IMG/VR virus record: IMGVR_UViG_3300036791_000399
Coordinates: 1-64,000 of that record
DNA length: 64,000 nucleotides
Strand: one strand, 5' to 3'
DNA from: a virus
This document shows, piece after piece, positions 1-64,000 of this stretch. A model generated the notes under the pieces. It was not told the origin of the DNA and did not search any database. It was given only the letters and a program-made list of their open reading frames with translations. A program made the position numbers and the translations under genes. Numbering within the stretch: the first letter of the stretch is position 1; every line of letters starts with the position of its first letter.

Positions 1-765
1 GACGATAGGACGAAAAGCGGGTTATTTGCGGGGACATCAGCGGGGTCATCGCCGGTAGAGTTGACAAGAGCCCCAGAAATGTGCGTTTTTCCGCGACCCC
101 CCCCTCGCGTACGCGCCCGCGCCCGCGTAAACGCCCACCGATCGAACGTGTGGAACCGAGCGCGTGCCGTGCGAGGCTACAAGCCGAGCCCCGGCCAAGC
201 TCTCCGGTAAACATTAGCCTACTGCATCCGCGCACACGCGCTCGCGCGCGTACGTGCGCGTGAAAAAAACCCGCTCCAGACCCCGGAACGTCGCACTTCA
301 TGCACAAAGCCCGTCCTGGAAACGGGGGTTACGCTCGGACCCTGAAGGGCGCTCGCCTGGGGGCTCGCTATCCGAGCTTCACCCCCTCGTTGGAAGGGTG
401 AAAAGAACGACCGCCTGATCGTACGATTTGTACCCCGGCGCGGGGCTTGCGGCGGCCGTGTGGCAACGCCGGTTTTTGGACAACTGGGGGACAGGCTGGG
501 GGACAATCGGCAATGCCGGTTTTTGGACAACGCCTAACCCGCTGATGTAGCAGGGGCTGCGACGCGATGTTGACGCCATGCCCACTGGGATCACCACCGC
601 CACCACCCCCTGGTGGGCCATGCGATCGACCCACCTCCCCCAGGCCTGGGCCGGAGGGGAGAAAGGGGGGGGGGGGAGCCCCTGCCGCGTCCATTGTCAT
701 TGTCAGCCCCCCGGCTAATATGCGGCTTGCTTTCTTCGCTACTCCATATAGATTTTGTGGTTCAC
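1..765. other. Non-coding left end
   Basis: No convincing gene is visible before the start at 766; the reading frames here are low-complexity Arg/Pro-rich products of GC-rich DNA. The stretch holds an alternating purine/pyrimidine tract (243-262), a pair of 23-bp near-identical direct repeats (462-484 and 509-531) around a TGGGGGACA double box, a TCGTACGA palindrome (419-426) and a run of twelve G (665-676). It lies just upstream of the terminase genes, so it may carry a packaging or attachment region, but neither is demonstrated. Confidence 0.6.
462..531. repeat. Direct repeats around a TGGGGGACA double box
   Basis: Positions 462-484 and 509-531 are 23-bp direct repeats with one mismatch (core GCCGGTTTTTGGACAAC). 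Between them, 485-505 holds two copies of TGGGGGACA. A double box matching at 19 of 21 positions lies at 61051-61071, immediately upstream of the integrase gene. The pattern resembles integrase arm-type or excisionase binding sites near an attachment site; that role is inferred. Confidence 0.55.
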
Positions 766-1344
766 ATGAAAAAGCCGCGTCGAGTACTAAAGCATGTAGG
801 CCTCAAGGGCTGGGAGACGCTAGTGCCGGAGTGGCCAGTACCGCCTCCGAGGCCTTATGTACCGAGTACAGAGCCATTGCCTTTGTACTATGACCCGTGT
901 GACTATCGTTCTGGTCCGCGTGGGAGACAGCCCTCTGCTGAGGCGAGGGCGATAGTCAGTCGGATGGCGCGGTTTGGATTTAGTGCGCAGAAGATTGCGC
1001 GACTGACGGGTTTCCGGCCTAGCACTTTGTACCGGTCATTCAGAGAAGAATTGACCACTGCCGCCGACCTCGCGGATTTGGAGGTTCTGCAGAGTGCGTT
1101 TGATCAGGCGGTTGGGGGACCGGAGCGGAATTTTCGGCATGCTGACGCCTCGATGACCCGTTTGTGGTTAGGGCAGCGGCTGGGTTGGAAGCAGCCGACG
1201 GCGTATGATCAGGAGCGTCGTGCGCAGACGACGATTGATTTGGATCTTTTGTCAGACGAGGAATTGCATGAGCTTGATAGGCTCGTTAGCCGAGCGAGTG
1301 ACGGCGGATCAGGTGAGGGAGGCTCTTCGTCGTCGGGCCAGTGA
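766..1344 (+). CDS. Terminase small subunit (probable)
   Basis: Product of 192 residues directly upstream of, and overlapping, the large terminase. Residues about 60-95 form a helix-turn-helix (RFGFSAQKIARLTGF followed by a Tyr/Arg-rich recognition-type helix), as expected for the DNA-recognition subunit that selects the packaging site and loads the large subunit. The start at 766 (MKKPRR) is preferred because the in-frame upstream extension to 613 is low-complexity sequence. The C terminus is Ser/Gly-rich. Assignment rests on position plus HTH; sequence similarity by eye is only moderate. Confidence 0.75.
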   Translation: MKKPRRVLKHVGLKGWETLVPEWPVPPPRPYVPSTEPLPLYYDPCDYRSGPRGRQPSAEARAIVSRMARFGFSAQKIARLTGFRPSTLYRSFREELTTAADLADLEVLQSAFDQAVGGPERNFRHADASMTRLWLGQRLGWKQPTAYDQERRAQTTIDLDLLSDEELHELDRLVSRASDGGSGEGGSSSSGQ

Positions 1345-2938
1345 TCAGCAGGCGAGGAATGTTGACCGCTCGGTTCCGGCGGTCAGAGCCAGATGCGAGC
1401 GGAGCCTTTACGCTTTCGTTCGGGAGGCTTGGCATGTTTTGGAGCCGGCGACGGAGTTTATTGGCAACTGGCATTTAGAGGCGATTTGCGAGCATTTGGA
1501 GGCGGTGTCGCAAGGCCTCATAACCAGACTGCTGATCAACATTCCTCCTGGCTCGATGAAGAGCCTGCTTGTCTCCAGCTTTTGGCCGGCCTGGGAGTGG
1601 GGTCCGCGCTCGATGATGAGCCTGCGCTATTTGACGACCTCATTCGCCGAGGTTGCCGTGGGCCGCGATTGCCGGCGGATGCGGGATCTCATTTTGAGTG
1701 ACTGGTATCAGAAGCACTGGCCCGATGTTCAACTCAAAAGGGTCGGGGAGTTTTCATTCGAAAACAGTATGACCGGATCCCGCGATGGCGTCGCCTTCGG
1801 CTCTCTGACCTCGAAGCGCGCTGATCGGTTGATCATTGACGACCCGCACAGCGTGATCAAGTCCGAGAGCAAGCTTGAGCGGCAGACGACCGTCCGCAAA
1901 TTCAGAGAGGGCGCGATCAACCGGCTGAACGATCAGAAGCGCTCGGCGATTGTGGTGGTGATGCAGCGGCTGCATTCGGGCGACATTGCCGGCGAGATCA
2001 TGGACACGGGGATGGGCTATGTGTGTCTGGTTTTGCCGATGGAGTACGAGAGCGGGCGGCATTGCAGTACAGAACTGGGGTTCTCTGACCCGCGCCGCGA
2101 GGAGGGGCAACTTCTGTGTCCGAGGCGGTGGCCGCGCGAGGTGTGCGACGACCTGAAGCGGGACATGGGGCCGGTTGGCTACGCCAGTCAGTATCAGCAG
2201 AGGCCGGTGCCGAGGGGCGGCGGGATCCTGCCGTACAATGGCTGGGAGTACTGGTGCAAGTCTGCGGCGCTGCCTTATGGCAGGAACGAGAACCAGTTCC
2301 CAGAGTTTGAGTACATTCTTGGCGTGGCGGACACGGCGTTCAACGAGAAGCAGGAGAACGACTACTCGGCGTTCGTTGTCTTAGGCATTTGGGCGAACTT
2401 GTATGGCCAGCCGCAGGTGATGCTGATCAGGGCGTGGCGGAAGCGGCTGAAGTTTCATGATCTGGTGCAGGAACTGATTAAGAGCGCCGAGAAGTGGCGG
2501 TGCGATCGGGTTCTGGTGGAGAACAAGGCGTCTGGGATCTCGGTGTTCCAGGAGATTGTGCGGCTGACGCGGGATGAGAGTTTCAGCGTGCAGTTGGTTG
2601 ACCCGAAGGGGGAGGACAAGGAGGCGCGGGCGAACAGTGTGTCGCACTTCCTCGGCGAGGAGCGGGATGACGGGACGCGGCGGGTGGGGATGGTCTGGGT
2701 GCCGTGCGTGACGCAAGCCGATGGGGCGGTATGGCCGCGCGACTGGGGGGAATTATTGATGGCGGAGGCCTCGGAGTTTCCCAAGGGCAAGCACGACGAT
2801 CTCGTCGACTGCTTTGTCCATGGGTTGCGTTTTCTGCGACTGCGTGGTTTGGTTCGGCGGGCTCGGGAGGTCGAGGTTGAGGTCGAGAGCGCGCTGCGGG
2901 ATCCGGGGACTGGGCCGCCGCCGCTCTATCCCACTTAA
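1268..2938 (+). CDS. Terminase large subunit (ATPase-nuclease)
   Basis: Motor and nuclease that drives DNA into the prohead. About 556 residues, normal for the family. Walker A is at residues about 92-98 (PPGSMKS, with Met in place of the usual Gly or Gly-Lys pattern), Walker B near 187-192 (RLIIDDP), followed by the MQRLH coupling-type motif. The C-terminal RNase H-fold nuclease shows its acidic residues in GVADTAF (about 352), VLVENKASG (about 415) and KHDDLVDCFVHGLRF (about 508). The start at 1268 has GAGGAA six bases upstream; it overlaps the small-subunit gene by 77 bases. Confidence 0.93.
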   Translation: MSLIGSLAERVTADQVREALRRRASDQQARNVDRSVPAVRARCERSLYAFVREAWHVLEPATEFIGNWHLEAICEHLEAVSQGLITRLLINIPPGSMKSLLVSSFWPAWEWGPRSMMSLRYLTTSFAEVAVGRDCRRMRDLILSDWYQKHWPDVQLKRVGEFSFENSMTGSRDGVAFGSLTSKRADRLIIDDPHSVIKSESKLERQTTVRKFREGAINRLNDQKRSAIVVVMQRLHSGDIAGEIMDTGMGYVCLVLPMEYESGRHCSTELGFSDPRREEGQLLCPRRWPREVCDDLKRDMGPVGYASQYQQRPVPRGGGILPYNGWEYWCKSAALPYGRNENQFPEFEYILGVADTAFNEKQENDYSAFVVLGIWANLYGQPQVMLIRAWRKRLKFHDLVQELIKSAEKWRCDRVLVENKASGISVFQEIVRLTRDESFSVQLVDPKGEDKEARANSVSHFLGEERDDGTRRVGMVWVPCVTQADGAVWPRDWGELLMAEASEFPKGKHDDLVDCFVHGLRFLRLRGLVRRAREVEVEVESALRDPGTGPPPLYPT

Positions 2939-2952
2939 GGGGGAGGGTTAGG

Positions 2953-3225
2953 TTGGACAGTCGTTGGTGGCTGAAGGACAGCGTGATCGACACTTGGTTT
3001 GCGATGGGCGCTCGGGTGCTGAAGACGGAGGCGGCGCCGCAGAGCCTGCGGCCGCCGAGCTTGCGCGAAGCGATTTACGCCTGGGCTTTGGCTCAGCGCC
3101 CGTCCGAGACAATGACCACCCCGGAGACGGTCGAGTCTTACGTCAACGGGCTTGAGCTAGGCGCGATGAGCGCGTTGCGCGACGCCTGGGAGAGGCGCCA
3201 TGGCGAAAAAGAAGCGAGAAACTGA
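2953..3225 (+). CDS. Unknown phage protein, 90 aa
   Basis: First of a train of small genes after the terminase. It starts at TTG 2953 after a GGGGGAGGG ribosome-binding site. The product begins Trp-rich (RWWLKD) and is predicted mostly helical, with no membrane segment or known motif that I recognise. Its end overlaps the next gene by 26 bases, which suggests one transcript with coupled translation. Function unknown; position next to terminase suggests a packaging or head-assembly helper, but nothing in the sequence proves it. Confidence 0.6.
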   Translation: MDSRWWLKDSVIDTWFAMGARVLKTEAAPQSLRPPSLREAIYAWALAQRPSETMTTPETVESYVNGLELGAMSALRDAWERRHGEKEARN

Positions 3226-3505
3226 GATCCCGCTTCGCGAGGGGGTTCGCGAGGGGATGCCTCGGCTGGAGCAGGTCAACGGCCTGATCATGAGTTTCGG
3301 CGTCCTGTGCAACGGCTATCCGAACGTCGACGTGATCAACGCCTTGATGCTGTTCACCGCGCAAGTGCTCACTTCCCAAACGCAGGACGAGCACATGGGG
3401 AAGATGGTCGACCGCTACACCGATTTTTTAACCGAGCGGGTGGCTGAAATGACTGCGGGGGCGCGGTCGAAGACGAAAGGAGGCGCGAGCCATGGAAAGG
3501 ACTGA
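3200..3505 (+). CDS. Unknown phage protein, 101 aa
   Basis: Small soluble protein with a basic N terminus (MAKKKRETEIP) and a central helical stretch (LMLFTAQVLTSQ). No motif is recognised. It overlaps both neighbours (26 and 14 bases), consistent with translational coupling in the small-gene operon following the terminase. Confidence 0.65.
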   Translation: MAKKKRETEIPLREGVREGMPRLEQVNGLIMSFGVLCNGYPNVDVINALMLFTAQVLTSQTQDEHMGKMVDRYTDFLTERVAEMTAGARSKTKGGASHGKD

Positions 3506-3908
3506 GATCGTCAACGCGAAGACGAAGGTGGAGATTGAGGTGCCGCCGCAATTGACGAAGAGCACCCGGCGCAAGAACGCCTATCACTGCGTGTTCGCCG
3601 AGGCCTGCACCAGGAGCCTGCATGTCGAGGAGGCGATCATTCACCTTTCGACGGCCTATCTCCGGTTTAAGGGCGAAAGGGTGTTTCGCCGCTACCGGGT
3701 GCAGATGCGGCTGCGCGATCAGATCATTTCGTTCGACCGGTTTGGCGTCTTCGACCCTGGTATTTACACGCTCGGCACCATCCAGCCGTCGCATCGGGCG
3801 AGCGGCGAGCGCCAGGGCTCGGACAAGGCTGGCAAGAGCGGCCAGAAGCGGCGCGGCGGCGTCAAGATCAAGGGCGTGCGCGAGCGCGCCAACATCGCCA
3901 CGCTTTAG
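3492..3908 (+). CDS. Unknown phage protein, 138 aa
   Basis: Alpha/beta-looking protein with a strongly basic C-terminal tail (residues about 105-130, rich in Lys, Arg and Gly) that could bind nucleic acid. The mid-section alternates charged and hydrophobic residues like beta strands. AAAGGAGG lies upstream of the start. No family is recognised. Confidence 0.65.
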   Translation: MERTEIVNAKTKVEIEVPPQLTKSTRRKNAYHCVFAEACTRSLHVEEAIIHLSTAYLRFKGERVFRRYRVQMRLRDQIISFDRFGVFDPGIYTLGTIQPSHRASGERQGSDKAGKSGQKRRGGVKIKGVRERANIATL

Positions 3909-3910
3909 CG

Positions 3911-4132
3911 ATGCATGAGCGGCTGATCGATTGGTGGCGCCGGAAGAAGGAGCGCGAGGCGGAGCGCAGGCGTATCGCGGCGAGGATCGAGGAGCGCCTT
4001 TCTCCGCGCCAGGATGATGACCCGCCGCCGTCCTGGCCGAGCTTTGACTCATCGCCACCGGCGCCGGATCCGCCATCGTTTGATGGAGGCGGCGGCAGTT
4101 CGGGCGGCGGCGGCGCCTCTGGGGATTGGTGA
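3911..4132 (+). CDS. Unknown small protein, charged N terminus and Gly/Ser tail
   Basis: 73 residues. The first 35 form a very charged helix (RRKKEREAERRRIAARIEER), followed by a Pro/Asp/Ser region and a Gly/Ser-rich tail ending in Trp. It begins two bases after the previous stop. The composition resembles a small linker or assembly-associated peptide; no function can be assigned. Confidence 0.5.
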   Translation: MHERLIDWWRRKKEREAERRRIAARIEERLSPRQDDDPPPSWPSFDSSPPAPDPPSFDGGGGSSGGGGASGDW

Positions 4133-4146
4133 AGGAGAAGCGCTCG

Positions 4147-4323
4147 ATGCTGATCAAGTACGACGACGAAAACGGCAAACCGCAGAACACCCAGATCCAG
4201 GACTGGGACGAGGACGACGACTACATCGAGATCGTCAATGGCTGGCATCATGAGGCCGAGGGGGTGCTGATCCCGCGCGCCAAGATCCAGGAGGTCATTT
4301 CGGCGCTGCGAGACTTGCAGTGA
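4147..4323 (+). CDS. Unknown small acidic protein, 58 aa
   Basis: Start chosen at ATG 4147 because AAGGAG lies nine bases upstream at 4132-4137; an in-frame TTG at 4126 would overlap the previous gene. The product is acidic, with the run DWDEDDDYIE, and ends in an amphipathic helix (KIQEVISALRDLQ). No known domain. Part of the same coupled small-gene run. Confidence 0.55.
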   Translation: MLIKYDDENGKPQNTQIQDWDEDDDYIEIVNGWHHEAEGVLIPRAKIQEVISALRDLQ

Positions 4324-4326
4324 GGA

Positions 4327-4530
4327 ATGGCGGTGCTGGCGATGATCCTGGCCTTGTGGCGAGCGCGGCAACGCGCGATCGACCTTAAGATCCTGTGGCC
4401 GATCTGTAAGCAGGGCGCGCCAGACCTCGATCACGCCAAGGCGGCGTTCGCCTATCATGCTTTCAGCGACCCGGCGTGGCTGTGTCTCGGCGAGGAGGCG
4501 ATCGTCGAGGCGATCGACAAGCTGGAATGA
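4327..4530 (+). CDS. Unknown small protein, 67 aa
   Basis: Short helical protein with a hydrophobic N terminus (AVLAMILALWRAR) that could be a short membrane anchor or a buried helix. Its stop overlaps the next start as ATGA. No family recognised. Confidence 0.5.
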   Translation: MAVLAMILALWRARQRAIDLKILWPICKQGAPDLDHAKAAFAYHAFSDPAWLCLGEEAIVEAIDKLE

Positions 4531-4712
4531 ACGAAATCGAAAAGGCGCTGCGGGCGCTCGTCGACCGGCTCGATGAGATCGTCGCTGATCCGGCGTTCAA
4601 AAGCGTGTGGGTAATCAATCAAATCCACGCAGGGCCCTATCGGGGTCCGAACTGGGTCGACGCTCTCGACCGCGCCCGCGCTGCTCTTGCTTCGATCGAA
4701 CGCCGTGAATGA
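4527..4712 (+). CDS. Unknown small protein, 61 aa
   Basis: Starts at ATG 4527 in an ATGA overlap with the preceding stop. Predicted helix-loop-helix with acidic N-terminal half (EIEKALRALVDRLDEIV) and the motif WVDALDRARAALASI near the end, a heptad-like pattern. It overlaps the start of the next gene at 4705. Function unknown. Confidence 0.55.
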   Translation: MNEIEKALRALVDRLDEIVADPAFKSVWVINQIHAGPYRGPNWVDALDRARAALASIERRE

Positions 4713-4869
4713 GATCTACGTCATCGCGTTCTTCGCGGCCATGATCGGCACGATGATTGGCTGGGCCCTCGGGTTTTATTTCGGCTGGAAGCTCGGCAGG
4801 AAGTGGGGCGAGGCTGACGGTGTCGCCTGGGCGACCAAGCGCCTGCAGGATCTCAGGAGGCGGGGATGA
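4705..4869 (+). CDS. Small single-pass membrane protein, 54 aa
   Basis: Starts at GTG 4705 inside the end of the previous gene. Residues about 4-26 are a transmembrane segment with Gly and aromatic residues (AFFAAMIGTMIGWALGFYFG), followed by a basic cytoplasmic tail ending RRRG. It overlaps the next gene as ATGA. Size and topology would fit a holin-like or spanin-like role, but there is no endolysin beside it, so this is only a possibility. Confidence 0.55.
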   Translation: MNEIYVIAFFAAMIGTMIGWALGFYFGWKLGRKWGEADGVAWATKRLQDLRRRG

Positions 4870-5138
4870 ACGACGTTGACACAGTCAATGATCGGGTCGG
4901 GCGGATCCGGCCGCTGCTCTCCGGCCTTGATCCGATCATGCAGATGAGCATTCTGGCTGATCTTATTTCCATGTTTCTCGTCGGTCATCTTGTGTTCGAT
5001 GAGAACGACCAGCTTGACCCGCTGGTGACGCAGAAACTGCGTGAGGAGAGGCTGCAGACTCTCGGCCGCATGGCGCAGGAACTGATGCCGATCAACCATG
5101 CTATGCTGATGGAGAGGAGAGGGGAGGCGTTGAATTGA
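4866..5138 (+). CDS. Unknown phage protein, 90 aa
   Basis: All-helical soluble protein starting in an ATGA overlap with the membrane-protein gene. A central hydrophobic helix (SILADLISMFLVGHLVF) is followed by a charged helix with Lys/Arg/Glu. No motif is recognised. Its stop overlaps the TTG start of the next gene. Confidence 0.6.
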   Translation: MNDVDTVNDRVGRIRPLLSGLDPIMQMSILADLISMFLVGHLVFDENDQLDPLVTQKLREERLQTLGRMAQELMPINHAMLMERRGEALN

Positions 5139-5380
5139 CTGAGCGGCCGCGAGGCGGGGCCAGAGGGATGCGTCCTGGCGACGCGACCCACGGGCTGCGC
5201 TGGTACGTCGTGCGGAGCAAGTACTGTTCGTACGATATAGACGATGACGAGGCGAAGGTTTGGACGCTCAGCCTAAGCCCATACATCCCCGGATGGGCCA
5301 CGGACAGCGGCTTTGGCGGCTACGGACTCCCTTATCCGCTAGCGCGCGAATTGGCCGACTCGGCGAACAGCCACAGTTGA
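5135..5380 (+). CDS. Unknown small protein, 81 aa
   Basis: Begins at TTG 5135, overlapping the previous stop as TTGA. The product has many aromatic residues and a central acidic patch (DIDDDEAK); it contains a TCGTACGA palindrome in its coding sequence. No known family. The TTGA overlap at both ends argues that it is translated as part of the chain. Confidence 0.5.
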   Translation: MTERPRGGARGMRPGDATHGLRWYVVRSKYCSYDIDDDEAKVWTLSLSPYIPGWATDSGFGGYGLPYPLARELADSANSHS

Positions 5381-5577
5381 GCATCGCGGAGCGGCGCCGG
5401 GTAGTCGCCCGCGCAATGGACATGCAGGGGCGGATTTGGTGCTGGGACTGCGGCCAGGAGTGCGCGACGGTCGCTGATTACGAGCTAATCGTCGTCACCG
5501 AGGCCGAAGACATCGAGTTGATCTGCCTTGAATGCCGGGATGCGCTGATCGGCCGCAAGCGCAAGGGCCAGGATTAG
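5377..5577 (+). CDS. Small zinc-ribbon protein, 66 aa
   Basis: Start chosen at TTG 5377 because it overlaps the preceding stop as TTGA. Two Cys pairs, CWDC and CLEC about 33 residues apart, form a probable four-Cys zinc ribbon. Such small ribbons in phages often bind nucleic acid or act as anti-host adaptors, but this one has no recognised family. It closes the small-gene run: about 100 untranslated bases with a promoter-like element follow. Confidence 0.6.
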   Translation: MSIAERRRVVARAMDMQGRIWCWDCGQECATVADYELIVVTEAEDIELICLECRDALIGRKRKGQD

Positions 5578-5621
5578 CTTGCCTGTCATCACTCGGTTGT
5601 GTTCAATCCACAGATTGTCGC

Positions 5622-5650
5622 TTGACAGTCTGTCGCGCTGTCTGCGACAG
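5622..5650 (+). promoter_or_regulatory. Promoter/operator candidate for the PEP-CTERM cassette
   Basis: TTGACA at 5622-5627 could be a -35 box. A perfect 7-bp inverted repeat with 7-base spacer (CTGTCGC at 5630-5636, GCGACAG at 5644-5650) lies where a -10 region and start would be, about 25 bases before the first PEP-CTERM gene. The repeat could be an operator. No good -10 hexamer is visible, so promoter activity is uncertain. Confidence 0.35.
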
Positions 5651-5673
5651 TGGGGAATACCGAGGATCATCCC

Positions 5674-6420
5674 ATGAAAAACCTTCTGCTCGCTACCACG
5701 CTTCTGGCTGCGGTCGGGGCGACGCCAGCCCATGCCCGTTTGCAGCTTTCGATCACCGCCAACGGCGCGACTTTTTCCTGTTTCGACGGGCAATTGTCGT
5801 GCGATCAGAGCGGCGGCGCGAATAACCTTCTCGTCATCGACCAGACCGTCGGCGGCGCGTTTGTCGAGGTCACTCTGGCCCAGAGCACGTTCGGGCACCC
5901 AGACATTCTCCAGCTTTCAAGCTCCAACATCGAGAACGTGAGCGGCGCTCCGATTCGGATCGGCTTGTTCGCCAGCGACACGGGCTTTTCGCCGCCCGTG
6001 CGCTCGATTTTGGAGAGCGGCTCGTTGACGTTCAACGACGCGGTTGGCTCTGGCCCGAGCGCCCTGTCGTTTTTTGCCGACACGCTCAACCGGCAGGGCG
6101 CGAATCCGACCAACACGCCAGGGACGAACCTCGATACGGTCGTCGGGACGCCGGTCACCAACCCGGATTCGTTCTCAGGCTCGCGTCTGTCGGCGTTTGC
6201 GTCCGACTCGCCGTTCTCGATGACGGAGAGCGCGTCCTTGGCGCTGATCGCTGGCGGCTCGATCACCGGCTTTAACCAGTCGATGCAGACCGCCGCGATC
6301 CCAGAGCCCTCGACTTGGGCTATGCTCGTCGCAGGCTTCGCGCTGTTCAGCCTTGTCGGCTGGAAGCGCAAGCGCACTGCGCGGGCGTTCGATTGCGAGG
6401 CGCAAGCGGGCAAATTGTAA
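5674..6420 (+). CDS. PEP-CTERM sorting-signal surface protein
   Basis: 248-residue exported protein. Residues 1-21 are a Sec signal peptide ending AHA. The middle is Ser/Thr/Gly-rich beta sequence like typical PEP-CTERM beta-sandwich proteins. Near the C terminus comes IPEPSTWAMLVAGF, a hydrophobic segment and a KRKR cluster: the signal that host exosortase recognises when it processes proteins destined for the surface or exopolysaccharide. Unlike most members, 14 residues follow the basic cluster. The start at 5674 gives the clean signal peptide. Finding this inside a phage gene block is unusual; see also the second copy at 6554. Confidence 0.9.
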   Translation: MKNLLLATTLLAAVGATPAHARLQLSITANGATFSCFDGQLSCDQSGGANNLLVIDQTVGGAFVEVTLAQSTFGHPDILQLSSSNIENVSGAPIRIGLFASDTGFSPPVRSILESGSLTFNDAVGSGPSALSFFADTLNRQGANPTNTPGTNLDTVVGTPVTNPDSFSGSRLSAFASDSPFSMTESASLALIAGGSITGFNQSMQTAAIPEPSTWAMLVAGFALFSLVGWKRKRTARAFDCEAQAGKL

Positions 6421-6425
6421 ATGGC

Positions 6426-6557
6426 TTGATTGCCCTATCCCTGGCGCTGGCGGTCTGGAGATTGACCGGCAGCGTTCTCGGATGGGCGGTGTTGTTCGTT
6501 CCCGGCGCGGTGCTTGTGACGATCGGGACCATCAGAGTTTTTGGAGGGGATGAATGA
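6426..6557 (+). CDS. Small membrane protein between the PEP-CTERM genes
   Basis: A 43-codon frame starting at TTG 6426 and ending in an ATGA overlap with the next gene. It encodes two closely spaced hydrophobic segments (ALSLALAVW and GWAVLFVPGAVLVTIGTI) and an acidic end. The stop-start overlap and membrane character support a real gene; the weak TTG start without an obvious ribosome-binding site is the main doubt. It might assist anchoring or export of the neighbouring surface proteins, which is speculative. Confidence 0.45.
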   Translation: MIALSLALAVWRLTGSVLGWAVLFVPGAVLVTIGTIRVFGGDE

Positions 6558-7264
6558 AAAGGCTGCTTCTGGCCGGGACGTTCCTGGCGGCGATCTGCGC
6601 GCCCGCGCTGGCGGTGACGAGCTTCCATGTCGGCGGCAATCTGGCCTCCGGCTCGGATCCGATCGTCCTCGGGCAATCGAGCGAGTTCAAGATCATCGAC
6701 AACAACGGCGACGCCATCAATTCGCCGCTGACGGTCATCTTCGCCATTCCGTTCGGGGCGAATGACCCGACCGTATCGAGCTTCGATTTCGATGGCGGCC
6801 CGCACCAGACGTTGGTCGGCTCGCTGCTCGGCAAGGGTCTGTGGATCCCAGGCGCGCCAGGAGCGCCGAAAGACCTCTATTCGTTCGTCGGCTGCACCAA
6901 GGGCTGCGACAACTCGATCAACGAGACGAACATCGATCTGGCGCTCGGCAAGGCGGGCCTCGGGGATCCCTCGTTCTTTGGCGTGTTCGAATTGACGATC
7001 AATCAGGCGTTCGCCGCGAAGAACGATTTCGAGGACGTGTTCGGCTCGTTCGCCAACGGAACGGTGATTGCGCCGCTTGCCGATAATGACGTGAACGGCA
7101 AGACGACGTTCTTCGACACCTCATGGACGAACGCCGGCTTCGTCAATGCGGCGGCCGTCGTGCCTACGATCCCCGAGCCGTCGACCTGGGTGATGCTGGT
7201 GACCGGCTTCGCCTTCATGGCGTGGGGCGCCGCCACCCGCAGGCGCCTGCGCAACTTCTACTAA
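6554..7264 (+). CDS. Second PEP-CTERM sorting-signal surface protein
   Basis: 236 residues with GGAGGGG upstream of the start. Residues 1-20 form a signal peptide (LLLAGTFLAAICAPALA). The mature part is beta-rich and includes a possible disulfide pair in VGCTKGCDN. The C terminus carries IPEPSTWVMLVTGFAF, then RRRLRNFY: a canonical sorting signal with Val instead of Ala after Trp. The body does not resemble the first PEP-CTERM protein, so the two are probably not a recent duplication. It would depend on host exosortase for processing. Confidence 0.9.
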   Translation: MKRLLLAGTFLAAICAPALAVTSFHVGGNLASGSDPIVLGQSSEFKIIDNNGDAINSPLTVIFAIPFGANDPTVSSFDFDGGPHQTLVGSLLGKGLWIPGAPGAPKDLYSFVGCTKGCDNSINETNIDLALGKAGLGDPSFFGVFELTINQAFAAKNDFEDVFGSFANGTVIAPLADNDVNGKTTFFDTSWTNAGFVNAAAVVPTIPEPSTWVMLVTGFAFMAWGAATRRRLRNFY

Positions 7265-7352
7265 TTGGGTTCGCGGCCGCCCTCCGGTTGGGCGAGAACG
7301 GAAGGCTGGGGGCGAGTGCCGCTATGCTCCCGGCGTAAAACGGGAGGTGCCA

Positions 7353-7478
7353 ATGATGCCTGACGAGGAAAATCCTCCGGTCGAGGTTAAGACCGAAGCG
7401 CCCGCAGAGCCGCCGCACGAGGCGGACGCGCCCGCAGAGCCCAAGTCCGAGGAGGCTGAGAAGGCTCCTCCAGCGTAA
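7353..7478 (+). CDS. Small acidic Pro/Glu/Ala-rich protein, 41 aa
   Basis: Two successive ATG codons (7353 and 7356) follow GGGAGG at 7342-7347. The product is a low-complexity acidic peptide built from Glu, Pro and Ala with a near-repeat (EAPAEPP and DAPAEPK). The good ribosome-binding site and the terminator-like hairpin just after the stop argue that it is expressed. No function recognised; such disordered peptides are common in phage late regions. Confidence 0.5.
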   Translation: MMPDEENPPVEVKTEAPAEPPHEADAPAEPKSEEAEKAPPA

Positions 7479-7492
7479 GAGTTCTTGCGTCC

Positions 7493-7527
7493 GGGGGCGG
7501 ACTTCCGGCCGTCCCCGTGTTTCTTCC
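7493..7527 (+). terminator. Terminator candidate after the PEP-CTERM cassette
   Basis: GC-rich stem 7493-7502 paired with 7507-7516 (GGGGGCGG against CCGTCCCC with one wobble and one mismatch), capped by a TTCC loop and followed by GTGTTTCTTCC. It is 15 bases after the preceding stop. The T-tract is interrupted, so efficiency is uncertain. Confidence 0.45.
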
Positions 7528-7599
7528 CCATTCATGATCGTACGATGCGGAGCTACGGCGCGGTCGCCGAGCGCTTTCGGCGAAACTAGGAGAGAAGCA

Positions 7600-8064
7600 A
7601 TGTCAACAACGGTTAAGATCGTCGGCGGCTATCTTGAAGTCGATATGGGTGCGAGTGGTCAGCCCCCATTGGGAATTTGGGGAGGTCGTCCGCCGAACTA
7701 TGTGGATATCGGCGGGCCGCCCCCGCAGCCGGGTATTGGTGGCGGTCCTGGTTCTCTGCCGCCATGGGTGATGCCGCCGATCCACTATCCGCCGAGCGGT
7801 GGCGGCGGACAGCCTCCTGGGATTTGGGGCGGCGCAAACGAGCCATTCCCGACGCCTCCGATTTATATCCAGCCGCCGGGAGCGCCTATTCCTCCGGGCG
7901 CGCCGCCGTGGGTGTCCCACCCAATTCCGCCGACTGTCTGGCCAGAGCCGCCGGTCGAGGGCGTGACACCGACGATGATCGAATGGAAGAGCGGTTGGTC
8001 GCAGGCGACCGGCTGGGTGGTCATTGGCATTCCGCAAGCGCCGCACCCGACGCCGTCGGCTTAA
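7600..8064 (+). CDS. Pro/Gly-rich protein, 154 aa
   Basis: Starts at ATG 7600 after AGGAGAG. The first 12 residues form a beta strand (STTVKIVGGYLEV); residues 20-130 are a low-complexity Pro/Gly-rich stretch with repeated GIWGG and PPG units; the C terminus (EWKSGWSQATGWVVIGIP) looks folded. It could be an extended linker or surface-exposed protein. The family is not named to my knowledge. Confidence 0.6.
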   Translation: MSTTVKIVGGYLEVDMGASGQPPLGIWGGRPPNYVDIGGPPPQPGIGGGPGSLPPWVMPPIHYPPSGGGGQPPGIWGGANEPFPTPPIYIQPPGAPIPPGAPPWVSHPIPPTVWPEPPVEGVTPTMIEWKSGWSQATGWVVIGIPQAPHPTPSA

Positions 8065-8198
8065 GGGTGTTAGGCTCCAGGCACGGACAGCCGTGACGTT
8101 GGCTCGGGGGCGTCGTTAGCCCCCAAATTCGACGCCAGAAGCTTCCCCGATTTCCCCTTTCGGGGAACTGTGCCTGGGCCAGAGAGTTGGCTGTTCTA

Positions 8199-8231
8199 GG
8201 GGAGGGCGGTTTCCTTTCGTCCGCCCTCCCC
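8199..8231 (+). terminator. Strong hairpin, terminator-like
   Basis: Perfect 11-bp stem: GGGGAGGGCGG (8199-8209) pairs with CCGCCCTCCCC (8221-8231) across an 11-base loop. A smaller hairpin with 8-bp stem (TTCCCCGA and TCGGGGAA) precedes it within 8140-8170. No T-tract follows, so it may be a transcript-stabilising or partial termination structure in the 230-base gap between genes. Confidence 0.4.
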
Positions 8232-8295
8232 GCCCTGGGGAGCATTTTCGTATAGAGTGACGGAGAGCGCAGAGGGACTGACCGGAGAGACTGAG

Positions 8296-8778
8296 ATGTC
8301 AGGCCTCGTGCAATTCATCGTCAACATCATCGCCCTCTTAGCCGCTGGCGGCATTTTCTTCGTCTCAATCGACAAGGTCGCGCCAGACGCTTTCTTCGCC
8401 CAGATCGCCAAGATCGCGATCGGCGCGCTCCTCCTGATCGCCCTGGTCGTCACTGTCGCCGCGGTGTTCGGGCTCGGCGGCGGCGCGATCGCTGTCTCGC
8501 CGCTCGGCGTCGTCTACTTCGCCGTCGCGGTGATCATCGCCGTCGTCGTCCTGTACGTCATCAACCTGATCGTCGATTGGTTCGGTTCGCAGATGGGCGC
8601 TGTTGCCCCGCTGGTCGGCTCGATTAAGTACATTCTCGGCGCGATCGTGCTGATCGGCCTTCTCATCGCGGCGGCGGACCTCTTGTTCGGAGTGCGCTTC
8701 GGCTCCTTTCCCGCAGGCGTCAAAACCGGAGCTTTGCCGACAAGAGAACAACTACTGCCACCCCGACGGGTGGCGTGA
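8296..8778 (+). CDS. Multi-pass membrane protein, 160 aa
   Basis: Start chosen at ATG 8296 (MSGLVQF) with GGAGAG upstream. Four hydrophobic segments are visible: about residues 4-24, 38-62, 68-90 and 105-135, separated by short loops; the C-terminal 25 residues are soluble. It could be a holin-type or superinfection-exclusion membrane protein, but no family is recognised and no endolysin gene is adjacent. Confidence 0.7.
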   Translation: MSGLVQFIVNIIALLAAGGIFFVSIDKVAPDAFFAQIAKIAIGALLLIALVVTVAAVFGLGGGAIAVSPLGVVYFAVAVIIAVVVLYVINLIVDWFGSQMGAVAPLVGSIKYILGAIVLIGLLIAAADLLFGVRFGSFPAGVKTGALPTREQLLPPRRVA

Positions 8779-8803
8779 TCCAAACATCAACGGAGGCAAT
8801 TAA

Positions 8804-9121
8804 ATGGTTGAAGCAAAGATCCAGCCGCTGACGGTGGCGCAAGCCCAGTCGGTGCTCTCGCGCGCCGCGCGCAATGTCGGCCGGGTCTATGGCGTCGGCT
8901 TGAGTGTCGGTCAGCAGGGCAACGAGCTTATTTTTGTCGATGACCTGGGCGACCCGGCGGTCGACGGCTTCGCCAACGACGGCGATCCGGCGATCGTCTG
9001 CGCCACTCAGCAGGAGATCGAGGACGGCTCGTTTCTCAGGCTGTTCGCCGCGCGCTCGCTTTACGCCGCCCTGGCGCTCAAGGTCATGGAGATTGTCGAA
9101 ACCGAGCCGCTGAAGCCGTGA
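8804..9121 (+). CDS. Unknown phage protein, 105 aa
   Basis: Preceded by a good GGAGG site. Soluble alpha/beta-like protein whose N-terminal half (LTVAQAQSVLSRAARNVGRVYG) is helical and whose end is acidic. No motif is recognised. The stop overlaps the GTG start of the next gene (GTGA), placing it in a coupled set reaching to 10285. Confidence 0.65.
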   Translation: MVEAKIQPLTVAQAQSVLSRAARNVGRVYGVGLSVGQQGNELIFVDDLGDPAVDGFANDGDPAIVCATQQEIEDGSFLRLFAARSLYAALALKVMEIVETEPLKP

Positions 9122-9492
9122 GGAAGCGGTCCAGGCGATATCTGACCGATGTTCCGGATCTGGAATGGTGCGGTCAGTACATCCTCGGCGGCGAGGACGG
9201 GCACACGCCCGTCCCCTGCTATTCGCTACACGAGTGGGGTAAATGGATTGAGGAGACGGATCATCGCGTCGTCGCCCAGACTGGGAACGACGACTGGCGT
9301 GTTTCGACTGTTTTTCTCGGCCTTGACCATCGGCACTGGGGCAACGGTCCACCGATCCTGTTTGAAACGATGGTGTTCCGCCACGGCAAGAGCGCCGACG
9401 AGATGGAACGCTACTCGTCCTGGGATGACGCGGAGACTGGCCACAAGGCGATGGTGCGCAAGGTGTTCGGAAAGGCTGTGGTGGCCAAATGA
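9118..9492 (+). CDS. Conserved phage protein of unknown function, 124 aa
   Basis: Starts at GTG 9118 in a GTGA overlap. It contains FLGLDHRHWGNGPPILFETM and a later WDDAETGH, a sequence pattern I recognise from many tailed-phage hypothetical proteins in which a small His/Trp-rich domain is followed by a WxEAxxGH motif. Its biochemical role is not known to me. Confidence 0.7.
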   Translation: MRKRSRRYLTDVPDLEWCGQYILGGEDGHTPVPCYSLHEWGKWIEETDHRVVAQTGNDDWRVSTVFLGLDHRHWGNGPPILFETMVFRHGKSADEMERYSSWDDAETGHKAMVRKVFGKAVVAK

Positions 9493-9755
9493 CCCACCTG
9501 ATGAACATGAGCTTGAGCGTCCAGGGCTGGTCGGTCGAGGCCGAGCTTCTCGACGACGTCCGCATCGAGATCCATCATTCCGAGCAGTTCGGCGATACGC
9601 TGCGGATCAAGCTCATGTTCAAAAGCGGGCGCGAATCGCTGCTGGAGGGTGAACTGAGGGACGGCGCCGGTCACCCCTTCTACGACGCTCTGATGAGGGA
9701 GATCACCGCCCCGTCGAAGACGGTGATCGAGCACGAGGAGTTGCCTGATGATTGA
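9489..9755 (+). CDS. Unknown phage protein, 88 aa
   Basis: Starts in an ATGA overlap with the preceding gene. Alternating beta-strand pattern (VQGWSVEAELLDD, RIKLMFKSG) with acidic C terminus EELPDD. No family is recognised; the tight packing between two conserved phage genes supports it as coding. Confidence 0.6.
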   Translation: MTHLMNMSLSVQGWSVEAELLDDVRIEIHHSEQFGDTLRIKLMFKSGRESLLEGELRDGAGHPFYDALMREITAPSKTVIEHEELPDD

Positions 9756-10059
9756 GATCGGACGGCGCGGGTTCTTCACCGGGCTCATCGCGCTCGTCGC
9801 TGCGCCGGCCGTGATCCGCGTCGCGCCGCTGATGCCGATCTCGACCCGCCATATCCCGCTCTATGTGCCGGTTAGCTGGCTCGACAACACTCTCCTCGAC
9901 GTTCCGCGCCGGTTTTCCGACCTCAAGCTCCACGCGTGGCCGCAGCCGCAGGGCGCCGCCTGGGTCAACATCAACGACTATGATCCCGGCTTCGTTAAGG
10001 TCTGGGCCGCGAGGCTGAGAGAGGAAGCCGAGAGAACGAGGTGGAGAGGCTATGCCTAA
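9748..10059 (+). CDS. Tat-type exported small protein
   Basis: 103 residues beginning with a twin-arginine motif (GRRGFFTG) and a hydrophobic stretch (LIALVAAPAVIRVAP), the layout of a Tat signal peptide; the mature part has PVSWLDNTLL and a Trp/Pro segment. Similar short phage proteins with RRxF plus AAPAIVR-type stretches are familiar to me from alphaproteobacterial prophages, without a known function. Transport of a folded protein to the periplasm is therefore inferred. It overlaps both neighbours by eight bases. Confidence 0.65.
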   Translation: MIEIGRRGFFTGLIALVAAPAVIRVAPLMPISTRHIPLYVPVSWLDNTLLDVPRRFSDLKLHAWPQPQGAAWVNINDYDPGFVKVWAARLREEAERTRWRGYA

Positions 10060-10285
10060 GATTTTGGAAGACGCGGTCAAAGCGATCAAGAAATCTAGCC
10101 CTGGCGTGAATCCGTGGGCTGTCGGAACGGCTAGCCTCCAACGCGCGGGTGAACTCAAAGCCGGAACTAACCAACCGACCAAGCTCGGCGTGAAGCGTGG
10201 CAAGATGAGTCGCAAAGAGCGTCACGCACATCCGCTAGCGACGGGAGGGGCGGTTAAGCCGTCGCTCGGCCGAGCGGGGCGCTAA
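10052..10285 (+). CDS. Small basic protein with GG motif, 77 aa
   Basis: Short basic protein. Its C terminus, ATGGAVKPSLGRAGR, closely matches the GGG-KPSMGRAGR segment in the unrelated protein at 24363-24758, one of several recurrences of GG-basic motifs in late proteins of this genome. The N terminus is a short helix. Converges with the minus-strand gene at 10282, overlapping it by four bases. Confidence 0.6.
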   Translation: MPKILEDAVKAIKKSSPGVNPWAVGTASLQRAGELKAGTNQPTKLGVKRGKMSRKERHAHPLATGGAVKPSLGRAGR

Positions 10286-10503
10286 GCGCCAGGACCGTTG
10301 ATCCGCCGAAGGATGTCGGTGCATTCGTCGATCACATTGATCAGTTTGCCGTCGACGGTTTGGATCGAGCAGTGGACGTCGGAGTGCAGAAGGTCGCTCT
10401 GCGGCTTGCGGATTGACACGATCTCTCGCGGGTTGACGTAAATGTCCTGCCCGTCCAGGCTGTGAACCAAGATCAGTATCACGGCGGCGACAAGCAGCTT
10501 CAT
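10282..10503 (-). CDS. Small secreted protein, 73 aa (minus-strand island)
   Basis: Reads against the late operon. An N-terminal signal peptide (MKLLVAAVILILVHSLDG) precedes a compact domain with two Cys (HCSIQ and DECTD), suggesting a disulfide-bonded periplasmic protein. A GTG at 10512 adds three residues and is an alternative start. Likely cargo rather than a virion part, because it is transcribed separately in the opposite direction. No family recognised. Confidence 0.6.
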   Translation of the reverse strand: MKLLVAAVILILVHSLDGQDIYVNPREIVSIRKPQSDLLHSDVHCSIQTVDGKLINVIDECTDILRRINGPGA

Positions 10504-10621
10504 GGCGCGCACCGCCGCCTGGACCCCTCCGCTCGGTAGATTAGCAGATCTTTGTCACGCGCGCTGGAGTGGGATAGAACTTTTCGCGAGGTGAGAGGGG
10601 AGGTGCTGGAGATCTCATCCC

Positions 10622-10972
10622 ATGGCCACGACGCCAACGACACCCCAGAAGCCTGCCGACCCGCACCCGGCCGGTAAACCTGCCGACAATGCGACTAAGC
10701 CCGAGCCGCCGAAGCCGCTGAAGGTTGAAGACGCCGCCGAGCTATTCAGGAGCGGCAGTCGGCTCGCCAAAATGGGCGATCCGCCGGAGAAATGGTTCTC
10801 GATGGGCCGCACCCCGGACGGAACCGCTGTCCTTCAGGAGCCGCTGAGCGACGCGAAGCTTGAGGAGGTCAAGAAGGGTTCGTACTACTTGGTCGAGGAT
10901 CAGGGCTCCTATCATATTCCGCCCCCGGCCCCGCCTCCAGCCTCAGAGCCAGCCCCAGCCAAAGGGACTTAA
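10622..10972 (+). CDS. Unknown protein upstream of portal, 116 aa
   Basis: Pro/Ala/Lys-rich ends flank a central folded part (VEDAAELFRSGSRLAKMG then KWFSMGRTPDGTAVLQ). It is four bases upstream of the portal gene and so probably co-translated with it. Could be a small head-assembly or scaffolding cofactor; no direct evidence. Confidence 0.6.
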   Translation: MATTPTTPQKPADPHPAGKPADNATKPEPPKPLKVEDAAELFRSGSRLAKMGDPPEKWFSMGRTPDGTAVLQEPLSDAKLEEVKKGSYYLVEDQGSYHIPPPAPPPASEPAPAKGT

Positions 10973-10975
10973 TCC

Positions 10976-13642
10976 ATGCCTGCAGGCCTTGGGGCCATCC
11001 GTCTGCCGGCGTCACCGGTCGACGGAATGGACGATATGGCGACGCCGCCATTCGGCGGCCGCCAGGGCACCGTCGTCATCGACCTGGGGGACGACGAGCC
11101 CGACATCCCCGAGGTCGATACCGACAAGGGCGTCGAGATCGAGGGCGGCGGCGTCATCGTCCGAATCGGGCCTGCGCTCGCCGACAGGAAGAACCTAAAG
11201 TTCAACGACAACCTCGCCGAGGCGATCCCGCGCAATGTTCTTGGCGGGATCGCCGACGAACTGCTGCAGCGCATCGAAGAGGACAATAACTCGCGCCGCG
11301 AATGGCTCGACACCCGAGCGCGCGGCATCGAGATCCTGGGCCTGAAGATCGAGGCTATGCGATCGAGCGGGCCCGATGGCTCAGCGCCCCTGGAGGGCCA
11401 GTCGCAGATCCGCGCCAGCCTCTTGTGTGAGGCGGTCGTACGATTTGGGGCGAACGCCTTTTCCGAGCTTTGCCCGACCGACGGGCCGGCGAAGGTCACC
11501 GAGGACACCGCAGCCTCGACCGCCGATCTCGACGACCTCGCCGACGCTCTGGAGAAGGTGCTCAACCATTACCTGACGACGATCGACAAGCCCTGGGTGC
11601 CAGACACCGACGCGATGCTGTTGCGGGTCGGCGTCGATGGTTGCGTGTTCAAGAAGGTCTATCACGATCCCATTCTCCGCAGACCGATCTCGCGCGCCGT
11701 GTTCGGCGAAGACGTGATCATCAACAATTCCGCGACCTCGATCTATGACGCCAAGCGCATCACGCACCGGGTGATGATGGCGCCGTCGACCCTGCGCCGG
11801 ATGCAATTGGTCGGCGCCTATCGCGACGTGCCGCTCGGCGATCCTGGCTGGAAGCAGAAGGACGCGCCCGAGATTCAGTCGGAGCAGATCGGCGGCGTAC
11901 GCAGGAACGAGAGCTACGAGCGCGACGATCGCGATCACGAGATCTTCGAATGCTACTGCGAACTCGACCTGGAGGGTTTCGAGCACGAGACAGCCGGCGA
12001 ACCGGACGGTCTTGCCGTGCCTTTCAAGGTGGCGATCGATCGTGAATCGAAGGAGGTGTTGGAGATCCGGAGGAATTGGAACGAAGAAGATGACATGTGT
12101 TTGCCAAAGACGTTCTTCGTCCAGTTTCCATTCATTCGAGGCTTTGGAATTTATGCTATTGGCCTCTCGCATCTCTTGGGCAATATTACAAACGGCATCA
12201 CTGCTGCTTGGCGAGAGTTCATCGATGCCGGGATGTTCGCGAACTTTCCTGGCCTATTGGCTGCAAAGGGGGCTGGGCGGCAAGACAATTCTGTAATCAG
12301 GATCCCTCCTGGCGGCGTTAAGGAGATTGAGACCGGCGGCTTGCCGATACAGCAAGTCGTGATGGGAATGCCCTACAAATCCCCCGACGCCACCTTCGTT
12401 CAGTTCATTCAGCAGCTAAACTCAGAGGGCCAGCGCCTCGGCGGCACCGCCGACGTGATGGTGGGCGAGGGCCGTCAGGACGCGCCAGTCGGGACGACCC
12501 TCGCTCTCATCGAGCAGGCGATCAAACCGCTCCTCGCCACTCACAAACGATTGTGCGCCGCGCAATCGGATGAGCTTCAGCTTCTTGTCGAGCGGTTCCG
12601 CGAGGATCCCCAGGCGCTCTTCCGGCATCAGCGGCCGAGCGCCAACGGGTTTTCCTGGGACGAGCAACTGGTTCTCAAGGCGCTGAACACCTACCAGATC
12701 GTCACGCGCGCGGATCCGAACACCGCCTCGCACCTGCAGCGCATGTTGCGCAACGCCGCGCTCTACATGATGGCGAAGGACGACCCTGCCGCCTTCAATC
12801 TGATGACGGTGCGGCAGGTTTGCATCCGGGGCATCGGGTTCGCGAATCCGGCGCAGTTCATCAATCAGAACCCGCAGCCGCCGCCCCCGGATCCGAAGGC
12901 GATCGCCGCGCAGACGACTGCCCAGGCGGCGCTTCTCGACGCCCAGGCGAAGATGGGGCAACTGCAACTCGACGCGAAGAACGCGCCGATGGAGGCGCAG
13001 GCGCGGCAGATGGACGCGAGCGCCAAGATCCAGGCGGCTCACGCCGGGGTGCAGAAGCAGCAGCTAGCCACGCAGACCGCCGGGATGCAGGCGCGTAACG
13101 AGCAAATGAAGCCGGCGATGGAGCAGGCTGGGCGCCAGCACGAGGCGGAGCAGAACCAAGCCGATCGGCAGACCGACATCCTCAAGGAGCAGTTGAAACA
13201 CGCGCACGAGATGCGGCTCGCGGGGATGGAGCAGCAAGGCGACATGCAGAAGGCCGGCATGGAGCAGCAGGGCCGTTTGGCCGAAGTCGGAGCTAAACAC
13301 CAGACTGAAGTTGCTAAAGCCGGGATGCAGCATCAGGCGTCGATGGAGGAGGCGCATCTGCAGCATCAATCCGCCATGGCCCAGGGCGCGCAGGCGCATC
13401 AGACCGAAATGGCGAAGGGGCAGCAGCAGCAGGCCACAGCCATGGCCACAGGCGCGCAGCAGCACGAGGGCAAGCTCGCCGAGATCAAGGCTCAGCCTAA
13501 GCCCGCGGCCGCGGCGCCGAAGCGGGCGACCGGCGGCCGGGTGACGACGCCGTTCGGCGAGGCGCGGCAGGCGCCTGACGGGCACCACTACGTCAAGCAC
13601 CCGATTTCTGGGCAGTACTTCCGGGTGAAGAGGGGCGAATAA
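10976..13642 (+). CDS. Portal protein (podovirus type)
   Basis: 888 residues, large for a portal. It forms the dodecameric ring through which DNA enters and leaves the capsid. The first about 600 residues contain the usual wing/stem portal pattern (PLEGQSQIRASLLCEAV, then TLALIEQAIKPLLATHKRL as the stem helix region). Residues about 640-830 are a Gln/Met/His/Ala-rich helical repeat region that could be an extended barrel. Near the C terminus is RATGGRVTTPFGE, the recurrent GGR motif. A local stretch (12040-12400) uses AT-richer codons than the rest. Ends with TAATG coupling to the next gene. Confidence 0.82.
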   Translation: MPAGLGAIRLPASPVDGMDDMATPPFGGRQGTVVIDLGDDEPDIPEVDTDKGVEIEGGGVIVRIGPALADRKNLKFNDNLAEAIPRNVLGGIADELLQRIEEDNNSRREWLDTRARGIEILGLKIEAMRSSGPDGSAPLEGQSQIRASLLCEAVVRFGANAFSELCPTDGPAKVTEDTAASTADLDDLADALEKVLNHYLTTIDKPWVPDTDAMLLRVGVDGCVFKKVYHDPILRRPISRAVFGEDVIINNSATSIYDAKRITHRVMMAPSTLRRMQLVGAYRDVPLGDPGWKQKDAPEIQSEQIGGVRRNESYERDDRDHEIFECYCELDLEGFEHETAGEPDGLAVPFKVAIDRESKEVLEIRRNWNEEDDMCLPKTFFVQFPFIRGFGIYAIGLSHLLGNITNGITAAWREFIDAGMFANFPGLLAAKGAGRQDNSVIRIPPGGVKEIETGGLPIQQVVMGMPYKSPDATFVQFIQQLNSEGQRLGGTADVMVGEGRQDAPVGTTLALIEQAIKPLLATHKRLCAAQSDELQLLVERFREDPQALFRHQRPSANGFSWDEQLVLKALNTYQIVTRADPNTASHLQRMLRNAALYMMAKDDPAAFNLMTVRQVCIRGIGFANPAQFINQNPQPPPPDPKAIAAQTTAQAALLDAQAKMGQLQLDAKNAPMEAQARQMDASAKIQAAHAGVQKQQLATQTAGMQARNEQMKPAMEQAGRQHEAEQNQADRQTDILKEQLKHAHEMRLAGMEQQGDMQKAGMEQQGRLAEVGAKHQTEVAKAGMQHQASMEEAHLQHQSAMAQGAQAHQTEMAKGQQQQATAMATGAQQHEGKLAEIKAQPKPAAAAPKRATGGRVTTPFGEARQAPDGHHYVKHPISGQYFRVKRGE

Positions 13643-16600
13643 TGCCCGTCCAGGATTTCGGCGACACTGACGGTTGGACCGCCGAGCCGGTCGATCATGA
13701 TCCGTTCTCTTCTGAAACGAACCCGTTCGTTGCAGGGAATGTAGGGAACGAATCGGGACCGTTTCGGAAAACCGGATTTGCTGGCCACATTGCGGCGACC
13801 TCGGACGCCAGCCATCCGCTCACGGCGCGCTCGCTGCCGTTCGCCGCCAGCCAGCCGCAGGAATCCGTTTCATCGTACGATCCATCCTGGGCCGAGCAGA
13901 TCGAGTCCGGGGTGGGTGACACCGCTGAGAGCGCGGGGATCCCCAGGGTAGGCGCGCAACGGCTCGGGTCGACGGCGCGCACTGCGGCCGAATTTACGCC
14001 GTTCGTCGGCAACGTCCTGGCGGGCAATGAGGCTTATCGCGCTCAGCAGCGTGGCGATCCCTTTGGCGCAGTGCTGCATGGCGCGATGGCGGTGCCGATC
14101 CCTGGCGCGTCAACTGAGGAAGGCGCGGCGCGTCGTTTGACGCCGCTCGGGTTCTATTCGCATGGCGCCGATGTCGCGGCGAACCTGCCGCAGGCGAAGG
14201 GAACGGCCGAGCAAATGCTCTCCCAACTGGGCAAGCGCGGCGTCAAGCCAGAGGAAATGACACGAGCCGGGGTCACCGAAGACAATCTTGCCCTGCCCTT
14301 ATTCGCCAAGCAGCCGATCACCAGAGAGGAACTGGCCGAGCGCTTCGATCAAGCCATGCCAAAGCTTCAGGAGACGGGCTACGGCCAGCAATACTATCGG
14401 AACGACGAGTATGGCGGCGGGACTAAATACGATCAGTACACGCTCCCTGGCGGCCAGAATTATCGCGAGTTGCTGCTGCATCTGCCGGAGGGGCAGGAAA
14501 CGACGCCTCGCCAGGGCTACGCCATTTTCCACGCTAGCAATGACGACCGGACCCCGGAAAGTCCTGTATTTGCCACCGAAGCAGAAGCGCGGCGCGAGCT
14601 TGAACGATATCCGCCCAGCCTCGCCTATGAGGTTAGAGATGCGCCGTTTAAGGGAGAGGGCGAGGGGGCAGGCGATTACCAAAGCTCCCATTGGGACGTC
14701 CCCAATGTCGTCGCTCACTTGCGGATGTCAGATCGGAAAGGCACAGGTGGCGAAAACCTACTGCACCTTGAAGAACTGCAAAGCGATTGGGGGCAGGAGG
14801 CGCGAAAGGAAGCGGAGGTGAATAGGGTCGCCCCTGGCCCAAGCGATACCGGCGTCCCTAACGCTCCCTTCATTGGCTCGACTCAAGGCTGGACGGATCT
14901 CGGTCTGAAGCGGGCGCTGATTGAGGCTGCGCGCGGCAATTACGATGGCTTGATTTGGACTTCGGGCGCCGATCAGGCGGCGCGCTATGACCTCTCCAAA
15001 CAGATCAGCGATTTGTCGTACAGCCCTGACTTCGGTTCTTTGCAGGGGCGCACCACGCGGGGTTATCGAGGCATCAACGAATCCAACATTCCGCCCGAGA
15101 AGCTGGCGGACTACGTCGGCGCCGAGACTGCGAAGAAGCTGCTGGGTACGCCGCTTGGCCCGCATTGGAATGCTGGGGGCGGGGCTACATTCGAGGACGG
15201 CTGGCACACGCTCTCCGGCCTCGATCTCCAGACTGGCGGCGAGGGAATGAAGGGCTACTACGACCGCCTTCTTCCGAATCGGCTCGCAACGCTGACCAAA
15301 AAGCTCGACCCCGACGCTAAGGTCGGCACGACGCGGGTTCCAGGCTTCCTGGATTTGACCCCCTTTCGTGAAGGAGGCGGCCAATATTCGGTTCAGAACC
15401 GCGCAGGCGACTTCACCGATGCGGGACCGCGCTTCAACAGCAAGGCCGAGGCGCTTGACGAGATCGCGCGGCGCAAAGCCGCCGATCCTGGCAAGGAGTT
15501 CCAGCATCTCCCGATCACGCCGCTGATGCGTGAGAAGATCCTCAAGGGCCTGCCGCAGTACAAACGGGGAGGGAGAATCGCGATGGCTGACGGCGGCGCA
15601 TCTGACTACGTGCCAACCGGTTCCGTCACTTTCGCTCATGGCTCCCTGGAGCCGGTCGACGGGGATCCTTTCCCCCCTGCGCCTCAAGTCCTGGACAGCG
15701 ACATCAATCGCGCCAAGGGCTTTCCGGAGCCGCGCTCGCCGATGCACGATCGCATCGCCGCCGCCTCCCAGGACGATCATGGCGACGCGCCAGCCACGGG
15801 CGTCATCTCGCCCGAAGCCATGTATCAGCAAACCCCGCACTCGACGGAAACGCTGGCGCACTACGCCGGCAACCCGGAGCACGCGATGCCGCTGCGGATC
15901 GGCGCCGCGGTGGGCGAAGAGGGCAAGCGCATGGGCCAAGCGCTGTGGAGCGCCGCTACGGCTCCTGGGGACGTGCTCACCGGCAAGGCGAGCATGGCGG
16001 ATCCGGAGACGCAAAATCGGGTCATAGGGCTGGCTGCGTCGTTGCCTGGAGGAGGTCCGGAGGCGGCGCTCGGCGCTCGCGGGCCGGTCGGCGCTGCTGC
16101 CAAAGCCGCAAAGCGCGCCCCAGCGGAGCGCGAGCTTAACACCTGGAACGCAGAGACTGGCCAATGGGAGGGCCCAAAACCAAAGATGAACCCGCCGGAG
16201 GGCGTGACTTACCCGCCGCTGTTCAACCTCGACCCAGAGGTGATGAACAAGGTGCCGGATGTCCCCCAGTTCGACTTGCCGCGCTATGACCCGCCGCGCG
16301 GCGTCTCGGAGCGGATGCGCGACTTGGTGACCAATCCGGATGTCCGGAAGCAAATGATCCAGTTGGTCCGCAACGGGATGCAGACCGTTGGGCTGAGTTG
16401 GTACAATACTGGCCAGCTACGCGCCATGTTCTTGAAGGAACTGGGTGACACTGAGGGGCAGCAGGCTTTTGAGAAGTACATGAATCTCGTGTCAGCCACG
16501 AGTCCTGAGAACAAGATCCCGCAGAACATCAGAACAGCTAGCCATTTCTATGAGAGAGACGCGCAAGGCGTGCCGCCGCCGGAACGAGGCGATCCAATTG

Positions 16601-17298
16601 CGCAGCCCTACGGCTCTAAGGCGCAGAAGCTTCACCAGCAAAACGTGAAGAACGTCCTAACCGAAGGCTATGACGTCCTGCAAAATCCGAAGCCGCCGTC
16701 TTTCGTTCAGAACCTGATGGGTAATTACGCCCCTGGCACGATGGACCGGCACGCCTTCAAGCTCCCGGCGATGCTGTCTCGTGATCCGCGCTTCCTGGAG
16801 ACGTCGTTCACGCCGGAGAAAGGCGCGGCGCCGGTGCGCCCCCAAGAGATGTATCGAAACGGGAAGCTGACGATTGACGATGCGGTCAATCAGCCGACCA
16901 TGTGGGCGGGTATGCCGAACAAGAACGAATATGCCGCGCTTGAGGGCTACTACAAATCGATCGCCGATGAACTCGGGATCACGCCAGCCCAGGTGCAGGC
17001 GTCGGCCTGGGTGGGCGGCGGACACGTCACGGGGCTGGCCTCAGCCGCTGACGAGACGTTCCTGCATTCTTTCCAGGGGAGAGTCTTCAACACTGCGCAC
17101 CATACCGGGCAGACGCCCGCGGAAGTGGTCAGGAAGATGATTCGCGGCGAGCAGCCTTTGTTGGCGGGCGGGCCGGGAATGGCACCAGTTCTCCCGCAGG
17201 GTCAGGCTCGGAAAGAAGCTCAAACTTCGACGGCTGGGGCGGGAGCTTTGCCTCCGCAACCATCTGATCAAGAACTTCGCGAACACCCGTTTTATTGA
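13642..17298 (+). CDS. Large polyvalent-type phage protein, 1218 aa
   Basis: Two conserved blocks lie in a mostly low-complexity chain. Residues about 360-640 contain LLHLEELQSDWGQEARKE, VPNAPF, GLIWTSGADQAARYDLSKQ, GMKGYYDRLLP and ITPLMREKILKGLP, a pattern I know from the multi-domain large polyvalent proteins of phages and conjugative elements. Residues about 855-1175 form a second helical domain (SATSPENKIPQNIRTA, GTMDRHAFKLPA, EYAALEGYYKSIA). A GGRIAMADGG motif joins them. Such proteins may be injected with DNA and act early in the host; the specific activity is unknown. Its 3' end overlaps a minus-strand gene by 170 bases. Confidence 0.7.
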   Translation: MPVQDFGDTDGWTAEPVDHDPFSSETNPFVAGNVGNESGPFRKTGFAGHIAATSDASHPLTARSLPFAASQPQESVSSYDPSWAEQIESGVGDTAESAGIPRVGAQRLGSTARTAAEFTPFVGNVLAGNEAYRAQQRGDPFGAVLHGAMAVPIPGASTEEGAARRLTPLGFYSHGADVAANLPQAKGTAEQMLSQLGKRGVKPEEMTRAGVTEDNLALPLFAKQPITREELAERFDQAMPKLQETGYGQQYYRNDEYGGGTKYDQYTLPGGQNYRELLLHLPEGQETTPRQGYAIFHASNDDRTPESPVFATEAEARRELERYPPSLAYEVRDAPFKGEGEGAGDYQSSHWDVPNVVAHLRMSDRKGTGGENLLHLEELQSDWGQEARKEAEVNRVAPGPSDTGVPNAPFIGSTQGWTDLGLKRALIEAARGNYDGLIWTSGADQAARYDLSKQISDLSYSPDFGSLQGRTTRGYRGINESNIPPEKLADYVGAETAKKLLGTPLGPHWNAGGGATFEDGWHTLSGLDLQTGGEGMKGYYDRLLPNRLATLTKKLDPDAKVGTTRVPGFLDLTPFREGGGQYSVQNRAGDFTDAGPRFNSKAEALDEIARRKAADPGKEFQHLPITPLMREKILKGLPQYKRGGRIAMADGGASDYVPTGSVTFAHGSLEPVDGDPFPPAPQVLDSDINRAKGFPEPRSPMHDRIAAASQDDHGDAPATGVISPEAMYQQTPHSTETLAHYAGNPEHAMPLRIGAAVGEEGKRMGQALWSAATAPGDVLTGKASMADPETQNRVIGLAASLPGGGPEAALGARGPVGAAAKAAKRAPAERELNTWNAETGQWEGPKPKMNPPEGVTYPPLFNLDPEVMNKVPDVPQFDLPRYDPPRGVSERMRDLVTNPDVRKQMIQLVRNGMQTVGLSWYNTGQLRAMFLKELGDTEGQQAFEKYMNLVSATSPENKIPQNIRTASHFYERDAQGVPPPERGDPIAQPYGSKAQKLHQQNVKNVLTEGYDVLQNPKPPSFVQNLMGNYAPGTMDRHAFKLPAMLSRDPRFLETSFTPEKGAAPVRPQEMYRNGKLTIDDAVNQPTMWAGMPNKNEYAALEGYYKSIADELGITPAQVQASAWVGGGHVTGLASAADETFLHSFQGRVFNTAHHTGQTPAEVVRKMIRGEQPLLAGGPGMAPVLPQGQARKEAQTSTAGAGALPPQPSDQELREHPFY

Positions 17299-17407
17299 GA
17301 AACTCCTTGAGCGGGAGGCGCTCGATCACCGTCGGGCCCTCCTCTTCGAAGACTTCCAGTTCCCAGCGGTTATTCCGCCAAAGCGGCCAAGCTGTGTAGC
17401 GCATCAC
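17129..17407 (-). CDS. Unknown protein, 92 aa (minus-strand island)
   Basis: Starts at GTG 17407 in a GTGA overlap with the stop of the secreted-protein gene at 17404, so the two are probably co-translated. The first 60 residues look folded (AWPLWRNNRWELEVFEEEG, then a helix REVLDQMVAEAKLP); the tail is Pro/Arg/Ser-rich and is encoded opposite the end of the 1218-residue protein. The unusual 170-base convergent overlap lowers confidence slightly. Confidence 0.55.
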   Translation of the reverse strand: MMRYTAWPLWRNNRWELEVFEEEGPTVIERLPLKEFLNKTGVREVLDQMVAEAKLPPQPSKFELLSEPDPAGELVPFPARPPTKAARRESSS

Positions 17408-17745
17408 TGGTCACCTGCCGTAGTGTGAAGAAGCTCCATCAACTTGTTGATCTCGATCTTATGCGCCGCGACCGCCCGATCATGGTCGAGACTATCCTGA
17501 ATCTGCTCCGGGGTCCGCTGATCCGCTTCCGCGGGCGTGACAGGCTCGACCGTGGGCTCGACTGGCTCGACCGCCGGCAGGGGGATTGAATCTGGCGGGA
17601 TCTTCGTAATCTCGACGTAATAGGCTTTTGACGTGCGGGCGTGGATCCCGCCGCAGTGCTGCGGCCATGGGTATGACCAAACGCTGTAGCAGTGGGCGTG
17701 CGCGGGTTGAGCGATGAGCAGTGCGGCGATAGCGAGTTTGTACAT
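17404..17745 (-). CDS. Secreted Cys/Trp-motif protein, 113 aa (minus-strand island)
   Basis: Signal peptide (residues 1-17, ending AHA) followed by HCYSVWSYPWPQHCGG, a compact Cys-Trp-Pro motif that I have seen in small hypothetical proteins of alphaproteobacterial phages, and a Pro/Val/Glu-rich middle. A GGAGG site precedes the start and a TTGACA box lies about 45 bases upstream. A periplasmic or envelope role is likely; nothing more specific can be said. Confidence 0.65.
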   Translation of the reverse strand: MYKLAIAALLIAQPAHAHCYSVWSYPWPQHCGGIHARTSKAYYVEITKIPPDSIPLPAVEPVEPTVEPVTPAEADQRTPEQIQDSLDHDRAVAAHKIEINKLMELLHTTAGDQ

Positions 17746-17768
17746 AGTGCCTCCTGTTGATGTCGCTA

Positions 17769-17797
17769 TTTCTGCTACAAGCGAGGCACATTGTCAA
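17769..17797 (-). promoter_or_regulatory. Promoter candidate for the minus-strand island
   Basis: On the minus strand TTGACA (17797-17792) is followed after about 17 bases by CAGAAA, a poor -10. It lies 25-50 bases before the start of the secreted-protein gene at 17745 and would let it be transcribed independently of the late operon. Confidence 0.3.
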
Positions 17798-17862
17798 CCG
17801 GGCGGTTTGTGCTAAAAACAGCGACTGAGGCAGTTGTGGGATCGATGACGGGAGGGCTCCCC

Positions 17863-18417
17863 TTATGGGGAGCGCCAATAGTGAAACTGTCCTCGCTCTT
17901 TCATGGCCGCGATCTCGTAGATACGGGCCGCCTCTTCGGCGGTAGCGAAATATCCAAGATGGCGTTTTACGCCATTGGAGCGTATCTCGGCTTGAAATTT
18001 CCTATTGCGCTGCACCACTCCACGGAACCCAGACTTGCTCTTCGTCTTTCGTTCTTGGTTCCAATTTTGCTCCGTCACTGTCGCCAACCGCAGTTGCTCC
18101 CAGCGATTATCGTTAGGCTTGCGATCCTTGTGATCGATCGTGTTCGGAGGGTCGCGGCCGGTCATCCATTTCCAAATCACGCGATGCGCGAGATAGAGAT
18201 CGCCAGCGATGCCGATTTGGCATTCACCACGCTTTTTGGGCACCCCCGCAGGTTTCCTTGCGTAGCGCGTGTTCCAAATTTTCCAAGCCCTTGTCGTGAC
18301 GAAATGGTCTTGCGGTCGCTGCTTCCATGTCAGCGCGCCATTCTCCGGGTCATAATCGAAACAGGCGCGCAAGAAGTTCTGCGAAGGCAGAATTTTGTTA
18401 GGATAGGAGTTAGGCAT
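17863..18417 (-). CDS. HNH homing endonuclease with AP2 domain
   Basis: 184 residues. Residues about 15-110 form an HNH nuclease (YDPENGALTWKQR, YLAHRVIWKWMTG, TIDHKDRKPNDNRWEQLRLA with the catalytic His and Asn pair); residues about 130-180 are an AP2-type DNA-binding domain (GFRGVVQRNRKFQAEIR, LGYFATAEEAARIYE). Free-standing homing endonucleases of this layout cut alleles lacking them and spread by repair. It faces opposite to the late genes. A perfect 7-bp hairpin (17856-17873) contains its stop codon. Base composition is more AT-rich than its neighbours. Confidence 0.9.
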   Translation of the reverse strand: MPNSYPNKILPSQNFLRACFDYDPENGALTWKQRPQDHFVTTRAWKIWNTRYARKPAGVPKKRGECQIGIAGDLYLAHRVIWKWMTGRDPPNTIDHKDRKPNDNRWEQLRLATVTEQNWNQERKTKSKSGFRGVVQRNRKFQAEIRSNGVKRHLGYFATAEEAARIYEIAAMKERGQFHYWRSP

Positions 18418-18499
18418 CGGAAGATAGCCCTTCTGATGTTCAGAGACGCCGTCGTCCTTGCCGGGAGGCGGCGTCTCGTCAGCTTAGCGGAGTTGAGCT

Positions 18500-19393
18500 A
18501 TGCCAGCTAGCCTCACGCCCAAAGATCATACCTCCGCCGTCCTCAAGCGCATGAACCTCGCCGGGTCGATTCCCGGTAATCTCGACCGGAATAACGATGC
18601 TCAAGCGGACAACTACGGTCTAGCCTCCGCCCGCTCGTCCGACGCTTCCAGTTTTAAACTCACCGGAGCCCCGAAATCGCCTCACATGGGGCGCCCTGGC
18701 AGGCAGGCTGGCGGCCGGATCTCAGGCGATCTTGTCCGCACCCGGCGCACTCCGCGAGAAACCGCCGCCGATATCGCGGACGAAGAGAGGACTGTCCAGG
18801 CGCTCGCCAAGGACCGCGCGACCGGCGGCCGGATCGGGCGCTCGCTCGGCGGCTCGGCGACCGCCAAAGACGAATACACCCAAGCCGGGAGGACGATGAC
18901 CAACGAGGACGCCTCCGGGAAGGATCGATTTACCGGCGGAGATTTCCCTCCCAGCCACGCTAGTGGCGGCCGGGTCGGCCGCGCGCATGGCGGCCGCACC
19001 GCCAAGGGCAAGACCACAGTCAACGTGATCATCGGGGGACAAAAGGCCAATGCGCCGACGCCTCCCATGCCGCCACCGCCGATGGCCGCTCCCGGACCCG
19101 TCGGCCCGCCTCGTCCGCCGCCAGTGATGCCGCCTCCCGGTGGGCCTCCTGGCGGAATGCCGATGGGCGGCGCGCCTCCGGGCATGGCTGGCGCCTCACC
19201 TCCCGGCGCTCCGCCGATGCTCAGAGCGCGCGGGGGGAGGATCGAGGCCGAAACCGCCGGCAGGCACGACTTCGGCAAGGCCGGCGTCCACAGTTTCGGC
19301 AAGGGGGGCACTAGGGCCGGGGTCAGCCTCAAGCGCGAGTACGGATCTGGCAGCGGCCTCGGCCGCATGGAGATCGCGCGCAAGGAGAAATGA
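18500..19393 (+). CDS. Disordered Gly/Pro/Arg-rich protein with GGR motifs, 297 aa
   Basis: Low-complexity basic protein with at least four GGRI/GGRV units (RQAGGRISGD, ATGGRIGRSLGG, ASGGRVGRAHGG, RARGGRIEAE), a Met/Pro/Gly repeat stretch (residues about 180-240) and a Gly/Lys-rich end. The motif links it to several other late proteins. Its place between portal and scaffold suggests it is packaged or assembly-related. Stop overlaps the next start as ATGA. Confidence 0.6.
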   Translation: MPASLTPKDHTSAVLKRMNLAGSIPGNLDRNNDAQADNYGLASARSSDASSFKLTGAPKSPHMGRPGRQAGGRISGDLVRTRRTPRETAADIADEERTVQALAKDRATGGRIGRSLGGSATAKDEYTQAGRTMTNEDASGKDRFTGGDFPPSHASGGRVGRAHGGRTAKGKTTVNVIIGGQKANAPTPPMPPPPMAAPGPVGPPRPPPVMPPPGGPPGGMPMGGAPPGMAGASPPGAPPMLRARGGRIEAETAGRHDFGKAGVHSFGKGGTRAGVSLKREYGSGSGLGRMEIARKEK

Positions 19394-19611
19394 TGCTCGA
19401 TGCGTCGTCGCTCTATTTCGGGCGCAGGCTCCTGGAGATGATTCAAGAGAAACAACTCGAAATGCAAAAGCCGCTCTTGTCGGGGGCGGCGCTCGATTAC
19501 CCCGACTACAAGGACCGCGCCGGGTATCTGCGGGCCTTAGCCAACGTCGTTAGCTGGATGGAAAAGATCAGCCTGGAGGAGGAAAACACTCGTGGCGCAA
19601 GTAGCCTATAG
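19390..19611 (+). CDS. Unknown helical protein, 73 aa
   Basis: Starts in an ATGA overlap after AAGGAG. Predicted as two amphipathic helices (YFGRRLLEMIQEKQLEMQ and RALANVVSWMEKISLEEE). Small proteins of this shape beside scaffold and GroES-like genes may help head assembly; no family is recognised. It overlaps the GroES-like gene by 20 bases. Confidence 0.6.
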   Translation: MMLDASSLYFGRRLLEMIQEKQLEMQKPLLSGAALDYPDYKDRAGYLRALANVVSWMEKISLEEENTRGASSL

Positions 19612-20005
19612 GGTCGTCCATAAAGAGGATCCGCGCGACGCAATCATGCGCGACCTCGGCTCGCTTGATGGCTTTGACATTGCCGCGCAAGGCGTCCTCA
19701 TCGCCACCTACGAGCGCTCCGACGATATCAAAACCGAAGGCAACATCATCCTCCCCCATGCTCATCTGAAAGAGGATGAGTTCCAGTCGCGGGTCGGCTT
19801 GGTGGTGAAGCTCGGCCGGCGCGCCTTCGTCGATGACGAGCATATCCAGTGGCACGGCTTCCGCTGCGACGTCGGTGATTGGGTCGTCTACCGGCTGTCC
19901 GAGGGCATCAAGATGCAGATCCCCGGCCCTGGCGGGGTCAAGTGTCGCTTGATGTCCGATGCCTACCTCAAGCTCAAGGTTTCTCATCCAGATGCCGTAT
20001 TCTGA
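19592..20005 (+). CDS. GroES-like co-chaperonin
   Basis: 137 residues starting at GTG 19592 with GGAGGAGG upstream. The chain follows the Cpn10 beta-barrel order: GVLIATYERSDDI with the mobile-loop-like insertion TEGNIILPHAHLKE, then RVGLVVKLG, GDWVVYRLSEG and a C-terminal LMSDAYLKLKV strand. Phage GroES relatives (T4 gp31 type) pair with host GroEL so the capsid protein can fold. Location just before scaffold and capsid genes fits that role. Confidence 0.75.
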   Translation: MAQVAYRVVHKEDPRDAIMRDLGSLDGFDIAAQGVLIATYERSDDIKTEGNIILPHAHLKEDEFQSRVGLVVKLGRRAFVDDEHIQWHGFRCDVGDWVVYRLSEGIKMQIPGPGGVKCRLMSDAYLKLKVSHPDAVF

Positions 20006-20007
20006 AA

Positions 20008-20538
20008 ATGGAGCATATCTCGATCCATTTCTTATCCGAGTGCTTTGAGCATCAAGGCGACGGAGTTCTGTTGTGGAAAGCGCGCCCAAGGGCGCACTTC
20101 TTCTCAGATTCATCTTGTCTGAAGTGGAACCGCAAATACGCGGGAACGATAGCGGGAATAAGCAAACAAGGTCGTGGATATCATCAGATTGGTTTGACGT
20201 ATCAAGGACAACGACGTGGTCTTTTAGTCCATCGCGTAATCTGGGCGCTGTCGAATGGCCGGTGGCCAAACGAAATCGATCATCGCAATGGTGATCGTGG
20301 CGATAATCAGATCAGTAATCTTCGCGAGGCGGATCGATCTCAACAGATGCAAAACCAGCATCCGAAGAGGCTCATTGGCGCGTCTGAGGATCGCCGAGAT
20401 GGAAGATTCCAAGCTTACATAAACTTGCGAGGAAAGCGGACGGCGCTTGGTCGATATGAGACAGCCGAGCAAGCGCACGCTGCTTATCTCGTCGCCAAAA
20501 AACGGCTGCATTCTTTCCAGCCTGAATTTCGAGATTGA
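20008..20538 (+). CDS. HNH homing endonuclease with AP2-like domain
   Basis: 176 residues. HNH part: KYAGTIAGISKQGRGYHQI, LLVHRVIWALSNGRWPNEID, HRNGDRGDNQISNLREAD, with the DHRNGDRGDNQ active-site region. C-terminal AP2-like part: GRFQAYINLRGKRTALG, YETAEQAHAAYL. It has visibly lower GC than flanking genes and lies two bases after the GroES-like stop, just before scaffold. Same type as the enzyme at 17863, but on the other strand. Confidence 0.88.
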   Translation: MEHISIHFLSECFEHQGDGVLLWKARPRAHFFSDSSCLKWNRKYAGTIAGISKQGRGYHQIGLTYQGQRRGLLVHRVIWALSNGRWPNEIDHRNGDRGDNQISNLREADRSQQMQNQHPKRLIGASEDRRDGRFQAYINLRGKRTALGRYETAEQAHAAYLVAKKRLHSFQPEFRD

Positions 20539-20552
20539 TGCGGGATGTACTG

Positions 20553-21518
20553 ATGCCGATCGACGACGAAGACACAGCCAAGGCGCAAAAGGATCACGGG
20601 AGCTACTTCGCGGCGTCGACCCAGGATGATGAAGGTCCGGAGACTCGCTACGAGCCGATCGAGGTCGACCTCAGTCAGCCGGAACCGAAGAAGGGCGAGA
20701 CCGGGCGCGACACTGGCGCCGCGGCCGAAGAGCTTCGTGCGCAGCTAAGGCAGGCGCAAAACGCCGCCCAGGCGGCTCAGCGCATGGCCCAGGAGCAGAG
20801 CCAAAGGGCGGCGCTCGCCGAGCAGCGCGCCCAGGGCTCGACGGTCAGCATGATCGATTCGGCGCTTGAGGCCGCGCAGGTCACTGCCGCCAACGCCAAG
20901 GCTAAGTTCCAGGCCGCGCTCGACGCCGCGGACAGTGCAGCCGCTGCCCAGGCGCAGGAAGAATTGTCCGACGCTCGGCATAACCTGCTGCGCCTGCAGG
21001 AACACCGCGCCATGACAGCGGCGGAGGTCCGCCAGCCGCCCCCGCAGCGGCAGCAGCCGCAACTGAACTCAGTCGACCAAATGGCGAGCAATCTCGTTGA
21101 AAGCGGTTACCCGCGATCGGCGGACTGGCTTCGCGCCCACCCGGACTGGGCGGCGCGCGGCGACTTGCTCGACCGGATTGCGACCGCCGACCGGCACCTC
21201 GTCAACAACAAGGGCTTCGTGCGCGAGACGGATGAGTATTTCGACGCCCTGGAGAATGAGCTTGGGATGAGATCACAGCAGCAGCAACGAACCCCTGGCG
21301 CGGATTACAGCCACGTCCAGCGTCGGACGCCGCCGGCCGCGGCGCCGACCTCCAACAACGCGGTGAGCTTGCGCACCGGTCAGCCGATGATGCGTTCGCA
21401 CGTCCCGCTCACGCCAGCGATGCGCGAGGCGGCCGAGCTTAGCGGCATGTCCGAGCGCGAGTACGCCAAGGAGTTCGAAGAGGCCAGAGTGGCTGGCAAA
21501 TTGATAGGTTACCGATGA
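20553..21518 (+). CDS. Scaffolding protein (probable)
   Basis: 321 residues from ATG 20553 (MPIDDEDTAKAQ); an in-frame TTG at 20535 overlaps the HNH gene and is less likely. Residues about 55-165 form an Ala/Gln/Glu coiled coil typical of scaffolds that shape the prohead. Then comes a conserved-looking C-terminal half (WLRAHPDWAARGDLLDRI, LTPAMREAAELSGMSEREY). Two genes upstream of the capsid-type proteins, as usual. No protease motif is visible. Confidence 0.7.
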   Translation: MPIDDEDTAKAQKDHGSYFAASTQDDEGPETRYEPIEVDLSQPEPKKGETGRDTGAAAEELRAQLRQAQNAAQAAQRMAQEQSQRAALAEQRAQGSTVSMIDSALEAAQVTAANAKAKFQAALDAADSAAAAQAQEELSDARHNLLRLQEHRAMTAAEVRQPPPQRQQPQLNSVDQMASNLVESGYPRSADWLRAHPDWAARGDLLDRIATADRHLVNNKGFVRETDEYFDALENELGMRSQQQQRTPGADYSHVQRRTPPAAAPTSNNAVSLRTGQPMMRSHVPLTPAMREAAELSGMSEREYAKEFEEARVAGKLIGYR

Positions 21519-22078
21519 CTGACGCTCCCACTACGCACGTCCCCAACAATCGAGTCGGCAACAAAGAGACTGTCCGGAGCGCGGACGAGGTCGCCTCGGC
21601 CAAGCCGCAGATCATCGACCACGAAGCTCGGGCTCGCGCTCGCGTCGCCGAAATCAGGGCCATTCATGGTGACGATGACTTCAGTGAGGTCTACGTCGAC
21701 AAGTGGTTTGCCGAAGCGCCTCCCGGCTGGACGTATAACTGGAAGACCCACAGCGTCTGGAATAAGGAGTATCCGCAATACCTTAGTGCGCTGCAGCACA
21801 CGGGCTGGAGTCCGGTTCCGGCGCATCGCGTGCGGCACCTCCTCTATCCGGAGTACGAGGGCGAGAACGTGATTCTTGACGGGATGATCCTGATGGAGCG
21901 CCCGAGGGAGTTGACAGATCGCGTAATCCAGCGTGAATATCGCCGCGCTGTGGATGTAGTGCGTAGTTCTGAGCGAAAGCTTTCGGATGCGCCGGCTGGT
22001 ACGGCGCCCAGAACTGCCTTCGCAGAAACCTCGCCGCGAGTTCGCGGCCACGTCGGTCCCGTCGAAATCGACGGCTAA
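21515..22078 (+). CDS. Conserved phage protein near capsid genes, 187 aa
   Basis: ATGA overlap with scaffold. The centre holds PPGWTYNWKTHSVWNKEYPQ and VILDGMILMERP, a Trp-rich segment known to me from phage proteins between scaffold and capsid genes; role unknown. N-terminal 40 residues look disordered. Possibly a minor head or assembly protein. Confidence 0.65.
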   Translation: MTDAPTTHVPNNRVGNKETVRSADEVASAKPQIIDHEARARARVAEIRAIHGDDDFSEVYVDKWFAEAPPGWTYNWKTHSVWNKEYPQYLSALQHTGWSPVPAHRVRHLLYPEYEGENVILDGMILMERPRELTDRVIQREYRRAVDVVRSSERKLSDAPAGTAPRTAFAETSPRVRGHVGPVEIDG

Positions 22079-22149
22079 CCGGCAAAACGGCGGCCCCTTG
22101 GCGCTCTCGGGGTCACCGACAATCTGATGTCATCGGCGGCGCTCGCTTG

Positions 22150-22188
22150 ATGACGAACCTTCCAACCCTCACGGGAGAAGTTCGTCAT
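22150..22188 (+). promoter_or_regulatory. Hairpin that would occlude the start codon at 22187
   Basis: ATGACGAAC (22150-22158) is a perfect 9-bp complement of GTTCGTCAT (22180-22188), whose last two bases are the first two of the start codon of the following gene. The ribosome-binding site CGGGAGAAG sits in the 21-base loop. The stem may tune translation of that virion gene. No experiment supports this yet. Confidence 0.45.
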
Positions 22189-22822
22189 GGCGAACATATT
22201 TGCGCCCTTCGGTTTCGCGGAGTCTCACCGTCTCGGGGCCGCGCCCACCTATCAGATGTCGAAGCGCTGGATTAACCCAGCGAGCGCCGTTCCGATCTAT
22301 TTTGGCGACCCCGTCATCCAGACGTCGTCCGGTTATGTCGCCCAGGCGGCTCCGGCGGGCCAAGTCAGCGGCGTCTTCGCCGGCTGCGAGTACGTCTCGA
22401 AAGCAGCCAAGAAGATCATCTGGAGCCCCTGGTGGCCGGGGATCCCTAGCGACGTCGTGACCGGCGGCCAGGGCTTCGACGTCAACGCCAAGGTGATCGA
22501 CGATCCGGCGATCGTCTTCAGGGTCCAGGCGAACGGTCAGATGACGGTGGGGATGATTGGCCTCAACGCCACGTTCACCTTCGGACTGGCCGCGGTTGCC
22601 GCCCCCGGCACCAATCCCGCGCCCAATCAGATGAGCGGCATTAGCAACATCGCTCTCGATATCACGCAGACCGTGCCGGCGGTCACCGCCACCTTGCCGT
22701 TCCGCATTGTCGACATCATCCGCGACCCGCCTGGGGTGAACGGGACAGATATCACAACGCCTTACAGTTGGGCGTTCGTGACCTTCAACAACCAGGACTT
22801 CAAGATCACAACCGGTATCTGA
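22187..22822 (+). CDS. Virion structural protein, decoration-type (probable)
   Basis: 211 residues beginning MANIFAPFGFAESHRLG, a start pattern I know from small head-associated proteins encoded directly before phage major capsid genes. Beta-rich with Gly and Pro loops; ends with VTFNNQDFKI. Probably a capsid decoration or stabilising protein made in large amounts, in line with the start-codon hairpin. Assigned by location and composition. Confidence 0.65.
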   Translation: MANIFAPFGFAESHRLGAAPTYQMSKRWINPASAVPIYFGDPVIQTSSGYVAQAAPAGQVSGVFAGCEYVSKAAKKIIWSPWWPGIPSDVVTGGQGFDVNAKVIDDPAIVFRVQANGQMTVGMIGLNATFTFGLAAVAAPGTNPAPNQMSGISNIALDITQTVPAVTATLPFRIVDIIRDPPGVNGTDITTPYSWAFVTFNNQDFKITTGI

Positions 22823-22867
22823 CGCACTGACGGAGCAGGCTAACCGTCATAGGATTGGAGAAGTAAC

Positions 22868-23782
22868 ATGGCCGTCTCCGTCGCCCAGGCGTACGATCTA
22901 ATGTTTCCTGGCCTGCGCAAGGTCGCAGGGGAATATAAGGATATCGACCGGATCTATCCAAAGATCTATGCGGTCGATAAGTCCTACATGGCTGTCGAAC
23001 GTACAGCGTCGATGCGCTTTCTAAGTCTTGCAGGCTTGAAGAATGAAGGCGCACCGACGATCTTCGATAATCAAGCCGGTGAACGGTATATCTACAATCA
23101 ATACCACAAGGAGATTGGATTAGGATATGCGTTCACCAGAAGGATGGTGGACGACAACTTATATAAGAGACAATGGCGTCCATCTAATCTTGGTCTACAG
23201 AAGTCATTTAACCAGACCAAGGAGATTTACGGCGCAACTCCACTGAACACCGCGACGACCTACGACCCGTCGGTGCTCGGCGATCAGCAGCCGCTCTGCT
23301 CCCTCAACCATCCGATCGACGGCGCGGTTGTTCCTAACCGGTTCACCCTCGATATGGATCTCAACGAGGCCTCGCTGCTTAACGCCCAGGCCTCGATCCG
23401 CGGCCAGTTCCGCGACAATGCCGGTCTGCGTATGCAGGCGCGAGCGAAACGCCTAGTCGTTCCCATCGCTCTTGAGCCTATAGCCATTCGGCTCCTCAAG
23501 ACTGTCCTAAGACCAGGAACCTCAGACAACGACGTCAACGCGATCCTTGAGACGTCAGGCGGCATTCCGGACGGGTATCTTGTTCACGATTACCTGACCT
23601 CGCCGACTTTCTGGTTCATCCTTACCGATCAGGAAGGCTTGCTGTACTTGCAGCGCGTACCGTTCGAAATGTCAATGCAGGTCGACTTCACGACAGACAA
23701 TCTACTTGTGAAGGGCTACGAGCGGTATAGTTTCGGGTACTTCGACTTTAGAGCAATCTGGGGCTCATTCCCGACGCAGTAA
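22868..23782 (+). CDS. Major capsid protein (HK97-fold)
   Basis: 304 residues, the size of HK97-fold capsid subunits. The N-arm (DLMFPGLRKVAGEYKDI) is followed by a beta region (YHKEIGLGYAFTRRMVDD) and a C-terminal axial domain ending GYERYSFGYFDFRAIWGSF, a characteristic capsid end. Order of regions also recalls the Mu gpT family. Codons between 22900 and 23260 are AT-richer than elsewhere. GGAGAAG precedes the start. Confidence 0.85.
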   Translation: MAVSVAQAYDLMFPGLRKVAGEYKDIDRIYPKIYAVDKSYMAVERTASMRFLSLAGLKNEGAPTIFDNQAGERYIYNQYHKEIGLGYAFTRRMVDDNLYKRQWRPSNLGLQKSFNQTKEIYGATPLNTATTYDPSVLGDQQPLCSLNHPIDGAVVPNRFTLDMDLNEASLLNAQASIRGQFRDNAGLRMQARAKRLVVPIALEPIAIRLLKTVLRPGTSDNDVNAILETSGGIPDGYLVHDYLTSPTFWFILTDQEGLLYLQRVPFEMSMQVDFTTDNLLVKGYERYSFGYFDFRAIWGSFPTQ

Positions 23783-23806
23783 CTGTAGCGGGAAGGAGTA
23801 AGACTT

Positions 23807-24343
23807 ATGGATATCACTCCTGGACTTGGTAATCTCCAACTAGTCGGGCAACCGACGTATGCCGCTGGCAACACGTTCAGCGGCCCGGTGATCGCTGGGT
23901 CGATCAAGAATAGCTCGGGCCCAAGCTCGCTTCCGGCTGGAGCCGGCGGAATGCAAGGCCTCGCCAACGCCGGCTATGCCGAGATGGGCCAGTCGGCGGC
24001 TATCACCCAGGCGGCTGGCGCCGTTGGCACGCCAATCGTCATTCCTGGGCAAAGCCAGATCCTCTCGATCACCCTGATGGTGACGGCGGCCTGGACCGGC
24101 GGGGCGACCACCGTGTCGGTCGGGCGCACGGGCGGCGGTGTTGCTGATCTGGTCGCGCTGACGGCGGCTGCGGCGCTCGGGCAGCTTGCGCTCCTGCCCG
24201 GTACGGTCGCAGCGGCGGTTGCGCTCTGGAACGACGTCGGCAACGCCGACATGCAGATCACGGTGAACTCGGCCAACGCTGGCGCCGGCGCCGGCATCTT
24301 GACCGTCCGCTATCTGCAAGGGATCAACATGACCGCCGGATAA
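23807..24343 (+). CDS. Head decoration or fibre protein, Ala/Gly-rich
   Basis: 178 residues with strong GGGAAGGAG site. The N-terminal half (about 60 residues) is Gly/Pro-rich; the rest is alternating beta sequence (ITLMVTAAWTGGATTVSVG, DMQITVNSANAG). Follows the major capsid gene directly; a surface fibre or decoration role is inferred. Confidence 0.55.
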   Translation: MDITPGLGNLQLVGQPTYAAGNTFSGPVIAGSIKNSSGPSSLPAGAGGMQGLANAGYAEMGQSAAITQAAGAVGTPIVIPGQSQILSITLMVTAAWTGGATTVSVGRTGGGVADLVALTAAAALGQLALLPGTVAAAVALWNDVGNADMQITVNSANAGAGAGILTVRYLQGINMTAG

Positions 24344-24362
24344 CCGGTGTAAGGAGGTTTCC

Positions 24363-24758
24363 ATGAGCGGTGGTGAAGAAGGTCGAGCATACCGGGCGAG
24401 AGGCGGCGTAGTCTTCGCCGGCAAGGGCTCGCAGCCGCTGAAGCGCTTTAAATCCACGAGCCATCCATCCATCGCGGTCGATGCTTCGACGAAGCGCGGC
24501 GCAGGGCCGCTGTTCCGAAAGCGCGGCGGACGGCTCCCCGAGGCCTTTAAGGAGCACGAGGGGGATCCGGAGGAGGGTCGCGAGGAGAAGGCGACGGGCG
24601 GCGGGATCTCAGGCGGCGCTGCGAAGCCGAGCATGGGGCGCGCGGGGCGCAAGGTCGGAGGCGGCGTCGGCGCCGACTGTTCCCCGCTGACGCACGCGCA
24701 GACCCCTTCGAAGCCGAAGGGCCGAAAGCTCATGGGCGAAGGCGAGAAGACTCCGTAG
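24363..24758 (+). CDS. Basic Gly-rich protein with GG motifs, 131 aa
   Basis: Preceded by AAGGAGGT, a perfect ribosome-binding site. Highly basic and probably disordered. Contains YRARGGVVFAGKG, FRKRGGRLPEA and ATGGGISGGAAKPSMGRAGR; the last nearly repeats the end of the protein at 10052-10285. Basic charge could let it bind DNA in the capsid. No family known. Confidence 0.6.
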   Translation: MSGGEEGRAYRARGGVVFAGKGSQPLKRFKSTSHPSIAVDASTKRGAGPLFRKRGGRLPEAFKEHEGDPEEGREEKATGGGISGGAAKPSMGRAGRKVGGGVGADCSPLTHAQTPSKPKGRKLMGEGEKTP

Positions 24759-24824
24759 TCATTTGGTTGACCCTTCCCCTCTGCCTCAAACAGGAGCGGG
24801 GTCGTTTCGCTGGAAACCATCAGG

Positions 24825-24862
24825 CGCCGCTGTCTTCTCCGCATGAGGGCAGCGGCGATTTT
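24825..24862 (+). terminator. Terminator-like hairpin
   Basis: CGCCGCTG (24825-24832) pairs perfectly with CAGCGGCG (24850-24857); ATTTTCG follows. It lies in the gap after the basic Gly-rich gene and may partly separate capsid genes from adaptor genes, tuning expression downstream. Confidence 0.5.
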
Positions 24863-24877
24863 CGTAGGAGACGGCAA

Positions 24878-25225
24878 ATGCGCCCAATTAGCGTCACCGT
24901 CGGCCCCGGCACCACCCCGCTTACGAGCGCTCCGATCAGGCTCGACGAGTGGGCGGATGCGCAACTCGGCGTCCAGGTAGCGCCGATCGGCACGGCCAAT
25001 TTCACCGTCCAGACGAGCTTCGACGAAGGGCCGGATTCGCTTGTCAATCCGATCCCGGTGGGCTCGATGGTCTGGGATTCGACCTTGCTCCCGGCAGGGG
25101 CTGTAGCCGGTTCGGCCGCGATTTCGTTCACGCTCCTGGCCTCGCCGCTGTGGATCAGGCTCGTGCTGAATAGCGGCACGGGCTCGGCGCGGATGAATGT
25201 CGTTCAGTACGACAACGGGGCGTGA
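24878..25225 (+). CDS. Small beta-rich virion protein, 115 aa
   Basis: Start at ATG 24878 after TAGGAG. Sequence of short beta strands (RPISVTVGPGTTPL, FTVQTSFDEGPD, PLWIRLVLNSG) suggests an Ig-like or jelly-roll structural protein. Overlaps the next gene as GTGA/TGATG. Function unknown; position is between capsid and adaptor genes. Confidence 0.6.
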   Translation: MRPISVTVGPGTTPLTSAPIRLDEWADAQLGVQVAPIGTANFTVQTSFDEGPDSLVNPIPVGSMVWDSTLLPAGAVAGSAAISFTLLASPLWIRLVLNSGTGSARMNVVQYDNGA

Positions 25226-25524
25226 TGATGAATAATTCGACGCTTGAGATCACCGAGGGCGATCGTCAGATCAGCGAGATCGCAGGCGCCGTTGGCGCGC
25301 TCTCCGTTCACATTGCTGCCGATGATGGCGGGTGGATGGTCGCCGACTCGATCGGCCCGCCGGTTTCGGAGGCGATTATCTGGGCGGCGCCCTACGATAG
25401 CGCTTACGTCGCGAGCGGCGCGGTAGTTCGTCTCGACTTTCCAGTTCAGAAGGGTCTTTGGCTTCGCGTGCCGCTTGGCGGAGTGTGCTCGATCTCGTGG
25501 GATGGACCGGCGACGCCCAAATGA
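25222..25524 (+). CDS. Small virion-associated protein, 100 aa
   Basis: Begins at GTG 25222 or at ATG 25225/25228. Beta-rich chain (SVHIAADDGGWMV, VVRLDFPVQKGLWLRVPLG). Its stop overlaps the start of the adaptor gene as ATGA. Similar in size and composition to the preceding small protein, though no clear sequence repeat is seen. Probably a minor head or neck component. Confidence 0.55.
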   Translation: MMMNNSTLEITEGDRQISEIAGAVGALSVHIAADDGGWMVADSIGPPVSEAIIWAAPYDSAYVASGAVVRLDFPVQKGLWLRVPLGGVCSISWDGPATPK

Positions 25525-26210
25525 GCCTCACCCTCACCAACACCTTCGACTTCGCCCCTTCGGCCGGCGAATGCGTCCTCAATGCGCTTTCGCGCATCCA
25601 GATCCGCGGCCCAATGGTGAAGACCGAAATGCTGCACATGGCGGCGATGGAGGCCAACCTGATGCAGGTCGAGTGGTCGAATCGGGGTCCGAACCTGTGG
25701 ACGGTCGATGAGCAGGAGATCGAAACCGAGGCGGCGTTCGCCACCTACCCCGTCGACCCCTCGACGATCGCCGTCCTGGAGGTGACCCTCGGCCAGGGCA
25801 GTCCGCCCAACGAAACAGAGATCATGCTGACTTCGATCTCGCGCACCCAGTACATGTCTTATCCGAACAAGGCCTTGCCGGGGCGTCCGACAGTCTATTG
25901 GTTCGACATCCTGATCGCGCCGACGATCACTCTGTGGCCGGTCCCTGATCAGGTCTACAATCTGCACTTCAGCCGCTATCGCCAGCAAATGGACGCGACG
26001 TTGCGTAACGCCGGCAATTTTGAGGCGCCCTACCGGTGGCTCGATGCGGCGAGCGCGGGCTTAGCGCACCGGCTGGCGCGTCATTACGCGCCTGGATTGG
26101 AGCAGCAGCGCAAAGCGGATTACGTCGAGGCCTACGGCCATGCCGCGGCGCGCGACAAGGAGAACGCGCCGGTCTTCATCAGCCCGATGTTGGAGTTCTA
26201 CAGCGCGTGA
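25521..26210 (+). CDS. Head-tail adaptor protein (probable)
   Basis: 229 residues from ATG 25521. N-terminal helical part (ECVLNALSRIQIRG), then beta hairpin with LWPVPDQVYNLHFSRYR and a helical end (APYRWLDAASAGLAHRLARHY). This helix-beta-helix order is like phage adaptor/gp4-type proteins that seal the portal. A similar PDQxY hairpin appears in the protein at 33326, which may be a paralogue. Confidence 0.6.
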   Translation: MSLTLTNTFDFAPSAGECVLNALSRIQIRGPMVKTEMLHMAAMEANLMQVEWSNRGPNLWTVDEQEIETEAAFATYPVDPSTIAVLEVTLGQGSPPNETEIMLTSISRTQYMSYPNKALPGRPTVYWFDILIAPTITLWPVPDQVYNLHFSRYRQQMDATLRNAGNFEAPYRWLDAASAGLAHRLARHYAPGLEQQRKADYVEAYGHAAARDKENAPVFISPMLEFYSA

Positions 26211-26219
26211 GGAGAGACT

Positions 26220-26594
26220 ATGGCTTGGGCTTCACGCTCTGGGAGGGCCGTCACTAATCCTGAACACCCGCGGGCGTTCGCCGTCTGCGATAATTGCCGC
26301 TTTTGGTACAACCATAACAAGCTGAAATGGCAGCGCGAGTGGCAGGGCACTCAGATCATCAACAAGGGCTTCCTGGTCTGCGAGGGATGTCTCGACAAGC
26401 CCAATCCGCAGCTTAAGGCGCGGTTGATGCCGCCGGATCCGGTGCCGATCGCCAATCCGCGGCCCGAGATCAACATCTACCCGCTCGACGTCTTTCATGT
26501 TGGAGTCGAAACGACTCCGCGCGCCGCGGTCGCGACCGAAACGGACGCCTCTCGCAACTGGCCAGCCGGCGCGCCGATGGAAATTGAGGATTAA
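26220..26594 (+). CDS. Conserved zinc-ribbon phage protein, 124 aa
   Basis: Contains RAFAVCDNCRFWYNHNKL, then LVCEGCLDKP: a four-Cys zinc-binding unit, followed by PPDPVPIANPRPE. I recognise this layout from phage hypothetical proteins encoded between adaptor and tail-fibre genes. Possibly a neck or tail assembly factor. The coding region ends one base before an HNH gene. Confidence 0.7.
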   Translation: MAWASRSGRAVTNPEHPRAFAVCDNCRFWYNHNKLKWQREWQGTQIINKGFLVCEGCLDKPNPQLKARLMPPDPVPIANPRPEINIYPLDVFHVGVETTPRAAVATETDASRNWPAGAPMEIED

Positions 26595-26595
26595 T

Positions 26596-26988
26596 ATGTC
26601 TAGTTGGAAACATGGACAAGCTCCTCAAGGAGCAGGGAAGCCTGAGACGAAGGAATATCGTGCGTGGCGCAATATGATACGGCGCTGCACCGAAATAAAT
26701 AACGCGAGCTATTCTTATTACGGCCCGCGAGGAATTTCGGTGTGCGAGCGCTGGCGGAATGATTTTATTACGTTTCTGGCGGATATTGGTAAGGCACCAT
26801 CTCAACAACATTGGCTCGATCGTATTAATGGTGACGGCAATTACGAGCCGGGGAATGTACGCTGGGTAACTCCGGCAGAATCTGCCCGTAACAGGCGTGG
26901 AAATTATCACACGCCAAAGAGAGAGGAAGCGGTGAAGAAGTGGCGGGAGGCTGGGCCAAGAGCGCGCCGCAGGGAGCTTCAGCCGTGA
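26596..26988 (+). CDS. HNH-family homing endonuclease, 130 aa
   Basis: Starts at ATG 26596, one base after the previous stop. Signature blocks: [53 protein letters not shown] and ARNRR, the compact HNH type found in phages and near introns. Low GC compared with both neighbours. Its stop overlaps the GTG start of the fibre gene, so the insertion has become part of the operon. Confidence 0.85.
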
Positions 26989-28337
26989 ACGACTTCAGCG
27001 AGAAGCCGAGCGCCTGGAAGGGCCCCTTCCAGCGGGCCTATGTCGACCTATCGACCTCGACCCGCCAGACGTCGCTCGCTGCGCAGCCCACCAAGGCACG
27101 CGCGAAGAAGCCCCTCGGCCAGTCTGCCAAGACCTCGGCCCGTCAGAACCCATTCCAACGAGCCCCTGGCGAGCCGGCCTCCCCGAAGCCGCTCGACACG
27201 CTTCCGCCGCCGATCGAGCAAGAGATCCCGATCAGTCAGCTTCCGCTCGCGGGACCAATTCTCGGCGCCGAGATGGTCCCGATTGTGCAGAATGGGATTA
27301 CCTGTCGTACGACCAGTGTCGGATTGGTCGGCCCGGTGGGATCCCAGGGGCCGATGGGACCGCCTGGGCCAGTAGGTCCGAAGGGCGCTGACAGCACGGT
27401 CCCTGGCCCGACAGGTCCGCAGGGCGCGCAGGGAGCCACAGGGCCGGCTGGGCCCCAGGGCGCGGCGAGCACGGTTCCTGGCCCGCAAGGACCGCAGGGC
27501 GCAACTGGCGCGGCCGGGGCGACCGGGGCGGCTGGACCCTCTGGCGCTGTCGGGGCAACCGGCCCTGCAGGACCGCAAGGGCCCCAGGGCAATGTGGGTC
27601 CAGCGGGTCCGCAAGGTGCGCAGGGCGCTGCGAGCACCGTCCCCGGCCCGCAAGGACCGACCGGGGCGACGGGTGCGGCAAGCACGGTCCCTGGCCCTGT
27701 AGGCCCAAGCGGACCCACTGGGGCGACTGGACCCCAAGGCCCACAGGGCGTCGCTGGCCCTCCTGGCGGCCTGGGCGAAGCGCCGCAAGACGGGCACATC
27801 TACGGCCGCGAAAACGCCGCCTGGGTGCAGGTAACGGGCGGCGGCGGAGCGAGCGTCACGATCTCGGACACGGCGCCCTCATCGCCGAACGTCGGCGATC
27901 TCTGGTGGTCGTCGACGCTTCTGACGATGTTCGTCTATTACAACGACGGCACCTCGAGCCAGTGGGTCGTAGCGAGTCCGGGGATCAGCGCGTCGAGTCC
28001 CTTGGTCAATGCGCCGTTCTCGGTCGCCAATGTCGCCGCCAGCGGCGCGACTGCGCTCAACTGGACGAACGGCGACATCCAGAAGGTCACGCTCAACGCC
28101 AATTCGACCATCGCCGTCTCGGGCTGGCCGGCTTCCGGCACGCTCGCCAAGCTCACGCTCGATATTCAGAACACCGGCGCTTTCAACATCACTGGCTGGC
28201 CCACCGGGACGAAATGGGCGGGCGGCGCGGCGCCGACGATTACTTCCGGCGCCGGAAAGCAGGACGTGATCGTTCTGATGTCGCTCGACGGCGGAACGAC
28301 CGTTCTGGGCTCGGTCGCGGGGCAGAATTACTCATGA
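26985..28337 (+). CDS. Collagen-like tail fibre protein A
   Basis: 450 residues from GTG 26985. Residues about 1-110 form the N-terminal attachment part; about 115-263 are Gly-X-Y collagen repeats interrupted several times by STVPGP; then a hinge, [18 protein letters not shown], and a beta-rich C-terminal receptor-binding part. Trimeric triple-helix fibres of this kind contact the host surface. The hinge sequence is shared with fibre B at 29930. Confidence 0.85.
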
Positions 28338-28355
28338 CCGGGGTAGTGTGAAAAA

Positions 28356-29816
28356 TTGGCTATTTGGTACTGGGTCGCGGCGTCCGCGGCGAACTTCGCC
28401 ACCGCGAACTGGGCGACCAGTTCGGGAGGGACGGCGTCGGGCCAGCCGACGACCGGCGACACCGCCATCTTCGACAGCAAGTCGTCGGCCTCCTGCACCC
28501 TCGCGGCAAGCGTCTCGTTGGCGTCGCTCGACTGTCAGGGCGGCGTCGGGAATTTCGCCGGCCTCCTGATCCACAACAATGGCGTGACGGTCACGATCAG
28601 CGCGGCCGGCGCAGCGGCGTTCCGGCTGTCGCCGCAGATGAGCTACAACGGCCCGACTTCCGGGTGCCTCCTCACCTTCACCAACACTTCCGGCGTCGCC
28701 ATGCTGACCAGCGCCGGGAAGAAATTCGGCGCGATCACGATCAACGGCGCGGGTGGAACGGTGCGTCAGGCCGACGACCTCAGCGTCAACACCGCGCTCA
28801 ACAGCCCGTTCACGGTGACCGCCGGAACCTTCGACGCCAACGGATTCAACACCACCGCAATCTCTTTCCTTTGCAGCGGCGCGGGCGTTCGCACGGTCCT
28901 TCTCGGCGCGACGCTCAACCTCGGCGGCAATACCGGATCCGGCGCGACCGTCTTCACCACCGCGACGTCCACCAACCTGACTTTCACGGTCGGCGCTTGC
29001 GTCATCAACGTGGTGAGTACGGGCGGCGCGTCCTATGTCATCATGGCGTTTAGCGCCCTCACCTACAACGCCATCAATTTTCAGACGACCAGCGCGGCGC
29101 TATACGTCTCGCTCACCGGCTCGCCGACATTCTCCAATTTCAACGTCGCTCCTGGCTGGGTTTTCTATCTTCCCGGCCAAGTGATCGGATCCCCGGTCCT
29201 TACGGTCCAGAATGCTTTCGCCCTCGTTGGATCGCCGACTCTTCCGGTCGGCTTCGTCTGCACCGCCGTTGCGACTTTCAATTTCTGTCCGGTGTCCTGC
29301 CCTAGCGGGAACTGCTCGATCCAGTGGGGAATCTTGAGCGCCTGCACCGGAATCGGCGGGGCCAATTTCTCCGCCACCGACACCTTGGCGGTCGGCCTGA
29401 ACACCGGATGGGCGATCACGCCGCCAATCGACGCTTCCATACCAGCCGCCGTTGCTTCGGCGGTATGGGGCGACTTGCTGAGTTCCAGCGATTTCACTGT
29501 GGCCGGCAGCGCTGGCGCGCTGATGGCGGCGATGGCTAATCTGCAATACACGGTGCCGGCGATCGGCCGCGGCACGACCGCCTCCGGCGGCACCCGGACG
29601 TCCATCCCGACTTCCGCCTTTGCGCCCGCGACATCCGCGTCGGTCGCCAATCAACTTGTCGGAAGAGCGGTGCTGTTCGATGCTGCGACGGCTACGGTCG
29701 CCTTGCGCGGTCAGGCGGCGGTGATCTCGGCCAGTTCCGCTGCCGCCGCCCCGACGCTCACCGTATCGACGCTGACGGCTGCGCCAGCCTCCGGCGACAC
29801 CTTTAGCGTCGTGTGA
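28356..29816 (+). CDS. Beta-structured tail or receptor-binding protein, 486 aa
   Basis: Starts at TTG 28356 with only a weak ribosome-binding site. Repetitive Ser/Thr/Gly/Ala sequence with many short strands (VTVTISAAGAAAFRL, TVTAGTFDANGFN), as in beta-helix tailspike or fibre bodies. Four Cys in CPVSCPSGNC and nearby are unusual for such a protein. No enzymatic motif seen. Located between two collagen-type fibres. Confidence 0.65.
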   Translation: MAIWYWVAASAANFATANWATSSGGTASGQPTTGDTAIFDSKSSASCTLAASVSLASLDCQGGVGNFAGLLIHNNGVTVTISAAGAAAFRLSPQMSYNGPTSGCLLTFTNTSGVAMLTSAGKKFGAITINGAGGTVRQADDLSVNTALNSPFTVTAGTFDANGFNTTAISFLCSGAGVRTVLLGATLNLGGNTGSGATVFTTATSTNLTFTVGACVINVVSTGGASYVIMAFSALTYNAINFQTTSAALYVSLTGSPTFSNFNVAPGWVFYLPGQVIGSPVLTVQNAFALVGSPTLPVGFVCTAVATFNFCPVSCPSGNCSIQWGILSACTGIGGANFSATDTLAVGLNTGWAITPPIDASIPAAVASAVWGDLLSSSDFTVAGSAGALMAAMANLQYTVPAIGRGTTASGGTRTSIPTSAFAPATSASVANQLVGRAVLFDAATATVALRGQAAVISASSAAAAPTLTVSTLTAAPASGDTFSVV

Positions 29817-29819
29817 CAC

Positions 29820-29927
29820 ATGGGCATAACCAAGCTCGGTCCAGGCGGCTACTCGGTCGCGGTTAACGCCCCAGCGGCGCCCGCGGCGCCAGTCTCCGGC
29901 GCGGCTATCCTCCTGGTGGGGATGTAG
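29820..29927 (+). CDS. Tiny protein, 35 aa, GPGGY type
   Basis: ATG 29820 to TAG 29927, fitted between two fibre genes with 3- and 2-base gaps. Begins [15 protein letters not shown], a pattern seen in tiny phage tail-region proteins, and ends in a hydrophobic helix AAILLVGM. Tight packing and motif support it, but the ribosome-binding site is weak. Confidence 0.45.
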
Positions 29928-29929
29928 CG

Positions 29930-31663
29930 ATGGCTGTTAATTTCCCTGACAGCCCGACCAACGGCGAGACCTTCACCACCGGCGGAATCACCTATCAGTG
30001 GAACGGCTCGGCTTGGATCGTGACCGGCAGCGGCGTCGCGGGCCCTGCCGGCCCACAAGGCCCCGCTGGGCCGACGGGGCCGACTGGCGCCACCGGAGCG
30101 CCAGGGGCGACGGGCGCGCAGGGTCCACAGGGCTTGACGGGCGCGCAAGGGGTGCAGGGACCAACCGGGTCGATGGGCGCGCAGGGGCCGGCCGGCTCTG
30201 CCGGCGCGACCGGGCCTCCTGGCGCCGATAGCACGGTCCCCGGCCCGACAGGTCCGCAGGGCCCTCCAGGGGCCGCTGGGGCGACAGGCAATACCGGAGC
30301 CACAGGACCGCCAGGGGCGACCGGCGCCCAAGGCGCAGCGGGATCTCAAGGCCCCACAGGACCGGCTGGGGCAGCGGGACCAGCGGGGCCGACCGCAGTC
30401 AGCACTGATGCCAATAACGTCGCGACGCTTGGCAGCGATCATCTGATCTTCGTGCCGCGCCCGCCGAGCGTCACTGTCTCCGATACGGCTCCGTCTTCGC
30501 CAAAAGCGGGCGATCTCTGGTGGGATTCAGTAGGCGGGCAACTTTATGTTTGGTACGTCGACGCAAATTCAAGCCAGTGGGTGGTCGCCAACAATTCCGG
30601 CGGCAATTATCTGCCGCTGACCGGCGGCGCTCTGACGGGGCCGGTTACGGCCGCCGCCGATCCGGTCGTTCCGCTCGGCCTCGCCACCAAGCAATACGTC
30701 GACGCGACGAACTCTCGCTACCGCAACCGGATCATCAACGGCGACATGTCGGTCGATCAGCGCGGGGGCAGCGGAGCTATCGCTGCAAGCGGCAGCAAAT
30801 ACATAATCGACCGTTGGGCCGCTGGCGTGTCGGTTGGCGGCAAGTGCAGCGTCGGCAGCATTGCCGGAGCGCCTTATCCGTTTGCCTTGGGCTGGACGAC
30901 AACCACTGCCTACACGGTGACGGCTGGCGACTATTTCAATCTCAACCAAAAAGTCGAGGCTTATAATTTTCTCGACGCCAATTGGGGAACCGCGAACGCA
31001 CAGCCGGTCGTATTGGAGTTTTGGGCCTTCTCGTCGCTTGCCGGGACGTTCGGCGGATCGTTGAGCAATGGCGCTTTCAACCGTTCTTACCCTTTCACCT
31101 ATACGCTGACGGCGAATACGTGGACGAAGATCAGGCTCAACATTCCCGGCGATACGGCTGGAACGTGGTCAGTCGCCAACACCGCTAACGCCTTGACCGT
31201 GACGTTCGGCTGTGGCGTTGGCGCAACTTATTCGGCGGCTCCTGGCTCATGGCAAGCGGGAGCTTTTCTTTCAGCGACTGGCGCGGTCAGCGTCGTCGGC
31301 ACGCTCAACGCGACGCTTAACATCACCGGCGTTGCGCTGATGGTCGGCGCGGCGGCGGCTAACGCCGAACCTGAGTTCCGCAAGTACAGCGACAATCTGA
31401 TCGACTGTCAGCGGTATTTTTGCAGCGTGCCCTTCAATGTATCGGCCTATACTGCTGCGGGTGTGACGGTTGGTTATGCGCAGACTTTGCCGGTTATGAT
31501 GCGAGCCGCGCCAACGATCACAGTAAGCACTACGGGCAGCAGCAATTTTGGTGCTATGGCTGTGTCAGCTACCAGCGCAAATGCTGTTACGCCAAGCGCC
31601 GCCGGAACAGCGACGGGGGGCGCTTATTTCTATGGCTCCTTCAAGGCGGACGCGGATTTCTGA
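29930..31663 (+). CDS. Collagen-like tail fibre protein B
   Basis: 577 residues. N-cap [16 protein letters not shown]; collagen repeats at about 37-155 with one ADSTVPGP interruption; hinge [18 protein letters not shown]; module [15 protein letters not shown]; then a C-terminal tip with [15 protein letters not shown] and LIDCQRYF, the end-domain pattern of many phage tail fibres. Shares the hinge with fibre A and the N-cap and tip with protein C that follows. Confidence 0.88.
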
Positions 31664-31665
31664 CC

Positions 31666-33138
31666 ATGCTGGATTTCCCGTCATCCCCCACAACCGGCCA
31701 GATCTTCACCGCGCCCAATGGCTCGACCTGGATTTACGATGGCGTGAAATGGGCCTCGACTTCGGCCGGAACAGGCTTCCTGCCGCTGTCAGGCGGCACG
31801 CTGAGCGGCAATCTGACCATCGCTCCGGCTGGTGACGCCAACCTGATTTTGAACAAGAGCGGTTCCGGCCACTCGAACGACATTTTCTCTTACACCGCCG
31901 GCTCGCCGCGCTGGCTGTTTCAATTCGGCAATTCCACCGCTGAGGGATCTAGCAACACCGGCTCGGACTTCGTTCTCGCTCGCTATGACAACAGCGGCAA
32001 TTACCTCGATGCGCCGCTGATCGTTCAGCGCGGTGACGGGCGCGCGACGGTCACGCAAGATCCGATCGTTCCGCTCGGGATCGCCACCAAGGAGTACGTG
32101 GACAACACTGGAGGGTTCAACAACGTCGGGCGCAACCTGATCAACAACTCGATGATGCGCGTCGCCCAGCGCGGCAATGGGCCGTTCACGGCGGCTGGCT
32201 ATAGCCTCGATCAGTGGGTTGTTTACGTCAACGCTGACACAGTGAGCGTCGCACGGGGGGCTTTTGGAGTTGGAGGCCCGACCGGCGATGAGGCGGCGCA
32301 ATATTTTCTCACCAGTAGTTTCACTGGTACGTCGGGAGCGGCGGCGGTCAACGGGATCGTCCAGAAGATCGAGAACGTAGCGCGCCTGTCGGGCAAGACG
32401 ATCATCGTCTCGTTCTGGGCTAACACAAACACAGCGCCGAAGCTCGGCGTCAATGTTTATCAGAGTTTCGGTTCAGGCGGCTCGCCATCAACGGGCGCGT
32501 ATGTGCTTGCTACTGGACAGCAATTCGCTATCGGCTCGACGTGGGCGCGTTATTCGTGCGCAATCGCCATCCCGTCGATTGTCGGCAAGACGCTGGGAAC
32601 CAATGGTGACGATCACACTCAGTTTATATTTTTCTATTCCAGCGGCGCGACCAACAATCAGATCGCAGGCAACATCGGTGTGCAGAGCGGCACGATCAAC
32701 ATCTGGGGCGTGCAGGTCGAGATCGCCGCGCCCGGTCAGACCCAGCCGTCGCCGTTGGAGAAGCCCGACTTGGCGACCGAACTGGTGCGCTGCCAGCGGT
32801 ATTTTGAGAAATCGTACAATCAATTTATTGCTCCCGGCGCAGTGAATGGTGGTGGGCGCTGCCAAGCTTTATTGTCGCAGGGGGTTACTCCGACAGCGGT
32901 AGTCGGGCTAAGTCAAACTATACGCTATGCCGCCACCAAACGTGCCGTGCCGACAATTACTCTATACTCAGACGCCACGGGGGCGTCGGGTAAAGCCCGC
33001 GACAATCAGTCTAACGTGGATGTAACAGGCACTCTGGTCGTTAATGGCGATAGTTCATTTGGTTGGTCAGCAGTTCAGAGCGTCGCTTCTTATAACGTGA
33101 ACCTTACCTGTCATTGGACCGCCAGCGCGGAGCTATGA
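31666..33138 (+). CDS. Tail fibre protein C (no collagen part)
   Basis: 490 residues from ATG 31666, two bases after fibre B. N-cap LDFPSSPTTGQIFTAPNGS, module FLPLSGGTLSGNLTI, IATKEYVDN, then the tip with GRNLINNSMMRVAQRGNGPF and LVRCQRYF. It is fibre B without the collagen and hinge sections, so the two are probably duplicates or recombination products giving alternative receptor tips. Confidence 0.85.
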   Translation: MLDFPSSPTTGQIFTAPNGSTWIYDGVKWASTSAGTGFLPLSGGTLSGNLTIAPAGDANLILNKSGSGHSNDIFSYTAGSPRWLFQFGNSTAEGSSNTGSDFVLARYDNSGNYLDAPLIVQRGDGRATVTQDPIVPLGIATKEYVDNTGGFNNVGRNLINNSMMRVAQRGNGPFTAAGYSLDQWVVYVNADTVSVARGAFGVGGPTGDEAAQYFLTSSFTGTSGAAAVNGIVQKIENVARLSGKTIIVSFWANTNTAPKLGVNVYQSFGSGGSPSTGAYVLATGQQFAIGSTWARYSCAIAIPSIVGKTLGTNGDDHTQFIFFYSSGATNNQIAGNIGVQSGTINIWGVQVEIAAPGQTQPSPLEKPDLATELVRCQRYFEKSYNQFIAPGAVNGGGRCQALLSQGVTPTAVVGLSQTIRYAATKRAVPTITLYSDATGASGKARDNQSNVDVTGTLVVNGDSSFGWSAVQSVASYNVNLTCHWTASAEL

Positions 33139-33329
33139 CCATGCAGCTTGTCTACACAGACCCCGACAAAACCACGATCAAGGTGACGCTCGATGAGGGC
33201 GAGAGCCTCGGCAACCTCAATGGGCCGGTCGAGGCGTTCGTCCCGACCGATCGGGCCAACACTGACTATGCGGCGATTCTTAGCAAGAAACTGAAAGTCG
33301 AATCTCATAAAGCGAGCCCTCCAGGATGA
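33135..33329 (+). CDS. Small protein, 64 aa
   Basis: ATGA overlap at both ends (33135 and 33326). Beginning MTMQLVYTDPDKTTIKVTLDE, it is a small beta/alpha protein with a Gly-Pro turn. Commonly encoded after fibre genes; may be a tail-fibre assembly partner, though no family is recognised. Confidence 0.6.
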   Translation: MTMQLVYTDPDKTTIKVTLDEGESLGNLNGPVEAFVPTDRANTDYAAILSKKLKVESHKASPPG

Positions 33330-34075
33330 GCTACACCTACATCACCTTCAAGAGCGCTCTGGCGATCGAAATGGCGGTGCCGAACAACGACCCCACCAAC
33401 CCGCAGTTCATCGCCATCATCAACACCCTGGTCGATCAGGCCGAACAGCGCTGCTATCGCGATCTCGACCTTCTCAACGCCACCTCGACGCAAACGCTGC
33501 CGCTCACCGCGGGCTCTTCAAAGCTCGATTTCTCGACCCTGTCGCCGAACCTTCTCATCCTTGAGGACGTGAACATCGTTCTGCCGGCGACGGTGACCAA
33601 TCCGGAACTCGGCGAGCGGGCGCCGGTCTATCCCGTCAGCAAGGAATGGCTCCGGATGACCTACGGGGTCAGCGGAACCAAGGGTGTGCCGGTCTGGTAC
33701 GCCATGAATGACGATCGTACGATCTTGCTGGGGCCCTTCCCCGACCAGGGCTACACCGTCGAACTCATCGGCAAATATCGGCCGACGCCGCTCTATTCGG
33801 CGCCGCCTGGGGACGGAACCCAGACGACCGTGCTCACCTCGATGCTGCCGGATCTCTTCCTCGCCGCGGCAATGTGCGCCGGTAGCGCCTATCAGCATAA
33901 TTGGGGCGCCCAGTCCGACGATCCGCGTCAGGCGATGTCCTGGGAGACGAACTACCAGACCTTGCTCGGGTCAGCGAAGGGCGAGGAGATGCGCAAGAAA
34001 ACACATGGGTGGATGAGTATGACATCGGAGATCCCGGCAATGCCGAACCCGCCAGGAACGCCAGGACCGCCCTAA
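33326..34075 (+). CDS. Tail adaptor protein (probable), 249 aa
   Basis: Helical start (FIAIINTLVDQAEQRCYRDLD), beta hairpin (DDRTILLGPFPDQGYTVELIG) and helical C-terminal half with WETNYQTLLGSAKGEEM. This layout fits phage adaptor proteins at the head-tail joint and resembles the protein at 25521. The last 15 residues are Pro-rich. Converges with an HNH gene, four-base overlap. Confidence 0.65.
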   Translation: MSYTYITFKSALAIEMAVPNNDPTNPQFIAIINTLVDQAEQRCYRDLDLLNATSTQTLPLTAGSSKLDFSTLSPNLLILEDVNIVLPATVTNPELGERAPVYPVSKEWLRMTYGVSGTKGVPVWYAMNDDRTILLGPFPDQGYTVELIGKYRPTPLYSAPPGDGTQTTVLTSMLPDLFLAAAMCAGSAYQHNWGAQSDDPRQAMSWETNYQTLLGSAKGEEMRKKTHGWMSMTSEIPAMPNPPGTPGPP

Positions 34076-34548
34076 TGCCGCCGATTAGCGCGCTGCTCTT
34101 TGGGGGTCGACCATCGGCAATTCCCAGGCTCGTAGTCGCCATTGTTGTCGATGCGATCAATGCTGTGCTTCGAACTTGGTTTCCGACCCATGTCGGCGAG
34201 AAAGTTTTCGTAGCGGTCCCATCGATGACACACCGTAATGCCGCGACCTCCGTAGTAGTGATACTCATTGTAACTTGGAGACTGGCAGCGACGACGAAGG
34301 TTATACCAAGCCTTTAACTCTGGTGTATTAGGATGGCTTTCGCCATGCGTGCGATTCATTCGCCCAGCGCGTATACGGAGACATCCGCAGGATCGGGTTT
34401 CGCCACTTTTCAAGTGGCAGGCGGAGACAACTGCTTCACTCCCGCAGTCGCAGCGGCAGAGCCAGTGGGCGTTGCGGTTTCGTACTTCTACAAAGGAAAG
34501 AGCAATTAGAAGATGAAAGCGCTGACCTGCTATATTGATGACGGACAT
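34072..34548 (-). CDS. HNH homing endonuclease with N-terminal zinc ribbon
   Basis: 158 residues on the minus strand between two tail genes. N-terminal CRCDCG and SCGCL pairs form a zinc-ribbon DNA-binding unit; then YYGGRGITVCHRWDRYENF and SIDRIDNNGDYEPGNCRW, the nuclease signature. Low GC against neighbours. Same type as genes at 26596 and 55284. Confidence 0.88.
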   Translation of the reverse strand: MSVINIAGQRFHLLIALSFVEVRNRNAHWLCRCDCGSEAVVSACHLKSGETRSCGCLRIRAGRMNRTHGESHPNTPELKAWYNLRRRCQSPSYNEYHYYGGRGITVCHRWDRYENFLADMGRKPSSKHSIDRIDNNGDYEPGNCRWSTPKEQRANRRH

Positions 34549-34571
34549 GCGTTGTTTCCTGGGCTGCTGTC

Positions 34572-37500
34572 ATGCCATTTATGACTGTGAAATTAATTCC
34601 GGGGGTCAGGGCTGAACAGACGCCATTGTTGCTACAGACTGGAATTACACAAAGCAACAACATTCGCTGGCGCGATGGCCTCGCGGAGAAAATCGGCGGC
34701 TGGAAGAAGTTCTACAACGCGGCGATTGCCGGCCCGGTGCGCGAGCTATGGACGTGGGCCGACCTGGACGGCGCCAACCATCTGGCGGCCGCGGGCGGCA
34801 ATAACGTCAATGTCATCACCGGCACTTCCCTAAGCCCGGTCGGCCCGCTCGCCGCAACTCGACATCCGAGCGGATTGGCGACGACCGCCGGGTCGCCGCT
34901 CGTTGTGGTCACCGACACCGGTTCGAACGCTAGTACTTATGAAAGCGTCACCCTGCAGACCCCCTATGCCATTAGCGGTGCAGGTGGCTTCGTCATCTAT
35001 CCAGGCAGCTATCCGATCGTCGCCGTCGCTGACGGTTCTCACTACACGATCAACATCGGCCAAAACGCTACTCTGACCGCCTCCACTGGGACGCTCTGCA
35101 CGATCAGCAGCACTCTGGGCTCGGCGACGTTCACGGTCGCTCTTCCGAACCACAATCTTGCCGTCGGGGCGAGCTTCTCGATCATTCTCCCGACTGCGGT
35201 TGGCGGAGTGGTGCTGTCAGGCTTCTATACGGTCGCTTCGGTTGTCGACTCCGGCCACTTCACCATCATGGGGCCGAACCAAGCAGTATCCGCCCAGACT
35301 TCGAACTACGGCAATCTCTCGACTACCCAACTCATCCAATGGGTCGTTAAAAGCCAACAGCCTCCGCCAACGCTTACGGCCATTGCTGCATTCGCGTCTG
35401 GTTATGCGGGCATCATGATGCCGCCGAACCCCGGCAACATTACGCCAGGGATGACGGTGTACGATGAGACAACCAACCAGACACTCGGCATCGTGCAGAG
35501 CTATGGCCCGCTGACGGCCAGTCAGACCCTGACCAATGGGTTCGCCTCTGGGGCGACGTCGATCAACATGGCGCCCAATACGAACACGCTTGGCGTGATT
35601 CCCGGCATGACCGCTACGATCAGATCATCGCTCTTGGGCACGGTTTCAGCCTATGTCGGCAGTACGCTCACCCTGGCCGCTGCTACGACTTTCCCGTCCA
35701 CGTACAGCATCACAGCCTCGGCTGCGTTTACGACCGCCTACCAGGGCATCATGGTGCCGCCCAATCCAGGCTTCGCAGCCGCAGGCTTGACTGTCACCGA
35801 CCTCACGACTGGCCACTCGCTCGGCACGGTCGCGACCTACAAGAATTACCCGATACTGACCGATCTTGTTCAGTTCGCTAATCACTCCTGGGTGATCGGC
35901 GCGACCTCTGTCGACATGACCCCCTACACCAATGCTGGCAATGGCGGCGGCGGTGATAATCCCATCATCCCCGGCATGACGATTGGTGACTCCAATGTCG
36001 GGGGAGGCACGGTCGTCCTCAGCACGGTCGGCGCCTATATCGGCCATACGCTCACCTTTGCGACTCCGGCTGCATACAGTTCTGCTACAGGCTTTGACCG
36101 GCTTGAATTTCAGACCACCGGGACGCAAAACGTCCTCGGCCTGACAGGCAACATCGCCGCCAACAGCGCCGGATCCAACGACACTCTGGGGTTCGTAGGC
36201 GCTTCGATTTCCAATGATCCGGTGACGTTCAGCAGCGGATCCAATCACGTCCTGATTTTCACTGCGCCTCTCAGCACCAGTAGCGCCGGGGCGAACGATG
36301 TCCTGGCGTTCATCGGGGCATCGGCGCCGCCGCCGACTGTGACAGCGCAAGCAGGGTTTACGACCGACTACTGGGGCATCGCGGTGCCAGCTAACCCAGG
36401 GCCCATTGTCAATGGCATGTCGGTTGTCGATCAGACCACCAATCAGTTTCTCGGCACGGTCGCAAGTTACGGGACGGTGACGAACGCTCGGCAAGTAGTG
36501 GCATGGGGAATGGCGGGCGGCGAAGGCACTCCGGTCGGCATCGGCGAGACTAGCGCGGACATGACCCCCTATACGAACCATTTTCCAACACCGATCATTC
36601 CCGGCATGACGATCGTCGACCATGATCAGAGCAAGACTGTCGGCACAGTCGTCAGCTACATCGGCAACATCCTGACCTGGACGCCTGCGATCACCTTCAC
36701 TGCAGATCCTGGCGATGAGTGGCTGTTCAGCAGCGGGACACAAAACGTCCTCGGCTTGAACACCTTTCTCGATGCCAACAGCGCCGGATCCAGCGACCTC
36801 CTGTCGTTCATTGCTCCATCAGGGCCGCCACCGGCTGGCACAACGCCGATGTCGGCCGACGATTGGTGCATGTTCAATTTCGGCAGCGTCCTTCTCATCA
36901 ATCCGCAAGACGGGCCGATCTTTCAGTATGACCCGACGAGCGGCCTTAGCACTGCGCAATTGGTTCCGAACGCGCCGGTCGCGGCGCATGGCATGTTCCT
37001 CGCCATGCCGCAGCAGATGGTGGTCGCCTACGGCGCCTCGGTCCAGGGCGTCCAGGATCCGATGCTGGTCGCTTGGTCCGACGCGGGCAACTACAACACC
37101 TGGAAGCTCGCCGTCGGCAATCAGGCCGGAACCTTTCGCTTGTCGCGCGGCTCGATGATCGTCGGCGGGATGCAGATGCCGATGCAGGCGATGCTGTGGA
37201 CCGACGTCGGTCTTTGGCTGATGACGTACATCGGTTATCCGGATGTCTGGGGGTTCTCCGAGATCGCCCAAGAGTGCGGGCTGATCGCCAAGAAGGCGGC
37301 GGGCGTGCTCGGCTCCCAGGTCTTCTGGATGGGCAGGGATAAGTTCTGGACATTCACCCAGGGCCAAGTTCAGCCGCTCCCGTGCGAGGTCTGGGACGCT
37401 GTCTTTCAAAACCTCAATACGGATCTCCTCCACCTCATTCGCTGCGGCACAGACACCGCCTTCGACGGCGTCGGATGGTTCTATCCGTCGCTCGCGACGA

Positions 37501-38081
37501 AGCAGCCAGGGGCGCTGCAGGAGAACGATTCCTTCGTCAAGTTCAACCGGGTCACCGGAGAGTGGGACTATGGAACGCCGATCGACGTCTTTGGCGACGG
37601 GAAGACCGGCGGCTCCCTGATCTCCGACTGGATCGATGCGAACGTGTACGGCAATCCGATCTCGGCGATGACCGATTCGACCGGCACGCTCTCGCAACTC
37701 ATGTGGATGGACATGGGTCAGGACGCCGATGGCGCGCCGATCGATTGGTGGTTCCGCACCGGTCTTTTCCTGCTTAGCGAGGGCGAAGATTTCCTTTTTG
37801 TCGACCGCTGCCGGCCTGACTTCAAATGGCGGAAGTTCTCAAGCCCATCGACGCCGAGCGCGCAGATCAAAATCACCTTGTACGCCTACGAGGACAGCGA
37901 CAATCCGGCGAAGCCGCCTTCCATCTATGGGCCGTTCACCGTCGCTGATGATTCGGGACCGTTTGACCCGAGAGCGCGCGGGCGTTACTTCTCGCTGAAG
38001 GTAGAAGGGAACGATCTCGGCAGCTTCGCCCGCATGGGTGCGGTGAAGTTTCGCTTTGCACCGGACGGAAGGGCCGGGTGA
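34572..38081 (+). CDS. gp10-like tail/DNA-stabilisation protein with repeat insertion
   Basis: 1169 residues. N terminus (PGVRAEQTPLLLQTGITQSN, NNIRWRDGLAEKIGGW) and the last about 400 residues (VAWSDAGNYNTWKLAVGN, KKAAGVLGSQVFWMGRDKF, FVKFNRVTGEWDY) resemble P22 gp10-type proteins that close the portal and carry the tail hub. Between them, about 270-760, are repeated modules: GIMMPPNPG, GIMVPPNPG and GIAVPANPG blocks and three NSAGSNDTLGF-type blocks. Gp10 is normally near 470 residues, so the insertion more than doubles it. Confidence 0.68.
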   Translation: MPFMTVKLIPGVRAEQTPLLLQTGITQSNNIRWRDGLAEKIGGWKKFYNAAIAGPVRELWTWADLDGANHLAAAGGNNVNVITGTSLSPVGPLAATRHPSGLATTAGSPLVVVTDTGSNASTYESVTLQTPYAISGAGGFVIYPGSYPIVAVADGSHYTINIGQNATLTASTGTLCTISSTLGSATFTVALPNHNLAVGASFSIILPTAVGGVVLSGFYTVASVVDSGHFTIMGPNQAVSAQTSNYGNLSTTQLIQWVVKSQQPPPTLTAIAAFASGYAGIMMPPNPGNITPGMTVYDETTNQTLGIVQSYGPLTASQTLTNGFASGATSINMAPNTNTLGVIPGMTATIRSSLLGTVSAYVGSTLTLAAATTFPSTYSITASAAFTTAYQGIMVPPNPGFAAAGLTVTDLTTGHSLGTVATYKNYPILTDLVQFANHSWVIGATSVDMTPYTNAGNGGGGDNPIIPGMTIGDSNVGGGTVVLSTVGAYIGHTLTFATPAAYSSATGFDRLEFQTTGTQNVLGLTGNIAANSAGSNDTLGFVGASISNDPVTFSSGSNHVLIFTAPLSTSSAGANDVLAFIGASAPPPTVTAQAGFTTDYWGIAVPANPGPIVNGMSVVDQTTNQFLGTVASYGTVTNARQVVAWGMAGGEGTPVGIGETSADMTPYTNHFPTPIIPGMTIVDHDQSKTVGTVVSYIGNILTWTPAITFTADPGDEWLFSSGTQNVLGLNTFLDANSAGSSDLLSFIAPSGPPPAGTTPMSADDWCMFNFGSVLLINPQDGPIFQYDPTSGLSTAQLVPNAPVAAHGMFLAMPQQMVVAYGASVQGVQDPMLVAWSDAGNYNTWKLAVGNQAGTFRLSRGSMIVGGMQMPMQAMLWTDVGLWLMTYIGYPDVWGFSEIAQECGLIAKKAAGVLGSQVFWMGRDKFWTFTQGQVQPLPCEVWDAVFQNLNTDLLHLIRCGTDTAFDGVGWFYPSLATKQPGALQENDSFVKFNRVTGEWDYGTPIDVFGDGKTGGSLISDWIDANVYGNPISAMTDSTGTLSQLMWMDMGQDADGAPIDWWFRTGLFLLSEGEDFLFVDRCRPDFKWRKFSSPSTPSAQIKITLYAYEDSDNPAKPPSIYGPFTVADDSGPFDPRARGRYFSLKVEGNDLGSFARMGAVKFRFAPDGRAG

Positions 38082-38082
38082 T

Positions 38083-38310
38083 ATGGCTCCCCTATCGGGC
38101 TTAACGGGCGATCTGCAGACCGTCGTGACTGCTTTGCAGCAGTTGACGGTCAAGGTCGGCGATCTCATCAAGCAAATTTCGCTCTCGGCGCCGCCGGCAA
38201 ATATCGCCGGTCTCGTGAATGCGGCGAACGATAGCGCCGCAGCCACCGCAGGCGTGCCGGTCGCGGGCATGTACCGGAATGGCAGCGTACTCATGGTTAG
38301 AGTGACGTGA
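38083..38310 (+). CDS. Small protein after the gp10-like gene, 75 aa
   Basis: Starts at ATG 38083, one base after the preceding stop. N-terminal amphipathic helix (LQTVVTALQQLTVKVGDLIKQ) with heptad pattern, short C-terminal strands. Overlaps the next gene as GTGATG. Possibly a tail-tip trimerisation peptide; unproven. Confidence 0.6.
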   Translation: MAPLSGLTGDLQTVVTALQQLTVKVGDLIKQISLSAPPANIAGLVNAANDSAAATAGVPVAGMYRNGSVLMVRVT

Positions 38311-39041
38311 TGCCCGGTTTCAATCCAATCCCCTCCAGCATTCAGATCTCGCGGATGTTGCGCCGGCCGCCGGCTGTCGGGGGCATCGGGTTCCACTCCG
38401 GCATTAAGCAGGCGCCGTTCCCCTTAAAGCGGGCTTTAGGTGGGTCCATCCCCGACAATCCGATGACGCCGGTCATCGGCGCCATCAACACGGCGACCCC
38501 AGGGCGCGCCGACGCGCACCCGACGCACGTCCCGCCTGGAAGCTACGTCATGCCTGCCGACCTCGTCTCGATGATCGGCGAAGGCAACACCGCGGCAGGG
38601 CAGGCGATGCTCGCCAAGATGTTTCTGCCGATACAGGCTCAGTCGACGAATCCGATTGCGCAGATGCGGGGCGGCCCGCCTGGAGGCGGGGGTGCGCCTT
38701 TCGGAGCCGAGATGCCGGGATTGCGATCGAAGCCGATGGGTCCGCCACGGCCGATCGAACCGACAATCGTCGGCGAACCCAAATATCCGATCTACGCTGG
38801 GCCCGGTAAGCAGGGCCCTAACTTCGTCCAGGCGCATGGCGGCGTCGTGCAAGGCTCTCCGGACCAACCGGGCACTCCGATCAACATTAGCGGCGGCGAG
38901 TTTGTGATCCCTCCGCAGGAGGTCAAGCGTCGGGGGCGGGGGGACATCAACCGGGGGCACGAGATCCTCGACGCCTGGATGAAAGACCTCCGCCAGGAGC
39001 ACATTAAGACGCTGAAGAAGCTCCCAGGGCCAGCGACGTGA
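38307..39041 (+). CDS. Gly/Pro-rich late protein with GG motifs, 244 aa
   Basis: Low-complexity N-terminal two thirds with PHxTHVPPGSYVMPAD-like segment and the C-terminal ISGGEFVIPPQEVKRRGRGD, followed by a helix (HEILDAWMKDLRQEHIKTLKK). Such GGEFVIPP segments are familiar from phage proteins near the ejection cluster. Contains ALGGSIPDN and AHGGVVQG, variants of the GG motif. Probably virion-associated. Confidence 0.6.
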   Translation: MMPGFNPIPSSIQISRMLRRPPAVGGIGFHSGIKQAPFPLKRALGGSIPDNPMTPVIGAINTATPGRADAHPTHVPPGSYVMPADLVSMIGEGNTAAGQAMLAKMFLPIQAQSTNPIAQMRGGPPGGGGAPFGAEMPGLRSKPMGPPRPIEPTIVGEPKYPIYAGPGKQGPNFVQAHGGVVQGSPDQPGTPINISGGEFVIPPQEVKRRGRGDINRGHEILDAWMKDLRQEHIKTLKKLPGPAT

Positions 39042-39589
39042 GCAAGAAGTTCAGCCACAACAATCGGCCGCCGAAACCGCCGACGGATCTCTCCCACATT
39101 CGGCTCGCTGGAGAAGCCGATGAGATGCAGATCTTCAACTTGTGCAGCCTGATGCACGCGGAGGTCGGGCTTCACCCGCTGGACTGGCCGAAGATCGCTG
39201 CCATGATCCGGCTGGCGACCATGCGAACGCGGGGGATCGTCGGCGTCATTGGCGAGCCGCACGATCTCAAGGCGGCGATCTTCATGATGATCGAGCCGGT
39301 CTGGTACAGCAGCGCTTTCGTTCTTTTGGACTACTTCACTTACGTCAGGCCTGACGCTCGCCAGAGCACCTACGCCACCGACCTCATCGCCTATGGCAAG
39401 CAGTGCGCTGACGGCCTCGGCATCGATTTTGTTTGTGGCGTATTTTCAACTGTTCGTACAGAAGCAAAGTGTAAACTCTATCGCCGCGTGATGCCGAAGG
39501 TCGGTGAGTTTTATCGCTATCAGCCGAAACCGGAGACGGCAGAGCTTAGCCATTTGTCACAAACCGCCAACCGCGTAGCCGCAGAGTAG
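39038..39589 (+). CDS. GNAT-fold acetyltransferase-like protein
   Basis: 183 residues overlapping the previous stop. IRLAGEADEMQIFNLCSLM (first strand and helix), GVIGEPHDLKAAIFMMIEP (central strands), FVLLDYFTYVRPDARQSTYA (strand 4 and the acetyl-CoA-binding loop position) and a late FYRYQ strand match the GNAT order. The R/QxxGxG/A pyrophosphate motif is degenerate. Phage GNAT proteins next to ejection genes may modify host proteins after injection; activity is uncertain here. Confidence 0.65.
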   Translation: MSKKFSHNNRPPKPPTDLSHIRLAGEADEMQIFNLCSLMHAEVGLHPLDWPKIAAMIRLATMRTRGIVGVIGEPHDLKAAIFMMIEPVWYSSAFVLLDYFTYVRPDARQSTYATDLIAYGKQCADGLGIDFVCGVFSTVRTEAKCKLYRRVMPKVGEFYRYQPKPETAELSHLSQTANRVAAE

Positions 39590-39601
39590 TGGAGACTTGC
39601 G

Positions 39602-42600
39602 ATGGGCTCGGTATGCGGAGGCAGCAGCAACCAAACAACGACCAATTCGAGTTCGCCTCCGCCGCAGACGCAGGCTGACTACCAGGGCTTAATCAATCGC
39701 GCGACCGCGGTCGCGAACACGCCCTACACCCCCTATCCCGGCGAGCAGGTCGCCCCGCTCAGCAATCAGACAAACACCGGCCTCGCCAACCTCAACCAGT
39801 ACGCCTACGCCGCTCAGCCCTATCTGCAGAAAGCGGGCCAGATGACGCAGGGCGCTGCGGCGCCGGTCACTCCGCAGGCCTTCTCCGGCTCGGCGGTCGG
39901 CCAATTTGAGAACCCGTTCACGAGCGACGTGATTCAGGCGACGCAGAACGAGTTCAACAATCAGAACGCTCAGCAGGCGCAATTCCTCAATAGCCAGAAC
40001 ATTGGCGCGGGCGCATTCGGCGGTGATCGGGCGGGCCTGTCGCAGGCGATCTTGGCCGGTCAACAACAGACAGCCCAGGCCCCGGTAATCGCAGGCTTGA
40101 ATCAGGCGAACTACAATCAGGCGCTGGCGGAGTTCAACAATCAGCAGCAGACCGGCCTCGGCGCGCAGGAGTTCAACAATCAGCAACTCGGCCAGATGGC
40201 CAATCAGTACGGCCAGATCGGCCAGGGGATACAGACTGGAGGCCTGCAGGGCGCAACCGGCCAAATCACCGGAGGCATGGTCCCGCAGGGCGAACAGCAA
40301 GCGATCGACACCGCGCTGCAGAACAACTGGAACCTCGGGCAGGCTTACCCGTATCAGTCGACCGGATTCCTCGGCAACATCATCGAGGGGATCGGAAGCC
40401 AGCAGGGTGGGGTCGGGCAGACGACGTCGCCGGGGCCGAGCGGGCTCAGCCAAATCCTGGGCGCCGCCACCGCGGGCACGGGCGCGCTGTCGAACCTGTT
40501 CGGCTCTGCCGCTGGGGGCACGAGCGCGGCGGCCGGGATCGGCACCGCGCTCTCTTCCCTCTTCGGCTTCTCGGACGAGCGCCTGAAAGAGAACATCGTC
40601 CCGGTCGGCAAGACCTTCGACGGTCAGACGATCCATAAGTACAACTTCAAAGGCGACCCCAGGACCCAGATCGGGTTGCTCGCGCAGGAGGTCGAGCGGC
40701 GCCATCCTCATGCCGTCGCCGAGGGCCTGGGCGGCCTGAAGGGCGTCAACTACGACGCGGCGACGAGAGAGTCCGAGCGCGCCGGTTTCGCGGACGGCGG
40801 CGTTTCCCCCGGCTCGATCTTCGACCTCGGCGTCGGCAAGCAGGCGTCTCCGGCCGGCGCGCTGGCGTTGATGGGTGTTCCTGGCGCGAGCGCGGGGACG
40901 GGTCGGTTCGGCGCCGGCTCCCTGTCCATGACGCCAGGGGGCACGCTCTTCGGCCGCGGCGAAGCGCCGGTATCCACCGGAGGCAATGGACCGTCGCCTT
41001 CCAATCCCCTCCAGGGCGGCCCCTGGCAGCATCCCGCTGCGCCGTATACCGCCCCGCAGCCAGGGCCGATGCTAGCGCCTCGGTCCGGAGTGCAAATGCA
41101 AGCGCCAGCGGGGCTGGCCCATGGCGGTCGCGCAGGTTTCGACATTGGCGGTCCGACCGGGCTCGGCAATGTTGACATGACCAACATTCCGAACACGCCG
41201 TTCGTCGATTTCTCGACCCCGTTTGCGATTGCCCAGGGCACCGGGGTTCCAGGCCCCAACGCCGGTATTGCGAATATCGAGTTCTCCTCGGCCAGTGAGG
41301 CGGGAGGCGGGAACAAAGTCTCCGGGCAGACGATCGGCACGTCGAACCTCGCGCCGTCGCAGATCAATCTCTCGGGCGCCCCTCCTGGCACGACCTTCGC
41401 GCCGATCGACTATCAGAACCCAGGCAGCGACTTTCAGACCGCAGGCGCAGAGGCGAGCCTCGGCCCGCATTATTTCACCGTCGGCAAGAATGGTGAATTG
41501 GTCTACGGCGGCGAAGGCACGGGCCCGAGCGGCAGCGTCAATCAGGGGGAGTTGCTCCCTCGTCCCGGCGGGAACCTGCCTACCGACACGCCGAAGACTG
41601 AGAACGCGCCGCCCGTCGCCGCGCCTGCGGCTGGTCCTGCTGCTCCTGCGGCTGGTCCCGCTACGCCCGTTATCCCAGCGGGGGGTCGCTCAACGGGGTA
41701 CAGCGCGAGGGCCATAGCCAACAACCCGTGGCTGGCGAATATGTCTATTCCGGGTGATGCGTTGACTGCTCCCCAGGCCCATGGCGGCCCTGGCGCAGGC
41801 GCGAGCGGCGGTGGGGCGGGCGCGGGCGCGTGGACTGGCGGCAGAATGCCCTTCCAAGGCGGTGGAGGCCTCGATGACCCCCGCTACAGCTTCTATACGC
41901 CGACGACCGGCAACGCGCGCGGGGCGACCTATCATCCGCCAATCCCGACGCCGCCCACTCCGCAACCGATATATACGCCGCGTCATGTCGTGCGTCAGCG
42001 TGCGCCGGTCGCTCCGCCGCCGCCCAGGAACTACCCATTGCCTCCGCCTCGGCCGCAGGATCCGCCGCCGCCGCCCACAGTGGCCGCCGCTCCGATGCCG
42101 CTGCCAAGGCTGGATGATTTTCCGCCTCCGCACCCGGACTTCACCGCCCCCAGGTCGGTCGTCGACCCGATGTCTGGAACGAATGCGGGAATGAACCCGC
42201 CACAGGCTGGCGGGAGCATCTTCCATTCCCTCTTGCCCGCCATGCAGGGTCCGCGTGGCTACACGGCGTCGCCGCCGTCCGACCCCGATCCAGATAGGGC
42301 CCGAGGGATCGATATCGCCAGAGGCCTCCTGGACAACCGTCCAGGCTTTTGGAACTCGGGCGGCGTGATGGGCCAGATGCCGCTCGCGGGCGCCACCGGT
42401 TACACGCCGCAGGGCCAGGGCGTGACTGGCTTTGACAGCCAGGGCGCGGCGATGGGCTCGGGCAGCGTGGCGAAGAAGGCTGCGGGCTTCGACGGTCTGT
42501 TCGGCTCCGGTCTGCGCCAGGGCGGTCGCGTGAGCTTCGCGGACGGCGGTCTGAGCGGGCTCGGGATAGATCCGTCTGGGGTGCCGGTCATCCAACCGAT

Positions 42601-45600
42601 CCCCTTCGATATTCTCAAGGGTGTCCAGCCGTTGCCGGTGGGCAAGGGGCCGCCGCATCCGACCGATCCGAAGCAGCAGCAGTCGTCCAGCGACGCAGCG
42701 AATACCGGCGGGGCGCTCGGCAAGAGCATCAGTTCGCTCGCGAACGCTTTCAAGGGCAGCGGCAGCGGCGACGATGCCCTCGACGCCGCCATTCCGTCAG
42801 ATCTCTCCGGCGTCGACATGAGTGGCGATTTTGCCGCGTTGCCTGACGACACCTTCGACTTTGGCCTTGGCGGGATCGTACGACCGCATTTTGACGATGG
42901 CGGCGGCTCTACCGGTGATGGCGGCGACGGCGATGGCGGCTCTACCGGGTTCGGCGGCGGCGACACCGGATTTGGCGGCGACACCGGATTTGGCGGGATG
43001 GGGATGAGTGTCGGTTATGCTGGTTCTCCGACCGGTCCTGGCATCGGGTCTGACGCCGTGGCGGGGGGAACGGCGGGCGATACTGGCGGCGTCGCAGCAG
43101 GGGCCGGTCCTCACGGCACCGCAGGTGCTGTCGGTTACGGCGGCGGGAGCGTCGGCTATGGCGGGACGCATGGCGGCGGGACGGCAGCGGGCAGCGCAGG
43201 AAGCGCAGGTGCTGGTGCGGCTGGCCCAGGCGGGGCGGGCCCTGGCGGAGGCACGGGCGGCGGCGGACATGGAGTGGGTGCAAGTGCAGGAGCGCCAGGA
43301 AACGTCGTAGCAGGCGATTCGCCTCGCGCAATATCTACGGCACTCGAAAATGCGCTGCATCAACAGGCGCTAGACGCGCTTTACGGGATGCAGCACAGCA
43401 GCCCAATCGGCAACCCGCTTACGGAATTTGGAGTGCAGAGGGCCGGTGGGGTTAGCACAACTGGCGTTCCAGGCCTCAATTCACAGTCAATCGCTGATCT
43501 CTCTGGACAGAATGGTCCAGCTGCACAAGTTGCGGCTCGTCAGGCAAGGGCGGGGGTCGGTGCCCCTAGCCCAGGGCTGAGCCCTGCTGTCATTTCGGCG
43601 ATAAATAACGGAATGCGTACAAACGCATTTAACACTCGTCCGACAGGAGCGGAAAGCGTAAGCACGGCCGGTTTGAGCGCGCCCAGGGCGGCTCCGGCTG
43701 TGAGCACGTCGGTGAGCCCGTCAGTAAGTAAGCCGCCTAGCTTTGAGATTGCGCCGACTTATTCGTTTGCGCCGCGAGGCACGCCTGTTTCCTCGCCCGC
43801 GAATACGCCGACAGCGTTCGCGCCCCGAAACACGCCGACGGTCATCGCTAATCCTGGCGACACCACCCCAGGCCTCGGAGGGCTGACCACAGACCCTGGA
43901 AGCACCCAGCCAGCCGGGGGACGGATACCGGGCCTCGCCGTCGCAGGCGACCAGTATGCGCAGCAGGTGGGGCATGGCGGCCGCTGGGGCGGCGGCAGAA
44001 TTTCCTTCGGCCTCGGAGGAATTGCACGATCTGGTTATGCTGATGGCGGCACGCTTCTCGGTCCAGGTCCGCCCGCGCCTCCGGAGCCCCCGGAGCCTGC
44101 TCCGACCGCTCCTATTGCTCCTGCCGCGCCCCTGGCGGAGGCCGCGCCTGCGCCCGCATCGTCCGCATCGTCCGCATCTCCGTTCGTCAAGCCGACGCGC
44201 GAGCAGGTGCTCGCCTACAATGAGTCGATCGCGGCGAAGCACGGGAATAACCCGGACGTCGTGCGCAAGGTGCTCAGCGGCGAAATGGGGGGGAAGGATC
44301 CCTATCAGGTCGGCGACGCCGGATCGAGTTTCGGCCCCTGGCAACTGCACGAGGGTGGTATCAACCCGGCGATGAACCACCCCGGCATGGGCGACGAGTA
44401 TAAGGCCGCGACCGGGCACGATCCGAACGATCCGCATTACTGGCAGGAACAGAGCGACTTCGCGCAGTCGAAGATGGCGGAGCGGGGCCTGCAGCCCTGG
44501 GCGACGACGGCTGGCAAGCTCGGCCTTGGCCGCTATGCCAACTTGAACGCCGATGCGCCCTCCGGCGGTGCGCAGCCCGTCCAGGCGGAACAGGCGCAGC
44601 AGCAGACGCAGGCAGTGATGGACGACGCCGAGCGGGCTCCGGACAGGCGGATGATCCAGCCGAGCGTTGGCGACGCCTTGATGGCGGCCGGTTTCGCGAT
44701 GATGGCGGGCACCTCGCCGCACGCCATGGTCAACATAGGCCAGGGCGCGCTGGAGGGCATGAAGTACTACCAGAACCAGCGACAACTCGATCGCGAGTGG
44801 ATGAAGAACCAAGCTGAGATCGACAACTATGGCAGCGAGGCGCGCTATCGTGATGCCCAGACCTCTATCGCCACCCAGAACCTGAACATTGAAATGTACA
44901 AGGCCAAGCTCGGCCAGTGGAACGTCCAGTATCAGGGCTGGCTGGCGGCTGGCGGTCATGGCGATCCGCCTCCGATGCCAGCGTTGCCGACGTCGTTCGG
45001 CGGGTCGGCGACCACTAAGTCAGCGGCTGCGGCTGCGCCTGCCCCAGCGCCAGACTCAGCAGCGGCTCCGGCTCCGTCACCCACTGCGGCCACTCCCGCT
45101 CCGACCTCGACTGGCCCTGGCCCGCTTGTAGCCCCTAAGAAGGCCGCTGGAGCCCCTCCAGTTGCCGCGCCTACCGCGACACCCCCGAAGGCGGCAACGC
45201 CAGCCCCTGCGGCTCCTGCGGCTCCTGCTGACACGACTGCGGCTGCTGGTGCGCCATCCGGTGCGCCTGGGCCGACTGATCCGTTCTGGAAGAGCGTCCC
45301 TGCCGATCAGAACCCCTACGAACTGATCCGCTTGGCGAAGCTCTATCGGGCCGGGGCGGGCGTTAACCCCGAGAACGCGAAGACGGCGGACGAGTATGAA
45401 GCCCGCGCCCATTCCATCTGGGACAGCGGCATGGCTGGCGGCGTCCAGATCCCCGGCGTCTCGCAGCAAAAGGCGACGACGAAGTATAATGAGGAGATCG
45501 CGGGCGAGACTGGCAAGGAAGACGCCAAGCTCCCGGCGCAGATGGATAAGCGGGCTGAGATGGACACTCAGCTAAAGGAAATGCAGCACCTCATGCTGAC

Positions 45601-46147
45601 TTTCCAGCCGGAGCATTACGCCGAGCAAAAGGCGGAGATCGCCGCCGCGGTAAATTCGATATTCCCCGGCGCCGTCCCGCAGGGCGCGCTCGACAACGCG
45701 GCAAGCACGCAGCGCTTCCTCAAGGATCAGATGAACGCGGTGATGAACAAGGTTCAGTCGATGGGCGGAAGAGTCCTGGTCAGCGAGATCGAGACGTTCA
45801 AGCGAGCGGTGGCTTCGCCGAACATGCAGCCAGCGGCGGCCGCGGCGATCCTCGCGCAGATGCGCGGCCTGATGAAGTGGCAAGACCAGCACGATAATGA
45901 TTACCTCGATTGGCGCGACCAGAACGCCGCCGCGCCGAAGTCGCGGTTTGAAAGGCAGTGGCTCAAGGATCCGAAGAACAGCCCCGACACCTACATCACG
46001 AACGCGCGGCATAACTTCCCCTACCAGGGGCAGGTGATCCCGCCGAACGCTGAAGGGCGCGAGAAGGGCCAAGCCTACATGACGCCGAAGGGCCCACGAG
46101 TCTGGAACGGAACGGGCTGGGATCCGTTCGCAGCCCCGGCGGACTGA
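39602..46147 (+). CDS. Giant internal virion protein: S74 chaperone plus transglycosylase domains
   Basis: 2181 residues. Residues 1-300: Gln/Asn-rich region with NPFTSDV, AFGGDRAGLSQAIL, typical of internal proteins. About 322-392: S74 intramolecular chaperone/peptidase (SDERLKENI, QIGLLAQEVE), unusually internal. About 400-1500: Gly/Pro-rich with repeated GGR/ADGG motifs. About 1528-1650: lytic transglycosylase-like domain, LSGEMGGKDPYQ with probable catalytic Glu and GDAGSSFGPWQLHEGG. Then Ala/Pro-rich and a helical end; the last residues WNGTGWDPF look folded. It likely cleaves peptidoglycan locally during DNA entry. Confidence 0.75.
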   Translation: MGSVCGGSSNQTTTNSSSPPPQTQADYQGLINRATAVANTPYTPYPGEQVAPLSNQTNTGLANLNQYAYAAQPYLQKAGQMTQGAAAPVTPQAFSGSAVGQFENPFTSDVIQATQNEFNNQNAQQAQFLNSQNIGAGAFGGDRAGLSQAILAGQQQTAQAPVIAGLNQANYNQALAEFNNQQQTGLGAQEFNNQQLGQMANQYGQIGQGIQTGGLQGATGQITGGMVPQGEQQAIDTALQNNWNLGQAYPYQSTGFLGNIIEGIGSQQGGVGQTTSPGPSGLSQILGAATAGTGALSNLFGSAAGGTSAAAGIGTALSSLFGFSDERLKENIVPVGKTFDGQTIHKYNFKGDPRTQIGLLAQEVERRHPHAVAEGLGGLKGVNYDAATRESERAGFADGGVSPGSIFDLGVGKQASPAGALALMGVPGASAGTGRFGAGSLSMTPGGTLFGRGEAPVSTGGNGPSPSNPLQGGPWQHPAAPYTAPQPGPMLAPRSGVQMQAPAGLAHGGRAGFDIGGPTGLGNVDMTNIPNTPFVDFSTPFAIAQGTGVPGPNAGIANIEFSSASEAGGGNKVSGQTIGTSNLAPSQINLSGAPPGTTFAPIDYQNPGSDFQTAGAEASLGPHYFTVGKNGELVYGGEGTGPSGSVNQGELLPRPGGNLPTDTPKTENAPPVAAPAAGPAAPAAGPATPVIPAGGRSTGYSARAIANNPWLANMSIPGDALTAPQAHGGPGAGASGGGAGAGAWTGGRMPFQGGGGLDDPRYSFYTPTTGNARGATYHPPIPTPPTPQPIYTPRHVVRQRAPVAPPPPRNYPLPPPRPQDPPPPPTVAAAPMPLPRLDDFPPPHPDFTAPRSVVDPMSGTNAGMNPPQAGGSIFHSLLPAMQGPRGYTASPPSDPDPDRARGIDIARGLLDNRPGFWNSGGVMGQMPLAGATGYTPQGQGVTGFDSQGAAMGSGSVAKKAAGFDGLFGSGLRQGGRVSFADGGLSGLGIDPSGVPVIQPIPFDILKGVQPLPVGKGPPHPTDPKQQQSSSDAANTGGALGKSISSLANAFKGSGSGDDALDAAIPSDLSGVDMSGDFAALPDDTFDFGLGGIVRPHFDDGGGSTGDGGDGDGGSTGFGGGDTGFGGDTGFGGMGMSVGYAGSPTGPGIGSDAVAGGTAGDTGGVAAGAGPHGTAGAVGYGGGSVGYGGTHGGGTAAGSAGSAGAGAAGPGGAGPGGGTGGGGHGVGASAGAPGNVVAGDSPRAISTALENALHQQALDALYGMQHSSPIGNPLTEFGVQRAGGVSTTGVPGLNSQSIADLSGQNGPAAQVAARQARAGVGAPSPGLSPAVISAINNGMRTNAFNTRPTGAESVSTAGLSAPRAAPAVSTSVSPSVSKPPSFEIAPTYSFAPRGTPVSSPANTPTAFAPRNTPTVIANPGDTTPGLGGLTTDPGSTQPAGGRIPGLAVAGDQYAQQVGHGGRWGGGRISFGLGGIARSGYADGGTLLGPGPPAPPEPPEPAPTAPIAPAAPLAEAAPAPASSASSASPFVKPTREQVLAYNESIAAKHGNNPDVVRKVLSGEMGGKDPYQVGDAGSSFGPWQLHEGGINPAMNHPGMGDEYKAATGHDPNDPHYWQEQSDFAQSKMAERGLQPWATTAGKLGLGRYANLNADAPSGGAQPVQAEQAQQQTQAVMDDAERAPDRRMIQPSVGDALMAAGFAMMAGTSPHAMVNIGQGALEGMKYYQNQRQLDREWMKNQAEIDNYGSEARYRDAQTSIATQNLNIEMYKAKLGQWNVQYQGWLAAGGHGDPPPMPALPTSFGGSATTKSAAAAAPAPAPDSAAAPAPSPTAATPAPTSTGPGPLVAPKKAAGAPPVAAPTATPPKAATPAPAAPAAPADTTAAAGAPSGAPGPTDPFWKSVPADQNPYELIRLAKLYRAGAGVNPENAKTADEYEARAHSIWDSGMAGGVQIPGVSQQKATTKYNEEIAGETGKEDAKLPAQMDKRAEMDTQLKEMQHLMLTFQPEHYAEQKAEIAAAVNSIFPGAVPQGALDNAASTQRFLKDQMNAVMNKVQSMGGRVLVSEIETFKRAVASPNMQPAAAAAILAQMRGLMKWQDQHDNDYLDWRDQNAAAPKSRFERQWLKDPKNSPDTYITNARHNFPYQGQVIPPNAEGREKGQAYMTPKGPRVWNGTGWDPFAAPAD

Positions 46148-46148
46148 C

Positions 46149-49121
46149 ATGGCCGAAACCGACGCGGACGTCGGCATTGCGCCGCCTCCGGATCAGGCGG
46201 CGCCCGCTCCTGCTCCAGCCGCGCCCGACGCCGCCAACGCCCCCGCTGCAGGTTCGGAAGGGCGAACTGTCGTCGTCCATGCGCGTCCTCCGCCGAAGCC
46301 GCCGCCAGCGCCGATCAAGCCGCACGAGACGGCGCCCGTCTCCGTCCAGCCTGCGGTTGTTGCGCCATCCGCGCCGGGACAGGAGCCGCCGCCCGCGGCT
46401 CCAAAGGGAGAGTCCGACAAAGACGTTGGCATCGAACCCTATCCAGGTTTGGCGACCGACATCGGCAAGGGCGCCTGGGGCGGCTTAGCGGAGGGGACAG
46501 AGGGGCTCCTCGGACTGCCCCATGACATTCCCAAGCTCGCTGACTACGGCCTTGCCTGGGCCGGAGCGCACGTCAATCAAGCGCTCGGGGGCGAGGACGC
46601 CCAAGAGGCTCTTCAGCGCACCCATGGCTCGCTCTTACGCGGAGCTTTGGGTGACAATGTCGTCAATGCGGCGAAGGCGTTTTTGCCCGATGCAATGCAG
46701 CATGGCGCGGCCGATTGGCAGCGCGCGTTCCAAAAGATCGGAATCGATCCTGGCTATAAGCCTCAGTCCGCGCTCGGGCGGTACGCGCACGAGATCGCCG
46801 CTTTCGCTCCTGGCGCGGTGATCCCCTTCGGCGAGGCTGGCATGGCCACACGGCTTGCCCAGACTGTCGCGCCCGCGATCGGCTCCGAGACGCTCGGAAA
46901 CTTGGCCAAAGGCACTGCCTGGGAGCCCTGGGCGCGGTTGGCCGGGGCAGGCCTCGGCGGCATAACGCACACCGGGATCGCGAGCTATACAGCGCCGATG
47001 CGGGCAAGCGGTCAGGCAGATCTTGCCTCGCAAGACTTGCGAGCCGCCACTGATAATCCCGACGCGGCGTTGGCCAAGCTTCGCGCCGCCCAGGCGCAAC
47101 GACAGCCGGGAATGGCGACGGGGGAGAACGTCCCAGGATCCCAGCCGACGACGGCGCAGATCACTGGCGATTACGGGCAGGTCGCGGCGGAGCGCGCCTA
47201 TCAATCCGGAGAGGGTCAAGCTGCGCATGGCCAGCGGATGGCTGAGCAGAGCGCGGCGCAGACCAAGGCGGCGCGTGGCGTGCAGCCGACGGGCGAACCG
47301 CAAACCGTCGCCGACATGATCACCAAGCGGCTGCAGGACATCGACGCGCAGCATGAACTCAATGTGGGCGTGCGGCAGCAGGCTCACGCATCCACCTTGC
47401 AAAACATGGAGCAGCAGGCGCGCTCCGCCGCCGGTCAGGTCGCGCGAAAGGGCGAGCCGGAAGCCCTGGGCGAGGCTGCACGCAAGCCGCTCGCCGAATC
47501 GATGGCTCGGGCGAAGGAACAAGAAAAGCGGCTGTGGGACGCGATCGACGCGAAGAAGATCGGCGTCTGGACGAATCAGGTCGGCGCTCGCGCACGCAAC
47601 ATCGCGAAGAACATTGGGCTGCAAAAGCCGCCGAGCGGCGAGGAAAAAGCGATCCTCGACACCGCCGGCAATCTGCCGCGCTGGACGAAGCTCTCGGATC
47701 TCACCGACCTCACTTCGCGCTTGAAAGCCGAGATGCGCAACGAGCGCTTCACCAACGGCAACACCCCGGCGCTGAGGCGCATGACGGAGCTTCTCAAGAC
47801 CTCAGAGAACGTGATCAAAGCCGCCGCCACCCGGCAGAGCGCCGCCGAGGCGAAGGCGGAAATGGAAGGCCTGCGCCGGATGACCCCGGAGGACCGGACC
47901 AACATCATGAAGGCCAGGGCGGCGACGAAGGCGCGCGGCGACATCGAGCGCGGGCCAGCCGGGGCAATCGTACGACAGGGTGCGACCTCCGGCACCTACC
48001 GGACGCTCGCCTCCCAGGTTCCCGGCAAGATCTTCGCTGCCGGTCCAACCGGCTATCAGAAACTCAAGGCTTACACCGAGGCGCTCGGTAAGCCGCACAT
48101 GGACCCCGTGCATGACATCGTCGCCGACTCGCTGTCTCGCGAAGCGACTACTGATGGGATGGTCGACGCTGCCAAGCTGAATCGCTGGCAGGCCAAATAC
48201 AGCGACGCGCTGCGCGCCTTGCCCGACGAGATCCGCCAGAAGTTTGTCCGAGGGCCGGGAGAGGCTGGCGAAGCCCTGGCAGAAGGCGCCGCGGCGCGGC
48301 GCGAGGCGCTAATCGCCCACAGCAAGCTCGACATCGCGAAGGAGATGGGCAAGCAGGCGCCGGAGGCGGAGGCGATACGTTCTAACCCGGCGCTCAAGGC
48401 CTTCGAAGGCGTCGACAATCCGCGAGATGTACAGAGCAAGGTCGGCGGCATCATGTCGCGACCGGACGCTGTCACCCGACTGGGAGAGCTACGCAAGCAT
48501 CTTGCTGGCACGCCAGCCGCTGACGGATTGAAGCGCGCCGCGCTCGATCATGTCTTGGAGAAAACGCTCAGCACGGCCGAAGCCGGGACGACCGGCGAAA
48601 AGATGCTGCAACCCGGCAACTTCCAGAAGTTCGTCGCCAAGAACCGGGCGGCGCTGAAGGCGGCTGGGCTCAGCGATCAGCAACTCGGCGTTCTGGACAA
48701 GATCTCAGGCGATTTAGAGCGCCAGCAACGCTTCAATGCCACTAAGGTCAGGACAGGGTCTGACACCGGGCAGAATATCTCTAAGACGCTCAAGCAGATT
48801 GCTAAAGGCGTTCATGAGGGTTCGGGTTTGTTGCCGATGGTTCTCGCGGGCAAGGAAATATACGAGCGCCTTCCAGAATCCCTTCATGGCGTGGCGGGTA
48901 TTACGGCGGCGGCCGCCGGGTACGGCGCTCACAAGGTTCTCAGCGCCACGCGCCATAGGGGGCTCGCCAAAGCTCAAGACCTCTATCATGAGGCTGTGAT
49001 GCACCCGGACGTGGCGGCTGACTTGCTAGGCCGGTCGACCCCAGGGAGGCTGGCGCGGCTCCGGCGCCACGCCATGTACGCCGGCCTCGCAGCCGAGCGC
49101 ACCGCCGCGCTGCGGCATTAG
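46149..49121 (+). CDS. Large ejection/internal virion protein, 990 aa
   Basis: Begins one base after the giant protein. Disordered Ala/Pro N-terminus (residues 1-90), then a long mainly helical body with PHDIPKLADYGLAWAG, VIPFGEAGMATRLAQT and GLGGITHTGI, amphipathic stretches that could insert in membrane, then coiled coils (Ala/Gln/Arg-rich, about 290-480) and a C-terminal hydrophobic helix pair near 890-935. Size, helicity and place at the end of the late block fit an ejection protein that forms a conduit with its upstream partner. Confidence 0.65.
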   Translation: MAETDADVGIAPPPDQAAPAPAPAAPDAANAPAAGSEGRTVVVHARPPPKPPPAPIKPHETAPVSVQPAVVAPSAPGQEPPPAAPKGESDKDVGIEPYPGLATDIGKGAWGGLAEGTEGLLGLPHDIPKLADYGLAWAGAHVNQALGGEDAQEALQRTHGSLLRGALGDNVVNAAKAFLPDAMQHGAADWQRAFQKIGIDPGYKPQSALGRYAHEIAAFAPGAVIPFGEAGMATRLAQTVAPAIGSETLGNLAKGTAWEPWARLAGAGLGGITHTGIASYTAPMRASGQADLASQDLRAATDNPDAALAKLRAAQAQRQPGMATGENVPGSQPTTAQITGDYGQVAAERAYQSGEGQAAHGQRMAEQSAAQTKAARGVQPTGEPQTVADMITKRLQDIDAQHELNVGVRQQAHASTLQNMEQQARSAAGQVARKGEPEALGEAARKPLAESMARAKEQEKRLWDAIDAKKIGVWTNQVGARARNIAKNIGLQKPPSGEEKAILDTAGNLPRWTKLSDLTDLTSRLKAEMRNERFTNGNTPALRRMTELLKTSENVIKAAATRQSAAEAKAEMEGLRRMTPEDRTNIMKARAATKARGDIERGPAGAIVRQGATSGTYRTLASQVPGKIFAAGPTGYQKLKAYTEALGKPHMDPVHDIVADSLSREATTDGMVDAAKLNRWQAKYSDALRALPDEIRQKFVRGPGEAGEALAEGAAARREALIAHSKLDIAKEMGKQAPEAEAIRSNPALKAFEGVDNPRDVQSKVGGIMSRPDAVTRLGELRKHLAGTPAADGLKRAALDHVLEKTLSTAEAGTTGEKMLQPGNFQKFVAKNRAALKAAGLSDQQLGVLDKISGDLERQQRFNATKVRTGSDTGQNISKTLKQIAKGVHEGSGLLPMVLAGKEIYERLPESLHGVAGITAAAAGYGAHKVLSATRHRGLAKAQDLYHEAVMHPDVAADLLGRSTPGRLARLRRHAMYAGLAAERTAALRH

Positions 49122-49354
49122 GCTTTGGCGATCGGCGCTGGCGGCAGAACCTCGACGTCGATCGGCCGACCCTTCTCGTCCCAGGCGTGCCACCAGCGGG
49201 CTATTTGCCGACGCTTCCAGCCCACGATGACGGTTATTACGATGAACCACTCTATGGCGTCGTGCCAACCCCAGTCGGAGCCAGACTGCGCTACTATCGT
49301 GGTCGCCACGAGTTGAAGAATGAGGTACGGGCCCCAATTTTTGATCTGCAGCAT
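49118..49354 (-). CDS. Small membrane protein, 78 aa
   Basis: Minus strand, ATGA-coupled to the gene upstream of it. Two hydrophobic segments: YLILQLVATTIVAQSG and AIEWFIVITVIVGW, followed by basic KRRQIARWWH and a Pro-rich tail. A two-helix membrane protein at the end of the late region is a possible holin or immunity protein; not assignable. Convergent with the ejection gene, four-base overlap. Confidence 0.6.
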   Translation of the reverse strand: MLQIKNWGPYLILQLVATTIVAQSGSDWGWHDAIEWFIVITVIVGWKRRQIARWWHAWDEKGRPIDVEVLPPAPIAKA

Positions 49355-49734
49355 CAGGTTCGCTCCTCTTGTTGTCTTGCCAGAAGTAAGGCGCGCTGGG
49401 CGACGCGCTGATCCCGCAGCTTGGTGAAATTCCTAATTGCCTTTTCGTATTGATTGATCTCCCAATCGAGTTGCTCAAGGACGGCATCTATTTCTTGGGC
49501 CGTAGGCGGGTCGATGCTTGCCCACTGAAACAGGGTTGGCGGCGGATTAAAAAGGCGAAGAACCTGTTTCGCCACCCGTTGCAGGCCAGCCGTTTCAAGT
49601 TCGACCGTTTCAAGCTCAGTCAGGCCTTCATCCTTAATGGCTCGGATGAGTCGTCCTTTCGTGAGCTTGCGGGACGATCCTTGCGTCAACCGTCGTCCAA
49701 CTGTGAGCATATGTTCGTAAAGGTTCGTTGCCAT
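49354..49734 (-). CDS. Helical protein, 126 aa
   Basis: Basic helical N-terminus (RRLTQGSSRKLTKGRLIRAI), TELETVELETAGLQ, then a long C-terminal coiled-coil-like helix (EIDAVLEQLDWEINQYEKAI). First gene of a two-gene minus-strand unit, diverging from the winged-helix gene at 49733 and sharing its CATG start region. No family known. Confidence 0.55.
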   Translation of the reverse strand: MATNLYEHMLTVGRRLTQGSSRKLTKGRLIRAIKDEGLTELETVELETAGLQRVAKQVLRLFNPPPTLFQWASIDPPTAQEIDAVLEQLDWEINQYEKAIRNFTKLRDQRVAQRALLLARQQEERT

Positions 49735-50071
49735 GCGTTGCTCCGTAGGCTACCGTCTCACTGAGAGAGTAGCCCCCAAAGGAACGAAAGGCAACGCCTT
49801 GCAACACAGCGCAGAAAAGACAACCTTTGGCCGAGTGCAGGGCGCGGTTATCTCCGTGATACGCAGCCACGCGCACGATCCCGTGGCTGCGATTCCATTG
49901 TCGACGATTGTCTTAGAAATTTTTCAAACGCCGCGAGTGGAACAAACGCGATCTCAACAGCAAACAGTGCGTCGAGCGCTTCGAACATTGGAACAACGCG
50001 GCATCGTTCGGCTCAGCAAATATATCCACCACCGGGAGCGGTGCTGGGAATTGACCGGGAAGGTCAAATAA
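49733..50071 (+). CDS. Winged-helix DNA-binding protein (probable)
   Basis: The folded part starts near GTG 49835 (MQGAVISVIRSHAHDP if used) and shows a winged-helix pattern: AIPLSTIVLEIFQ, QQQTVRRALRTLEQRGIVRLS, then a hairpin ending in CWELTG. In-frame ATG 49733 and TTG 49799 are upstream alternatives; the true start is unsettled. It sits alone on the plus strand between minus-strand genes, a usual arrangement for a regulator. Confidence 0.6.
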   Translation: MRCSVGYRLTERVAPKGTKGNALQHSAEKTTFGRVQGAVISVIRSHAHDPVAAIPLSTIVLEIFQTPRVEQTRSQQQTVRRALRTLEQRGIVRLSKYIHHRERCWELTGKVK

Positions 50072-50482
50072 TTATGCGGCTACGCCATAGGTGCCGTCGC
50101 CATTGGCCTTGACCTTGGCGCGCTTCTCCAGCCGGTTCAGCGCTGAGCCGACGCTGCTCGCAGCGAACCCGCTGGCCTTGAGGAAGTCACGCAGTTCGGA
50201 TGGCGCCTTGGGGCCTCCCTCCAACGCCTCCAAGACGCGGCTGTAGATCGAGCCTGCGGGCGGCCACTCGCCGCCATTGTTCTTCCGCGCGCGGATGATC
50301 TTCTTGTGGATCTTGGGCGCCGCGGCTGGGCGCATCGGGGGTTCGCCGACCGGCTCCGCCTTTGTCTCCCGCAGCGCCTCCAGACCGATCTCGACATCGA
50401 AGTCTCCCGAGACATGCGTCATGGCGTGAACCAGTTCGCCCAAATTCTTGTCATCGACCATAGCGGTTACACGATACTTCAC
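50072..50482 (-). CDS. Protein with C-terminal winged-helix-like domain, 136 aa
   Basis: Starts at GTG 50482, GTGA-coupled to the upstream gene. The C-terminal 65 residues (SIYSRVLEALEGGPKAPSEL, SSVGSALNRLEKRAKVK) look like a small winged helix; the N-terminal beta part (KYRVTAMVDDKNLGELVHAM) is separate. Last gene of the minus-strand recombination operon; may bind DNA or regulate. Confidence 0.55.
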   Translation of the reverse strand: MKYRVTAMVDDKNLGELVHAMTHVSGDFDVEIGLEALRETKAEPVGEPPMRPAAAPKIHKKIIRARKNNGGEWPPAGSIYSRVLEALEGGPKAPSELRDFLKASGFAASSVGSALNRLEKRAKVKANGDGTYGVAA

Positions 50483-50697
50483 TTGTCATTCTCCTTTGAC
50501 ACCAGTGTCTCTGCCCATTTAGCTGTGACCATCATCCCTTCCAAGAGGGACTTGGCGTTATTGAGATGCCGCACCGCATCTTTCGGCCGCCTCGCTTGCA
50601 TCGCTTCTTCGGCGTCGCTGACGAGTTCTTCGACCTCTCGGCGATGATCGTAAATGTCCGAGATGGCGCGAGCGTAATTCCTGCTTTGCTCGCTCAC
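50479..50697 (-). CDS. Helical protein, 72 aa
   Basis: Start chosen at GTG 50697, which overlaps the stop of the annealase-candidate gene (GTGA); longer forms run into Arg-rich shadow sequence. Long charged helix SDIYDHRREVEELVSDAEEA and a second helix (HLNNAKSLLEGMMVTAKW). Unknown function in the recombination operon. Confidence 0.55.
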   Translation of the reverse strand: MSEQSRNYARAISDIYDHRREVEELVSDAEEAMQARRPKDAVRHLNNAKSLLEGMMVTAKWAETLVSKENDK

Positions 50698-51857
50698 GTC
50701 GCCACCTTCTGCGCCGTCTCCCGCCATGCTCTCTCCATCGGTACAGAGACGTGCGCGATCTCGTCGCTGTTGAGAAAGTCCAGCCATTCAGTGAGGGCGC
50801 GATCGCCCTTCGCGGCCGCGGCGTCGCCATCCGCCTGGATCCGCTCCTGGATGGAGGGCTTGCGCGGGGCCCTGGGGGCTCGCTGGGCGGCCTTGGGCGG
50901 ATCCTCTATCACTGCTTCGGGCGCGAGCCTTTGCCCGTCCTGGACGAACCCCTGGCCGGTTACTGCGGCGTCTTGGATGGCTTCCTTGATCTCGCCAGTC
51001 TCAGGATCGAACCTGGAGATCGCCTTAAGCTTGTCCTCCAGCGTCTCAGGCTTCGGTCCTGGCTGCACCTCTTCAGGGAACAACTGATCGAGCGTGGCGT
51101 CGCCGCTCTTCAGCGAGGAGCGCATCCCGCCCAGGTCGACGAGGTGATCGAGGGTGATGTCGTCCAGGTGGTTGACGCTCAGCGATTTGAGGATCCGCTC
51201 AGTCGGCACGCCCATCTTGTTGAAGTAAGAGAAGGCGGCGTCGCGCCGCTCGACCAGGGTCTTCTGGTCACCGCGGATGACGGCCTCAACCGCCTCCTGG
51301 GCGCGGCGCCAGACGGTTTTCGGAATGGCGCCGAGGATGGCGTTCCTCCTGGCGACCGAGGTCGCGGCCGCGCCGGCCAATTGAATCATGTCCGGGTCGA
51401 CGCTCTTGCGCCCCCTCTTCAGTTCGATGCGGCGCCGCGCGCGGGCGACGTAGCCGACGTTGGTTTCGAGGTCATGGACGAGCGCCTCGGCCTCGACATA
51501 CCGCTCGACGCGGTCCTCGTGAGTGACGCGGGCGGCGCAGCGCACGTTCCCCCAGGCGCTGAGGACGATCTCGGCGAAGCGGATGCTCGGCCCTCGGATC
51601 TGCTTGCCGCCGCGGGGCACTGAATAGATGCACTCCTCTGCCATCTGCTCATCGAGCGTGGCGAGCCCGATCATCCGATCACGGGCCTTCGACGGTGAGC
51701 GCGGATAGGCGTGCGCGGTGGCGATCTGCTGATCGAACTCCGCTTTAGTCAGTTCTGTGGCCAAGCTCGCCGGCACCAGCGGGTTCTCGACCTCGGGCTC
51801 CGGCCCAGGACCGGTGAGAACGGGCGTCTCCTCGTTGGGGTAGCGTTGGTCACTCAT
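50694..51857 (-). CDS. Candidate single-strand annealing protein, 387 aa
   Basis: Start chosen at ATG 51857 (MSDQRYPNEE), which forms ATGA coupling with the 54-residue gene. The core (residues about 45-235) contains AEECIYSVPRGGKQIRGPSI, RFAEIVLSAWGNVR, VARARRRIELKRGRKSVDPDM, AARRNAILGAIPKTVW-like blocks found in many phage proteins next to exonucleases. The end is charged and linker-like. Its partner YqaJ exonuclease is three genes upstream in the same operon. An Redbeta/RecT-like annealing role is inferred from context; it does not show a named annealase signature to me. Confidence 0.55.
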   Translation of the reverse strand: MSDQRYPNEETPVLTGPGPEPEVENPLVPASLATELTKAEFDQQIATAHAYPRSPSKARDRMIGLATLDEQMAEECIYSVPRGGKQIRGPSIRFAEIVLSAWGNVRCAARVTHEDRVERYVEAEALVHDLETNVGYVARARRRIELKRGRKSVDPDMIQLAGAAATSVARRNAILGAIPKTVWRRAQEAVEAVIRGDQKTLVERRDAAFSYFNKMGVPTERILKSLSVNHLDDITLDHLVDLGGMRSSLKSGDATLDQLFPEEVQPGPKPETLEDKLKAISRFDPETGEIKEAIQDAAVTGQGFVQDGQRLAPEAVIEDPPKAAQRAPRAPRKPSIQERIQADGDAAAAKGDRALTEWLDFLNSDEIAHVSVPMERAWRETAQKVAT

Positions 51858-52018
51858 CGGCTTTGTTCCTTGCGTTGCGCTGAATTGAGATAGCGCTCCG
51901 GCTTCTTGATCCGCTTCACCAGCGGCAGGTTCCTGGCGATGTATTTCATCCATCGTCGTGGGCTCACATGGCCAGTCGGCTTCGCGGCTTTCTTCTGGTC
52001 GTCTTCGTCTTCACTCAT
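51854..52018 (-). CDS. Small basic protein, 54 aa
   Basis: Coupled by ATGA at both ends: it starts at 52018 within the stop of the 152-residue gene and ends in the start of the annealase candidate. Sequence: acidic first ten residues (MSEDEDDQKK), then basic (SPRRWMKYIARNLPLVKRIK). No family is recognised. The double overlap strongly supports translation. Confidence 0.6.
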   Translation of the reverse strand: MSEDEDDQKKAAKPTGHVSPRRWMKYIARNLPLVKRIKKPERYLNSAQRKEQSR

Positions 52019-52473
52019 ATGTCGGGTTCCTCTTTCCAGATCTGGACGCCGGGAAGCTCCCGCAACCCGAGCAAGATTCCAGTCTTAATCGCCTCGTCGA
52101 CCGCGCTGGCGCGGAAGTAAGGCTTGAGCCGGTGAAACGGCACCGCCTCATAGTTGGTGATCTTGTACACCCAGCGGGCGGGCTCCTCCTGGGGCTCCGC
52201 CACCGGGATGTCTGTATGCTTCCGATAGGCGGCAATGATGCGTCGTAGCCGCTTCGACAGCGGATCGAAAAACAGATTGTTCTGTGTCCCGCCGCGGCTC
52301 TTGCGCCATGCGTCGAGCAGCCTGACCAGAGCCACCTCGGCCGCCTCGACGATGTAGGCAGCGTGCTTCTTGGGCTCGCTGCGAGAAGCATTGGCGCGCT
52401 CGGCGACAAGCTCGATATCGGCGAGCAATTCACGGTGCTGCTCATAGAGTTTCGTCTGAAAGGCGACGTTCAT
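52015..52473 (-). CDS. Unknown protein of recombination operon, 152 aa
   Basis: Mostly helical: ELLADIELVAERANASR, EAAEVALVRLLDAWRKS, then a C-terminal alpha/beta part (RWVYKITNYEAVPFHRLKPY). Overlaps the YqaJ gene by 32 bases. No family recognised; its placement between exonuclease and annealing candidate suggests a recombination accessory. Confidence 0.6.
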   Translation of the reverse strand: MNVAFQTKLYEQHRELLADIELVAERANASRSEPKKHAAYIVEAAEVALVRLLDAWRKSRGGTQNNLFFDPLSKRLRRIIAAYRKHTDIPVAEPQEEPARWVYKITNYEAVPFHRLKPYFRASAVDEAIKTGILLGLRELPGVQIWKEEPDI

Positions 52474-53431
52474 ATTTCTGGTGCTGGCTCACAGTAATTT
52501 TACGGAACGAATAGGCCTTTCGCATCGCTTCTTGAACTTTGATCGTTGGCGCTTTGACCAGCGTGCCGCCGTAGCGCGCCGCCCTGGAATTGCCCATTCG
52601 GGCGATGATCTGGGCGTCGATCACCTTGCGCAGCTTTTCCGCCTTGGTCCCGGCTTCCTCGGTTCGCTTGAACTCTTCGCGCTGCCACAAGAGATTGCCG
52701 AACTCAGGGTCGCCGACAATGTCGACGGTCGAGCCGTCCTCATCGCGGTACGTCTCCAGGATGGCGGCGGCGTCTTTGCCCCAGTCCACCGGGTAGGGCT
52801 CCTTGGCCGCAACCCGGCGCCAGAAATCCTTAGCCAGTTCGCGGAATGTCTGCGCCACCCCTGGCATGATCGGGACGTCAATGATTTCAGCGTCGAGGCC
52901 GGCGTCGCCGATGGTGATCGCTGCCACCGCGCCCCACTTTATGTCTTCCGCTCCCCAGTACGCGCCCACCATTGCCGCCTGGATGTTGACCTGGATCGCC
53001 ATCCAGACCGGCAATTCGGAGTCGCCTGTGTCCTCGTCCCGCCACCTGCGAAAGGTTGCTGGGCCGACTGACTTGACGTCGATCAGGCCATAACCTCGGA
53101 CGGGACATCGCGCCCAGAGATCCGGCGTCGTGCCAATGCGCTCCTCCGGATCGCAGTAGTAGTACGGATTAGGCGTGACCTCCCAGTCTGGCCGCTCCTC
53201 CGCGATGATGTCGGGCGCGATCTTCTCGATATACTGGCCTCGGCGCGCGAGCTTCGGGTCGATCGGTTTCGCCGGCAGGAGGCCGCTCTTCAACGCCCAT
53301 TGCTGATAGGCGCTCGTATAAGGATGAACCTCGGCGCCGAACAGACATGCCCCCACTGACGATGTCATGTGCTCCGCGCGCCAGCCTAGCCATTCTTCCC
53401 GATCGCCGAGGGAGCGGACTTCGACGGTCAT
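52442..53431 (-). CDS. YqaJ-type viral recombinase exonuclease
   Basis: 329 residues, usual family size. REEWLGWRAEHMTSSVGACL at the start, then RRGQYIEKIAPDIIAEE, GTTPDLWARCPVRGYGLIDV with KSVG, and QVNIQAAMVGAYWGAE supply the nuclease Glu, Asp, Asp-x-Lys and Gln positions of the PD-(D/E)XK lambda-exonuclease fold. It resects double-strand ends 5' to 3' to feed the annealing protein. Overlaps the upstream small gene by ATGA. Confidence 0.88.
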   Translation of the reverse strand: MTVEVRSLGDREEWLGWRAEHMTSSVGACLFGAEVHPYTSAYQQWALKSGLLPAKPIDPKLARRGQYIEKIAPDIIAEERPDWEVTPNPYYYCDPEERIGTTPDLWARCPVRGYGLIDVKSVGPATFRRWRDEDTGDSELPVWMAIQVNIQAAMVGAYWGAEDIKWGAVAAITIGDAGLDAEIIDVPIMPGVAQTFRELAKDFWRRVAAKEPYPVDWGKDAAAILETYRDEDGSTVDIVGDPEFGNLLWQREEFKRTEEAGTKAEKLRKVIDAQIIARMGNSRAARYGGTLVKAPTIKVQEAMRKAYSFRKITVSQHQKYERRLSDETL

Positions 53432-53586
53432 GCCAGATGCTCAAGCCGACCGAGTTTCTCGGCGATCTGCGTGTGGCCCTGTTGCTCCAGGACATAGGCG
53501 ACCATCTCCAGGAACCGCTCGACGCCGAGACGGTCGATGATCGTAGCGATCAGTTCTTCCCAGTGCTTGTTGTCGTATTCCAACAT
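53428..53586 (-). CDS. Small protein before YqaJ, 52 aa
   Basis: Start at 53586 after GGGAGGGG; its stop overlaps the YqaJ start (ATGA). Helical acidic peptide (MLEYDNKHWEELIATIID, RFLEMVAYVLEQQG, EKLGRLEHLA). Good ribosome-binding site and coupling make it a real gene; function unknown. Confidence 0.6.
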   Translation of the reverse strand: MLEYDNKHWEELIATIIDRLGVERFLEMVAYVLEQQGHTQIAEKLGRLEHLA

Positions 53587-53606
53587 TTCCACCCCTCCCT
53601 GAGATA

Positions 53607-53634
53607 AGCGAGAGGGGGCGAACCCCTCCCGCTG
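53607..53634 (-). terminator. Hairpin between minus-strand early genes
   Basis: On the minus strand GCGGGAGGGG and CCCCCTCTCGC pair around a TTCG loop, followed by TTATCT. A stable structure with a weak T-tract, 8 bases after the preceding stop; it may attenuate transcription into the YqaJ operon. Confidence 0.35.
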
Positions 53635-53641
53635 TGATCAA

Positions 53642-53854
53642 TCAATCGTCGAGCGGCCTAAGACCCTCTGCCTTATCGACAAGCAATACCTGCGCCCTGG
53701 TCGGAGTGCAGACGCAGCAGGCAAGGCGCGCCTCGCCGAGGGCGACTGCGTGCTCGTTCCGAAAGGCGGCGAGCTTTTCCTTCTTGGTCAGTTTCTTGAC
53801 CTTGGGCTTCTCGATCACTTCGCCGCCAGGACTGGTGGTGTGTTCGTCGAACAT
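53642..53854 (-). CDS. Small Lys-rich protein, 70 aa
   Basis: GGAGG precedes the ATG at 53854. Basic middle (PKVKKLTKKEKLAAFR), then CCVCTP, a triple-Cys cluster, and VDKAEGLRPLDD. No known domain. Upstream leader (53855-53930) contains two hairpins (GACGCA/TGCGTC and ATAGGCG/CGCCTAT), so expression may be RNA-regulated. Confidence 0.55.
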   Translation of the reverse strand: MFDEHTTSPGGEVIEKPKVKKLTKKEKLAAFRNEHAVALGEARLACCVCTPTRAQVLLVDKAEGLRPLDD

Positions 53855-53873
53855 CCGTACCTCCTTCTCCGAA

Positions 53874-53918
53874 GACGCAATAAAGTGCGTCGGACATAGG
53901 CGACTTAATTGCGCCTAT
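53874..53918 (-). promoter_or_regulatory. Two-hairpin leader
   Basis: Inverted repeats 53874-53879/53886-53891 (GACGCA, TGCGTC) and 53896-53902/53912-53918 (ATAGGCG, CGCCTAT) lie between the membrane-protein stop and the ribosome-binding site of the gene at 53854. They may be a terminator plus leader element; neither has a T-tract. Confidence 0.35.
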
Positions 53919-53930
53919 CGCCACCGCGCT

Positions 53931-54359
53931 TCATGGCTTCTTCACCCAAGCCTTGCCATTCCACATCAGCGAGCCCGGTGGCGGTACACAGGTCATCGTG
54001 CCCTCCTCGTAAGTGAAGCCGCCGATGCCGAGGTCCGCATCGCTCAGTCCGGTGTTCGGATCAGAATGGAAAATTCCCTTACAGGCTGGTGGTGGTTTTG
54101 CTGTCAGCGCCACGCCTATGACCAATACGATGGGAATGGCGGCAACGGTCAGGATGACGTTCCTGTGGCCCCGTACTTCTTCCCAAGGGATTAAGGTGGC
54201 GACGAACACAACGCCCCAAATGATGAGGCAAACGGTGCCGATGATCGGGTGGGCCATGAACCCGCCGATCACGATTATGACGCCGACGAAGTTGACGACC
54301 CAGCGAAACTCGCCCCCGGATATGCGGTCTAGGATCAGCAACAGAAGTAGGTCGTCCAT
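53931..54359 (-). CDS. Membrane protein, 142 aa
   Basis: First minus-strand early gene, GGAGAG before the start. Hydrophobic helices at about residues 20-35, 40-55 and 70-88, with cytoplasmic basic residues between. C-terminal soluble part ends GSLMWNGKAWVKKP, like the WNGxxW end of the giant internal protein. Could be a superinfection-exclusion protein; unproven. Confidence 0.65.
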   Translation of the reverse strand: MDDLLLLLILDRISGGEFRWVVNFVGVIIVIGGFMAHPIIGTVCLIIWGVVFVATLIPWEEVRGHRNVILTVAAIPIVLVIGVALTAKPPPACKGIFHSDPNTGLSDADLGIGGFTYEEGTMTCVPPPGSLMWNGKAWVKKP

Positions 54360-54571
54360 ACTCTCTCCATTCCGTAGGGCGGAGACAGCGAGCGCCGCCG
54401 CCTCCGCCCCACTTGATCAGGCCGCTCACGACGTCGACGTCCGGATTCGCAAACGCCATCTCCCGGTCGCGGCCCGATTCATTTCCCTATATAAGGCTGT
54501 AGCAGCTTCCGCGACAACCGGCAAGGCCGCCGTTGACGTTGCGCAGCGGAATGTGAGACAAAGGTGACGCC
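54360..54571. promoter_or_regulatory. Divergent control region
   Basis: 212 bases between the minus-strand early operon and the plus-strand HTH gene. Contains an AT-rich CTATATAAGG at about 54488-54497 in otherwise GC-rich DNA, a possible -10 area, and no convincing gene. Operators for the Cro-like protein at 54572 are expected here, but no clean repeat was found by eye. Confidence 0.4.
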
Positions 54572-54796
54572 ATGCGTTTGGATATCTATCTCGAAAAGAG
54601 CAACACGCCGGTCAAGACGTTCGCCGGGATGATCGGCGTCCACCGGACCAGTGTTTATCGATTTATGAAGGGCTTAGCCTTCCCCCGACCACAGACGATC
54701 GAGCACATTACCCAGGTGACCCAGGGCAAGGTCACCGCCAACGACTTCATCGCGATTAACCCTAGAGAGTCACGCTCCCTTTCCGCTGTCGGCTAA
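54572..54796 (+). CDS. Cro/C1-type HTH regulator, 74 aa
   Basis: Contains a complete HTH_3-type domain: LDIYLEKSNTPVKTFAGMIG, HRTSVYRFMKGLAFPRP, TIEHITQVTQGKVTANDF. No C-terminal cleavage or oligomerisation domain, so it is Cro-like rather than a full repressor. Divergent from the minus-strand early operon, it probably controls both directions. Confidence 0.78.
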   Translation: MRLDIYLEKSNTPVKTFAGMIGVHRTSVYRFMKGLAFPRPQTIEHITQVTQGKVTANDFIAINPRESRSLSAVG

Positions 54797-54801
54797 GTCG
54801 G

Positions 54802-55287
54802 ATGATCGTGCTTGGCATCGACATTGGCGTCAGTGGGGCTATTGCGGTCCTCTCCGACGGCGCCATCGTCCAAGTCCACGATATGCCGATCCTGCGCGAC
54901 GGGCCCAAAAACCGGGCGAGCGTCAACGCGCCGCTCCTGGCCGAAATCATCGCCACAAGCCACGCGCAGACAGTGTTCATAGAGTGGGTTGGCGTCCGTC
55001 CTGGGGAGGGCGCTGTCGGGGCATTCGCCTTCGGGCGGGCGCGCGGCGTTTGTGAAGGCGTTTGTGCGGGGCTCGCGATCCCGGTGGTGTTCATCACCAG
55101 CCCGCAGTGGAAGCGCGTTCACGGCATCGCCCCCGGCAAGAACGGCGCGAAAGACGCGGCGCGCTCTAAGGCGATTGCGCGCTGGCCCGGTAGTGCGGAC
55201 CTGTTCAAACGAGCCAGAGATGACGGACGCGCGGAGTCATGTTTAATTGCCACCGCAGGCATGTTAATAAGCGAGAATACTCGATGA
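54802..55287 (+). CDS. RuvC-like Holliday junction nuclease
   Basis: 161 residues. First catalytic Asp in GIDIGVSGAIAVL, Glu in VFIEWVGVRPGEGAVGAFAF, and late acidic residues in KRARDDGRAESCLIA give the RNase H-fold DEDD set. Resolves recombination or packaging branch structures. Its last residues (ISENTR) are coupled by ATGA to an HNH gene, and the original C terminus may have been altered by that insertion. Confidence 0.82.
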   Translation: MIVLGIDIGVSGAIAVLSDGAIVQVHDMPILRDGPKNRASVNAPLLAEIIATSHAQTVFIEWVGVRPGEGAVGAFAFGRARGVCEGVCAGLAIPVVFITSPQWKRVHGIAPGKNGAKDAARSKAIARWPGSADLFKRARDDGRAESCLIATAGMLISENTR

Positions 55288-55901
55288 GCGCGCTCGTTGA
55301 CCTGACTGGACGGCGATTTTATAAATGGACGGTTCTCAATCGCCACGATGCGAAGTGTGGCCAAGCACTTCTCTGGGTATGCGTGTGTGATTGCGGCGTA
55401 AAGCGCCCAGTTCTTGGCAATTCATTACGGCGCGGCAAATCGACAAATTGTGGCTGCATACAGTACGCACAGCTTTCTATACGTCAAAGAAAGCATGGGT
55501 ACTGCGAGCGAGGCCATAACAGTCGCGCGTATACACTTTGGCGGCACATCAATCAGCGTTGCTATAATCCCCGTTGCAAGGACTATCCATACTACGGCGG
55601 GCGGGGGATCGCGGTTTGCGATCGATGGCGCTCCTTTGAATCTTTTTATGCTGATGTCGGCGATCCGCCGCCAGATCTAACTTTAGACCGCGAAGATAAC
55701 GATGGCGATTATGAGCCAGGAAATTGGCGCTGGGCGACCCGGTATCAACAGGCCCACAACAGACGGAAGCCTAAGAAGACTGGGCCAATGCCATCTGAAA
55801 CTCGCGCTAAACTTTCAGCGGCTCTCAAGGGCCGGATACGTTCGCCGGAGCATTGCGCGAACATAAGCGCGGCCAAGAGACAAGCAGGCAGTCGGGCATG
55901 A
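55284..55901 (+). CDS. HNH homing endonuclease with zinc ribbon and NUMOD3-like tail
   Basis: 205 residues. CVCDCG and NCGCI zinc-ribbon pairs; YYGGRGIAVCDRWRSF; LDREDNDGDYEPGNWRWAT; C-terminal MPSETRAKLSAALKGR and SPEHCANISAAK, a NUMOD3-type DNA-binding motif. Low GC relative to neighbours. Exactly joined to the RuvC-like gene end and to the next gene start by ATGA overlaps. Confidence 0.88.
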   Translation: MSALVDLTGRRFYKWTVLNRHDAKCGQALLWVCVCDCGVKRPVLGNSLRRGKSTNCGCIQYAQLSIRQRKHGYCERGHNSRAYTLWRHINQRCYNPRCKDYPYYGGRGIAVCDRWRSFESFYADVGDPPPDLTLDREDNDGDYEPGNWRWATRYQQAHNRRKPKKTGPMPSETRAKLSAALKGRIRSPEHCANISAAKRQAGSRA

Positions 55902-56209
55902 CCACGACAGCATTCGAGACGATGATCGGCGAAGCCGTCCTGGCCCATGTCAGGGACGCTGTCCTAAAAGTAATTGTGGACAAGCGCGCCTTCGCGGAGT
56001 CCTCGGCGGCGGTCGGGGGGACTCCGCTTAACGGCGAAGAGCTAAGTGAGCTTCGGGCGCTGGGCGCCGCAGCCGATTGCATCCAGTTCGCCTTGAGCGC
56101 GGGCCAGGACGCCAAGACCAAAGGCAAGTCCGCCCCCGAATGGGTTGTTCGCATGGCGGCGCAGGCGCGCTGCGCTCTTATTGAGGAAACCGCCCAGGAC
56201 GAAGCTTGA
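55898..56209 (+). CDS. Unknown protein, 103 aa
   Basis: ATGA-coupled start at 55898. Helical N-terminal part (FETMIGEAVLAHVRDAVLKV), then GEELSELRALGAAADCIQFA and a C-terminal helix. Lies between resolvase and primase, so a replication accessory is plausible. No family recognised. Confidence 0.6.
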   Translation: MTTTAFETMIGEAVLAHVRDAVLKVIVDKRAFAESSAAVGGTPLNGEELSELRALGAAADCIQFALSAGQDAKTKGKSAPEWVVRMAAQARCALIEETAQDEA

Positions 56210-56226
56210 TTTGACGAAGGCTGGAG

Positions 56227-57435
56227 ATGGCGGCGTTCGCGAGTCAGGGGGCATGGAACCAATGGATCGACCAGGGTCGCTCCGCCGACATCCTGGCTAT
56301 CGCCCAGTCTTTCGGCGCGCGGCTCAAGAAAGCAGGCACCGCTGAATTTGTAGGGCCCTGCCCGCTCTGCAGCGGCACTGACCGGTTCTCGATCAACAGC
56401 AAGAAGAAGGTCTGCAACTGTCGGGGCTGCGGCCTCAAGGGCGACGTAATCGCCTTCGTCGAGGGGATGACGGGCGCCTCGTTCATTGAAGCCGTTGAAC
56501 GCATCACCGGCACGCCCAGGCCTGACCGCTCACGCGACGAGACGCTGGAGGAGCGCAATGCGCGGCTGGCCAAGAACGCCGCTCGTCTCTCCGACTTCCA
56601 GAAGCGCGAGGAGGCGGAGCGCGCGGCCGAGGCGGCCAAGGCCAAGCGCGACGAGGAAGTCATCACCAAAGTGCTCGACCGGGCTCAGCCGCTCGCTGAG
56701 ACGCTTGGCGAGGCCTATCTGCGCGGGCGCGGCCTCACGCCGCATAAGCGGTTCACGGGCGATATCCGCTTCGTCCCGGAACTCGATTACTGGGGCGCGA
56801 CCGACAATGGCACCCGGTCGATCATTCACCTCGCCACCCTGCCCGCGATCGTCGCCATCATTCGCGATTTCAGCGGCGCCATCATTGGCTTGAGCCAGAC
56901 CTATCTCGACCCCCAGGAGCCCCGGAAATGGACGCCGACGGGTTCGCCGTCCAACAGCCCGACGAAGATCAGGGGCGAGAAGAAGGGCGGCATGATCAGG
57001 CTCGGGCGGATCGGCGCGACCCTGGCGATCGGCGAAGGGTGGGCGAACTGCCTCGCCTTCCATCAACTCGGCTTCGGGCCCGAGGATCTCACCCTGGCGG
57101 CCGCTGTCGACCTCGGAAACCTCGCGGGCGGCGCCACGGGCCCCTGGGGTCATCCCGTCGCCAAGGACGCCGACGGTCGGCAGGTGCGAATGAAGAACGG
57201 GATCCCAGATATGCAATCCCCAGGAATCATTCTCCCGGAGGGGATCACCTCGATTATCATCCTCGCGGATCTCGACAGCGAGAGCTATAGCACTGCGGCG
57301 CAGTTGCGCACCGCGGGCAATCGATTCCGAAACATGGGTATTGCGGTCGAGGTCGCATGGCCAAGCGCGGGCAAGGATTGGAATGACGTTCTTATAAGTC
57401 AGGAGGGGAGCATTGGCGGCTCCGCTAACCCTTGA
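56227..57435 (+). CDS. DNA primase with CHC2-like zinc finger and TOPRIM
   Basis: 402 residues. Zinc finger CPLCSGTDRFSINSKKKVC then CRGCG at about 45-75; a charged linker helix (Ala/Glu/Lys-rich); TOPRIM with LAIGEGWANCLAFHQLGF and IIILADLDSES near residues 262-350, ending GKDWNDVL, the usual TOPRIM close. Makes primers for replication beside the helicase gene with which it overlaps by 23 bases. Confidence 0.88.
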   Translation: MAAFASQGAWNQWIDQGRSADILAIAQSFGARLKKAGTAEFVGPCPLCSGTDRFSINSKKKVCNCRGCGLKGDVIAFVEGMTGASFIEAVERITGTPRPDRSRDETLEERNARLAKNAARLSDFQKREEAERAAEAAKAKRDEEVITKVLDRAQPLAETLGEAYLRGRGLTPHKRFTGDIRFVPELDYWGATDNGTRSIIHLATLPAIVAIIRDFSGAIIGLSQTYLDPQEPRKWTPTGSPSNSPTKIRGEKKGGMIRLGRIGATLAIGEGWANCLAFHQLGFGPEDLTLAAAVDLGNLAGGATGPWGHPVAKDADGRQVRMKNGIPDMQSPGIILPEGITSIIILADLDSESYSTAAQLRTAGNRFRNMGIAVEVAWPSAGKDWNDVLISQEGSIGGSANP

Positions 57436-58729
57436 GCATCCCTATCTCACCATTGAATCCTTCGACGATTTCCTCAAGCGCACCGACTGGATTTTCCAGC
57501 CAGCGGTCAAAAGCCGCTTCGGCGCCATCAGCCTCGACCAGTTAGACGACGCCGGGGTCGAGCACGACTGGCTCGTCTCGGGCTGGCTGTCGAGCCGCGA
57601 CCGCTCGGTCCTGGCTGGCGATTCAAAGGCAGGCAAAAGCTTCTTCGCCCTGGAGACGGCGCTGTGCGTCGCGTTCGGCCGCGACCTGTTCGGGCTCCCC
57701 ACCAAAAGAGGCGGGGTCATCTATCAGGTCGGCGAAGGCCTGGGCGGCTTCAAAAAGCGGCTGCGCGCGTGGCGGTCGTATTACGGGGTCGAGTTCACCC
57801 GTGAGATCCCGTTCCGTCTCTTCCAGCGCGGGATCGACATCTATCGCGACTTCGATCAGGTCGACGCTTTGATCGAGGAGATCCTCGCCCATGCGGCGCT
57901 GTTCGACGGGCCGCTCCGGCTGGTGGTGATCGACACCCTGGCGAAAGCCAGCATCGGCGCCGACGAGAATGCCGTGAAGGACATGGGCATCGTGATGAAA
58001 AACGTCGAGCGCATCAACGAGCGCACGGGCGCCCATGTGATGCTCGTGCATCATTTGACGAAGGGCGGCGTCGTGCGCGGCTCGACCTCCGTCTATGCCG
58101 GCGTCGATCAGGTGCTGCTGCTCACCCGCGACGAGCAAACCAAAATGCGGACGCTGAGCCTCGACAAGCAGAAAGACGACGACGAGGGGGTCGCGCTCAA
58201 TTTCGAACTGGAGAAGGTCGTCCTGGGCCAGGACGAGGACGGGCGGCAAGTGACCTCCTGCGTCTGCCTTGCGGTCAGCGAGCGCGAGCGGGTGCGGCGC
58301 GAGGAGGAACTCCGGGGGCTGAGACTCTCGACCGCGCTTGAGGTGTTCCTCAAGGCGTTTTTCGAGACGGAGCGGCGCTATGGGATGCCGGTCCCGGCCG
58401 CCCTGGACGTGCCGAGCAAAGTTCGTACGATCGTGTACTGGGAGGATTTCAAGCGCGTCTACGGCGACATCTCGCCAGCCGATACTCTGACCCGCGAGGA
58501 ACTGACGACCGAGGAACAGGCGAAGGCGCTCGATCGGCATTACGAGAAAATGAAGAGCCGGGTGCGCCGATTCCGCGAGGAGACGATCGCCCAGGGCATT
58601 CTTGGGTTTGGGCAGTTTGAGGATAAGGCTGTGTGCTGGTGGACGGGAAAGCCACTGCGAGCCTTCCCGCACACGCAGCCGACGCAAGAGCGGGACAAAG
58701 ACGACCCGGCGCTGGCGATCGAGTTCTAA
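57413..58729 (+). CDS. RecA-fold (RepA/AAA_25-type) replicative ATPase
   Basis: 438 residues from TTG 57413, with AGGAGGGG just upstream. Walker A GDSKAGKS (about 69-76), Walker B RLVVIDTLAKAS, a later HVMLVHHLTKGG sensor and RGSTSVYAGVDQVLLL segment. Functions as hexameric helicase or loader at the phage fork together with the primase. C-terminal 130 residues are phage-specific. Four-base convergent overlap with the next minus gene. Confidence 0.85.
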   Translation: MAAPLTLEHPYLTIESFDDFLKRTDWIFQPAVKSRFGAISLDQLDDAGVEHDWLVSGWLSSRDRSVLAGDSKAGKSFFALETALCVAFGRDLFGLPTKRGGVIYQVGEGLGGFKKRLRAWRSYYGVEFTREIPFRLFQRGIDIYRDFDQVDALIEEILAHAALFDGPLRLVVIDTLAKASIGADENAVKDMGIVMKNVERINERTGAHVMLVHHLTKGGVVRGSTSVYAGVDQVLLLTRDEQTKMRTLSLDKQKDDDEGVALNFELEKVVLGQDEDGRQVTSCVCLAVSERERVRREEELRGLRLSTALEVFLKAFFETERRYGMPVPAALDVPSKVRTIVYWEDFKRVYGDISPADTLTREELTTEEQAKALDRHYEKMKSRVRRFREETIAQGILGFGQFEDKAVCWWTGKPLRAFPHTQPTQERDKDDPALAIEF

Positions 58730-59187
58730 AGATCACATGGGCGCAACAAGTCATCAAGCCGCTCGCCAAGGGTGAAGGTCATTTCATAGTCCGCGAATAC
58801 GAGGTCGCCTTCGAAGCGGCGCATCTCGCGCCCCGCTGGCAGCACGGCCGCCTTCGACGCTTCCCATAAGCCAGCGTACGGCGAGCGTTGACCCCGTGGC
58901 TTGTAACGCTTGATCACGCGCTCGCCGCCGCCGTTCCGAGTCACATAGTCGTAGGAAAGAACGACGAGGCCAGTGGCGTTGATGCGCTCAGCCTCCCAAA
59001 GCTTGCGGGCCAGAACCTCATCGAAGCGGTGCCCCTTGCTGATCGGTTGGTGGTATTCGTCGCCGGGTTGGGGCGGTAGTGGCGGCATATAGCTCGCGGA
59101 GTAATGGAGGACCGCGATCTCGGCGCCTTCCTCAAGGCCTTCGACATCGACGTGCCATTTGCCGATATAGCCGTGAACGATTTTCAT
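58726..59187 (-). CDS. Unknown protein, 153 aa
   Basis: Alpha/beta-like (MKIVHGYIGKWHVDVEGLEE, GLVVLSYDYVTRNGGGERVI). ATGA-coupled downstream partner of the 189-residue gene. No family recognised; ends with a short helical tail. Confidence 0.6.
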   Translation of the reverse strand: MKIVHGYIGKWHVDVEGLEEGAEIAVLHYSASYMPPLPPQPGDEYHQPISKGHRFDEVLARKLWEAERINATGLVVLSYDYVTRNGGGERVIKRYKPRGQRSPYAGLWEASKAAVLPAGREMRRFEGDLVFADYEMTFTLGERLDDLLRPCDL

Positions 59188-59753
59188 GACTGCTTAGTCA
59201 GTTGCAGCTTTTTGGCGTTGAACAGCCGGAAGCCCTCGGCCCGCGTTTCTGCACTGGCGGAGTTGTCCGGATGCAGGCTCATCACGATCATCTTGAACTG
59301 CTCGACAGTGAAGATGGCGCGGTGGCGATCGATCAGAGTCTCATAGTGCTGCATCTTTTCGAAGGCCTCTTTCTCCATTTGCTCCAGGCGCGCGAGATAG
59401 GCTTTGCCATCCTTGAGCACGCGCTGGCGGACCTCTTCGTCGATCTGGTGCATACGGGCGGCGAAGGCGGCTTTGACCCGACGTTCACTTTGGCGCTTGG
59501 CGGCGTCGATATGTTCTTGCTGCGCCTTGTTGAACTTGACCGAAGCGACCTGTGCATCGTCCTTGGCCCGCGCCTGATCTTCTAACGCGCTAGCAACCTC
59601 GAATATGTAGTGGCTACCAATGTCGGGGTGCTCCTCGGCGAGCTTGCGCGCGTTGACCGGCTTTCCTTGGTCGAGCCTTTCGCGGACCTTGTCGCGCGCC
59701 TTGTCGCGCTGGGCTGATCCGCGCTTGGGCGCGCTCCGAGCCATAACGTCCAT
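59184..59753 (-). CDS. Coiled-coil protein, 189 aa
   Basis: Basic start (MARSAPKRGSAQRDKARDKV), a helix-turn-helix-like part (PVNARKLAEEHPDIGSHYIF), a long coiled coil (about 60-140) and a C-terminal VEQFKMIVMSLHPDNSA segment reminiscent of degenerate J-like domains (HPD). The N-terminal DNA-binding part plus coiled coil recalls KfrA-type regulators. Function inferred only loosely. Confidence 0.55.
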   Translation of the reverse strand: MDVMARSAPKRGSAQRDKARDKVRERLDQGKPVNARKLAEEHPDIGSHYIFEVASALEDQARAKDDAQVASVKFNKAQQEHIDAAKRQSERRVKAAFAARMHQIDEEVRQRVLKDGKAYLARLEQMEKEAFEKMQHYETLIDRHRAIFTVEQFKMIVMSLHPDNSASAETRAEGFRLFNAKKLQLTKQS

Positions 59754-59774
59754 TTCGTGATTTCTCCAGGCAGC

Positions 59775-59811
59775 AAAAAGGGGCCGAGAAAGTCTAAACT
59801 TCCTCGACCCC
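59775..59811 (-). terminator. Rho-independent terminator
   Basis: On the minus strand a 13-bp stem with two wobbles (59811-59799 with 59792-59780) and a TTTAGA loop is followed directly by TTTTTG. It lies just after the stop of the 59817 gene and ends its transcript; a textbook signal. Confidence 0.85.
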
Positions 59812-59816
59812 GAGAT

Positions 59817-60200
59817 TTACTCAGCCGCTGTGGCTGAGATGGCGGCCTTCTGGCGAGCCTCAATGCGGCGAGCGCGGCGGCTGAGATTGCGCTCTTTCAT
59901 CCAGTTGCTGATCGCTTTGGCGATCTTCGCGTAGTCATGGCGCTCAACAGTGGCGTTAACCTTATTGAGCGCCTTGACGACCTCATCGACGAGCGCCTTC
60001 TCGTCGAACGCGACTCGGCCATAGACGGACGTCTCATTGTTGACGCCGTCCATCAACTGGCGCACCTCGGGATTGGCATAAAGCCCATTCTCCAAGATGT
60101 CGCGAACACGCGGCAGCCAATGAAGCTGCTTCTTCTCGCGCGGCGGCAAAACATCCGGCAACTCGCGCAAATGCGGCCGGAGCGACACAACGCTTCCCAT
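59817..60200 (-). CDS. Unknown protein, probable regulator, 127 aa
   Basis: Start at ATG 60200 (MGSVVSLRPHLREL) because GGAAGGAG lies 7 bases upstream; ATG 60206 would touch the ribosome-binding site. Basic helical C-terminal end (SNWMKERNLSRRARRIEAR) and QLMDGVNNETSVYG loop. Monocistronic with its own terminator and divergent from the excisionase-like gene, an arrangement typical for regulators. Confidence 0.6.
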   Translation of the reverse strand: MGSVVSLRPHLRELPDVLPPREKKQLHWLPRVRDILENGLYANPEVRQLMDGVNNETSVYGRVAFDEKALVDEVVKALNKVNATVERHDYAKIAKAISNWMKERNLSRRARRIEARQKAAISATAAE

Positions 60201-60368
60201 AGGCATACTCCTTCCCCCCGCTTGGGGGCTTGCGAACTTGGACAGTGCCAAGTCGCGAATCGAATGTCGCAAATAGTGCGACTGGCGTCAAGCGGCGTGA
60301 AGTGGCGCTTTTGTGTGGAAAGATTCTGAGTCGCCCTTGCGCGAAATCCCCCCTGGCGAGGTATTGTC
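60201..60368. promoter_or_regulatory. Divergent intergenic region before excisionase-like gene
   Basis: 168 bases between divergent genes. Contains GAATCGAATGTCGCAAATAGTGCGAC with a short GTCGCA/TGCGAC inverted repeat (around 60268-60284), a possible operator. No gene seen. Confidence 0.4.
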
Positions 60369-60593
60369 ATGGCGTCTCATGCCCGAGAGTGCAGCCATAT
60401 GCCACGTTTGAAACCCCGCGAACCGACGCAGCGCGTCACCGTCCGAATCAGCGAGGCAGCGAGAATGCTGGACGTCAGCGTCACCACGATTCGCCGCTGG
60501 CTCGCCAACGGCACGCTGCGCGCGATCGAGATCCCCGGCGCCGAGCGCAAGGTCGACGTCGCCAGCATTGAAAAGTTGTTGAAGCCGAAATGA
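60369..60593 (+). CDS. Excisionase-like MerR-type HTH protein
   Basis: 74 residues with an HTH_17/MerR-like core: VTVRISEAARMLDVSVTTIR, RWLANGTLRAIEIPG, then KVDVASIEKLL. Small proteins of this fold beside integrase genes are recombination directionality factors or regulators. Alternative start at 60399 lacks a ribosome-binding site. ATGA-coupled to the next gene. Confidence 0.75.
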   Translation: MASHARECSHMPRLKPREPTQRVTVRISEAARMLDVSVTTIRRWLANGTLRAIEIPGAERKVDVASIEKLLKPK

Positions 60594-60799
60594 ACGAGGA
60601 ACTGAAGCTCAAGCGCTACCTTGGCGACGGGGTTTACGCGGGTTTTGACGGGTATCAGATTTGGGTCTGGGCCGAGCGCTGCGGTTTCACCCACGCCATC
60701 GCCTTTGAAGCCGAGACTTTGGCGTCGCTGGCCAAGTACACGGCTGACCTCAAGCACATGGCCCATGACGCTGAGAGTTTGAACCGAGAGCAAATATGA
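60590..60799 (+). CDS. Unknown small protein, 69 aa
   Basis: ATGA-coupled to the excisionase-like gene. Beta hairpin-like start (LKLKRYLGDGVYAGFDGYQI) and helical end. Lies before a terminator, ending the short operon. No family recognised. Confidence 0.6.
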   Translation: MNEELKLKRYLGDGVYAGFDGYQIWVWAERCGFTHAIAFEAETLASLAKYTADLKHMAHDAESLNREQI

Positions 60800-60835
60800 G
60801 AGGCGGCACGGTAAATTCCTGACTGGGGTATTCTC

Positions 60836-60879
60836 CGGGGTACAGCGCCGCGAATCCTGTACCCCGCCCTCTTTTCTCC
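60836..60879 (+). terminator. Rho-independent terminator before integrase
   Basis: 10-bp perfect stem CGGGGTACAG (60836-60845) and CTGTACCCCG (60857-60866) with an 11-base loop, then CCCTCTTTTCTCC. It ends the excisionase-like operon, so integrase needs its own promoter. Confidence 0.75.
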
Positions 60880-60978
60880 TGACATTTCCGATAGTTCTGT
60901 GGACGTTTATCCCGTCGCCCAGGGCGTCTACATACGCCCCAGGCGGCGTATGGTGGCGCGTCATGGCGCACTAACTCC

Positions 60979-61007
60979 TTGACATTGCTATTATCGGGCC
61001 GTAAACG
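60979..61007 (+). promoter_or_regulatory. Integrase promoter candidate
   Basis: TTGACA (60979-60984), 17-base spacer, then TAAACG (61002-61007), a weak -10. About 80 bases upstream of the integrase start and after the terminator at 60836. The intervening stretch holds the double box at 61051. Confidence 0.4.
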
Positions 61008-61050
61008 TGTTGTCACTGAACACCACCTTACGTTACTGGACGCCACTTTC

Positions 61051-61071
61051 TGGGGGACAGGGCGGGGGACA
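61051..61071. repeat. TGGGGGACA-type double box upstream of integrase
   Basis: Two direct GGGGGACA boxes. The 21-bp unit matches 485-505 at 19 of 21 positions. Likely binding sites of integrase or excisionase close to the attachment site; the exact core was not found within the window. Confidence 0.5.
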
Positions 61072-61088
61072 GAACCGGGAGCCGAACA

Positions 61089-62330
61089 ATGGATCAGAGC
61101 ATCAACAGACTGACAGACCGCCAAGTGCGCGAGGCCAGCGAAGGCAGGCACGCTGATGGCGGCTACCTCTTCCTTGTCGTTCGTGGCGCTAGCAAAAGCT
61201 GGGTTGTTCGCGGCCCGCGCACCAATGGCAAGCGCATCGAGGCGGGCCTGGGGAGCGTCGATCACGTCTCCCTGGCCAACGCGCGTCGCAAGCGCGACGA
61301 GCTTCTCGGGCAGATCCGCGACGGGCTCGATCCCATCGAGGAGAAGCGCAAGGCGGTCGAGGCCCAGGCGCGTCGCAAGACCTTCGCCCAGGTCGCCCAG
61401 GACGTGATCACGAACAACGTCGGCGCGTGGAAGGTCAACGAGCTAAAGGGCGTTAAAGCAACCCTCGGCAATTGGCAGCGCGACCTCCTGGTCGTCTGCA
61501 AGCCGCTCGCGGCCAAGCCCATTGACGAGATCGGGCTCGACGATATCCGCCCGATCGTGATGCCCATCTATCAGGCTGAGCATGACGATACAGCGAGGGC
61601 ATTGCTCAACCGGCTTGAAACGGTGTTCGACTATGCCGTCGTCTCCGGCTGGCGCACCGCAGCCAACCCGGCCACGAGCAAGATCTGGAAGCTGCTTGCG
61701 CCGAAGCGTGCGAAGGTCGAGGCCGAGGACGAGCCGCATCACGCCGCAGTGCCCTGGCAGGACGCGCCCGCGGCTCTTGCCAAGGTCCGCGCCTCCGACG
61801 TCGTCTCCGCTCGCTTGGCTGAGTTCGTGATCCTCACTGCAACGCGCAGCCAGGAGGCCCGTGGCGCCCGCTGGGACGAGATCGACCTCGACCGCAAGGT
61901 CTGGACGGTCCCCGGCTCGCGCATGAAGATGAGCCGCGACCATGAGGTGCCGCTCTCCGACGCGGCGATCGAGATCCTGGGGCGCATTGAGCGCACGAGC
62001 GAGTTCGTGTTCGTCGGCGGCCGCGGCGAGGCTGCGCAGGCCCAGGGCGCACCGATGAGCCATCCGGGGCTGTGGGCGTTCGTCAACCGCGCGACCGGCG
62101 CGACCGTCCATGGCTGGCGGAGCGTGTTCAAGGACTGGGCCGACAATCACGGCGTCGCCGACAAGCTCAGCGAGAAATGCCTCGCCCACCTGGAGAAGGA
62201 CAAAGTGAAGCGCGCCTATGCCCGCGACCAATTGACGGAACTGCGCCGGCCGGTGATGGCTGCTTGGGCTATGTTCCTCGACGGCGTCGTGGCGCCAGAC
62301 AACGTCGTGCCTCTGCCGAAGGTGGCGTGA
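61089..62330 (+). CDS. Tyrosine recombinase integrase (P4 type)
   Basis: 413 residues. N-terminal DUF4102-like arm-binding region (RPQVR-like start, GRHADGGYLFLVV, LGSVDHVSLANARRKRDEL), a core-binding helical domain and catalytic part: Arg in TATRSQEARGARW, His-x-x-Arg in VHGWRSVFKDWA, then LAHLEKDKVKRAYARDQL with His and the nucleophile Tyr. Inserts the phage into the chromosome; together with the excisionase-like gene it shows a temperate lifestyle. Confidence 0.95.
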   Translation: MDQSINRLTDRQVREASEGRHADGGYLFLVVRGASKSWVVRGPRTNGKRIEAGLGSVDHVSLANARRKRDELLGQIRDGLDPIEEKRKAVEAQARRKTFAQVAQDVITNNVGAWKVNELKGVKATLGNWQRDLLVVCKPLAAKPIDEIGLDDIRPIVMPIYQAEHDDTARALLNRLETVFDYAVVSGWRTAANPATSKIWKLLAPKRAKVEAEDEPHHAAVPWQDAPAALAKVRASDVVSARLAEFVILTATRSQEARGARWDEIDLDRKVWTVPGSRMKMSRDHEVPLSDAAIEILGRIERTSEFVFVGGRGEAAQAQGAPMSHPGLWAFVNRATGATVHGWRSVFKDWADNHGVADKLSEKCLAHLEKDKVKRAYARDQLTELRRPVMAAWAMFLDGVVAPDNVVPLPKVA

Positions 62331-62840
62331 TTGGGCAAGCGCTCAGACTTCGCTCGGATCGACCGGGATCTCTACAACACCCCTCCAGAGGCTGTTGCGC
62401 CGCTCCTACGCTGCCTTCAGCCTCAGACCCGGTTCTGGGAGCCATGCTACGGCGAAGGGTGGCTGGCGGCCGTCCTAAAGGCTGTGGGGCACCGGTTCCT
62501 CGGCGGCTTCGATCTGCCGATCGATGCGCGGTCCCACCGCTACGGCGAACTGGCCCCAGGCGAGGTCTTCATCACCAATCCGCCCTACTGGGGGAAGCGA
62601 CGCGATCTCCACCCGCTGATCAGGAACTTGAGCGATCAGGCGCCGACGTGGCTGTTGATGAACTCTGACTGGCTGTTCAACGTCTCGTCAGGACCGTTGA
62701 CACGTCGCGTGCAACGCATCATCGCGGTAGGCAGGGTGAAGTGGATCCCTGACTCACGCAACACCGGCATGGAGAACGCCGCGTGGCTCCTGTTCGACGG
62801 CAAGGCCGAGCACAGCGGCTTCTTCGTCGGTCGGCGATAA
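62331..62840 (+). CDS. Adenine-specific DNA methyltransferase-like protein
   Basis: 169 residues starting at TTG 62331, directly after integrase. FWEPCYGEGWLAAVLKAVGH is motif I (AdoMet-binding) and FITNPPYWGKRRDL is motif IV NPPY. It is shorter than full enzymes and lacks a visible target-recognition domain, as in small phage orphan methyltransferases. May protect phage DNA; target not inferable. Confidence 0.72.
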   Translation: MGKRSDFARIDRDLYNTPPEAVAPLLRCLQPQTRFWEPCYGEGWLAAVLKAVGHRFLGGFDLPIDARSHRYGELAPGEVFITNPPYWGKRRDLHPLIRNLSDQAPTWLLMNSDWLFNVSSGPLTRRVQRIIAVGRVKWIPDSRNTGMENAAWLLFDGKAEHSGFFVGRR

Positions 62841-63061
62841 TCGCGCTCCTGGCGGCCCTGGGAGCGGGCTGCAACGTGATCGACCGGCCGAAGGTCGTCA
62901 GCCCACCGGACAGTGACGATCAGGTTGTAGCCCTTCCTGGAGGCGGCGCGCTGATCCTCCAGCGGGCGTTGCAAAGGCCGCAGCAGTGCCTCGTGCGCGC
63001 CCGTGCCTTTCATGGCTTGATACCGGTCGACTGCGACCTCGTGCAGCAGATCCGACCATGA
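62783..63061 (+). CDS. Possible lipoprotein, 92 aa
   Basis: From GTG 62783, overlapping the methyltransferase end out of frame by 58 bases. Basic start (VRRQGRAQRLLRR), hydrophobic helix (SAIIALLAALGAGC) with a Cys at a lipobox-like site, then a Pro/Asp/Gly-rich mature part. Could be an Rz1-type or exclusion lipoprotein. The lipobox is imperfect and the start has no good ribosome-binding site. Confidence 0.4.
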   Translation: MAPVRRQGRAQRLLRRSAIIALLAALGAGCNVIDRPKVVSPPDSDDQVVALPGGGALILQRALQRPQQCLVRARAFHGLIPVDCDLVQQIRP

Positions 63062-63606
63062 GGGAGCCGATCTGGATCACGCTACCCGATTGGGTCATCG
63101 AGTACGCCGACAATGTCGCGGCGCTTCGACAAGCGACGGCTTTCTTTAATGGGCGTCAGAACGCTAACGGTCTGACTGGAAGTTTCGACGAGCTTTTGTG
63201 GTTTCACCGCCGAGGCACTCGCTGTGAAGCGGTGGGCAAACTGTACATGAACCCGATCGTCTGGCACGCCTTCGCTGAAAGGATCACAGGCCTTCCCGAC
63301 CTCGGCGACTTCATCGATGTCAAGGGGCGACGCCTCTGGCGGCACAAGATGCTCGTGCAATTGGACGACGAAGACAATTTCGCCTTTCTCTCTGTCTGCT
63401 CCGAACAGCATCCTGACTATGCGATTTGCGGCTGGCTCTGGGGACACGAAGCCAAGAACGATAAATTCCGAGACGATCCGGTTGGCGGCCGACCCGCCTA
63501 TTTCGTGCCGCAAAAAGAACTGCGCGACCCCGAAGAGCTTCGCTTGATCATTCACCCGCCATCGGTTGGCGCCCCCAGGAGCAACGCGGTGGGCTTGCCG
63601 GCGTAG
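63058..63606 (+). CDS. Unknown protein, 182 aa
   Basis: ATGA-coupled to the lipoprotein gene. N-terminal WITLPDWVIEYADNV, ATAFFNGRQNANGL, then LYMNPIVWHAF, a C-terminal ICGWLWGHEAKNDKFRDDP; aromatic-rich. I have seen similar FCGWIWGHEAK-type segments in phage hypothetical proteins, with no known role. Its last 55 bases overlap the convergent minus-strand gene. Confidence 0.65.
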   Translation: MREPIWITLPDWVIEYADNVAALRQATAFFNGRQNANGLTGSFDELLWFHRRGTRCEAVGKLYMNPIVWHAFAERITGLPDLGDFIDVKGRRLWRHKMLVQLDDEDNFAFLSVCSEQHPDYAICGWLWGHEAKNDKFRDDPVGGRPAYFVPQKELRDPEELRLIIHPPSVGAPRSNAVGLPA

Positions 63607-63953
63607 CCGAGCTTGATCTGCTCGCGCGTCATCTCCCACACGGTCTTGCCGGTGTCTGGCATCACGATGTCGCCCACGAAGGCCTCTTCGAAGGTGACCA
63701 CCTTGGCGTCGACCGCTTCCAACTTGGCCTTGACCAGGAGAAGCAGCGTGCGCCAGCGCGAGCGCGCGGGCTGCGGGTGTTGCGGCACCAGGAGGGTGAA
63801 GCGGATATGCCGCTCGTGGGCGATGAAGCTCACCTGGGCGCGGTCGCCTTGCCAGCCGGCCGCGAAGCCCTTGGCGCCATATTTGCGCACGAGCTTCTCA
63901 ATGTCGGCTTTCGTCTGCTCGACGGAAACCTTGGTGCTCGCGGCGTAGGTCAT
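63552..63953 (-). CDS. Unknown phage protein, 133 aa
   Basis: Minus strand. Beta/alpha order: TKADIEKLVRKYGAKGFAAG, RAQVSFIAHERHIRFTLLVP, then LLLLVKAKLEAVDAKVVTFE and MPDTGKTVWEMTREQ. Matches a widely seen but unnamed phage protein pattern. ATGA-coupled to another gene that enters from the right edge. Confidence 0.65.
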   Translation of the reverse strand: MTYAASTKVSVEQTKADIEKLVRKYGAKGFAAGWQGDRAQVSFIAHERHIRFTLLVPQHPQPARSRWRTLLLLVKAKLEAVDAKVVTFEEAFVGDIVMPDTGKTVWEMTREQIKLGYAGKPTALLLGAPTDGG

Positions 63954-64000
63954 GACGCCAGCTTGGAAGGCGCCTTGATGGGCACTAGGCGGCCTTTCCA
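63950..64000 (-). CDS. Partial minus-strand gene at right edge
   Basis: Only the last 16 codons are in the window (WKGRLVPIKAPSKLAS, then TGA at 63952-63950), overlapping the next start as ATGA. It shows that the element continues beyond the window on this side. Confidence 0.55.
   Translation of the reverse strand, partial: WKGRLVPIKAPSKLAS

Follow-up and report, generated by a model that had tools for sequence, protein, structure and literature searches.

The window analysed here, a stretch of 64,000 nucleotides, comprises bases 1-64000 of an IMG/VR virus record of 74,075 b (74 kb). Two genes for exported proteins, PEP1 and PEP2, are placed in it between the terminase and the portal gene of a phage (Table 1). 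The frame of a microprotein bridges the two, overlapping PEP1 at its 3' end and PEP2 at its start, and genes for a Pro/Gly-rich protein and a multi-helix membrane protein lie further downstream.

Table 1. Genes and candidate signals of the cassette and of the phage record that carries it (window positions)
Feature	Positions	Strand	Length	Basis and remarks
Terminase large subunit	1331-2938	+		phrog_38, E 2e-75; upstream flank
TTGACA-like hexamer and 7-bp inverted repeat upstream of PEP1 (candidate)	5624-5650	+		by eye
PEP1, exported protein	5674-6420	+	248 aa	PF07589, TIGR02595
Two-helix microprotein	6393-6557	+	~50-54 aa	HMM; TTG start at 6393 inferred
PEP2, exported protein	6554-7264	+	236 aa	TIGR02595
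Terminator-like hairpin (candidate)	7492-7517	+		9-pair stem, T-rich tail
Pro/Gly-rich protein	7600-8064	+		G-[IFY]-W-G-G / QGLP-type repeats
Multi-helix membrane protein	~8296-8778 (listed ORF 8257-8778)	+		homologues on PEP1 contigs
Portal protein	10976-13642	+		phrog_1216, E 1.5e-20; downstream flank
Tyrosine integrase, same phage record	61089-62330	+		phrog_1, E 1.6e-36; PF00589

Elsewhere in the window, the 2181-aa product of positions 39602-46147 has a DNA-ejection-protein domain (phrog_4287) at its N-terminus and is probably a fused protein of the ejection or internal virion type. Related ORFs of one further family are scattered over the phage (34072-34548 on the minus strand, 55239-55901 and 26497-26988 on the plus strand) and recur at locus L010 and in the sister phage L026, where the relative lies immediately 3' of the terminase gene; these are possibly homing endonucleases.

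The presence of two exported proteins with PEP-CTERM sorting signals inside a phage gene block, the core of the original prediction, was borne out by the profile searches and by the terminase and portal flanks. PEP1 consists of a signal peptide (residues ~1-21), a predicted beta-sandwich domain (~24-208) and a PEP-CTERM sorting tail (209-234) that scores above the gathering score of PF07589 (E 7.9e-6) and above the cut-off of TIGR02595. The tail of PEP2 likewise exceeds the TIGR02595 cut-off, and with 20.2 against 20.7 bits it remains 0.5 bit below that of PF07589. Both proteins have the full tail architecture of a C-terminal PEP motif, a hydrophobic helix and a basic cluster. TIGR02595 found matches in none of 14 control genomes. 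A regular expression for the tail (PEP, hydrophobic stretch, basic residues) recovered 176 ORFs from the loci fetched (duplicates included). The reversed sequences (2.16 Mb) gave no match, and neither did 159 kb of phage loci retrieved via another gene. Moreover, nearly all relatives have an N-terminal signal peptide, as judged by eye and by rule; in the AlphaFold2 model of PEP1 the signal region forms a helix at residues 5-13, at low confidence.

The regulatory signals that had been proposed to frame the cassette fared less well. The inverted repeat CTGTCGC-N7-GCGACAG at 5630-5650 is one of 13 inverted-repeat pairs of such order in 2 kb, and its count is thus not above chance. No common operator was seen by eye in the upstream regions of the relatives, and a sigma-70 promoter scan at the cassette found none. 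The hairpin behind PEP2 is likewise not above chance, given that 4 terminator-like hairpins were observed where 2.5 are expected.

The small membrane protein that had been noticed between PEP1 and PEP2 turned out to be a conserved gene. The core of the microprotein spans 6426-6539, with the TTG at 6393 as the most likely start, and comprises two hydrophobic helices in which a T, a P and a G are invariant in the aligned set. An HMM of this core, searched in six frames against about 165 loci, yielded 22 matches. Twenty of these lie on the same strand as a PEP-CTERM gene, at -43 to +213 nt from its end; the other two are found just upstream of a PEP-CTERM gene (L145) and at a locus where PEP1 is cut by the contig end (L068). 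The microprotein is also present at L122, L050, L044, L022, L127 and others. Since most of the searched loci had been fetched via their PEP-CTERM genes, an unbiased scan of the viral collection was run with the microprotein itself, using a narrow alignment. It returned 9 loci, all 9 of which adjoin a PEP-CTERM gene. Eight are on contigs already known for such genes, and the ninth lies on a new contig (L180) together with genes for a portal and a Pro/Gly-rich protein; there the microprotein gene overlaps the end of a PEP-CTERM gene from another family. No above-chance match was found in Pfam, PHROGs or 398 bacterial genomes. Judged by these alignments and neighbourhoods, the microprotein is a conserved, previously undescribed partner of phage PEP-CTERM genes from unrelated families.

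The cassette had been delimited to 5622-7527. Its core was confirmed, and the conserved block was found to run past that end, to approximately 8778. The Pro/Gly-rich ORFs are part of this extension: of 46 such ORFs (duplicate loci included), 39 have a PEP-CTERM ORF on their own strand at a distance of no more than 1.7 kb. The Pro/Gly-rich protein, seen in the window and at L059, L065, L070, L041 and L180, has repeats of the GIWGG / DQGLPG type and is conserved over a stretch at its C-terminus; no signal peptide was seen. The membrane protein that follows shares 77-81% identity with its counterparts in other PEP1 phages (adjacent in L003; also in L010 and L040).

The search of phage databases for PEP-CTERM proteins that had been suggested with the original prediction gave, for PEP1, 57 matching loci of 47-76% identity among the IMG/VR viral contigs. 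These contigs are metagenomic, many are fragments, and the locus counts include near-duplicates. For PEP2 approximately 15 viral contigs have matches that extend well past the tail (31-42% identity), and other PEP-CTERM families are present in many additional viral contigs. Among 50,697 cultured-phage records, six phage PEP-CTERM proteins found no match at E values up to 1 or 0.1. Outside the viruses, a pattern scan of 84,980 prokaryote species (one genome each) found no relatives of PEP1. Its HMM obtained solely tail-dominated matches in 398 Pseudomonadota genomes (best 31 bits), and a plasmid search gave a Sphingomonas tail match and nothing else. A plasmid search with the PEP-CTERM protein of L131 gave no match. 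L131, L132 and L136, whose IMG/VR names resemble isolate-genome numbers, each have a 180-aa PEP-CTERM gene and could yield a cultivable host.

The genomic context of PEP1 is that of a phage gene. Its neighbours are terminase, portal, scaffold and major head protein genes, and in other loci genes for endolysin, DNA-ejection and tail-fibre proteins. At 28 loci, some of them duplicates, the distance from a PEP-CTERM gene to a homologue of terminase or portal is at most 4 kb; many of these loci have the gene between the two. The phrog_2 terminase was found in 19 and the phrog_1216 portal in 22 of the 44 records searched, and one or the other is present in 25 or more of the PEP1 records searched. 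One contig (L047) has a 192-b terminal overlap with 191 of 192 bases identical, which suggests a phage genome that is closed or permuted. These data bear directly on the reading that the cassette is host DNA, joined by mistake or mis-called as viral. That reading draws on the metagenomic nature of the IMG/VR records, here without a completeness estimate. It has to contend with the terminase and portal that flank the cassette on a single contig, with the recurrence of the PEP1 family on many contigs with phage genes, L047 among them, with the lack of any match in the prokaryote genome collection and with a G+C of the cassette genes equal to that of the adjacent phage genes. We consider it very improbable, and for the PEP1 family mis-assembled host DNA was ruled out by the recurrence on phage contigs together with the absence from the prokaryote genomes. 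The cassette is thus phage-borne, to which its presence and absence among sister phages also testifies.

The comparison with sister phages revealed the cassette as variable cargo. The terminase relatives of the sisters L025-L030 are about 86-90% identical to that of the window. Sisters with a terminase of 85-87% identity are without the cassette: in L025 and L026 it is absent between the terminase and the gene at 8804, and in L028 the homologue of the latter gene is reached 1.2 kb past the terminase, so that by length this phage is cassette-free as well. The sister L027 and the contigs L089, L092, L093 and L098 have a different PEP-CTERM gene plus a relative of PEP2 instead. At least three unrelated families, every one with a sorting tail, supply the second gene across the phages. 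Absence from otherwise close sister phages is the mark of a moron, and the position and orientation of the cassette, between terminase and portal or by endolysin or tail genes and often antisense, are typical of one too. In several loci PEP1 is antisense to both neighbours, which implies a transcription of its own. In addition, most of the pairs tested gave a dN/dS of about 0.1-0.25 for the mature domain of PEP1, which indicates that the protein is maintained by purifying selection.

The original prediction had the phage use the sorting machinery of its host, and this dependence is supported: the tails are of the exosortase type, and an exosortase was absent from all 44 phage records searched, many of which are fragments. 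Sorting would therefore have to rely on a host exosortase, and it is for this reason that the host enzyme is proposed as the processing enzyme. All 8 sampled bacterial genomes with tails that match the phage profile have an exosortase, against a base rate of 80 in 398. As to the identity of the hosts, portal relatives in genomes gave a single weak Dyella match (29%) and a tRNA search found nothing. When the portal of one carrier lineage is compared, its closest relatives in culture are phages of Ochrobactrum and Sinorhizobium, which makes Alphaproteobacteria the likely hosts. An integrase was detected in the window phage and in only 10 of 44 records searched, many of which are fragments; lysogeny may thus not be a general trait of the carriers.

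The AlphaFold2 model of PEP1 (pLDDT 80) comprises a signal helix, a beta-sandwich and a C-terminal helix. Among solved structures, those of glycan-binding modules and of a surface glycan-binding protein come closest to it (Z 7-9, 3-4.6 A). The likeness to carbohydrate-binding modules (CBM4/16/61-like) is borderline, with Z below 9 and a Foldseek TM of about 0.3. The mature domain is thus predicted to resemble glycan-binding modules, a borderline likeness of the model and no proof of binding. A model of PEP2 was discarded (pLDDT 55).

Known PEP-CTERM proteins attach exopolysaccharide to the cells that make them (PMC9850573, PMC12188702). The reading that we favour, at a probability of roughly 55%, is that of an accessory (moron) cassette by which the phage displays proteins on the surface of the infected cell through the host exosortase. 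PEP1 and PEP2 made by the phage would cross the inner membrane by Sec, upon which the signal peptide would be cleaved, and the C-terminal helix would hold them in the membrane. The host exosortase would then cut both proteins and pass them to the outer surface or the exopolysaccharide, where the glycan-module-like domain of PEP1 may bind or cross-link surface polysaccharide. The microprotein would probably reside in the inner membrane and help to hold the tail or to hand it to the exosortase. On a cell surface altered in this way fewer competing phages would adsorb, or the cells would remain aggregated; superinfection exclusion would be the most plausible benefit. The more encompassing picture is a portable surface-display module of phages, probably of Alphaproteobacteria, that would be made up of the Pro/Gly-rich protein, PEP-CTERM cargos (one or two, interchangeable) and a dedicated microprotein as their link to the host exosortase. 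Such a viral hijack of exosortase with an adaptor of its own, across unrelated cargo families, is a tentative proposal to which we would give somewhat less than even odds.

The main rival to surface display is a role late in infection, in the release from exopolysaccharide-coated cells. The proteins would flood the exosortase, or loosen the exopolysaccharide and the outer membrane, so that the progeny can leave the cell or the biofilm, and would act in lysis and not in the lysogen. The location among late genes, in some phages by lysis genes, is compatible with this as well: in L059 and L061 the genes next to PEP1 encode endolysin and small membrane proteins, and elsewhere PEP1 is found among late structural genes. 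Moreover, with an integrase found in so few records many carriers may be lytic, and exclusion by a lysogen would not apply to them. Nevertheless, in many loci PEP1 is antisense to the late genes on either side and is therefore not simply a member of the late operon, and a mature domain that is more conserved than the tail would be unneeded in a mere decoy of the exosortase. A release factor is in our estimation a good deal less probable than surface display. A component of the virion or of its assembly, with no more than a resemblance to PEP-CTERM proteins, would account for the structural genes in the neighbourhood and for the beta-sandwich, a fold common to phage fibre domains, and yet a Sec signal peptide and a membrane-anchor tail take the protein out of the cytoplasm, the site of tailed-phage assembly, and the same architecture is found again in several unrelated families. 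This we regard as improbable.

The architecture of signal peptide, PEP motif, hydrophobic helix and basic tail is shared with the PEP-CTERM/exosortase (EpsH) sorting system of Gram-negative bacteria (Haft et al. 2006, PMC1569441), as are the little homology beyond the tail and the several different substrates per genome. In contrast to that system the cassette is phage-encoded, in phage gene blocks, lacks an exosortase gene and has a conserved microprotein, and the PEP1 family was not found in the bacterial genomes searched. The small, exported, floc-forming PEP-CTERM proteins of the PepA type (Aquincola, Zoogloea) are tied to bound exopolysaccharide but are encoded by chromosomal, host-regulated genes (PMC9850573), and the likeness that we claim concerns the tail only. 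As an accessory exported or surface-acting protein that varies between sister phages, the cassette products resemble Cor of phi80 and N15 and the Ltp lipoproteins of Streptococcus phages (PMC11436027, PMC3952083). They differ in the host exosortase route proposed here as opposed to a lipoprotein or outer-membrane route, in that many carriers are without a detected integrase, and in that exclusion is here a conjecture. The impression that no phage system of this kind had been described was upheld, insofar as no phage-borne PEP-CTERM gene was found in the searched open-access papers on PEP-CTERM or exosortase and phages, nor in the cultured-phage collection.

Exosortase sorting is poorly understood in both its mechanism and its substrates. 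Substrates encoded by phages, numerous and so far overlooked, would demonstrate that this sorting is exploited by phages. The phage PEP-CTERM proteins would provide small model substrates for the study of this sorting, together with a candidate adaptor. They would also represent a new class of candidate superinfection-exclusion proteins beyond the well-studied enteric systems, and would tie infection to the exopolysaccharide, biofilm and floc properties of environmental bacteria.
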